From the IMG/VR virus record IMGVR_UViG_3300010354_000571, positions 1 to 25,735 of that record: 25,735 nucleotides of DNA, one strand, 5' to 3'. Below are positions 1 to 25,735 of this stretch, piece by piece. The notes under the pieces were generated by a model, which saw only the letters and a program-made list of their open reading frames with translations, was not told the DNA's origin and did no database searches. Within the stretch, counting starts at the first letter, position 1. Each line of letters begins with the position of its first letter. The stretch comes from a virus. Made by a program: the position numbers and the translations under genes.

Positions 1-64
1 CTTTGCCTCTTCGTTCTAACTGTTGTTTTATTTTTTTGACCGCAGATTCAGTAGCAGTTAACAT
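1..64 (-). CDS. A-type iron-sulfur carrier (IscA/HesB-like), N-terminus only
   Basis: Only the first 21 residues are inside the window; the gene runs off the left edge. They read MLTATESAVKKIKQQLERRG and then K. A leading 'LT-x-x-A-x-x-x-(I/V)' helix followed by a short basic stretch ending RGKG is the usual opening of IscA/ErpA/HesB proteins, which carry Fe-S clusters to apo-proteins. The cluster-binding cysteines would lie outside the window, so the assignment rests on the N-terminus alone. The ATG directly abuts the TAA of the upstream gene, so translation is probably coupled. HesB-like genes are known in T4-like cyanophages. A different protein with a similar first helix cannot be excluded. 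Confidence 0.6.
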   Translation of the reverse strand, partial: MLTATESAVKKIKQQLERRGK

Positions 65-394
65 TTATTGTTGCCCTACAGCTTGTTTAGCCATACCTGC
101 AACAATCTTTTTACTTTCTTCATCCGGGGGAGCTTCTGGCTTTCCGAATCCTTTAAATATAATCTTATCTCCTTGAATATTGGAAATGAGATTTTTTAAA
201 GGCATTTTTTTGATCATATCATACAGGTCTGTCTTATCTATTATGATATCAAATTTCTTTAGATATTGCAAGAAATTGGGAAGCGTCATATTAGGATCTG
301 CTTCCCCTTTTTCTAAATCTGATTTCAACTGATCCGTAACTGCTACGAGTTTCGTAACCATCGGATCAGGACCGGCAAACTCGTAGAGTCTCAT
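65..394 (-). CDS. Conserved-looking hypothetical protein, 109 aa, MRLYEF N-terminus
   Basis: I do not recognise a family. The start chosen is the ATG at 394, which has AGAGG 8 nt upstream; an in-frame ATG at 424 lies inside the preceding gene and lacks a ribosome site. The protein is soluble and mixed-charge, with a central Lys-rich helical stretch (LKKFDIII, MIKKMPLKNLI), a small beta-like segment (DKIIFKGFGK) and a Pro/Glu-rich tail ending GQQ. The upstream gene stops 4 nt before, so the pair is cotranscribed. Its N-terminus resembles those of three nearby genes (399-1127, 2590-3759, 3756-5438), which may mark a shared destination such as the prohead; that is inference. Confidence 0.7.
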   Translation of the reverse strand: MRLYEFAGPDPMVTKLVAVTDQLKSDLEKGEADPNMTLPNFLQYLKKFDIIIDKTDLYDMIKKMPLKNLISNIQGDKIIFKGFGKPEAPPDEESKKIVAGMAKQAVGQQ

Positions 395-398
395 TGAA

Positions 399-1127
399 TT
401 ACCTCTTTGGTCGACCAACTCCACCTGTAGGTTCTGCTTCAGGTTCTTCTGGTGGCATTTCTAGTGCAGGTGCAGCCATGTCAGCCCCTGCGGCAGCATC
501 AGCGCCAGCATCCATACCTGCCATTTCGTCACCTGCTCCTGCCATTTCATCGCCCATTGCTGCATCAACTGCGGGTTCAGTAAAACTTCCACCGCCTTGA
601 CCGGTGATAGAATCTCTTGCTGCTTTCATTGCGGCAAATGCAGCCTTCATAGCACCACTTAGGGTATCTAATTGTGATGAAACCTGATCGTTGTATGTTT
701 GCGCCTCATTAACACCAATTTCAGATTCAATTGAATCGACTAGCGCAGGCAATTCTTTAACTTGCATTTGACCAATATCTTCAAGCATCTTTTGTATGGT
801 GTCTACCATGTCTTGTGCTGCAAGCACAACTTGTGACTTTTCAACTTCCTCGTTTTCGAAAACGATTCTTGTAGCTGGCTTGGATAGCAAAGAGTTATAA
901 TGTTCAACTAAAGCCTGTTCCATGAACACTAATTTCATATATGATGGGCTAGTCTGATTTTTTTGAAAATCAGGCGATTCTTTTGCCTCCAACGCTAGTG
1001 TTCTGATTTTTCTAAGCATATTTTGCGTAGCAATTTTAGTCAAATTGGATACGTCAAAATTCACTTTATAGTTCTCAGCTAATGCTTTAGGAGCAAAATT
1101 GTTTTTATCAAAATCGGTAAGTTTCAT
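399..1127 (-). CDS. Hypothetical protein, 242 aa, helical with acidic Ala/Met/Gly/Asp-rich tail; possible virion or prohead protein
   Basis: The protein starts MKLTDF and is predominantly helical for about 170 residues (several amphipathic stretches around 30-130). From about residue 180 it becomes a low-complexity tail of Ala, Gly, Met, Asp, Glu and Pro (repeated DEMAG-type units) before ending in basic GRPKR. It has no membrane segment or catalytic motif that I recognise. A T4-late-like element GATAAATA lies about 25 nt upstream and a GGA ribosome site precedes the ATG, which fits late expression. Acidic low-complexity tails and short N-terminal tags are common in prohead-core and internal proteins of T4-like phages. 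An LAE at residues 16-18 could be a prohead-protease-type site, but such triplets are frequent by chance. Confidence 0.75.
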   Translation of the reverse strand: MKLTDFDKNNFAPKALAENYKVNFDVSNLTKIATQNMLRKIRTLALEAKESPDFQKNQTSPSYMKLVFMEQALVEHYNSLLSKPATRIVFENEEVEKSQVVLAAQDMVDTIQKMLEDIGQMQVKELPALVDSIESEIGVNEAQTYNDQVSSQLDTLSGAMKAAFAAMKAARDSITGQGGGSFTEPAVDAAMGDEMAGAGDEMAGMDAGADAAAGADMAAPALEMPPEEPEAEPTGGVGRPKR

Positions 1128-1151
1128 AGTTTTATTCCAAACGTTATCTAT

Positions 1152-1159
1152 TATTTATC
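1152..1159 (-). promoter_or_regulatory. Candidate T4-type late promoter (GATAAATA)
   Basis: Read on the minus strand this is GATAAATA, one base from the T4 late consensus TATAAATA. It would start transcription about 18 nt before the ATG at 1127. It overlaps the stop codon region of the preceding gene. There is no -35 element, as expected for a late promoter that uses a gp55-type sigma factor. AT-rich octamers are common in this DNA, so position is the main support. Confidence 0.45.
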
Positions 1160-1625
1160 ATTTAGCAGCAAACTTTTGAGTTTGCAGCGATTTAGACTCA
1201 TTAACATAGGTGTACATTTCACCTAACATTTTCTTCCTTTTAGCTTGTTCTTCAGTTAGTTTAGCAACATATATTAGTTTATTTTCAGTTTCTTTAGCTT
1301 TTTTGATTAGATGCCTGTGCATTTCTATAGAAACTTCTGATCCTGCTAGCATCTGATCCAAATATTCTATTCTTTTAGCCCTAACGTATTTGTTTCTATT
1401 TTCAAAAATGCACCACGTAACAGCAAACTTCAAAGAAGAAAATAGGCGTTCATGAGAATCAAATTTAGTTTTTACCTTGTATCCACTGTGATGTTTAATT
1501 ACAAGATATTTATTAAAGAATTCATAGCTACCATCGTCATTTTGAAAAATGGCAATGTCATTCATGTTTTGAAACAATTCTTTACTTAAAAACTGATTGA
1601 CTTTTGTTACTAGTTTATCATTCAT
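1158..1625 (-). CDS. Hypothetical protein, 155 aa, lysine-rich
   Basis: No family recognised. The start at 1625 is an ATG inside ATGAATGA, overlapping the TGA of the upstream gene and preceded by TTGAG; a TTG 12 nt further upstream is possible but weaker. The first half has a beta-like segment with aromatic residues (GSYEFFNKYLVIKHHSGYKV). The second half is a long charged helix region (residues about 85-145) rich in Lys, Glu and Arg, with coiled-coil potential. The C-terminus is basic (LQTQKFAAK). It sits between two probable late genes and is translationally coupled to the one before it, which suggests a virion or assembly role without proving it. Confidence 0.7.
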   Translation of the reverse strand: MNDKLVTKVNQFLSKELFQNMNDIAIFQNDDGSYEFFNKYLVIKHHSGYKVKTKFDSHERLFSSLKFAVTWCIFENRNKYVRAKRIEYLDQMLAGSEVSIEMHRHLIKKAKETENKLIYVAKLTEEQAKRKKMLGEMYTYVNESKSLQTQKFAAK

Positions 1626-2073
1626 GGTTAATCTCAAAATATATGTTTTTTAGCTCAGGGCTTCCGTCTAGAAAAGACGGTAGTTTATTCCATTCTGTAC
1701 CACATAAAATCATCGGTACATCATGGCAATCTTTGTATAGATTTCCTAAATCATTTATTCCATCATGAAAAACTGCTGTGTGGTTTATTTCGAAGGTGAA
1801 TTTCCAACAAGGATATGTTTCATCTTCTTGTTGTGTGAACAAGAAACCAAAATTATCAAAATCATCAAATCGTATTGAGTGTTTTTGTGGGGTAGTTATT
1901 CCTTCGGGTTGCGCTCTCAGAGAGATTACTTGTAATACTGTATCAAAGTTACATTGTGTATTTCTCATGTGCATCCAAGTCTTGGGATCCATATCCGTAG
2001 TGGGTTTGGATCTGTTTAACACACCCGTTTGTGTAATATCAAACAATGTATGACATGTTATTCTAAAACTCAT
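1618..2073 (-). CDS. Hypothetical protein, 151 aa
   Basis: The start is the ATG at 2073, giving an N-terminus MSFRITCHTLFDIT. An upstream in-frame extension would run through the terminator hairpin and into the previous gene, so it was rejected. The protein is beta-rich in appearance with several Cys and His residues (CHT, C-N-F-D, PCWKFTFEINH, KDCHD, LCGTEW), which could bind a metal but form no pattern I recognise. No Shine-Dalgarno sequence is visible; the late-type element CATAAATA ends only 5 nt before the ATG, so the message may be leaderless. It follows a transcription terminator and therefore starts a new transcript, with the 1158-1625 gene coupled behind it. Confidence 0.7.
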   Translation of the reverse strand: MSFRITCHTLFDITQTGVLNRSKPTTDMDPKTWMHMRNTQCNFDTVLQVISLRAQPEGITTPQKHSIRFDDFDNFGFLFTQQEDETYPCWKFTFEINHTAVFHDGINDLGNLYKDCHDVPMILCGTEWNKLPSFLDGSPELKNIYFEINHE

Positions 2074-2078
2074 AACTT

Positions 2079-2086
2079 TATTTATG
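2079..2086 (-). promoter_or_regulatory. Candidate late promoter (CATAAATA) almost touching the ATG
   Basis: The minus strand reads CATAAATA, then AAGTT, then the ATG at 2073. A start site about 6 nt past the element would fall on the start codon, giving a leaderless message. It lies directly after the terminator at 2091-2122, a logical place for a new promoter. Confidence 0.5.
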
Positions 2087-2090
2087 AGGT

Positions 2091-2122
2091 AAAAAAACCC
2101 GAGAATTTTAGTTCTCGGGTTT
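2091..2122 (-). terminator. Intrinsic terminator after the 124-aa gene
   Basis: An 11-bp perfect stem (AAACCCGAGAA with its complement, arms at 2112-2122 and 2095-2105) encloses a 6-nt loop at 2106-2111. On the minus strand the stem runs into seven T residues. It lies 16 nt after the stop of the gene at 2139-2513 and should end that transcript. Confidence 0.9.
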
Positions 2123-2138
2123 AGTTGATTAATTAAAA

Positions 2139-2513
2139 TTAACCAGTAAATGTTGCGGATGCGCTTGTTGCGCCACCGGCCCAACCACCACCCAGTGCTT
2201 GTAATGCTGTATCTAGAGTACCAGTTGTCCATGCACCAACTGGATATACTGCGAATGCAAATGTATCAGAAGATGCATCTGTATACTCGTACAAGTAGAT
2301 TGTAGCAAGTTGCTGAATTGTCTGTACGCCTTGTGCGATTTCTGTAGTTGTCAATGCACCTGCTGCGGTGTATGTAAAGAAATCTAGCTTTGGACCTTGT
2401 GGTTGAACTGTTGCTGCTGAAGTAACAGTGTTTACACCTGTGTTGGTGTATGAGAAGCTATCGTAGTTGATTAGGGGTTTTAAGTCACCATTGACTCTTG
2501 TAAATTGTGCCAT
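2139..2513 (-). CDS. Probable virion protein, 124 aa, small Thr/Ala/Gly-rich
   Basis: The protein (MAQFTRVNGDLKPLINYD at its start) is rich in Thr, Ala, Gly and aromatic residues and nearly free of Lys after its N-terminus, a composition typical of beta-rich phage surface or decoration proteins. No named family is recognised. It has a good ribosome site (AAAGGAA), a late-type promoter element 42 nt upstream and a strong terminator just downstream, so it is a single-gene transcript. That arrangement fits a protein made in high copy late in infection, such as a capsid decoration or other structural component. Function is inferred from composition and context only. Confidence 0.75.
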   Translation of the reverse strand: MAQFTRVNGDLKPLINYDSFSYTNTGVNTVTSAATVQPQGPKLDFFTYTAAGALTTTEIAQGVQTIQQLATIYLYEYTDASSDTFAFAVYPVGAWTTGTLDTALQALGGGWAGGATSASATFTG

Positions 2514-2554
2514 TTTCGTATTCCTTTATGTTATGTGAGCCTGGGCTCTACATT

Positions 2555-2562
2555 TATTTATT
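2555..2562 (-). promoter_or_regulatory. Candidate late promoter (AATAAATA)
   Basis: The minus strand reads GAATAAATAAATG, containing AATAAATA. The predicted leader of about 35 nt contains a short GAGC/GCTC hairpin and then AAAGGAA before the ATG at 2513. It lies in the 76-nt gap after the ligase-like gene. Confidence 0.45.
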
Positions 2563-2589
2563 CCAGGAACAAAAAAACATGGGTTTTGG

Positions 2590-3759
2590 TTATGTTCTAC
2601 CGGCTAAATTTTGACGGCTGAACCCCATACGATCCACAAACTTTAGTCCATGACTCACAAAACCCTCTTGTGTTTGAGTACCGTCTTGCAGATAGCCCTT
2701 TACTGGACTCGATTCTGCTGCTTTATTTAATTGGTCTACAATTGACATTTTCAATGCATAAATAGCGGCCCATATTTCAAAGGCTCCCTTTAGCCCGTCT
2801 GGATTTTGTTCAAAATGAGTCATTATCTTACTACGCATTGAATCAGTCATAGGTCTAGATTGCACATATTCCATGAAGTCTGGCAATAGATTATTTAAAT
2901 CACCCTGTACAATCTTTTTGTTAATATATGTAGTAAACAATTGATTGAACGTATTACGTGCTTGTGGTGCAGAATCTAGCATCTGATCAACTGCAGGACC
3001 ATACTGTTTAATTACTGCATTGGCTTTTCTTACTAAGCCGTTGTTTATTTTCAAATTAGGTGTTATTGGCATCTTAGCAGGTACTATGGCAACGTTACTA
3101 TTATTTTTCAATTTTCCTATAGTCCCGTCTAGTGGCACTGCATCATCGGTTGACGCTGCATTAGCATCAATAAATTGATGCACAACAATGCCCGCTGTTT
3201 TTCCTGTAAGTTCTTTTCCTACCTCACTATTGGGATCTACAGTATAAGTTATTCCGTTTGGATTAGCTCTAAATCTGTATAGTTTGTCAGTACCTGGGCG
3301 CAATGGTTGACTGAACAACAAATCTCCCCAGTAATAACCTTTGCTACGGTCTGCTTTTTCTAGTCCAGGCCAAATGTTAGCAATTAATTGATGCAGGTCT
3401 GTTCTATTCACTCCCCTAGCTTGATCGTATTGAACAAACTGTTCGGGGCTATAAACTTGTCTCCCTGAACCGTCTTTCTTATTGAACATGTGTTTATCCA
3501 TGATGCTGAAACGGCCTTGATCATCACGACCGAATATTAATGCTGGATAGCCGTCCCACTTAATTGTCACTTTACTTGGATTCTGTACAGTATCTATTGA
3601 AGCTTGAACCGCTCTGCTGGCACCTTGACTTCCACCTAAAAATACTAAATCTTCAGGATGGTCTAGATGACCTTTATCTTCTTTTAATGATGGTTTCTGA
3701 AACGTTTCAATATCAGTTAAAACGTTTCTCAAATAAGATAAGGATTCATTTAACTTCAT
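2590..3759 (-). CDS. Ligase/nucleotidyltransferase-fold protein, 389 aa, with KWDG motif
   Basis: Residues 67-70 read KWDG inside VTIKWDGYPALIFGRDDQGR. This matches motif I (KxDG) of the covalent nucleotidyltransferase superfamily of DNA/RNA ligases and capping enzymes, where the Lys takes the AMP or GMP. Further possible matches are GDLLF at 145-149 (motif III-like) and GIVVHQ at 190-195 (motif IV-like). The N-terminal 30 residues look like a tag (MKLNESLSYL) followed by HLDHPEDLVF. A C-terminal helical part of about 150 residues follows. Related phage proteins carry a domain of unknown function with this KWDG signature. The ATG overlaps the TGA of the Gly/Ala-rich gene upstream, so the two are coupled. 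Whether it seals nucleic acid or modifies a protein is unknown. Confidence 0.65.
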   Translation of the reverse strand: MKLNESLSYLRNVLTDIETFQKPSLKEDKGHLDHPEDLVFLGGSQGASRAVQASIDTVQNPSKVTIKWDGYPALIFGRDDQGRFSIMDKHMFNKKDGSGRQVYSPEQFVQYDQARGVNRTDLHQLIANIWPGLEKADRSKGYYWGDLLFSQPLRPGTDKLYRFRANPNGITYTVDPNSEVGKELTGKTAGIVVHQFIDANAASTDDAVPLDGTIGKLKNNSNVAIVPAKMPITPNLKINNGLVRKANAVIKQYGPAVDQMLDSAPQARNTFNQLFTTYINKKIVQGDLNNLLPDFMEYVQSRPMTDSMRSKIMTHFEQNPDGLKGAFEIWAAIYALKMSIVDQLNKAAESSPVKGYLQDGTQTQEGFVSHGLKFVDRMGFSRQNLAGRT

Positions 3760-5438
3760 TTTGGAACTACCGGATTATTTGGTCTGACTGCAACTTCTGA
3801 ACCGGAGTTACCGCCAGGTAATCTAGGTCTTCTATTGTTACCTTGTGCTGCTGCTCTGGCTTGTCTTTCTCTTTCTATTCTATCTCTTGTTTGTTGCTGC
3901 TTTGCTTCTCTGTCACTAGCGGCGATGTGTGTTGTAGATCCTGGTCTAGTAAATGTACTACCACCGGTGGCACTTGTAGTACCAACTTCAGCATCTGGTG
4001 TTCTAGTAGCTACTGCACCACCTGTTCCAGTCTCTGCTGAACTTGCAGGAGGGGATGATGCAGCTGGTTCTGCGGCTGCTGAAGCAGGAGCAGAACTATC
4101 AGGTGTTTTCAATGTCCTTGCTTTGGGTTCTTCTGGTGCCAAATTTGGATTGTTTATTGCCATAACTCCACCCGAAGATAATTCTTTTACTAACTTACTA
4201 TACGCCGCAGCATCAATTTTCTTTAGTCTTGCTAACTGTGACTTAATAATACCAACAAGTTCAGCAGAGGTTGTATTTCCGCCGCTGGATGCCGACGTAG
4301 TTGCTGCGGCGCCACCTCCAGCACCTCCACCTGCTGCACCAGCACCTCCACCTGCTGCACCAGCACCTCCACCTGCTGCACCAGCACCTCCACCTGCTGC
4401 ACCAGCACCTCCACCTGCTGCACCAGCACCTCCACCACCATAATTACCTCCGCCGGCGGGCGCAGATCCTCCGCCGTAACCAGGGCCCTGTGAGGCTGCA
4501 AACGCAGCGTTTGCTAATTTTTCAAATGCTGCCTTTCCTTTATCCCTAGGATAACTATCATTTACAGCTTTAATTAAAGTTTTTGTATGTGTATCATTCA
4601 TGGGTATACCACGTAAATACCATGGTAACCATCTATTCAACCATTGTTCAATAGACTCTGCTTCGTTTAGAATGCCCTCAAATAAATTGTTTAACTTTAA
4701 GTATTTGGTTTCAGCAATAATATACTTGCCATTCTTTTTGTTCTCTTTAAGTAGTGTTAATCCTACATCTTTCCACGTTAGTCCAACTGCTTCTAGCAAC
4801 TGATTAATCCAATATACAGTCCAAGCTTCCATAACTCGCTGACCTGTTTGCAGGGCACGAACCATGTTTCCGCCGGCTTTATTTCGTTGTAATATTGCTT
4901 TAGCAGTAGCTAGTGCATTATCCCATTCAGGATAACCCTTTCTATCTGCCATGAAATTTATAAGTTCTTTAGTTAACGCAATTTTCTTATTTTTATCCGT
5001 CTCTTGATTTAATGCAGCAGAAACGTTACGTATATAATTGTTTATATTTTGATTAGTCTGAGTTTGAGCCTGATATCTACCAGCAGCTTTAGCTCCAGCA
5101 TCTTTAGGAACTCCTGATGTTCCTCCAGAAGGTGCAGCTGGTTCAGTTGCAGGAGGTTCTGCAGGTGATGCGGAGCTAGTGTCAGGTGCTGATTGAATAT
5201 TGGGATCAACTCTGCCGGAAGAAATTTCACTATTTAAGGATTTGTATGCAGCACTAAGGAAGTTATTGATAAACTTTTCTTTGTGTGTTTTGTCTGCTAT
5301 AGACATTTCACCTTCAGTATCACCAGTGATACGATTTCCCATTTGTTTTAGAAAGGCAGCGCCGTAGTCTCCAACCCAATTAGCCAATTTCTCATCTAAT
5401 TTTTTAGGGTTGACATGTTTAAATTCCTTAAGCCTCAT
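3756..5438 (-). CDS. Large Gly/Ala/Pro-rich repeat protein, 560 aa, probable virion-associated
   Basis: The protein starts MRLKEFKHVNPKKLDEKLANW and has a helical N-terminal domain to about residue 75. A Pro/Ala/Ser linker (about 80-120) and a second helical domain (about 125-310) follow. Next comes a Gly/Ala region around 320-375 in which a seven-residue unit (GAGAAGG) is repeated five times. A short helical segment and a long disordered Ser/Ala/Thr/Pro tail ending in basic residues complete it. There is no catalytic motif or membrane helix. The linkers suggest a flexible structural or scaffold-type protein. It lies between an 81-aa gene (overlap 11 nt) and the ligase-like gene (overlap 4 nt). 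LDE at residues 14-16 could be a prohead protease-type site; unproven. Confidence 0.7.
   Translation of the reverse strand: MRLKEFKHVNPKKLDEKLANWVGDYGAAFLKQMGNRITGDTEGEMSIADKTHKEKFINNFLSAAYKSLNSEISSGRVDPNIQSAPDTSSASPAEPPATEPAAPSGGTSGVPKDAGAKAAGRYQAQTQTNQNINNYIRNVSAALNQETDKNKKIALTKELINFMADRKGYPEWDNALATAKAILQRNKAGGNMVRALQTGQRVMEAWTVYWINQLLEAVGLTWKDVGLTLLKENKKNGKYIIAETKYLKLNNLFEGILNEAESIEQWLNRWLPWYLRGIPMNDTHTKTLIKAVNDSYPRDKGKAAFEKLANAAFAASQGPGYGGGSAPAGGGNYGGGGAGAAGGGAGAAGGGAGAAGGGAGAAGGGAGAAGGGAGGGAAATTSASSGGNTTSAELVGIIKSQLARLKKIDAAAYSKLVKELSSGGVMAINNPNLAPEEPKARTLKTPDSSAPASAAAEPAASSPPASSAETGTGGAVATRTPDAEVGTTSATGGSTFTRPGSTTHIAASDREAKQQQTRDRIERERQARAAAQGNNRRPRLPGGNSGSEVAVRPNNPVVPK
4321..4440. repeat. 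21-bp in-frame tandem repeat, five perfect copies plus a partial
   Basis: Perfect 21-bp units begin at 4321, 4342, 4363, 4384 and 4405, and a shortened copy fills 4426-4440. The unit begins gcacctccacc on the plus strand. Each unit adds seven residues (Gly/Ala) to the 560-aa protein. Because 21 is a multiple of three, copy-number change would keep the frame. Identity between copies indicates recent expansion. Confidence 0.95.
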
Positions 5439-5673
5439 GGTTTTTCCTTATACTTTTTGCAAATTTAGTTTGATCACGACCTTTTATAGCCCCTAAAAGC
5501 TTACGCTCAAGTACCTCTGAGGTATTTTTATCATAGTGTTTATTAATTAACTCTAATAAGTTTATTGCACTAGTAATAATATTGTGGGCTCTACTTTCAA
5601 TAACGTGAGTCATATCACGGTTATTTCCAATGGCCTCTAATTCTTCCAAAAGGGAACGTGTTTTCTTTTGCAT
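5428..5673 (-). CDS. Hypothetical helical protein, 81 aa
   Basis: The sequence is almost wholly helical and charged (LLEELEAIGNN, ESRAHNIITSAINLLELI, ERKLLGAIKGRD). Small proteins of this kind occur in many T4-like phages of aquatic bacteria without a known function. The start at 5673 has no Shine-Dalgarno sequence; a late-type element CATAAATA ends 6 nt before it, so translation may begin at the 5' end of the message. The stop overlaps the start of the 560-aa gene by 11 nt, so this is the first gene of a three-gene transcript with the 560-aa and ligase-like proteins. Confidence 0.7.
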   Translation of the reverse strand: MQKKTRSLLEELEAIGNNRDMTHVIESRAHNIITSAINLLELINKHYDKNTSEVLERKLLGAIKGRDQTKFAKSIRKNHEA

Positions 5674-5679
5674 AATCAG

Positions 5680-5687
5680 TATTTATG
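5680..5687 (-). promoter_or_regulatory. Candidate late promoter (CATAAATA) 6 nt before an ATG
   Basis: The minus strand reads CATAAATA, then CTGATT, then ATG at 5673. It lies in the 28-nt gap between the helicase gene and the late block, where a switch from replication to late genes would be expected. The spacing again implies a leaderless or nearly leaderless message. Confidence 0.5.
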
Positions 5688-5701
5688 CTGGTTTCGGTTA
5701 A

Positions 5702-7126
5702 TTACTTCTTTAGTGAATTTAGCAAAGCTTTTAGTTTGGTACTTTGTGCGTCGGCTACTACTTTCTTTACGGCCGACTCAATTTCTCCCGTTATAGGGTC
5801 TATTTTTTCTGTTACCGTAGACTGTGGCTTTAGTTTGCTCATTAAATCATTTGGGCTGGGCTGCGGATTACTTGGACGATAACTTTGGCTATCACCTTCA
5901 GGATTAGGATCGGTAATCCTCAAAGTTTCTACGTTAAACTCTAATTCTATCTTTTGCCCTACGCCCGAGCTACTACGTGTTTTCATCAATTGAAGTTGAT
6001 ATTGTCCACGCTCACGCATACTACGGCTTGTGAAGATACCGAATACATTGTCTGCTGTGTTAATCTTTGAAATACCACCTGAAATATGACTATGATCGAA
6101 TTCGATTTCTTCAACGGCTGAACGGTTCAACTGGGAAGCAGTAACAAATAGTACGTTCAATTCTTTTGCTAGATTACGCAATTCTTCCGAAACATATTTG
6201 TCCTTAACAAACAAATCGCTTGGGCTGACCTTTGCGCTGACGGGCATAAGAAGGTCAAGATAATCTACACACAGAAAGTCTATTTTGACTCCTGTTTGTA
6301 TTTGCAATTCCTTACAGTATGCACGTAAGTCATTTACCGTGCTTTGTGCAGGCATATATTTGATACGCAACTTACCCGCTTTTTTAGCAAGCATTTTAAC
6401 CTTCATTTCGACATTATCAATGTCTTTGAAAATTTCTCGGCTACTAGTATCGGTCATCATACTATCAATACGCATAGAACAAAGACCTTCACTAAGTTCT
6501 AGTGTGATGTACGCACCGTTTAGTCCTGCTTGTGCCCAGTTGACTGCTAGATTTTGCATAAACAAACTCTTACCGGAGCCTGAACCACCTGCAAAAATCT
6601 GTAATTCACCACGATTGAAACCACCATAGAGTTTTTGATCCATAGTAGGCCAACCTGTACTTAATTGACCGTTATTAGACTTCAGTGCCATAAGCCTAGC
6701 TCTAGGATCAGCAAAGTAATCTGTACCCATATCTTTTTGTAGACTGATTTGTACAGCATCTTTAATAAGCTTTTCTACAGGACCATACTCACCTTTTTCA
6801 AGCAAGTCTGCGCTTTTCAAAATAGCACGTTCAAGTTCCTGTCTTTTAGTAAACTGCTCAAATTCTTCTAAGAACCAATCATTATGACCATCGTCAAGTT
6901 CTGCAATAAATTCTACTTCGATGCCAGTAACTGCCTTTATCTGTGTAGGCTCGGGCATCATATTATATTTTTTCGAGTGTTCGACTACGAATTCTGCGAC
7001 GGGTTTTAATCTCTTTTCAAAATTCGATGGATTCATGATGTTCATCACTCGGGTATACAACTCTGAGTTTGTTACCATCATTCTCAGAAACAACATCTGC
7101 ATATCCGAATTATATTCTTTTATCAA
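5702..7126 (-). CDS. 41: Replicative DNA helicase, T4 gp41 / DnaB type
   Basis: This is the ring helicase that unwinds the replication fork and works with the primase. At 474 aa it is almost exactly the length of T4 gp41. The RecA-like core carries Walker A at residues 180-187 (GGSGSGKS), Walker B-type hydrophobic strand ending VDYLDLL near 287-293, and a downstream SQLNRSAVEE segment that matches the DnaB-family sensor/H4 region. The N-terminal 130 residues are helical, as expected for the hexamer collar. The gene starts inside the 3' end of the primase gene (17-nt overlap), so helicase and primase are made together. The last about 70 residues are low-complexity and may be a partner-binding tail. 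Confidence 0.93.
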   Translation of the reverse strand: MIKEYNSDMQMLFLRMMVTNSELYTRVMNIMNPSNFEKRLKPVAEFVVEHSKKYNMMPEPTQIKAVTGIEVEFIAELDDGHNDWFLEEFEQFTKRQELERAILKSADLLEKGEYGPVEKLIKDAVQISLQKDMGTDYFADPRARLMALKSNNGQLSTGWPTMDQKLYGGFNRGELQIFAGGSGSGKSLFMQNLAVNWAQAGLNGAYITLELSEGLCSMRIDSMMTDTSSREIFKDIDNVEMKVKMLAKKAGKLRIKYMPAQSTVNDLRAYCKELQIQTGVKIDFLCVDYLDLLMPVSAKVSPSDLFVKDKYVSEELRNLAKELNVLFVTASQLNRSAVEEIEFDHSHISGGISKINTADNVFGIFTSRSMRERGQYQLQLMKTRSSSGVGQKIELEFNVETLRITDPNPEGDSQSYRPSNPQPSPNDLMSKLKPQSTVTEKIDPITGEIESAVKKVVADAQSTKLKALLNSLKK

Positions 7127-8081
7127 GTTTTCTCCTTTGCATTTCTATTTTTACTTTACTAGTTGTAGCACTTTGTAGAATACTTAGTAGTGTAGTTAGT
7201 TTCCCGTATTTTATAACCGCATCGTTTACATCTTTTACGCCACGATCCCAATCAGGTATACTAATGCTATACCCCAACTCTAATGCTCTATCTATAGTTT
7301 CTAAACCAGTTTTATCATGATCAGGTACAAAAATTATTTTTCTGTTTAGTTGACTTAACAACTCAACCTGATCATCATTTATCGTGTTATGAGTCAATGC
7401 ACATGCATTAATACTAAGTGCATCGAATATTCCTTCTACTAGGATACATACTTCCCAATTCGGTTTTTGAAAATCTATACCAAACACATATCCTTGCTGC
7501 TGCTCATTTATGTACTTAGGTATTTTATTATCTAGGAATCGGCTAGTATGGCCTACGATTTTATTGTGATATGTATACGGGATAATTATCCTATTACCTT
7601 GACGCCCTGCTTCATGAGGGGTAATCATAAAGGGGTAATCACTAACATTTATTCCCCTAGACTGCACGTAATCAACATATATTTTGTGTTCTATGTTGTT
7701 TACGTCAAGCAATTCTCCCAAAGGCAATTCATGGTCTTTGAACTTGATTTTCTTTTTAGCTTTTTTAACTTGGACATAGCTCAACAAATCTTTGTGTTGC
7801 AGACTTTCTAAGTTCCATTTACTAATCTGCTGTTCGTCTATGCCCGACCATTTTAAGAATTGTTTTGTATTTTTCGTTAAGCTTTTTCCTAATGTGAATC
7901 CGCACTTGAATCCACAGTTGAAACAATGAAAGCTCCAGTTGTCCCCGTCCGTGCGTATGCCGCCCCTAGCCCTTCTGTCGGGCTTATGACCTCGATGCTG
8001 ACAGCATATTGCGTTGAAACTGTACCACCCACTTTGGGTCAGCTTTTTCTTGCCTGGTACAACGGTTAGGATATCAAACAT
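7110..8081 (-). CDS. 61: DNA primase, T4 gp61 / DnaG type
   Basis: The 323-aa protein makes RNA primers for lagging-strand synthesis. An N-terminal zinc-binding part has ICCQHRGHK near residues 25-33 and CFNCGFKC near 53-60. The TOPRIM domain has VEGIFDALS (E216, D220) and PDHDKTG (D254, D256), which bind the catalytic metals. Length is close to T4 gp61 (342 aa). The downstream helicase gene overlaps by 17 nt. The ATG at 8081 has no visible Shine-Dalgarno sequence and lies in a possible hairpin (8079-8103), which may limit translation. TOPRIM motifs and helicase linkage make the call firm. Confidence 0.92.
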   Translation of the reverse strand: MFDILTVVPGKKKLTQSGWYSFNAICCQHRGHKPDRRARGGIRTDGDNWSFHCFNCGFKCGFTLGKSLTKNTKQFLKWSGIDEQQISKWNLESLQHKDLLSYVQVKKAKKKIKFKDHELPLGELLDVNNIEHKIYVDYVQSRGINVSDYPFMITPHEAGRQGNRIIIPYTYHNKIVGHTSRFLDNKIPKYINEQQQGYVFGIDFQKPNWEVCILVEGIFDALSINACALTHNTINDDQVELLSQLNRKIIFVPDHDKTGLETIDRALELGYSISIPDWDRGVKDVNDAVIKYGKLTTLLSILQSATTSKVKIEMQRRKLDKRI

Positions 8082-8103
8082 ACTATAAGTTTAACATAGT
8101 ATG
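8079..8103 (-). promoter_or_regulatory. Inverted repeat covering the primase start codon
   Basis: Eight-base perfect arms, CATACTAT and ATAGTATG, flank a 9-nt loop. In the message the 3' arm contains the primase AUG. No ribosome site is visible upstream, so pairing could gate translation; as DNA it could equally be a protein-binding site. Confidence 0.45.
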
Positions 8104-8129
8104 TATCAGAATACAAGTAAGTCGGACTT

Positions 8130-8834
8130 TTATCTAGCTAATATATTGGTAACAGCACCAGTGTTGCTGGTAAATACCATTCTTACATAGGGATGAAATC
8201 CATATACTGTGTATCCCTGAGTATTGCTATTATTGGAATATTCTTCGGAAGTAAGAATAGGATACCAATCACCGTTAACTATCGTAGAACCCTCGACCCC
8301 TACGTATCCGTTATATTCAACGAATGAAGTCTGCAATGTCAATATTGGATTGTCCTCAGTATTGATGACGCTGCTATAATAAACGTTTGCATTAGGTAAT
8401 ACGTTGGCAATGCTATTATTAGAATCTAAGTTAGGGAACGGTTGCCCAGTAGGGATGGATATGTTAGCTGAAGGTATAAAAGCAGGTAATACAGAATTAA
8501 CGATGTTCATATCCCCACGGGCGCCCGCGTTTTGATCTACGAATACAGGGAATCCAAACTCTCCTACAGGAATCTCTAGTGAGTAATGCGCTGCCTGCGC
8601 ATCAATATCTTCAATGTCGGCAGCATTTACTGTTAGCACTGCTAAGCCATTTAATGCATAAGTAGGAGTTAACGCTTTACGCAATAAGACTTCAGTTCCG
8701 TCGTAACTGATGATTCTACATGTAATTTCTTTACCTGTGATATCCACTGGTTTTTGTTCTTGGTTAAGAAACTGAAACTGTATTTGATTATCTACACCTT
8801 TATGTAGAGTTAAAGGTTTGGCGTAAACTGGCAT
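8130..8834 (-). CDS. Probable virion (baseplate or tail-associated) protein, 234 aa
   Basis: The start at 8834 follows GGAG; a longer in-frame opening to 8912 has no ribosome site and was rejected. The N-terminal half (MPVYAKPLTLHKGVDNQIQ, then PVDITGKEITCRI and DGTEVLLRKALT) reads as a beta-sandwich that resembles N-terminal domains of phage baseplate and tail-fibre upper proteins, where a short polymer or 'material law' style domain is repeated. The C-terminal half is Asn/Ser/Thr-rich and beta-like. Similar short proteins occur in T4-like phages of aquatic bacteria, usually as structural. It is upstream of primase, 48 nt apart, and divergent from the plus-strand gene at 9010. The exact location in the particle is unknown. 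Confidence 0.6.
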   Translation of the reverse strand: MPVYAKPLTLHKGVDNQIQFQFLNQEQKPVDITGKEITCRIISYDGTEVLLRKALTPTYALNGLAVLTVNAADIEDIDAQAAHYSLEIPVGEFGFPVFVDQNAGARGDMNIVNSVLPAFIPSANISIPTGQPFPNLDSNNSIANVLPNANVYYSSVINTEDNPILTLQTSFVEYNGYVGVEGSTIVNGDWYPILTSEEYSNNSNTQGYTVYGFHPYVRMVFTSNTGAVTNILAR

Positions 8835-8884
8835 ATATCTCCTCGCTGAGTTACCAAATAACAAAACAACGATTTGTCTTTGGG

Positions 8885-8892
8885 TATAAATA
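8885..8892 (+). promoter_or_regulatory. Exact T4 late consensus TATAAATA on the plus strand
   Basis: The octamer TATAAATA lies in the 175-nt divergent region between the starts at 8834 and 9010 and points toward the only plus-strand gene. It would give a leader of about 110 nt. On the opposite strand a weaker TACTAAATAC (around 8931-8940) could serve the 8834 gene. No -35 element is needed for a late promoter. Confidence 0.45.
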
Positions 8893-9009
8893 AAAACTGG
8901 GGTTGAGTACACAATATGTAATCCTTTAACGTATTTAGTACCGAAAATATTAAATTATTAAGTTCGGGTCACACCGATTAAATATATCATTATTTTACAT
9001 AAAAATTAC

Positions 9010-9390
9010 ATGATACAAAATGAGTTTTTCAAAAAACTTAGCGAAAATCACCCGTTCATAACAGTTTGTTCCTACGCCAACCAAGATTATGTGGGCATTG
9101 TTCAAAACCGAGATGACAATGTTACCACTATTTACGATTATGGGGCTATAGTAGAATCTGAGGTCAAGTCTAGATTTTTAGAATTGGGAGATATATGGTG
9201 GTGGGAAAGTAATAGACTAATACCTATTAACTTGTTTCTGAAGGATGATTGGTCTCAGTTTAAACCATATCTCAAAACTTTTGCTAATAAAAGCTTGGTG
9301 ATCCTACATGGACCTATAACAAGTATGAATGAACTTCATAAACGTAGGTCAAAAAGACGTAGTATAACACTAGTCAAACGATTACCGTAG
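9010..9390 (+). CDS. Hypothetical protein, 126 aa; the only plus-strand gene
   Basis: No family recognised. The sequence has a compact aromatic-rich core (VCSYANQDYVGIVQNRDDN, LGDIWWWESNRLIPIN) and a strongly basic C-terminus (HKRRSKRRS) that could bind nucleic acid. The fold looks small and beta-rich at the N-terminal half. No Shine-Dalgarno sequence precedes the ATG. The gene converges on the PolIII-alpha-like gene and overlaps its 3' end by 17 bp, with no terminator between them. An exact late-promoter octamer stands about 120 nt upstream. Coding status is supported by uninterrupted length and protein-like composition, and by the absence of a convincing minus-strand gene opposite. Confidence 0.7.
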   Translation: MIQNEFFKKLSENHPFITVCSYANQDYVGIVQNRDDNVTTIYDYGAIVESEVKSRFLELGDIWWWESNRLIPINLFLKDDWSQFKPYLKTFANKSLVILHGPITSMNELHKRRSKRRSITLVKRLP

Positions 9391-9955
9391 TTTCTTCTAA
9401 TAGATTCATATGCACAACAACTAAATGTGCGTATGCAATTGCGTGACTTTTCTTGAAAGAGTACTCCGTTCCTGTCTTATTCCATACAGTTTCAGCTACA
9501 TCTTTCCAACTCTTACCTATCAAATGTTTCTTACCTGGTCTAATGATTGCTAATAGCATAGCCAATCTAGGTATACTATTGACAGGCTCTGGCATACTTC
9601 GTATAGTAGAAAATTGATTATTTAGGTGTATCAGCTTTTCTACAAAATCTTTGTTTTTTAAATTGTCCCAATTAGGTTCACTCATCAATTCTACTAAATG
9701 CTTCTCGTCCCTGACTTGATTATAAACATGGACGTTTAACATATCAAGTTTAAGATATCCGCGAGTCTCAGCTACAGTATAGTCAATCGATGCCATGTCA
9801 TTGACAGGATCATATGGAATTTCAGTAACATAAACTCCTGTTGCATGTTTACGTATAGGGTGTACGTTTCTCATGGCAGCAGGTATGTGCGGGATCAGAG
9901 ACAATATTTTATCTCTGTCCCCAAAGTCAATGTCAATGTCACTATTAAACTTCAT
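9374..9955 (-). CDS. Miniature DNA polymerase III alpha-like protein, 193 aa
   Basis: Short segments match the palm of bacterial PolIII alpha (DnaE) in the same order. SDIDIDFGDR (5-14) matches DFDVDF, which holds two catalytic Asp. RKHATGVYV (35-43) matches KHAGGVV. GYLKLDML (66-73) matches GLVKFDFL, which holds the third catalytic Asp. IIRPGK (137-142) matches FRPGP, and FKKSHAIAYA (167-176) matches FNKSHSAAYA. DnaE is over 1,100 aa, so the PHP, most of the fingers and the beta-binding parts are missing. The three acidic residues (D8, D10, D71) are kept. It may be a reduced polymerase-fold enzyme, a primer-handling factor or a decoy. Its ATG overlaps the TGA of the RmlD-like gene. The relationship is inferred from motif order by eye. 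Confidence 0.65.
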   Translation of the reverse strand: MKFNSDIDIDFGDRDKILSLIPHIPAAMRNVHPIRKHATGVYVTEIPYDPVNDMASIDYTVAETRGYLKLDMLNVHVYNQVRDEKHLVELMSEPNWDNLKNKDFVEKLIHLNNQFSTIRSMPEPVNSIPRLAMLLAIIRPGKKHLIGKSWKDVAETVWNKTGTEYSFKKSHAIAYAHLVVVHMNLLEETTVIV

Positions 9956-10728
9956 TTATAATTTTTTGCTGCTAAGTTGACTGCTGATTTTGCGTCCATG
10001 ATAGGGAACACGCTTTGAAGTTTGTCTGTGTTAAGTATACAATTGCTTCGTGGTGCAATCACTGCTTCTTTAAATTCTTCAGGTGTGAACCATTCTTTCT
10101 GTAAGCCCAATGCGGCTGCAATTTCCTTTGTGCTAGTATGTCCTGGATTACACACATTATAAATCCCGCACATAGGTTTGTGCAAGGCAAAATGGACGGC
10201 TGCTCTAGCAACATCAGGAACATAACTTACACTATTTGGATAGTCAATTAGTTTAGCATACTTTTCTAGTTTTGTAAACAAGTTTTTTGGGTGTCTATCA
10301 TCTCCGAACGGCATGCGAATTCTAAACAAATAACTCTTATGCATGAATGGCTCCAGTACTTTTTGTTCTAATGCTTTGCTGCCACTGTAAAAACTTCCGT
10401 TATTAAAATCGAAATTAGGAGGATCGTTTTCGGTAAAATTTTTTTCGTATCCTGTATATACACAACCACTAGAGATATGTAGTATAGGTGTAATAGGATT
10501 ATTATATTCTAATGATAACGGAAACACAACATTACCGTTGATAGTCTGCTGTTTTTCATTTTCACATGCATCGACATTAGGAACGCCAGTGTACCCTGTT
10601 GCATTAATAATAAATGATGCATGTTCAAATAAATCGGTATGGTGTAACCATCGATAGGATACTTGTTGATTGTCTAATTCTTTGGCAATGTGTTCACCTA
10701 TATATCCGTGACCTAGTAAGATAATCAT
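9952..10728 (-). CDS. NAD(P)-dependent sugar-nucleotide reductase/epimerase, RmlD-like
   Basis: A short-chain dehydrogenase of the extended type. The nucleotide-binding loop GHGYIG is at residues 6-11 and the catalytic YxxxK is Y114-SGS-K118. The substrate part includes SSGCVYTG (86-93). The size (258 aa) and sequence style fit dTDP-4-dehydrorhamnose reductase and the plant-type epimerase/reductase. The product of the neighbouring RmlB-like enzyme would be its natural substrate. It overlaps the cytidylyltransferase gene upstream by 4 nt and the PolIII-like gene downstream by 4 nt. No RmlA or RmlC gene is seen here, so the exact sugar cannot be named. Confidence 0.75.
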   Translation of the reverse strand: MIILLGHGYIGEHIAKELDNQQVSYRWLHHTDLFEHASFIINATGYTGVPNVDACENEKQQTINGNVVFPLSLEYNNPITPILHISSGCVYTGYEKNFTENDPPNFDFNNGSFYSGSKALEQKVLEPFMHKSYLFRIRMPFGDDRHPKNLFTKLEKYAKLIDYPNSVSYVPDVARAAVHFALHKPMCGIYNVCNPGHTSTKEIAAALGLQKEWFTPEEFKEAVIAPRSNCILNTDKLQSVFPIMDAKSAVNLAAKNYK

Positions 10729-11207
10729 TTTTTAATTAACTCCGGAGAATGTTGTGGTAAGTCTGCTTCTTGTTCTTTAAGTTCACGTTTTTGCTTTTCT
10801 AAGTCGTATACACGGTTACGCAATTCAGTAGAACTATAATCATGCTCACGCTTATGATAGTGCAATTCAATTCCATTCTGAATGCAGTATTGTTTACCAG
10901 TGAAGTCACGATTTAGATATTCTTCGCTTAAGAACCTGACATCGATTTTCTGTGTCATCAATAACTGTAACAAATCATATTCAGTTGAATAGACTAATAT
11001 TTCATCTACATACTTACAGGCTTGTAATTGTACGTATCTTTCATAGATACTTTGTGTAGGTTTGTTTTTAATACCAGGACGGTCAACCGTAGGGTCAACT
11101 TGCAATGCAACAATAAGATAGTCACATAATTGCTTTTCCATTTTTAGCATAGTAACATGACCTGCGTGAAACAAGTCAAAACTACTACAGTTAAATCCTA
11201 TCTTCAT
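10725..11207 (-). CDS. Cytidylyltransferase-like protein (TagD/HldE type)
   Basis: The HxGH signature H14-A-G-H17 (FDLFHAGHV) and a downstream YSSTELR (124-130), the counterpart of the usual ISTT-x-x-R, define the nucleotidyltransferase fold that joins CMP or AMP to a phosphorylated alcohol or sugar. At 160 aa the length suits glycerol-3-phosphate cytidylyltransferase plus a Lys/Glu-rich C-terminal helix that is not part of the core. The product could be CDP-glycerol, an ADP-heptose type or a related molecule. It lies between RmlB- and RmlD-like genes with overlaps of 17 and 4 nt, so it probably belongs to the same surface-sugar or modification pathway. Confidence 0.8.
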   Translation of the reverse strand: MKIGFNCSSFDLFHAGHVTMLKMEKQLCDYLIVALQVDPTVDRPGIKNKPTQSIYERYVQLQACKYVDEILVYSTEYDLLQLLMTQKIDVRFLSEEYLNRDFTGKQYCIQNGIELHYHKREHDYSSTELRNRVYDLEKQKRELKEQEADLPQHSPELIKK

Positions 11208-12126
11208 ATCTTTTTATCCATTCAATAGTCATATCTAACCCTTTATCTAATGATGTTTTTGGTCGCCATCCAAGCTCATTTTGAATCTTGGTTATATCCG
11301 TTGCATATCTAATGTCATGTCCTGGCCTATCAGTAACAAACTCTATTAGATTCGTGCTAGCATTCATTTTATCTATGATGGAATGTACTAACTCTAAATT
11401 TTTTGTTTCATTGCCGCCACCTATGCAGTATCGGTTACCAATGTTTCCCATAAACATTACACGCATGATAGCATCGCAGGTATCTTCGACATAGATCCAA
11501 TCACGTATTTGGTCACCTTTTCCATAAACAGGGATTTTTTGATTTCTAAGTATCTTCCCAACTGTCAAAGGTATCAACTTTTCAGGATATTGAAAGGGGC
11601 CATAGTTATTAGAACTGTTTACAATAACATAGGGCAATTTGTAAGTGTTGCCATATGCAATGACAAAATGCTCTGCTGAAGCTTTACTAGCAGAATACGG
11701 ATTACGTGGACATATATTTGAGTATTCGTTAAACTTGCCGGGTGCAGGAACTTCCCCGAATACTTCGTCGGTAGATATGTGTACAAACTTTTCTATCTTG
11801 TGCTTTCTAGCTTGGTCTAATAGATTTACAGTACCTATAACATTAGACTGAATGAACGGTGAGCAATCTTTAATAGAATTGTCTACATGACTTTCTGCCG
11901 CAAAATGTACAATTTGGTCAAATGAGTGAGTTGAGAATAGTTCGTCTAAAGCTTTACTATCAGCAATATCGATAACTTCATAATCAATACCCATAGCTTC
12001 TAGTTCTTCTAGGTTACTAGCATAACCCATTTTATCAATCACAAACACTTTTGCAGTTGTGTGTTTTCTAATGTGCTTAACAAAATTAATTCCTATAAAG
12101 CCAGCACCACCGGTAATCAATATCAT
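11191..12126 (-). CDS. dTDP-glucose 4,6-dehydratase-like protein (RmlB family)
   Basis: The protein has the Rossmann loop GGAGFIG (6-12), the dehydratase triad segment STDEVFGE (T119, D120, E121) and Y144-SAS-K148. Together these identify the NAD-dependent dehydratase that makes a 4-keto-6-deoxy sugar nucleotide. The 311-aa length is slightly short of the usual 330-360 aa. It would supply substrate to the RmlD-like enzyme two genes on. It overlaps the DexA-like gene by 4 nt, so it is in the same long transcript. Phage-encoded sugar genes can remodel host surface polysaccharide or decorate phage DNA or tail proteins; which of these applies cannot be told here. Confidence 0.88.
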   Translation of the reverse strand: MILITGGAGFIGINFVKHIRKHTTAKVFVIDKMGYASNLEELEAMGIDYEVIDIADSKALDELFSTHSFDQIVHFAAESHVDNSIKDCSPFIQSNVIGTVNLLDQARKHKIEKFVHISTDEVFGEVPAPGKFNEYSNICPRNPYSASKASAEHFVIAYGNTYKLPYVIVNSSNNYGPFQYPEKLIPLTVGKILRNQKIPVYGKGDQIRDWIYVEDTCDAIMRVMFMGNIGNRYCIGGGNETKNLELVHSIIDKMNASTNLIEFVTDRPGHDIRYATDITKIQNELGWRPKTSLDKGLDMTIEWIKRYEDRI

Positions 12127-12686
12127 TGTAACAACCCTGCCTTTATTAACTTTTTATATGCATCCTGAACTACGATTGCTTGATGTTCGGCATCTTCTAC
12201 CGCCTTGTGTGTAGTTTTACTGCCATACTTTTTATCTTTAAGACTCACGCCTGCAACTTCATATAAGGTTCGTGTGTCACGTACAGTATAATATGGCCAA
12301 GGAATAGCATTAGGATACTCAGTCAACGTTTGTCTGAAACCTGATTCACATGCTACTACGTCAAAGCTAGCACCATTGCTCCAAACAGCACGACGGTTCC
12401 AACAAAATTTATAAAGGGTCTCCATGCAAGACTTAAATGATTCTCGTCCCCTGTCTCCCAATGCTTCTTCAAGTGCATCAGGGCTCTGCGTAGACCACCA
12501 TCGTAATGTATCTTCATTAATAATCCTATTGTGTATTTCTGTTTGATCTTCAATAGTAGGGCGCAGTTCTAACTTTTCTACGACACCCATGCCTTTAGGA
12601 TCGAACCTAACTGCACCTATTGTAAGTATCACACAGTTTGGACTTGTATCTAATGTTTCCAAGTCAATCATTATATCATTTGCCAT
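12123..12686 (-). CDS. dexA: 3'-5' exonuclease, DEDDh type, DexA-like
   Basis: The DEDDh active site is complete: D8 and E10 in MIDLET, D109 in NGASFD, H160 and D165 in HKAVEDAEHQ. The substrate-facing segment WNRRAVWSNGASFD is characteristic of the T4 DexA group of 3'-5' exonucleases, which are about 190-230 aa. The enzyme would degrade DNA 3' ends, possibly of the host. It overlaps the endonuclease VII-like gene upstream by 11 nt and RmlB downstream by 4 nt. Confidence 0.88.
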   Translation of the reverse strand: MANDIMIDLETLDTSPNCVILTIGAVRFDPKGMGVVEKLELRPTIEDQTEIHNRIINEDTLRWWSTQSPDALEEALGDRGRESFKSCMETLYKFCWNRRAVWSNGASFDVVACESGFRQTLTEYPNAIPWPYYTVRDTRTLYEVAGVSLKDKKYGSKTTHKAVEDAEHQAIVVQDAYKKLIKAGLLQ

Positions 12687-13080
12687 TCAAATACTCCATT
12701 GCCTTTCTGCATCTTTCAGGATCATCACCCAAATTACCTAATCCTAAATTACATTTATGACAGAGCCAACCTCTGAATTCTTCTGTCTTATGATTATGAT
12801 CTGCTACCCATACGGATTTTTTATTCTTTCCATATGTAGCTAAGTCATCTGAACTTCTATCACATATAGGACATTTATAATCATTTGGAATTGCTGGCGC
12901 AGTCTTTTTAATCTTTGCAACTAGTTTACCATGCTTTTTAGCACAGTCTCTGCATTCGTATCTTAGATAACCCTTGCTACCTTCTTTAGCGAAATTCCAT
13001 AACGGAACTTGCTGTTTGCAAATAGTACAAAGTTTTGTATCTTCTTCTACGCCTTCAAAAAATGTCGATAAGGTGTTCAT
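12676..13080 (-). CDS. Endonuclease VII-like nuclease with two zinc sites
   Basis: Two Cys-rich pairs, CTIC (18-21) with CRDC (43-46) and CPIC (70-73) with CHKC (107-110), are likely to bind two zincs. The second pair flanks DHNHKTEEFRGWLC (94-107), the beta-beta-alpha metal motif of the endonuclease VII family (T4 gp49 resolves branched DNA during packaging). At 134 aa it is near T4 gp49 (157 aa). A Trp-Asn-Phe segment (VPLWNFAKE) lies between the first pair. It may be a junction resolvase or an HNH homing nuclease of the same fold; its position in a DNA-metabolism operon favours the former. Confidence 0.8.
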   Translation of the reverse strand: MNTLSTFFEGVEEDTKLCTICKQQVPLWNFAKEGSKGYLRYECRDCAKKHGKLVAKIKKTAPAIPNDYKCPICDRSSDDLATYGKNKKSVWVADHNHKTEEFRGWLCHKCNLGLGNLGDDPERCRKAMEYLNGK

Positions 13081-13781
13081 TCATTGCTTTTCCAAATGTT
13101 GTCCAAAGACTTTACATCATCTATTATACTACCTGTGAGGTAATTAAACAATAGTGCTTGCCGTGGTACATCTTGTGGATTGGGCATACTACTGTGCAGA
13201 ACTCGGCAATTATAGAACAAAACGCTACCTTTGGGCAAAGAATTCTGAACACAGTTTTTTTGGAACCATGAATTATAAAAGCCCTGATAACAAAGGTTGA
13301 TGTTGAAATCTGTGAGTTGACTTTTGGGGACGACACCGGTGACACCGTTTGTTTTATCTAAATCAAACAATGAACAAATAGCTTGAACTCCCAACAAACG
13401 TTTATCGTAATTATATTTCTTGAAACGATGAGGTGTATCTACATGTGGATTGATCCACTTGCTTTGTGGATTGATCGTAACAATATCACTAGCGTACCAA
13501 ACAGGATCAGATAGATAATCAGAGACCTTGTTTATCAGTAGATCATTTATTTCTTTTACTTCGGGCCAATCCATAACCATTTGACTCCACCAAACTGATA
13601 TGTCTGGTAAGTTTTTTATATCATCACGTTCAGCATATTTTTTACTTGCACTGGACGCTCTAACTGGATGCAATGTTGATAGTTTTGCAACTAGCGAATC
13701 GATAAGTGGTTCAGGTACAATCTTTTCTAGAATGATATATCCTTGCCCTTCTGTTAGTTCTGGTTTAATTAATTTTGCCAT
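13077..13781 (-). CDS. Fe(II)/2-oxoglutarate-dependent oxygenase, phytanoyl-CoA dioxygenase type
   Basis: The facial triad is visible as H113-V-D115 (PHVDTPH) and H196 (LHSSMPN), with R207 as the expected 2-oxoglutarate anchor. The segment TNGVTGVVPKSQ (144-155) matches the 'NGP-x-x-x-PGSH' loop of PhyH proteins. At 234 aa it is a normal length. Such oxygenases occur in T4-like phages of aquatic bacteria. The substrate is unknown; modified bases, sugars and amino-acid side chains are all possible. The start overlaps the end of the 80-aa gene upstream, and the stop overlaps the endonuclease VII-like gene. Confidence 0.85.
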   Translation of the reverse strand: MAKLIKPELTEGQGYIILEKIVPEPLIDSLVAKLSTLHPVRASSASKKYAERDDIKNLPDISVWWSQMVMDWPEVKEINDLLINKVSDYLSDPVWYASDIVTINPQSKWINPHVDTPHRFKKYNYDKRLLGVQAICSLFDLDKTNGVTGVVPKSQLTDFNINLCYQGFYNSWFQKNCVQNSLPKGSVLFYNCRVLHSSMPNPQDVPRQALLFNYLTGSIIDDVKSLDNIWKSNE

Positions 13782-14011
13782 AATTCATACATAGTTATTA
13801 ATTTACTAGACCATATAGTAATGTCTACTGCTTTATCAGCACCTGAGAAATCCCAACCATCTCCTCGAGGACCGAAATTTCTTCGACACCATTTAATGAC
13901 CTTGTATGGATCGTCTTTGCACCTAAAGATTACTTTACCTGTATCTCTAGGATTTACAACTTGAGATTCAATAATTTCTATATAAGGACTTAGTTCTGCA
14001 AAAGATGCCAT
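13769..14011 (-). CDS. Hypothetical protein, 80 aa
   Basis: No family recognised. The sequence (VIFRCKDDPYKVIKWCRRNFG) mixes a short beta hairpin with aromatic and basic residues, then GDGWDFSGADKAVDITIW, suggesting a compact alpha/beta fold. A GAGG ribosome site lies before the ATG. It overlaps the 113-aa gene by 22 nt upstream and the oxygenase by 13 nt downstream, so it is embedded in the operon. Confidence 0.65.
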   Translation of the reverse strand: MASFAELSPYIEIIESQVVNPRDTGKVIFRCKDDPYKVIKWCRRNFGPRGDGWDFSGADKAVDITIWSSKLITMYELWQN

Positions 14012-14331
14012 ACATACCTCTTCTTTAAGATTTCCATAAATTTATCTGCGTCTACTTCACTGACAAATACTACACCTGTTATTTCATACACATCTTGTAT
14101 ATAATCTGAGTATAAATTTTTAATATCCTGATCGTAGAAGTTTGATGTTACCCATAGTATGTCATACTGTGATCCTGCCATCTTTATTAACATACCAACC
14201 TGTTCATAGCATTTTATCTCATTAAACAAAATTTTTAGTAACTGCAATTTATCTATCATTGGTTGATATGGACCTTGTCTAGACCATTCTACAATAACTT
14301 CCCCATTACTGCGTTTTGATTTTGTAAGCAT
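13990..14331 (-). CDS. Hypothetical protein, 113 aa
   Basis: No family recognised. The N-terminus is basic (MLTKSKRSNGEVIVEW). The middle contains a hydrophobic-helical stretch and YDILWVTSNFYDQDI, then an acidic-helical C-terminal part (VDADKFMEILKKRY). It looks like a small globular alpha/beta protein. Its ATG follows directly on the TGA of the 79-aa gene (TGAATG), so the two are coupled. Confidence 0.62.
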   Translation of the reverse strand: MLTKSKRSNGEVIVEWSRQGPYQPMIDKLQLLKILFNEIKCYEQVGMLIKMAGSQYDILWVTSNFYDQDIKNLYSDYIQDVYEITGVVFVSEVDADKFMEILKKRYVWHLLQN

Positions 14332-14571
14332 TCAGGACCATCTCAACGTAAAAAGTATGTAATCACGTTCGTATCTAAATTTAAATCTAGATTCATTTTC
14401 AAAACCATTTATCCACCTGCAATGTCTTTCGCAATTATCAAGTTTTTCGTATAACCATTCTACCATTTGTTCGTGTTTTGTTTGATTCGAAGGCGTAATT
14501 ATGCATTCGAACCATCGGTTTGAATCATTCCATCCTTTAGTATAATCGTAATGGTTATTAGCATATCCCAT
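14332..14571 (-). CDS. Hypothetical protein, 79 aa
   Basis: No family recognised. The sequence is aromatic and charged (GYANNHYDYTKGWND, WFECIITPSNQ, CERHCRWINGFENESR) with alternating strands likely. Its ATG abuts the TAA of the subtilase gene without a gap, and the stop abuts the next gene. Such end-to-end packing supports real coding. It may be related to the neighbouring 80-aa protein in composition, but no sequence identity is evident. Confidence 0.62.
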   Translation of the reverse strand: MGYANNHYDYTKGWNDSNRWFECIITPSNQTKHEQMVEWLYEKLDNCERHCRWINGFENESRFKFRYERDYILFTLRWS

Positions 14572-16617
14572 TTAAAAAGTCTTAGACATAGAAAAACCCA
14601 ATGCTAAATCACTAACACCAGCTTGCCCTCTATAATTTTGTCTATTTTCTACAAAGAACATAGATTTAATATCATTGTGTATAAATTTATGATAAAGTCC
14701 TAGACGCACTTCTTTTACGGTTGCAGCCAAATTAACTTTAGAATTTTGTATAACATTAAAATCACTATCAAGTCCAACAGGAGCAATAACATTTGCCATT
14801 GCTTTATAAATAGTTACCGGTTCATAAAACATGAATCCTAACTTGTGTTTTCCGATTTCCTGTTCGGCTCCTGCTATCCATCCGTGACTAAATACGTTGC
14901 CAATAGATAAAATATTTTCGCTGTTTGATCTTGTAAATGTAATACCTGTATTATAAGACATATAAAACTTAGATGCGTTGATAGTTTTATTTATTTTCAA
15001 AGACCCGTAGTAGGTGTTGCTATTTTTATTGTTGCCTTCGCCTATGAAACTTCCTACACTATTACCTAACCAAGTATTCTTTTCGCTGAATGTTCCTGCT
15101 GACATACCAAAGTCAAAAGAATCAAATGTTTTGTTATATGTTAGTTCAAACATACCCAAGGTATCATCATTCATATTCTTATACACATTCATGTGTAAAT
15201 TCTTTGTACCCACAGTAAATGTATTGGTGTAATTGTTGAACAATGCGTAAGGATTTTGCGTATCATAAACCATTAAGGTTTGTGCCAAGTTAAATTGATT
15301 TGGGGTGTAACGTGCAGTCAATGCTTCACCGGGTGTGTAAAAATCTCTTTCAAAAGAATCTACAACCATCAACTTCGTTAGACCTCCTGTACTTGCGCTG
15401 CCTCCAGTGTATACCAATGGTTTTACTGTTGATAAATTTGGTCCTGCTAATCTACCAGTAGTAGGAATTCCTAGCTTACCTACAGGACGAGTGGCATTTT
15501 CTAAATCTAGTAGGCCTTGACCATGAACATAAAGATTATAGTTGGGTATGTTTTTGTTTGCGGTTACTAATAATAGTTTAACTACATTCGAACCCTTCAT
15601 TTGTGGCCACATTTGATGAATGATTGCAGCAGCGCCAGATATCACCGGTGCAGACATAGATGTTCCTGTCATTGTTGATAGTCCAGTAGGCTGTAATGCA
15701 GCATCATACTTTTGAGGTATTCCCGCAGTTTTGGGTACAGTACTTAGAATGCTTGTGCCTGGTGCCATTAAATAAAACTCCCAAGTCTTGTACTTGTCAG
15801 CACAATATTGAGTATTCATAACACCATTAACAGTATTTTGGCACAAGTGTGCGGCACTGTTACTGCTAGAATTTAGAGTGTTCGTTGAAGAATTGTAATT
15901 TCCAGCTATTATGATTCTTCCACCAAATAATAGATTACCCTTTGCATCAGTAACTGTAGCTAATCCTGCTAATCCTTGTGACCATTTTGTACCGTCGTTT
16001 CCTGCCGACATAACAATCACCGATTCTCCTGATAGTGCCTGTGACAAGTTATTAACGCTGAACAATGTGCTTATAGGCAAATTACCAGTGTTAGTAAATT
16101 TAGTTGTGTACACACCTGTACTCAGTGGCTTTGCTGATAGATAACTTTGTGAGAGACTCCAACCCAAACTTAAGTTCAAAACATCTACGCCTGTGGAATT
16201 AACCCATGAAATTGCATTAACAAGATTATTTGTAGTGACTGATCCATTGTCAGTTACTTTTCCGATAACTAATTTTGAATCAAATGCAACTCCATGCACT
16301 CCGATATTGTCTTTAGCAGCCGCAGCTATACCTGCTACGTGTGTTCCATGTCCTATCCTATCGATAGGAGTACCTGATCCTGAAAAATCTTTAATGAAAA
16401 GAATTTTATTAATAAATTGATTACTGCTCGTATCTATACCACTATCAACAATTCCTATAACGCTATCCTTTCCTGTATATCCTCTAGCATATGCAGAGCT
16501 AGCATTGATTGATTTTAATGCACCACTCAAGCTATATTCAGGTGTTTGAAACGATGCCTGCGAGTACGCATTCAAAGATAACGGTAATAAAATTAAAGAC
16601 AAAAATTTAAGTTTCAT
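14572..16617 (-). CDS. Secreted subtilisin-like serine protease (S8) with a barrel-like C-terminus
   Basis: A signal peptide is clear: MKLKFLSLILLPLSLNAYSQ (1-20), with cleavage likely after Ala-rich YSQA. The S8 triad is complete: D58 (VDSGID), H90 (GHGTHVAG) and S320 (GTSMSAP), with oxyanion N207 (SAGNDG). Following a linker, residues from about 410 to 681 form a beta-rich domain that ends ALGFSMSKTF, an alternating strand with C-terminal Phe, the classic outer-membrane insertion signature. This is the architecture of subtilase autotransporters of Gram-negative bacteria. It is rare for a phage; most phage proteases are for head assembly and lack a signal peptide. It would be exported by the host Sec system and displayed or released at the outer membrane. 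The C-terminal barrel is inferred from pattern, not structure. Confidence 0.85.
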   Translation of the reverse strand: MKLKFLSLILLPLSLNAYSQASFQTPEYSLSGALKSINASSAYARGYTGKDSVIGIVDSGIDTSSNQFINKILFIKDFSGSGTPIDRIGHGTHVAGIAAAAKDNIGVHGVAFDSKLVIGKVTDNGSVTTNNLVNAISWVNSTGVDVLNLSLGWSLSQSYLSAKPLSTGVYTTKFTNTGNLPISTLFSVNNLSQALSGESVIVMSAGNDGTKWSQGLAGLATVTDAKGNLLFGGRIIIAGNYNSSTNTLNSSSNSAAHLCQNTVNGVMNTQYCADKYKTWEFYLMAPGTSILSTVPKTAGIPQKYDAALQPTGLSTMTGTSMSAPVISGAAAIIHQMWPQMKGSNVVKLLLVTANKNIPNYNLYVHGQGLLDLENATRPVGKLGIPTTGRLAGPNLSTVKPLVYTGGSASTGGLTKLMVVDSFERDFYTPGEALTARYTPNQFNLAQTLMVYDTQNPYALFNNYTNTFTVGTKNLHMNVYKNMNDDTLGMFELTYNKTFDSFDFGMSAGTFSEKNTWLGNSVGSFIGEGNNKNSNTYYGSLKINKTINASKFYMSYNTGITFTRSNSENILSIGNVFSHGWIAGAEQEIGKHKLGFMFYEPVTIYKAMANVIAPVGLDSDFNVIQNSKVNLAATVKEVRLGLYHKFIHNDIKSMFFVENRQNYRGQAGVSDLALGFSMSKTF

Positions 16618-16624
16618 AGTTTTC

Positions 16625-17326
16625 CTAATACCCTGCGGTTGCTAAAAGTTTTCGTACTTCTTTTACATCATCTGGATTCTTATGTAGTTTCAATGCCCAC
16701 TGCTCAGGATTGATATAGTCTATGATGATTTTCACCTGTGTTTCATCTAAGTTATCTAGAAATTCTTGACCGCTTGTGCTATGATACAACATCCACGGAC
16801 TTAATTTTCCCTTAGTTATTTCATAACAGATTTTATTTTTGTTACCAAATCTCAATACATCTTTGGACAGTATTTTTTCTCGTTCAGATAAGACTATAGT
16901 AGTTTCTATACTTCTTGCAATAGCATCTAATGGATCTTCGATACGCAAATATTCGATAAGAAATTTCGTGTAATTGCTATCTGTATTCCATGTGTCGATC
17001 TTGACTTGATTTTTAACTAGCCAATCTGCATACCTAGGCACATTGATGACACCAACTTCAGTACAATACAAACCGAACTTAATAAAGGCTGCATAATAAG
17101 CTGATTTGATGAATTCATCATATGTCTTTGTTTTCTTACTTGCAGAATTCTTTTTGTAGAATTGTACCCATGCTTGAAATCCTATGCGATTACATGGTCT
17201 ATCTTTTTCTAACCAGCGGTGTTTATATTCGCAGATGTGCTTAAGGATTGTGGATTCACGTATGAATGTTCTTCCACAAAACTCACATCCGTACTTTGTA
17301 TTACCCGTTTCCTCTGTCTTTTTCAT
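16625..17326 (-). CDS. Hypothetical protein, 233 aa, with N-terminal C2H2 zinc finger
   Basis: Residues 14-36 hold a zinc finger with C14, C17, H30 and H36, the classical C-x2-C-x12-H-x5-H spacing. The remaining 190 residues are helical and mixed-charge, without a known catalytic motif. A DNA- or protein-binding role is plausible. The gene lies between the gp62-like subunit (overlap 26 nt) and the protease (7-nt gap), so it is probably replication-associated; the family is unknown to me. Confidence 0.72.
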   Translation of the reverse strand: MKKTEETGNTKYGCEFCGRTFIRESTILKHICEYKHRWLEKDRPCNRIGFQAWVQFYKKNSASKKTKTYDEFIKSAYYAAFIKFGLYCTEVGVINVPRYADWLVKNQVKIDTWNTDSNYTKFLIEYLRIEDPLDAIARSIETTIVLSEREKILSKDVLRFGNKNKICYEITKGKLSPWMLYHSTSGQEFLDNLDETQVKIIIDYINPEQWALKLHKNPDDVKEVRKLLATAGY

Positions 17327-17897
17327 ACTGTTCTATGTCACTATCGGTTATAATTTCATTTAATGCTTCAAGATCAGTTATCTTCATATTGGGATAAACT
17401 TCACCCAAATACATCTTTCTCTTTTGCTGGCTTACAAATTCTTTCGACAGTTCTTCAATATCTTTAGGATTTGCCTTAGCATATATTTTCGTGTAGTACT
17501 CTTTAATTTCTTTTACTGTCGCCGCTTCTTTGTACTTGCCAACTTTGTCACGGATATGCGGTATCCATTGATGGAACTGTTTTCCTAATCCTGGGCTAGC
17601 ACTACACAACATTAGCCATTGAAGTTTAGGATGTTTTTGTACAAACTCTGCAAACAAGTATTTGTTAGCATACTCATTTGTACTCATTACGTAATATCTG
17701 GATAGACCCTCACTGCCTTTTATAGCACTCATCCAATGGGTGAGCATGAAGGGTACAACTTTTTTCTTTTGTTCTTCTGTAAGTCTATCGTAATACCCAT
17801 AGTCTTTTTTATCCAGCGCGGCTAGAATTTCAAAAAGGTCTAGATCGACCTTCTCAAACTTTTCATCTTTAGCTAGCTGTGGTTTTTTAGTTGCCAT
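17301..17897 (-). CDS. Clamp-loader small subunit, T4 gp62-like
   Basis: In T4 the small subunit gp62 (187 aa) supports the gp44 ATPase in loading the gp45 clamp. This 198-aa protein lacks a Walker motif, as does gp62. The segment DLFEILAALDKKDYG (about 20-34) and then VVPFMLTHWMSAIKG resemble the 'LF-x-x-LN-x-L ... PFMVNRGLS' opening of gp62 proteins of T4-like cyanophages, and GKQFHQWIP is the counterpart of the 'RKRFSKW' segment. The gene lies in the replication operon downstream of UvsW. Neither gp44 nor gp45 is in the window, so it would be separated from its partners. The call rests on recollected patterns and should be taken as moderately confident. Confidence 0.55.
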   Translation of the reverse strand: MATKKPQLAKDEKFEKVDLDLFEILAALDKKDYGYYDRLTEEQKKKVVPFMLTHWMSAIKGSEGLSRYYVMSTNEYANKYLFAEFVQKHPKLQWLMLCSASPGLGKQFHQWIPHIRDKVGKYKEAATVKEIKEYYTKIYAKANPKDIEELSKEFVSQQKRKMYLGEVYPNMKITDLEALNEIITDSDIEQYEKDRGNG

Positions 17898-17898
17898 A

Positions 17899-18399
17899 TT
17901 AAAACGCTTGATTGTAATCTACTAATTCACAGTTTCTACTAATTTCTTTCACAAAGTATACGCATCTGGGCTTTTCACTATCATCTATGGGAACACACAG
18001 GAACTGTCCATTCTTTAGTCTAGGTGCATACCATGTTACATCATGGTAAATATCTACAATTTCGATAGGTAAAAAGTCAGGTCTAAAACCTGACAATGGA
18101 TTAAATTCAAATGCACTAAACCCTCTATCGTTAATGCTAGTTAGTGGTAGTGTTTCTAAATCACCGTGTTCTTTTTCACCAATTAAGATTTGCCAATCAA
18201 CTGGCATTTTAATAGTTGTGTCCCCGATGCGTAGCACCAGCGCTGGTGAGCTAAACGATTCTAAAAAAATTAATGGTATATAATGGTAATCTACATTGGA
18301 AGGGTTACTATTATCTAAAATAGCAAACCGCAAGTCATCAATTTCTTCTGGAAGTGTTTCGAGGTTAAAGTATATGTTATCTAACGTTAGTATTCGCAT
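17899..18399 (-). CDS. Hypothetical protein, 166 aa
   Basis: No family recognised. The protein is acidic with a mixed alpha/beta look: an N-terminal MRILTLDNIYFNLETLPEEI, a central hydrophobic strand series (PALVLRIGDTTIKMP), a proline-rich segment (FNPLSGFRPDFLP) and a C-terminal strand series (GQFLCVPIDDSEK). It has no enzymatic motif. It lies 14 nt after UvsW and ends 1 nt before the gp62-like gene, so it probably works with replication or clamp proteins. Sliding clamp gp45 is normally about 220 aa and is not a good match. Confidence 0.65.
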   Translation of the reverse strand: MRILTLDNIYFNLETLPEEIDDLRFAILDNSNPSNVDYHYIPLIFLESFSSPALVLRIGDTTIKMPVDWQILIGEKEHGDLETLPLTSINDRGFSAFEFNPLSGFRPDFLPIEIVDIYHDVTWYAPRLKNGQFLCVPIDDSEKPRCVYFVKEISRNCELVDYNQAF

Positions 18400-18413
18400 A
18401 ATATCATTGTATT

Positions 18414-19868
18414 CTAATACGTCATTTTTTCCAAGTCAAATGGATAGTTTGCCTCTTTATAAAACGATTTTCTTTGCGTGAGGTGCCGTTTTGCAAATTT
18501 GCAACTACTTGTTATATCCCAGATTTGGACGAAGTCCTTGTCCTCAGCCTTTCGGATACCCCTTCCAATACTTTGGATAACTCTAACAAAGCTTTTTCCG
18601 GGCTCCAAAAGAACCAGATTAAAAATACGAGGAATATTAATACCCACACTGGCCACACCATAAGTCGCCACAATAATCTTTTTATCAGCAGTTGCCACTT
18701 CATCATATTCTTCCTTACGTTCTGTTAGTTTAGTTTCTCCACTAACAAAGACTGCGCCAGGTAGTCTATCCACCAATTCTTTACCTGCGTTTACACGATC
18801 AACCAAAATCAAAGTGTTACCTGACTCTTTGATTTTTAAAACCAGTTCGCTAATTGTATCAAGCCTATGTTTATCCTCAAGTAGATATTTCAATTCACTT
18901 TGGTAGTTAGTGAATTCTACTTTATCTTGTAATTGTATCACATTAACATGGCATTGTGCAAGTACCCCCTTCTCCTGAAGTTCGCTGGCACTTAATTTTC
19001 CTATAACATTACCTAATGAGACATACAATGCTTGTGCATTATATTTTTCTTTGGGTATTGTTCCAGTAAGGCCCCAACGAATGGGGACCTGTGAAAATAC
19101 ACCGGTTAATAAAGTCTTGAGTGCATCTGCCTTTGCCATATGAACTTCATCGACCATTATACAAACAACATCTTCTATGAATTCTTGTATAGTACAATCA
19201 GCATTACCTGCTTGTGTATCCTTGAGTAAATTGTTTAGACTTTGCCAAGTACATATCGTATGTTTCTTTCCCCATTCTTTTCTTTCACCAAAATAGACAC
19301 CAACATCAAGGCCTACATTTTTATAATCATCCTCTGTTTGTGTGACCAATGATTTGTTTGGAACAATGACAATACTACGACCATACTGTTCTACACTATA
19401 ACTTAATGCAGCCGTTGTAATAGTCTTGCCTGCGCCTGTAGCTACTTCCTGTATTGATTGTGGATTCTGTAAAAATCTATTGATTACCTCTACTTGGTAA
19501 TCTCGCAATACAATCTGTTCCCCTTGTTTAGGATGACCTTTGGGCCAAGTGTACTCAGAAAACGTATCCTCGGACACTTGCGTGAAGGTGAACGTTTGCC
19601 TGTAAGTACGTTGGTCGTCCAATTCTATATCATATCCTGCTTGATCAAGTAATGGAAGAATCTCAGGCAATAAGTTAATGTATGTCGTACCACCCAAACT
19701 AAAATAACTAATCTTACCACTCCATCTGCCTAATCTTACTGAAGGCTGATATCGGGCGCCCGGCTTTTCATACTCAAACATTTTCATCAATGTTTTGCGG
19801 TCGCCTAGGTCAAGACCTTCTAGCTTGACGTTGACTTCATCTTTGATAATCAATTTGCACTGCTTCAT
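18414..19868 (-). CDS. uvsW: UvsW-type recombination helicase (SF2)
   Basis: Walker A is TGAGKT (144-149) and motif II is DEVH (240-243). LTGT (267-270) is motif III. Motif VI is QSIGRGIR (432-439). The N-terminal 100 residues (MKQCKLIIKDEVNV, RLGRWSGKISYF) form the small substrate-binding domain of UvsW. T4 UvsW unwinds R-loops and branched DNA and helps switch replication from origin- to recombination-dependent. At 484 aa it matches the shorter UvsW of T4-like aquatic phages. It overlaps the 336-aa upstream gene by 4 nt. Confidence 0.9.
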   Translation of the reverse strand: MKQCKLIIKDEVNVKLEGLDLGDRKTLMKMFEYEKPGARYQPSVRLGRWSGKISYFSLGGTTYINLLPEILPLLDQAGYDIELDDQRTYRQTFTFTQVSEDTFSEYTWPKGHPKQGEQIVLRDYQVEVINRFLQNPQSIQEVATGAGKTITTAALSYSVEQYGRSIVIVPNKSLVTQTEDDYKNVGLDVGVYFGERKEWGKKHTICTWQSLNNLLKDTQAGNADCTIQEFIEDVVCIMVDEVHMAKADALKTLLTGVFSQVPIRWGLTGTIPKEKYNAQALYVSLGNVIGKLSASELQEKGVLAQCHVNVIQLQDKVEFTNYQSELKYLLEDKHRLDTISELVLKIKESGNTLILVDRVNAGKELVDRLPGAVFVSGETKLTERKEEYDEVATADKKIIVATYGVASVGINIPRIFNLVLLEPGKSFVRVIQSIGRGIRKAEDKDFVQIWDITSSCKFAKRHLTQRKSFYKEANYPFDLEKMTY

Positions 19869-20869
19869 TGTTTGAGATTAAAAATTACAGGTGATGTGTT
19901 GTTCATTCTGATGACTTTCATATAATTGCCTTCTTTTACTGTGTTAAGTACACCAGCTGACCTCATTGATATGTAAGCTGTATCTTGTTGTACAAGATCA
20001 TCGGCACTAAACTTTTTACTGTTATAGATGTTGAATACAGAAAACTTTTCCTTAATGTCTATGTTCAATGGTGTAGGATATATCAAAACATTTTTACAAC
20101 CGATAGCAAGAAGGTATTCAATAATATTGTCTAAGTTTTTAGTGTCGGCATCGATATGATACTTAGAACAAAAGTCCAATAAAGGATTGTCGTTAATAAT
20201 ATCTTTATCTATTTTTATGCCTAGTTCAGTTAATTTAGACAAGCACACAGGATCAGCCGATAACTCAATGTCTTTTATTGCTAGATCCAAATATTGGTTG
20301 GTACATGCTATCAGATAGAGGTCATTAATTTTCACCAACGTAGGGTTCCAATATTTGGCTCTATATGATTCTAGCTTATTTATTAGGTCTGTTGTTGCAG
20401 GGCAATAATTTATCTTAGGATAAAATTCTTTAGCCAAATCATTAAGGTATCTAAGTGCATAAACTGAAAAGGGTGAGCGATATACCTTTTCTTCTTTGTT
20501 CCACTTATAACTGTTTACCTCTAGCTTAGAAAATTTAGCTAAAAACTTTTTACTAAAGGGACTTTTGAAAATTATATTGTTGTCAACGATAGAAATATAT
20601 GCTTCTGTAAATTGTCTATCGCTTGTTATGATATTTGTTTCCCATTTAAGTGCATTGATTTTTTCCATCGTCAAGCCATGCTTTGCTAATTGGCGTTGAT
20701 ACTTACCCACTAATTTATTGAAAAGGTCTATCTGGTTTGTAGTGAGATTTTTGTTCTGATTCGAAAGTGTTTGTAAGTTTTGGATGAACCTAAGATCATA
20801 CCTGCTTAGGCGTAGCATTCCACATTGCATGAAATATACAAGGTGCTCTTTATTCTGAATCGGTATCAT
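19865..20869 (-). CDS. Unknown 334-aa protein paired with UvsW, HARP-like repeats possible
   Basis: The protein begins with a helical part (residues about 1-70) and then has a segment SYKWNKEEKVYRSPFSVYAL (126-145) whose 'W-x-x-x-x-x-x-Y/W-x-x-P' spacing resembles HARP-type substrate-binding modules of annealing helicases. The rest is alpha/beta without a motif I know. It is the gene immediately before UvsW and overlaps it by 4 nt, so it may be a partner or accessory subunit. The ATG at 20869 is preferred; a GTG at 20875 is also in frame. A promoter (TTGTAC, 17 nt, TATCAT) ends 6 nt before the ATG, so the message may be leaderless. Confidence 0.7.
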   Translation of the reverse strand: MIPIQNKEHLVYFMQCGMLRLSRYDLRFIQNLQTLSNQNKNLTTNQIDLFNKLVGKYQRQLAKHGLTMEKINALKWETNIITSDRQFTEAYISIVDNNIIFKSPFSKKFLAKFSKLEVNSYKWNKEEKVYRSPFSVYALRYLNDLAKEFYPKINYCPATTDLINKLESYRAKYWNPTLVKINDLYLIACTNQYLDLAIKDIELSADPVCLSKLTELGIKIDKDIINDNPLLDFCSKYHIDADTKNLDNIIEYLLAIGCKNVLIYPTPLNIDIKEKFSVFNIYNSKKFSADDLVQQDTAYISMRSAGVLNTVKEGNYMKVIRMNNTSPVIFNLKQ

Positions 20870-20875
20870 TGCCAC

Positions 20876-20904
20876 ATGATAGCATAACTAATTCAGATGT
20901 ACAA
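20876..20904 (-). promoter_or_regulatory. Sigma70-like promoter for the UvsW operon
   Basis: TTGTAC and TATCAT are separated by 17 nt, and a TG one base before TATCAT makes an extended -10 element. It lies between a strong terminator (20915-20940) and the first ATG of the long operon, in the only gap available. The start point would be at or next to the ATG at 20869, so the message may be leaderless. Confidence 0.6.
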
Positions 20905-20914
20905 ATATAAAGGC

Positions 20915-20940
20915 AAAAAAAGGGGACCGAAGTCCCCTTT
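20915..20940 (-). terminator. UUCG-loop intrinsic terminator after the prepilin-like gene
   Basis: On the minus strand the stem AAAGGGGAC/GTCCCCTTT (9 bp) closes on a TTCG tetraloop and leads into a run of seven T. Extra-stable C(UUCG)G hairpins are typical of T4-like phage terminators. It ends transcription from the early block just before the UvsW operon promoter. Confidence 0.95.
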
Positions 20941-20962
20941 ATACTAACGTACAACTACTTAA

Positions 20963-21199
20963 TCATTGACACTTTACACCCTTACCAAACTCGTCCATTA
21001 CCTGCCGGGCTTGACCCATATCACCAATCACGAATTTGTATCCATCGATACAACGAACCTCGGTCATTCCGTTGATACCCCAACTGATACTGTTGCCTTC
21101 CTTATATCCGTTGACTGCACCGAACACCGTTAGGATTACGATGCCGATGATCACGATCACGACCATCATTTCGATCAGAGTGAAACCTTTTTGCTTCAT
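20963..21199 (-). CDS. Type IV prepilin-like protein, 78 aa
   Basis: The N-terminus MKQKGFTLIEMMVVIVIIGI is a textbook class III (type IV pilin/pseudopilin) leader: basic residues, Gly5 at the cleavage point, Phe6 as the new N-terminus and Glu10 (mature position 5), then about 20 hydrophobic residues. The host prepilin peptidase would be expected to cut and methylate it. The mature part (about 73 aa) is much shorter than pilins (about 130-160 aa). It has C50 and C77, which could form a disulfide near the C-terminus. It starts 4 nt after the AAA+ ATPase and is the last gene before the terminator, so it is translated from the same early message. Its role is unknown; jamming or altering host pilus or type II secretion assembly is one possibility. 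Confidence 0.85.
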   Translation of the reverse strand: MKQKGFTLIEMMVVIVIIGIVILTVFGAVNGYKEGNSISWGINGMTEVRCIDGYKFVIGDMGQARQVMDEFGKGVKCQ

Positions 21200-21203
21200 G
21201 ATA

Positions 21204-22226
21204 TTAAGCCTTCATGCAAGTAGCACGTGCCAGATTCTTCCAGTTAGTCGGGCTGATCTTGACCAGATCCGCAATCTTGAGAGTCATGCGGAGACTGATT
21301 TCACGGAGCTTGTTGTGATTGTCCCACATGAAGTCAAGCACCATATCTTCTTGCTCCTTAGTGAAGCCGTAGTCAACGAACAGACCAGGATCAGCATCAC
21401 GATGCACTTGCTTGATGCGGAGCATCTTGTCACGCTCGGTGTTGATAGTCAGATCCAAGAAGTGACTACGAGACTGGAGAGCATCCAAGTGAGGCTGAAT
21501 CTTAGTAGCCCGCTTGTTGTCGAAGGTCTTGTTAGTAATGAAGATGATAGAACCGTGAAAGTCAAACGTGTTCGGGACACCTTCTTCACGCAGGAGTCGA
21601 GAATCCTTGTTGTAAGAGATTCGACGGGTCTTGCCAGAGTCAAGCGCACCCTTGAGAATGTTCACAGCATCCTGATCTTCCCAAATGTCGCAGTCATCGA
21701 ACACCAGGACGTTCTTAGCATCGGAGTACTTGTACAGCAATGCGAACAGACCGATCGCCGACATAGTACCCTTGACAATCTCGAAACGGACCTTGCGACC
21801 AGCCAGCTTGTCGAACATGCTAGCCTTTTCCATTTGCGTAGTCACACCGTGCGACTTACCGACACCAGGAGGGCCAGTAACGATCATAGCACGGATATCA
21901 CCTGCGATACATGCCTTAGACATTTCATCGAGGATGCCGAAACGCTCGGCGATGCGATCCATAGCCTGCTCATCAGTCTCGGTAACAACCTCAGCGACGG
22001 GCTCGGACACTTGTGCGACCACCGGGGCACCGTTCAGAAATTCGATATCGGACATGCCATTGACCTTGATCTTGACGACAGGAATCGCAACGTCAAACTG
22101 ACCGTCGTTTTGAACGGTAACATAGTTACCTTTCTTGCCAGTTTGAAAGCCCTTGACGAGGGTAAACACCTCGTTCTTGACGGCTTGATTGCGATAAGAA
22201 CCAGAAAGAATGCGAATCGTTGACAT
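21204..22226 (-). CDS. AAA+ ATPase, 340 aa, early gene
   Basis: The start at 22226 (MSTIRILSGSYRNQAV) follows a GGAGC ribosome site. Walker A is GPPGVGKS (118-125), Walker B is VLVFDDCD (173-180), and FHGSIIFITNK (about 228-238) looks like sensor 1. The N-terminal 65 residues are beta-rich (KGNYVTVQNDGQ, PVVKIKVNG) and may be an oligonucleotide- or partner-binding domain. A Pro/Val/Glu linker joins the two. AAA+ ATPases of this size occur in many phages, mostly without a known target. The gene is under an early-type promoter (22259-22287) and is coupled to the prepilin-like gene. It is not a pilus motor: the Asp/His boxes of PilB/PilT are absent. Confidence 0.85.
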   Translation of the reverse strand: MSTIRILSGSYRNQAVKNEVFTLVKGFQTGKKGNYVTVQNDGQFDVAIPVVKIKVNGMSDIEFLNGAPVVAQVSEPVAEVVTETDEQAMDRIAERFGILDEMSKACIAGDIRAMIVTGPPGVGKSHGVTTQMEKASMFDKLAGRKVRFEIVKGTMSAIGLFALLYKYSDAKNVLVFDDCDIWEDQDAVNILKGALDSGKTRRISYNKDSRLLREEGVPNTFDFHGSIIFITNKTFDNKRATKIQPHLDALQSRSHFLDLTINTERDKMLRIKQVHRDADPGLFVDYGFTKEQEDMVLDFMWDNHNKLREISLRMTLKIADLVKISPTNWKNLARATCMKA

Positions 22227-22258
22227 ATTTGCTCCGTGTCTCAACTGTCTATGTATGT

Positions 22259-22287
22259 ATTATATACCCAAATCCATTTATTGTCAA
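22259..22287 (-). promoter_or_regulatory. Early promoter P1, TTGACA-17-TATAAT
   Basis: Both hexamers match the sigma70 consensus exactly at 17-nt spacing. It drives the AAA+ ATPase and the prepilin-like gene. The spacer (starting ATAAATGG and containing TTTGGGTA) is shared with P6 and P7, differing by a base or two. The leader contains CATAGACAGTT, shared with P3. Confidence 0.93.
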
Positions 22288-22297
22288 CCTGCAGGCC

Positions 22298-22786
22298 TCA
22301 AGCAGCCTTCGAAAGATATTCCGAGACCTGCTCACCGGTGACCGAATCACCGTTACGCATCGTATAGACCACACGGTAGTTCTCACGACCGCCCGCCATC
22401 AGCATGTCATACTGCTCGGACTTGCTAGCAACCTCACGGCGCATGTAGCCGTACTCACCGTTGTCGACGGTGCGCCGGGCAACCCAGCGACCCTGTTCCC
22501 AGAACAGTTCGAAGGGGGTTTCCCACGGATCGCACACAGTGGCGTCATCATCGAGGATAGACCAGTCAACCACGTACTCCTCGAAACCCTCATTGCGGGA
22601 TTCGATCAGAGCCTTCAGGGTCGGGATGCCCTGATCCTTGACCTTGAGGACCTGAGCAACCGTCAGGTTCGGGACAACATACACATCACCACCCTTGCAC
22701 TTCCAGTACTGGGGGCAAGCACCCTTACCGTCCCAATCATGGGCACCGTAGTTTTCGCGGATTTGAGTGCTGATGACGATCTTCAT
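22298..22786 (-). CDS. Hypothetical protein, 162 aa, early gene
   Basis: The start at 22786 has GGAGCG upstream; a longer open frame to 22825 lacks a ribosome site. The protein is acidic and mixed alpha/beta (MKIVISTQIRENYGAHDWDG, PYWKCKGGDVYVVPNLTVAQVLK-like segments). It has paired aromatic residues and no motif I recognise. The GC content is visibly high (about 67% in the 60 bases from 22441), unlike the rest of the window. The gene lies between P2 and P1, and its TGA is 10 nt before the P1 -35. Similar small proteins are found in phage early regions. Confidence 0.78.
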   Translation of the reverse strand: MKIVISTQIRENYGAHDWDGKGACPQYWKCKGGDVYVVPNLTVAQVLKVKDQGIPTLKALIESRNEGFEEYVVDWSILDDDATVCDPWETPFELFWEQGRWVARRTVDNGEYGYMRREVASKSEQYDMLMAGGRENYRVVYTMRNGDSVTGEQVSEYLSKAA

Positions 22787-22815
22787 ATTTCGCTCCGTTT
22801 CTTGACTATGAATAC

Positions 22816-22844
22816 AGTATATCAAAAATTGGATTATTTGTCAA
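22816..22844 (-). promoter_or_regulatory. Early promoter P2, TTGACA-17-TATACT
   Basis: The -35 is perfect and the -10 is TATACT. The spacer differs from the others (AATAATCC...). The leader of about 23 nt holds ACGGAGCGAAAT just before the ATG at 22786, similar to the P1 leader. Confidence 0.85.
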
Positions 22845-22852
22845 ATTTTGGC

Positions 22853-23020
22853 TTAGATTTTTCCAAGCACATAAGAGCGGAGGCGACCATCAGGGCCAAG
22901 GAGTTCATAGTAACCCCAACGATGATTGGTCATCCAACGCACACATTCTTCGTTGGTGCCAGTAAAACGAACCCGCTTGATACCAACATCAATGAACTTC
23001 TTGACAACGACTTGATACAT
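22853..23020 (-). CDS. Small early protein, 55 aa
   Basis: This open frame has not been named before in any family I know. The sequence starts MYQVVVKKFIDVGIKRVR and continues with a Trp-rich middle (VRWMTNHRWGYYELL), a GPDGRLRSY turn and a short end. It reads as one beta-alpha-beta unit and is basic. It lies between P3 and P2 with a leader of about 25 nt from P3 and an AGAGA before the ATG. The stop is 8 nt before the P2 -35. Support is promoter position and gene-like composition. Confidence 0.72.
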   Translation of the reverse strand: MYQVVVKKFIDVGIKRVRFTGTNEECVRWMTNHRWGYYELLGPDGRLRSYVLGKI

Positions 23021-23052
23021 ACGATCTCTGTTATCTAACTGTCTATGAGACT

Positions 23053-23081
23053 ATTATATGCCCAAACCGATTTATTGTCAA
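23053..23081 (-). promoter_or_regulatory. Early promoter P3, TTGACA-17-TATAAT
   Basis: Both hexamers are perfect. The spacer (ATAAATCGG then TTTGGGCA) is nearly the same as in P1, P6 and P7. It lies 3 nt after the TAA of the 57-aa gene and drives the 55-aa gene. Confidence 0.93.
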
Positions 23082-23084
23082 GCC

Positions 23085-23258
23085 TTAGGAATTCACAGTA
23101 TTGAAAGGACTGTAGGAATCATCGTCCTCTTGCATGGTTTTCAAGGTATCATAAACCCAAGAAAGGGGAACACCGAGAATCTTGGCTACAAGAACCGGGT
23201 GCATACCCTCAGCCAAATAATCTTGGATTTCCAAAGAAATTTCACCCATCTTAGACAT
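23085..23258 (-). CDS. Small early protein, 57 aa, possible helix-turn-helix
   Basis: The protein begins MSKMGEISLEIQDYLAEGMH and then has VAKILGVPLSWVYDTLK (24-40), which has the spacing of a helix-turn-helix (hydrophobic-Ala, turn at G-V-P, second helix with a Trp-Val pair). The tail is acidic (MQEDDDSYSPF). It could be a small DNA-binding regulator, unproven. It has no promoter of its own with a -10 element; it is read from P5 together with the 70-aa gene. Its ATG is the ATG of a TTGACAATAAATG element, with AAAGG 10 nt upstream as a ribosome site. Confidence 0.72.
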   Translation of the reverse strand: MSKMGEISLEIQDYLAEGMHPVLVAKILGVPLSWVYDTLKTMQEDDDSYSPFNTVNS

Positions 23259-23268
23259 TTATTGTCAA
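23256..23268 (-). promoter_or_regulatory. Degenerate promoter element fused to a start codon
   Basis: The minus strand reads TTGACAATAAATG between the stop of the 70-aa gene and the 57-aa gene; its ATG is the start codon. The 13 bases match the -35 region and first spacer bases of P1, P6 and P7, but no -10 hexamer follows at 17 nt. It is probably a remnant of a promoter cassette. Confidence 0.7.
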
Positions 23269-23271
23269 CCT

Positions 23272-23484
23272 TTATTTTGAGAGAAAACGTGCCAGGTCGT
23301 CGTGCAGGAGATTCATTTCTTCCTGCTCAACATAGAAGTCAGTACGGGGGTCCCAGTACTGACCAGCCTTGGGATCGTAATACAGAATCCTGCCGTTGCT
23401 ATAAACGAACGGACCCTCGAGGCCCTTACGTGGACCATAGCCCTTCAGAACATCCTCAGTACGACCCAAAACTCGAAAGCCCAT
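23272..23484 (-). CDS. Small early protein, 70 aa
   Basis: The start at 23484 has AAGGAG in the right place. An in-frame extension to 23610 would cover P5 and the end of the previous gene, so it was rejected. The protein is charged and aromatic (GFRVLGRTEDVLKGYG, FVYSNGRILYYDPKAG, WDPRTDFYVEQEEMNLL). A short beta-hairpin is likely at the centre and a helix at the end. No function is recognised. It is read from P5 and is followed by the 57-aa gene 13 nt away. Confidence 0.75.
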   Translation of the reverse strand: MGFRVLGRTEDVLKGYGPRKGLEGPFVYSNGRILYYDPKAGQYWDPRTDFYVEQEEMNLLHDDLARFLSK

Positions 23485-23514
23485 AAAGAACTCCTTCTGA
23501 CTGAATAAGACTCT

Positions 23515-23543
23515 ATTATAGAGCCTTATGGATTTATTGTCAA
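23515..23543 (-). promoter_or_regulatory. Early promoter P5, TTGACA-17-TATAAT
   Basis: Perfect hexamers. The -35 overlaps the TGA stop of the 80-aa gene. The -10 is inside a palindrome, CTCTATAATAGAG (5-bp arms, 3-nt centre, 23511-23523), that could bind a repressor. It drives the 70- and 57-aa genes. Confidence 0.93.
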
Positions 23544-23782
23544 GCCAGATCCAACTGGACTTGCAGACCTTCCCAAGTACCAGCAAGACCCACGGCGCAC
23601 TGGTCAGCAAGACCCTTACCCGAGCGAGTGAATTCTAGGGCGTCAAGAGCCTTTTGGGTTGCAGCATTGCACTTGGTGAAATCACCGATACCGTTGCGAA
23701 TCTGTTTGGCAGTAGCATAAAAGCATGCCGATTCAACGATAACACGAAAACGTTGGGATTGCTTGAAACGTTTGATAGTCAT
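23540..23782 (-). CDS. Small early protein, 80 aa, basic
   Basis: The start at 23782 is preceded by AAGGAG; the upstream ATG at 23800 is not. The N-terminus is basic (MTIKRFKQSQRFRVIVES). The middle is Ala-rich and helical with three Cys. No function is recognised. The TGA stop is inside the P5 TTGACA. Confidence 0.75.
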   Translation of the reverse strand: MTIKRFKQSQRFRVIVESACFYATAKQIRNGIGDFTKCNAATQKALDALEFTRSGKGLADQCAVGLAGTWEGLQVQLDLA

Positions 23783-23811
23783 GTCAGACTCCTTAATCAA
23801 TCAATACACGT

Positions 23812-23840
23812 ATTGTATAGCCAAACCCATTTATTGTCAA
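23812..23840 (-). promoter_or_regulatory. Early promoter P6, TTGACA-17-TACAAT
   Basis: Perfect -35 and a -10 with one change. The spacer (ATAAATGGG, then TTTGGCTA) belongs to the P1/P3/P7 type. The -35 overlaps the TGA of the 63-aa gene. The -10 region carries CAATAC-AC-GTATTG on the plus strand (6-bp arms, 23802-23815), a possible operator. It drives the 80-aa gene. Confidence 0.9.
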
Positions 23841-24028
23841 ATTTTGGCAATTCGCCGAAACTTCAGACGCCAAAACATCTGCCACATTCGGCTTTGTTTG
23901 GTCCAATGCAGGCTCTTAGTACCCCTAAGAAACTTGCCGTCAACAAGCTTACCGAAGGGCTTGGGCTTGGGCTGCCCACGCAACAGCTTGTAGGAGACTC
24001 TTTCGTATGGCGTCATTTTGATGTTCAT
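23837..24028 (-). CDS. Small early protein, 63 aa, strongly basic
   Basis: The two candidate ATGs are at 24028 (MNIKMTPYERVSYK) and 24016 (MTPYERVSYK). The longer start is taken because P7 ends 6 nt before it, and neither ATG has a ribosome site. The product has many Lys and Arg (KPKPFGKLVDGKFLRGTKS, WRLKFRRIAKI) and three Trp residues, and may bind nucleic acid. The TGA is in the P6 TTGACA. No family is recognised. Confidence 0.7.
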   Translation of the reverse strand: MNIKMTPYERVSYKLLRGQPKPKPFGKLVDGKFLRGTKSLHWTKQSRMWQMFWRLKFRRIAKI

Positions 24029-24034
24029 GTCTGT

Positions 24035-24063
24035 ATGATATACCCAAACCCATTTATTGTCAA
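24035..24063 (-). promoter_or_regulatory. Early promoter P7, TTGACA-17-TATCAT
   Basis: Perfect -35 and a -10 with one change. The spacer is ATAAATGGG then TTTGGGTA. TATCAT, then ACAGAC, then ATG, so the start point falls at the start codon. The -35 overlaps the TGA of the 55-aa gene upstream. Confidence 0.9.
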
Positions 24064-24227
24064 GCCTGAAAATCACGCTCAAGCTTGTCCAAAATACGGG
24101 TGATCCTGCGCTTATGCTGCCGAACAGCGGTCTTGCGGTCCTTAGGAGCCGGGCCGCAGCAAGTGCAAAACCAGCCACCGGGACCCACACGGGCGTGATG
24201 ACGGGCATTGAACAAGTTGGTCTTCAT
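24060..24227 (-). CDS. Small early protein, 55 aa, with CTCC cysteine cluster
   Basis: The start at 24227 has AAGGAG upstream. The protein (MKTNLFNARHHARVGPGG, then WFCTCCGPAPKDRK) has three Cys in a row of four and two His before them, which may bind zinc. The rest is a long basic helix (TAVRQHKRRITRILDKLER). The TGA stop overlaps the P7 -35. No family is recognised. A zinc-binding nucleic-acid protein is one reading. Confidence 0.72.
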   Translation of the reverse strand: MKTNLFNARHHARVGPGGWFCTCCGPAPKDRKTAVRQHKRRITRILDKLERDFQA

Positions 24228-24251
24228 AACTGTGCTCCTTACTGTGTCCGC

Positions 24252-24280
24252 AGTATATAACACAGTGGATTTATTGTCAA
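24252..24280 (-). promoter_or_regulatory. Early promoter P8, TTGACA-17-TATACT
   Basis: Perfect -35, with ATAAATCC after it, and -10 TATACT. The -10 lies inside a 7-bp inverted repeat, ACTGTGT at 24241-24247 and ACACAGT at 24260-24266 on the plus strand, which may be an operator. The -35 overlaps the TGA of the 281-aa gene. Confidence 0.9.
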
Positions 24281-25122
24281 TTTACGGTATAATTAGACAA
24301 TACATAGTAATATAGACCATCACGAATTTTAGGGATCGTTGTAGCATCCATTACAATTGTGTGTTTTTTAAACTCACGTTCCCATAATGACTTTAGGGGA
24401 TTGGTATCGTCTAGTACTAATGCATAAGCAAAATCATTTGATTTTGTTTTTAACCAGTATTCCGTACGCTTCATACTTTTATTTTCTTTTTTGAGTGAAG
24501 CAATGGGCATCAATTCAAAAGTATTCTTAGCTCTGTCAGACCTCAAAAATTTTCTGCTATCATCTTTGATGTCCAATACGAAATTGGATTTAATCTTTTC
24601 AAATTGCAAATCTGTTTCATAGAATTCAGGCAACCTATATACCATAGGTACAAACTTCTCTTTGAACTTCTTACTATCACCATGTAGAAAATCTTTTAGG
24701 TCTTCTCTAAATGCTGTCAATCGAATTTCCATCAAAGTTAGCATCATCAATTTTTTGCTATAGTAATTTCTAATAGAATCTGCTTTGTCTTTGTCCTCTT
24801 GTTGGACTAGATCAAATAATTGACTAGTCAGTAAAGATGAAATTGGAGGATACTTCAATTTTTTTTCTTTATCTTTTTTGATTTCTTGCCGAATTCTATA
24901 CCACGCACAACTTAACACCAACAAATCTTCAGGAATTTCTATGATTTCATATTTCTTGACTCTGTTTGATTCAGTGAATACGTCGGCTCCCTCTAGTAAC
25001 GATTTCACTGCCCATGGAGCCATTGGAGCGATGTTGCCTATAATACCAGAATTCATAGAATTAGTGATAGAATTAGCATTGGTAATATTTACTACCCTCG
25101 GCAAATTAAAAACTTTTGACAT
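24277..25122 (-). CDS. Hypothetical protein, 281 aa
   Basis: No family recognised. It is Lys-rich and mostly helical with a Met/Ser/Asn-rich N-terminus (MSKVFNLPRVVNITNANS). A middle helix-rich part includes IRNYYSKKLMMLTLMEIRL, followed by a beta-like end (DGLYYYVLSNYTVN). It starts 4 nt after UvsY with a GGA ribosome site and its stop is inside P8. Its position behind a recombination mediator makes a recombination or replication role likely. Comparison with T4 gp59 and gp32 gave no convincing match by eye. Confidence 0.7.
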   Translation of the reverse strand: MSKVFNLPRVVNITNANSITNSMNSGIIGNIAPMAPWAVKSLLEGADVFTESNRVKKYEIIEIPEDLLVLSCAWYRIRQEIKKDKEKKLKYPPISSLLTSQLFDLVQQEDKDKADSIRNYYSKKLMMLTLMEIRLTAFREDLKDFLHGDSKKFKEKFVPMVYRLPEFYETDLQFEKIKSNFVLDIKDDSRKFLRSDRAKNTFELMPIASLKKENKSMKRTEYWLKTKSNDFAYALVLDDTNPLKSLWEREFKKHTIVMDATTIPKIRDGLYYYVLSNYTVN

Positions 25123-25125
25123 AAA

Positions 25126-25584
25126 TTATCCTATAGTAATGTCTTCCATACCCGCTGTACGCAGGCGAACAATATGACCCATCTGCCATTGTTTGGCTTC
25201 AAGCCCCTTCATAATACCTAACCAACGATTTCGTAATAATGCAACTTCATTGATAATAGTTTCAAAGTCAATGACTTCATCTTCACCATCAACATACTTT
25301 TCAGCATCACGGCTAGTCAATGCTCTATTATACGCTTCTAAATATTTTTGAAAATGTTTTCGGCGAATTTTCCGTAATTGAATGTTGAGATAGTTTAACA
25401 CTGCCTCAATCTCTTGCAATTGATTAAATCTGTGTTCGGTTACACCAGGTAAATTGGCAATGTTCTTTTCAACATTGCCGTAAATTTTTACCTCGTTTTT
25501 TGCCGACAGCAATTCATTTTCATAATACGTAATAAAATCTGGTATGATCGCAAGGTTTTGCGTTATTCTGCTATACCAATTCAT
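25126..25584 (-). CDS. uvsY: Recombination mediator, T4 UvsY-like
   Basis: T4 UvsY (137 aa) loads the UvsX recombinase onto gp32-coated ssDNA as a hexamer. This 152-aa protein is helical and charged and carries EAYNRALTSRDAEKYVDGED, then VIDFETIINEVALLRNRWLG, the counterpart of the T4 segments containing 'SGRGDGDEFSMDRYEKSEMK' and a Trp-containing helix. The C-terminal QMGHIVRLRTAGMED resembles the C-terminal oligomerisation helix 'RGFAIKHIQDMRAFE'. It abuts the preceding gene (TGATAAATG) and precedes the 281-aa gene by 4 nt. The match is by pattern and the call is moderately strong. Confidence 0.72.
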   Translation of the reverse strand: MNWYSRITQNLAIIPDFITYYENELLSAKNEVKIYGNVEKNIANLPGVTEHRFNQLQEIEAVLNYLNIQLRKIRRKHFQKYLEAYNRALTSRDAEKYVDGEDEVIDFETIINEVALLRNRWLGIMKGLEAKQWQMGHIVRLRTAGMEDITIG

Positions 25585-25587
25585 TTA

Positions 25588-25735
25588 TCACCATTCATCT
25601 TCATCCGATTCTTCTTCGTAATCTTCGTATTCTTCTACTACTTCATGCTCATTAATATAATCTTTTAACGCAGTGAGAATTTCTTTTTCACCACGAAAGG
25701 CTTCTTTGATATCATCCGTTTCGTAATTATTTTCA
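25588..25735 (-). CDS. Acidic protein, C-terminal 48 residues only
   Basis: The gene continues beyond the right edge. The visible end has a short helix (DIKEAFRGEKEILTALKDYI) and a very acidic tail (EVVEEYEDYEEESDEDEW). Acidic tails on phage recombination and ssDNA-binding proteins attract partner proteins; the family cannot be told from this piece. Its TGA is followed by TAA and the uvsY ATG. Confidence 0.8.
   Translation of the reverse strand, partial: ENNYETDDIKEAFRGEKEILTALKDYINEHEVVEEYEDYEEESDEDEW

What the first reader, a model, noticed from the sequence alone, without database searches (positions are those of the whole stretch)
14572..16617. Phage-encoded subtilase with autotransporter-like architecture
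Seen in the sequence: signal peptide, complete Asp/His/Ser triad (D58, H90, S320), and a beta-rich C-terminus ending in an alternating strand with terminal Phe. In bacteria this layout belongs to subtilase autotransporters that sit in the outer membrane. It lies in a replication operon, in frame and unbroken, so it is probably used. I infer that the infected host would export an active protease, which could alter receptors, prevent superinfection or aid release. I know of no well-studied phage system with this design.
Basis: partly seen in the sequence, partly recalled or inferred. Interest (0 to 1): 0.9.

Follow-up and report, generated by a model that had tools for sequence, protein, structure and literature searches.

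The report
Phage-encoded outer-membrane subtilisin-type protease
Many uncultured giant bacterial viruses carry a gene for a protein-cutting enzyme joined to an outer-membrane anchor, which would place an active protease in the outer membrane of the infected cell; that is unusual for a virus, but its targets and purpose are not yet known.

Summary
ORF 14572-16617(-), 681 aa, has a Sec signal, a complete subtilase (S8) domain with D58/H90/S320 and a C-terminal beta-barrel ending in Phe. AlphaFold (pLDDT 88.8; barrel alone 90.9) and PDB comparisons match the barrel almost only to outer-membrane proteins, NalP, EspP and Hbp translocators among them. The gene is not a contaminant. About 85 further IMG/VR contigs, mostly relatives of PA5oct-type jumbo phages, carry it full-length or truncated at contig ends. 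Triad plus oxyanion Asn are invariant in the 39 aligned members, 37 of these end exactly in an aromatic residue, and dN/dS is 0.06-0.16. A colinear sister phage (~89% nt identity) lacks exactly this one gene. The gene occurs at two genomic sites; away from the window's site it often has its own near-consensus sigma70 promoter about 60 nt upstream. By sequence the barrel is not the classical autotransporter domain (PF03797): it matches, at 99.6% probability, the barrel of an uncharacterised bacterial S8-barrel family. Best reading: an outer-membrane subtilase made during infection that trims the host surface, most likely against superinfection. Architecture and export are well supported; surface exposure is likely; the purpose is inferred. 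New variant of a known kind.

The parts
14572..16617 (-). Whole gene: exported subtilase (S8) fused to a C-terminal outer-membrane-type beta-barrel, 681 aa
16561..16617 (-). Sec signal peptide, residues 1-19 (predicted cleavage AYS|QA)
   Evidence: heuristic; pLDDT below 50 for residues 1-20
15484..16545 (-). Subtilisin-like catalytic domain, residues about 25-378; aligns from mature residue 1 of subtilisin, so no separate I9-type propeptide
   Evidence: Pfam S8; VIA Z 38.1, rmsd 1.6, 267 residues against 1st3
16444..16446 (-). Catalytic Asp58 codon
   Evidence: invariant in 39 of 39
16348..16350 (-). Catalytic His90 codon
   Evidence: invariant in 39 of 39
15658..15660 (-). Catalytic Ser320 codon (GTSMSAP)
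   Evidence: invariant in 39 of 39
15334..15375 (-). Linker motif MVVDSFERDFY region (D420, R424 invariant, D425 near-invariant), shared with bacterial S8-barrel proteins
14575..15225 (-). C-terminal beta-barrel, residues about 465-681, ending in Phe681
   Evidence: AlphaFold pLDDT 90.9 for 395-681; fold matches to outer-membrane barrels
16625..17326 (-). Upstream flanking gene (phrog_11058; PA5oct gp265 homologue), left edge of insertion site 1
14332..14571 (-). Downstream flanking gene (79 aa); in the sister L118 it directly follows the phrog_11058 gene

Best explanation
The gene encodes a phage-borne outer-membrane protease. Sec exports it, BAM inserts the C-terminal barrel through the terminal aromatic signal, and the subtilase domain is held at the outer membrane, most likely on the outside as in subtilase autotransporters. 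It is made while the phage replicates: in the window it is co-transcribed with replication-block genes, and in many relatives at the other site it has its own host-type promoter. The most likely purpose is to trim host surface proteins, above all phage receptors and adhesins, so that the infected cell and its debris no longer bind more phage (superinfection exclusion and protection of progeny). Shown here: sequence architecture, conservation, purifying selection, accessory behaviour, presence across a phage clade. Predicted: barrel fold and export. Inferred: co-transcription, surface exposure, activity, substrate and purpose.
For: S8 domain and triad. Sec signals in 50 of 50 members, three with a lipobox. 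Barrel model with confident fold matches nearly all to outer-membrane proteins, including NalP translocator Z 12.1, EspP 11.9, Hbp 11.8. Conserved terminal aromatic. Two near-invariant Cys in the protease domain (C259, C272). Barrel-only profile finds bacterial proteins of which 9 of 10 examined carry S8 upstream. dN/dS 0.06-0.16. Clean single-gene presence/absence. Near-consensus sigma70 promoter just upstream in 15 of 36 non-redundant members against 9.8% of other ORFs, and no T4-type late TATAAATA in 36, which argues for expression before the late phase. Bacterial subtilase autotransporters such as NalP and SphB1 process other surface proteins (PMC9289746).
Against: No experiment. Strand count in the model is 11 or 12; I could not read coordinates to see whether the barrel closes or which side the protease faces. 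No beta-helix stalk. PF03797 not matched. No receptor or substrate identified; no host known. The window copy has no promoter of its own. Whether this phage clade uses T4-type late promoters was not tested, so their absence is weak evidence. The sister without the gene shows that it is dispensable.
Confidence: 0.5

Rival explanations
1. The barrel anchors the protease with the S8 domain facing the periplasm, where it degrades host periplasmic or envelope proteins, for example stress or defence factors, or weakens the envelope before lysis.
For: Sec export and outer-membrane barrel are equally compatible; the barrel sequence is not the PF03797 translocator; no stalk.
Against: An odd count of 11 strands with the C-terminus in the periplasm, or an autotransporter-type plug helix before the first strand, would both put the protease outside (inference). 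Three members have a lipobox as NalP-like surface proteases do. Promoter evidence argues against a lysis gene.
Confidence: 0.25
2. A metabolic aid: the surface or released protease digests environmental protein to feed the infected cell, or matures host surface proteins, without a role in phage competition.
For: Accessory presence and absence; environmental metagenome origin; bacterial homologues in 24 of 398 Pseudomonadota genomes.
Against: Virulent infection is short (own knowledge); no transporter or peptidase partner genes stood out beside it in the neighbourhoods inspected (neighbours not systematically annotated).
Confidence: 0.15
3. Host DNA captured by mis-assembly, or a decaying passenger gene.
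For: Bacterial homologue L086 lies in a genuine chromosome-like contig.
Against: About 85 further viral contigs, viral clade in the tree with two recurrent genomic contexts, clean insertion next to a sister without it, purifying selection.
Confidence: 0.02

Closest known systems
Subtilisin-like autotransporters (type Va; NalP, SphB1, EprS, Ssp; Group 15 in PMC9289746)
   Same: Sec signal, N-terminal S8 protease, C-terminal outer-membrane barrel ending in an aromatic residue; some members lipidated
   Different: Barrel not PF03797 by Pfam or by profile-profile comparison; no ~200-residue beta-helix stalk; 681 aa; encoded by phages
Uncharacterised bacterial S8-barrel proteins without a PF03797 hit (L086, L108-L114, L116, L117)
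   Same: S8 plus homologous barrel (profile-profile probability 99.6%, E 5.6e-24); linker motif (V/L)Dx[FY]xRx[FY] in several
   Different: Chromosomal and mostly longer; the viral proteins form a group of their own except that L086 nests among them
A0A6J5TBB6, peptidase S8/S53 domain protein, uncultured Caudovirales phage (BFVD)
   Same: Full-length fold match, TM 0.76, 27% identity
   Different: Annotated only as a peptidase; no study found
Other phage S8 proteases (phrog_3677; Bacillus phages)
   Same: S8 domain
   Different: Match limited to at most 21% of the window protein; no barrel match found

Membership tests
Peptidase family S8 (subtilase) | S8 fold with Asp/His/Ser triad and oxyanion Asn | tested here: met
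Peptidase family S8 (subtilase) | Proteolytic activity | not testable with these tools
   no assay possible
Classical autotransporter (type Va) | Sec signal peptide | tested here: met
   heuristic scan; no SignalP available
Classical autotransporter (type Va) | PF03797 translocator sequence | tested here: not met
   no Pfam hit in 39 members; hhalign probability 5.6% against a PF03797 set from 30 loci, 99.6% against the bacterial S8-barrel set
Classical autotransporter (type Va) | C-terminal 12-stranded outer-membrane barrel | tested here: inconclusive
   outer-membrane-type barrel fold; DSSP gives 11 long strands or 12 with a short one; closure not verified
Classical autotransporter (type Va) | Terminal aromatic residue (BAM signal) | tested here: met
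Classical autotransporter (type Va) | Passenger displayed outside the cell | not testable with these tools
   needs localisation experiment
Subtilisin-like autotransporter, Group 15 | Beta-helix stalk of about 200 aa between protease and barrel | tested here: not met
   only about 85 residues separate S8 (ends ~378) and the first barrel strand (465), without a beta-helix pattern in DSSP
Bacterial S8-barrel family without PF03797 | S8 domain plus homologous C-terminal barrel | tested here: met

The most novel reading that the evidence does not exclude
Virulent jumbo phages carry a mobile, horizontally moved class of outer-membrane surface proteases, secreted by a barrel family distinct from known autotransporters, which remodel the infected cell's surface during early infection to exclude competing phages.
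Probability: 0.3. Interest if true: 0.85.

Novelty: new variant of a known kind. Interest (0 to 1): 0.62.

Why it matters
Phage-encoded surface changes are known mostly as small lipoproteins, porins or lipopolysaccharide enzymes (own knowledge). A widespread, conserved, catalytically intact outer-membrane protease in jumbo phages would be a proteolytic way to change what an infected cell shows to other phages, and it defines an apparently unstudied S8-barrel family shared with bacteria. The natural pair of nearly identical phages with and without the gene makes the question testable.

Tried and rejected
Contamination or mis-assembly: rejected. Link to neighbouring nucleotide-sugar genes (RmlB-, RmlD- and cytidylyltransferase-like): no association with S8 across 44 contigs spanning site 1; the associations seen for the oxygenase (positive) and the exonuclease (negative) are probably lineage effects. 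PF03797 homology: not found. Solved-structure sequence search with the barrel profile: no relevant hit. Full-length match in GenBank phages: none. A more divergent member gave no full-length match either. Literature searches for phage-encoded autotransporters gave no described case in the held library; a 2026 jumbo-phage review has no occurrence of 'autotransporter'. The structural list covers the protease only, so the barrel was modelled and searched alone.

Full report
Observation. The window is a whole IMG/VR virus record of 25,735 bases. The ORF at 14572-16617 on the minus strand encodes 681 aa. Pfam finds Peptidase_S8 over residues 49-360, E 6.6e-33, and nothing else. The N-terminus is a Sec-type signal with a plausible AYS|QA site; 50 of 50 distinct 5'-complete members pass the same heuristic, and three carry a lipobox.

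Fold. AlphaFold with the 39-row alignment gives mean pLDDT 88.8 and pTM 0.81. The first domain is subtilisin (Z 38.1 to 1st3, aligned from mature residue 1, so no separate propeptide). Residues 395-681 modelled alone give pLDDT 90.9 and pTM 0.86. Their best structural matches are almost all outer-membrane barrels: KdgM Z 14.5, FapF 13.6, NanC 12.5, NalP translocator 12.1, EspP 11.9, Hbp 11.8, AIDA-I 11.5, BrkA 11.4, EstA 11.2 (Foldseek one search agrees, with weak E-values of 1e-4 to 1e-3). The top Z scores are close together, so they identify the class of fold, not a particular family. The predicted strands alternate in hydrophobicity more than shuffles (2 of 5000). DSSP shows 11 long strands, or 12 with a short one; I could not read coordinates, so closure and sidedness are unverified.

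Is it an autotransporter? By sequence, not a classical one. No member hits PF03797. Profile-profile comparison gives 5.6% probability against a set of PF03797 barrels from 30 loci, but 99.6% (E 5.6e-24, 193 columns) against the C-termini of bacterial S8 proteins; reversed controls give 0.6-1.1% (the bacterial member L086 was left out of the phage set, but the bacterial set was found with a profile that included it). Those bacterial proteins were found by a barrel-only profile in 24 of 398 Pseudomonadota genomes, and 9 of the 10 examined carry an S8 domain upstream and no PF03797. Several share the linker motif (V/L)Dx[FY]xRx[FY]. A review describes subtilisin-like autotransporters as a ~400 aa protease, a ~200 aa beta-helix and a PF03797 barrel, and says that NalP and SphB1 process other surface proteins (PMC9289746). 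The window protein has no such stalk. It therefore works like a compact subtilase autotransporter, but belongs to another S8-barrel family.

Distribution. Alignment-guided search of IMG/VR gave 76 loci with relatives, and a search anchored on the upstream gene added nine more contigs. Some are truncated by contig ends and some contigs are near-duplicates. 37 of 39 aligned members end exactly in an aromatic residue. GenBank phages have no full-length match; BFVD holds one uncultured-phage protein with TM 0.76. The window phage and many carriers are relatives of PA5oct-, Atu_ph07- and Rak2-like jumbo phages of Gram-negative hosts (the Rak2 name is own knowledge). In a quick tree the viral proteins group apart from the bacterial ones except L086, which nests among them; the window's site-1 members nest within site-2 members.

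Mobility and selection. The gene sits at two places. Site 1, as here, is directly after the phrog_11058 gene; 13 of 70 contigs with enough sequence have it there, in a sample enriched for the window's relatives. PA5oct goes straight from gp265 to gp264. Site 2 is near QueE and the RNase H-like exonuclease, where PA5oct has no S8. A few carriers (for example L059, L060, L081) have other neighbourhoods. The sister L118, about 89% identical in DNA and colinear, has 14 bases where the window has 2,067, which removes exactly the S8 gene, and its 124,789-base contig has no S8 elsewhere. Pairwise dN/dS is 0.06-0.16 in both domains wherever it could be computed, though dS is saturated in the more distant pairs.

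Expression. Outside the window's group, the S8 gene often has its own promoter: 15 of 36 non-redundant members have at least 11 of 12 sigma70 consensus bases within 120 nt upstream, mostly near -60, against 9.8% for other ORFs (p 6e-7, not corrected for relatedness). No member has TATAAATA there. The window copy has no own promoter; it lies 7 nt after the upstream gene. This fits expression before the late phase rather than a lysis role.

Conclusion. Architecture, catalytic competence by sequence, export, phage origin and maintenance are well supported. Outer-membrane insertion is a confident prediction. Surface exposure, activity and a purpose in superinfection exclusion or receptor trimming are inferences that need the listed tests.

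Noticed in passing
22226-22292, 23024-23086, 23491-23548, 23786-23851, 24024-24068: Five similar dispersed elements of the type TTGACAATAAAT..GGTTTGGG.TATA.AAT on the minus strand, near-consensus sigma70 promoters with a conserved spacer, in front of short genes.
   Followed up: partly
20963-21199 (-): Small ORF with a type IV prepilin-like N-terminus (MKQKGFTLIEMMVV); weak phrog pilin match.
   Followed up: no
9955-12126 (-): RmlD-like, cytidylyltransferase and RmlB-like (dTDP-glucose dehydratase) genes, absent from the sister L118, as is the endonuclease VII gene at 12679-13080.
   Followed up: partly
3756-5438 (-): ORF with a Gly/Ala-rich GGGAGAA repeat tract around 4230-4440.
   Followed up: no
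L086 5155-7926: Bacterial S8-barrel gene lies between rmlC/rmlD-like and rmlA-like genes and near TamA/TamB-like genes in a Gammaproteobacteria MAG (named by eye).
   Followed up: no
L015-L054 and others, site 2: S8 neighbourhood includes QueE-, FolE-, QueD- and tRNA-guanine-transglycosylase-like genes, suggesting 7-deazaguanine DNA modification in these phages (FolE, others by eye).
   Followed up: partly

What the first reader, a model, noticed from the sequence alone, without database searches (positions are those of the whole stretch)
20963..21199. Tiny type IV prepilin-like protein in the early region
The leader MKQKGFTLIE and the following hydrophobic helix match the prepilin peptidase site exactly, yet the mature protein is only about 73 residues. 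It is coupled to an AAA+ ATPase and is expressed from an early promoter. Inference: it might enter the host's pilus or type II secretion machine as a decoy or cap, blocking pilus-dependent phages or changing motility.
Basis: partly seen in the sequence, partly recalled or inferred. Interest (0 to 1): 0.82.

Follow-up and report, generated by a model that had tools for sequence, protein, structure and literature searches.

The report
Phage mini-prepilin with conserved periplasmic domain
A T4-like phage makes a tiny protein that carries a bacterial pilus-type export tag joined to a small, strongly conserved, probably disulfide-closed domain; other phages put the same domain on different membrane anchors, so the domain rather than a pilus may be what matters.

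Summary
ORF 20963-21199(-) encodes 78 residues with an intact prepilin N-terminus (PF07963 1.7e-10; TIGR02532 above cut-off), four bases behind an AAA+ gene, between a 12/12 sigma-70 promoter and a strong terminator. It belongs to a real phage family: in 45 aligned relatives G5 is kept in 44/44, E10 in 45/45, F6 in 36/45. The surprise is the other end. The 40-residue outer domain, with two invariant cysteines, is far better conserved (67% mean pairwise identity) than the membrane helix (31%). The same domain occurs in phages ACP17 (plain transmembrane anchor), XacN1 (lipoprotein) and, more weakly, RG-2014. It was absent from 369 gammaproteobacterial genomes and present in 1 of 300 of another order. 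The AAA+ neighbour is the T4 nrdC.10 orthologue, so that coupling is not specific. In many relatives, and in Aeromonas T4-like phages, a mini-prepilin gene lies behind an SPFH/Band_7 gene. Best reading: an early periplasmic effector on a pilin-type anchor, probably cut by host prepilin peptidase; invariant E5 suggests it engages host pilin machinery. A pilus decoy is possible but untested. Phage prepilin motifs were tabulated in 2006 without function; I found no description of this family, its anchor swapping or the SPFH linkage.

The parts
20963..21199 (-). mini-prepilin CDS, 78 aa
   Evidence: 45-row family alignment
21185..21199 (-). leader MKQKG, predicted prepilin peptidase site after G5
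   Evidence: PF07963/TIGR02532 matches; G5 44/44; cleavage itself inferred
21113..21178 (-). membrane helix, residues 8-29
   Evidence: AlphaFold2 model; mean pairwise identity 31% over residues 11-30
20969..21085 (-). periplasmic mini-domain, residues 39-77, with invariant C50 and C77
   Evidence: 67% mean pairwise identity, both Cys 45/45; predicted beta strands, pLDDT 88 when folded alone
21204..22226 (-). AAA+ ATPase, phrog_1250, orthologue of T4 nrdC.10; first gene of the two-gene unit
22259..22287 (-). sigma-70 promoter TTGACA-N17-TATAAT, 12 of 12
20919..20940 (-). intrinsic terminator after the prepilin gene
21209..21213 (-). GAAGG ribosome-binding site, 9 nt before ATG
   Evidence: read

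Best explanation
The gene makes an early phage envelope effector. Shown: a prepilin-type N-terminus, a hydrophobic helix and a strongly conserved mini-domain of about 40 residues with two invariant cysteines, maintained by purifying selection. Inferred: the protein inserts in the inner membrane with the mini-domain in the periplasm; host prepilin peptidase (PilD/GspO) cuts after G5; the cysteines close a disulfide; the mini-domain is the working part and acts in the periplasm. Because mature E5 is invariant while the rest of the helix drifts, the prepilin-anchored form most likely also docks into the host pool of pilins/pseudopilins at a type IV pilus or type II secretion platform. There the mini-domain would dampen or re-route the envelope machinery during takeover. 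Superinfection exclusion is the likeliest benefit. My rough estimates per step: cleaved by PilD 0.85; mini-domain acts in the periplasm 0.7; enters pilin machinery 0.55; exclusion is the benefit 0.35.
For: Prepilin N-terminus above curated cut-offs. Of 52 loci found by the outer-domain pattern alone, 50 have a G-[FMVIY]-[TS]-L-I-E N-terminus, one (L165) has a stop in the helix and no G, and one (L174) is cut by the contig end. E10 45/45, T7 44/45, L8 44/45, I9 45/45 against a variable helix core; C50, C77, Q66, G72, G74, F56 45/45. dN/dS by segment. Mini-domain on other anchors: ACP17 gp002 (hhalign E 4e-12 against a profile of prepilin-N-terminal family rows only), XacN1 ORF355 (E 1.7e-9; HMM E 3.7e-8), RG-2014 ORF29 (HMM E 0.0024; hhalign E 3.3e-5 against A4). 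ACP17 and RG-2014 are also the top two hits of the mini-domain model among viral models (rmsd 0.9 and 0.8 A over 33 columns, E 0.03 and 0.06). All three anchor types would place the domain in the periplasm (topology inferred). No match in 369 gammaproteobacterial genomes; positive control 25 of 27 phage records at E <= 0.1.
Against: No experiment and no known host for this phage. Three phages do without the prepilin anchor, and a likely prophage copy (L184) has S in place of E5, so pilin machinery is not always needed. L036 has lost G5 but keeps the domain. The helix core is the least conserved part, unlike what one would expect if it packs in a fixed filament. The Foldseek matches between viral models are weak by E-value. 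No PDB match below E 0.001, so the fold suggests no target.
Confidence: 0.42

Rival explanations
1. Anchor only: the prepilin leader is just a convenient export signal and inner-membrane anchor. The mini-domain works with envelope proteins unrelated to pili, possibly in a complex scaffolded by a phage SPFH/Band_7 protein.
For: Same domain on lipoprotein and plain transmembrane anchors. SPFH cluster gene in 24 of 60 family loci, 5' of the prepilin in 23 and 3' in 1. Band_7 gene in 22 of 35 records, 15 of the 22 within 3 kb on the same strand against about 0.9 expected for random placement (records are not independent). In Aeromonas T4-like phages of a different sequence family, SPFH is again directly 5' of a mini-prepilin.
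Against: Does not explain why E10 is invariant in 45 of 45 rows. No Band_7 gene was found in records nearest the window (e.g. G001, G003, G009, G011), though these are fragments.
Confidence: 0.3
2. Pilus or pseudopilus decoy/cap: the stub pilin is built into the host type IV pilus or T2SS pseudopilus and by its presence alone stops extension or retraction, blocking pilus-dependent phages; the outer domain has no target of its own.
For: G5/E10 conservation; other phages disable type IV pili for superinfection exclusion by other means, e.g. Tip, Aqs1 and Zip (PMC11656802, passages; PMC11436027, passages); minor:major pilin ratio alone changes pilus dynamics (PMC13249403, passages).
Against: Outer domain conserved across different phage contexts and on non-pilin anchors; helix core variable; no pilin or pseudopilin equivalog model reached.
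Confidence: 0.18
3. Lysis timing: a membrane-tethered, disulfide-bonded periplasmic partner of the holin/antiholin system, in the style of T4 RI.
For: In 44RR2.8t and Aeromonas phage 25 the SPFH/mini-prepilin pair lies near rI; small size, one membrane helix, cysteines outside it.
Against: The Aeromonas outer domain is not detectably related to this one (hhalign probability 0.2%); in the window the gene sits behind a strong sigma-70 promoter with an nrdC.10-type gene.
Confidence: 0.06
4. Recently picked-up host pilin fragment without a function.
For: The N-terminus resembles many bacterial pilins.
Against: Purifying selection on leader and outer domain, 45 divergent rows, outer domain not found in the gammaproteobacterial genomes searched.
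Confidence: 0.02

Closest known systems
ST44RRORF097c of Aeromonas phage 44RR2.8t and its relatives (36 phage records)
   Same: Phage-encoded 72-aa protein, prepilin N-terminus, short outer part with two cysteines, one N_methyl gene per genome in the six records searched. Listed as 'Prokaryotic N-terminal methylation motif' in Table 3 of PMC1524935 (2006; passages read), next to SPFH ORF098c.
   Different: Outer part not detectably homologous; seen behind SPFH in all five such loci read, whereas the window gene is behind AAA+.
Acidovorax phage ACP17 gp002, Xanthomonas phage XacN1 ORF355, Delftia phage RG-2014 ORF29
   Same: Same mini-domain, with a first Cys and a closing G.G..C, confirmed by profile comparison.
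   Different: Anchored by a plain transmembrane segment (ACP17, RG-2014) or a lipobox (XacN1) instead of a prepilin N-terminus (my reading).
Synechococcus phage BUCT-ZZ01 UTS52068.1 and Xanthomonas phage X1 WEM34242.1
   Same: Prepilin N-terminus plus the same outer domain in isolated phages.
   Different: Annotated only as hypothetical proteins; 44% identity to the window protein over its length for BUCT-ZZ01.
Vibrio phage KVP40.0030 (66 aa) and Aeromonas phage Aeh1p044 (28 aa)
   Same: Phage prepilin-motif proteins already noted as pilin-like by annotators.
   Different: KVP40 has no match to the outer-domain profile; Aeh1p044 ends right after the helix.
Phage type IV pilus inhibitors Tip, Aqs1 and Zip of Pseudomonas phages
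   Same: Small phage proteins that disable pili (PMC11656802, passages).
   Different: [quoted passage not shown] no prepilin motif or periplasmic domain is described in the passages read.

Membership tests
Type IV pilins / pseudopilins | Prepilin leader with G at -1 and E at +5 | tested here: met
   PF07963 and TIGR02532 above cut-off; G5 44/44, E10 45/45
Type IV pilins / pseudopilins | Hydrophobic N-terminal helix | tested here: met
   Helix 8-29 in the AlphaFold2 model
Type IV pilins / pseudopilins | Membership in a curated pilin/pseudopilin equivalog | tested here: not met
   Best equivalog bits 33.6 (GspH, cut-off 80), 31 (ComGC, 75), 27.2 (GspG, 88.85); matches end by residue 36
Type IV pilins / pseudopilins | Pilin-type globular head fold | tested here: inconclusive
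   43-residue beta mini-domain, pLDDT 88; no pilin among listed PDB matches, which are all weak
Type IV pilins / pseudopilins | Cut by prepilin peptidase and assembled in a filament | not testable with these tools
   Needs experiment; host unknown
ACP17/XacN1/RG-2014 periplasmic mini-domain family | Mini-domain homology including the two cysteines | tested here: met
   hhalign E 4e-12, 1.7e-9 and 3.3e-5
44RR-type phage mini-prepilins | Prepilin N-terminus plus short outer part with two cysteines | tested here: met
44RR-type phage mini-prepilins | Homologous outer part | tested here: not met
   hhalign probability 0.2%
44RR-type phage mini-prepilins | SPFH/Band_7 gene directly upstream | tested here: not met
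   The window gene has AAA+ directly upstream. An SPFH cluster gene lies 5' in 23 of 60 family loci
Tip/Aqs1-type pilus inhibitors | Small protein binding PilB in the cytoplasm | not testable with these tools
   Different anatomy: membrane helix plus outer domain

The most novel reading that the evidence does not exclude
Large phages share an exchangeable periplasmic effector module: a mini-domain with two invariant cysteines that is plugged onto whichever export device suits the host (prepilin leader, lipobox or plain transmembrane helix) and often works beside a phage SPFH scaffold to remodel the host envelope early in infection.
Probability: 0.35. Interest if true: 0.78.

Novelty: new variant of a known kind. 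Interest (0 to 1): 0.6.

Why it matters
If true, it gives a phage protein family that appears to use the host prepilin peptidase and perhaps the pilin pool, with a testable split between anchor and effector. The natural anchor swaps are a ready-made experiment: they say which part of the protein carries the function. The repeated neighbourhood of SPFH and mini-prepilin genes in different phage groups offers a partner for phage SPFH proteins, whose role I did not find described in my searches.

Tried and rejected
Chance ORF or host contamination: rejected (the window is the whole 25,735-base virus record).

AAA+ as a specific partner: rejected as weak; T4 has the orthologue nrdC.10, and 1233 phage records have a relative. 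In the one such record read there, Vibrio phage 6E35.1a, the 13 annotated features around it include no gene annotated as a prepilin.

Bacterial origin of the outer domain: 0 of 6 genomes, 0 of 369 genomes of the class of Marinobacterium (Gammaproteobacteria), 1 of 300 in the order of Comamonas, that one beside an integrase-like ORF (my reading). Plasmids: no match.

Fold: no PDB hit at E <= 0.001 for the full model; VIA best Z 3.2 (full model, rmsd 3.9, 50 aligned) and 3.9 (mini-domain, rmsd 2.5, 43 aligned), uninformative. DUF6440 and poxvirus entries appear among viral matches at E about 0.2-0.7; not used. Pfam scan of the outer domains gave only stray hits. Solved-structure sequence search: nothing of use.

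Searches that found nothing useful: tblastn with the N-terminus alone (probably masked as low complexity), XacN1 protein in viral contigs, ACP17 protein in viral contigs (only ACP17 itself), defence-system library (only weak hits). Literature; no function for a phage prepilin was found in these listings or in the passages read. The KVP40 genome paper is not held. ValKK3 ORF231 is reported as weakly similar to PilE (PMC13142089, passages).

Rows dropped: of 46 unique proteins, L006 (near-duplicate of L005) and L171 (start unresolved) were left out of A3; A5 uses 38 of the 45 outer domains, leaving out near-duplicates.

Full report
What is there. The window is a whole 25,735-base virus record from a T4-like phage: UvsW-type helicase and, by my reading of the ORFs, a DnaB-type helicase and primase. 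ORF 20963-21199 on the minus strand encodes 78 residues with a canonical prepilin N-terminus. It starts 4 nt after the stop of an AAA+ gene. A perfect sigma-70 promoter lies upstream of the AAA+ gene and an intrinsic terminator follows the prepilin gene, so the two form one unit. Seven promoters of 11 or 12 matches out of 12 lie on this strand between 22.2 and 24.3 kb, which fits an early region; timing is inferred.

It is a family. A scan of IMG/VR with the window protein gave 38 loci. A second scan with an alignment of outer domains only gave 52. Of these 52, 50 carry a G-[FMVIY]-[TS]-L-I-E N-terminus, one (L165) has a stop in the helix and no G, and one (L174) is cut off. So the outer domain predicts the prepilin leader even when the leader is not part of the search. 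The PF07963 search found exactly one match in 32 of 35 records, and none in the other three: G014 (L030, whose leader reads GMSLIE), G017 (L036, which lost the G) and ACP17.

Conservation runs opposite to expectation. In 45 aligned rows the leader and first mature residues have 86% mean pairwise identity, the helix core 31% and the outer domain 67%. Among the columns that never vary: G5 (44/44), I9, E10, C50, F56, Q66, G72, G74 and C77 (45/45). Segment dN/dS over 57 pairs is 0.09, 0.58 and 0.16. The helix only has to stay hydrophobic; the ends are what selection keeps.

The outer domain is an exchangeable module. Acidovorax phage ACP17 gp002 carries it on a plain transmembrane anchor, Xanthomonas phage XacN1 ORF355 on a lipobox anchor and Delftia phage RG-2014 ORF29 on a transmembrane anchor. 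Profile comparison gives E 4e-12 (ACP17) and 1.7e-9 (XacN1) against a profile made only of rows from the prepilin family, and 3.3e-5 for RG-2014 against a wider profile. The model of the domain alone (pLDDT 88) finds ACP17 and RG-2014 first among viral models with rmsd 0.9 and 0.8 A, at modest E-values. All three anchors would put the domain in the periplasm (inferred). The domain was not found in 369 gammaproteobacterial genomes. It was found in 1 of 300 genomes of another order, where E5 is replaced by S and an integrase-like ORF lies nearby. The same profile matched 25 of 27 phage records at E <= 0.1.

Neighbourhood. Among 60 family loci examined (window, 58 IMG/VR loci, BUCT-ZZ01), 24 hold the AAA+ cluster and 24 hold an SPFH lipoprotein cluster, the latter 5' of the prepilin in 23 and 3' in one, L156, which has both. 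PF01145 is found in 22 of 35 records, and in 15 of these it lies within 3 kb on the same strand, against about 0.9 expected for random placement. Related records are not independent, so this is a strong lead, not a test. The link recurs in phages of another sequence family: 44RR2.8t ORF098c (SPFH) and ORF097c (prepilin, 72 aa), and the same order in Aeromonas phages 25, AS4 and AhFM11 and Stenotrophomonas phage IME13, where the prepilin ORF is not annotated. The window and its nearest relatives have AAA+ instead; no Band_7 gene was found in records such as G001, G003, G009 and G011, which are fragments. The AAA+ is orthologous to T4 nrdC.10, so it is not a telling partner.

How it probably works. 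Insertion by the prepilin route, cleavage by the host prepilin peptidase, and a periplasmic mini-domain follow from established biology of class III signal sequences, not from tests here. Cleavage alone does not usually need E5 (recalled), so the invariant E5 argues that the protein goes further into pilin machinery; the anchor swaps argue that the pilin part is dispensable in other phages. I therefore rank a pilin-docked periplasmic effector first (0.42), anchor-only second (0.30), and a pure pilus decoy/cap third (0.18).

Prior art. Phage proteins with prepilin motifs are on record: Table 3 of PMC1524935 lists 44RRORF097c, Aeh1ORF040c and, weakly, RB49ORF046c; KVP40.0030 and Aeh1p044 are noted as pilin-like in their records; PHROG 3433 is called pilin. 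In my ten paper searches (listed under Tried and rejected) I found no function for any of them. Hence 'new variant of a known kind'.

Limits. The host is unknown; several counts rest on related contigs; the disulfide, topology and cleavage are inferred; the mini-domain is short, so weak matches (RG-2014) should be read with care.

Noticed in passing
L171 (IMGVR_UViG_3300038674_000378), ORF 3590-4123: A SEC-C-like zinc motif (recalled name) is read in frame just before the prepilin motif; possible fusion or unresolved start.
   Followed up: no
L181:2189-2644 and L182:2186-2644: In Aeromonas phages AS4 and AhFM11 the mini-prepilin CDS is annotated with about 80 extra residues before KGFTLIEL or NGFTLIEL.
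   Followed up: no
L183:2354-2660: Stenotrophomonas phage IME13 has an unannotated mini-prepilin ORF between its SPFH lipoprotein gene and the next annotated gene.
   Followed up: partly
L184:1060-1617: A genome from the order of Comamonas has the outer domain on a prepilin-like N-terminus in which E5 is S, near an integrase-like ORF; likely prophage.
   Followed up: partly
L036:4992-5216 and L165 near 3836-4120: Two relatives have lost the G of the cleavage site; L165 also has a stop in the helix. Natural cases for asking whether cleavage is needed.
   Followed up: partly
window 14572-16617 (-): 681-aa S8 subtilase with a signal-peptide-like start and a long C-terminal half beyond the protease domain, which struck me as unusual in a T4-like phage.
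   Followed up: no
window 22259-24280 (-): Seven sigma-70 promoters with 11 or 12 of 12 matches, three of them sharing a longer conserved spacer.
   Followed up: partly
L016:3276-3812 and L001:3545-4114: A dual-specificity-phosphatase-like protein occurs near the mini-prepilin in seven family loci, BUCT-ZZ01 among them (cluster 31; Pfam).
   Followed up: no
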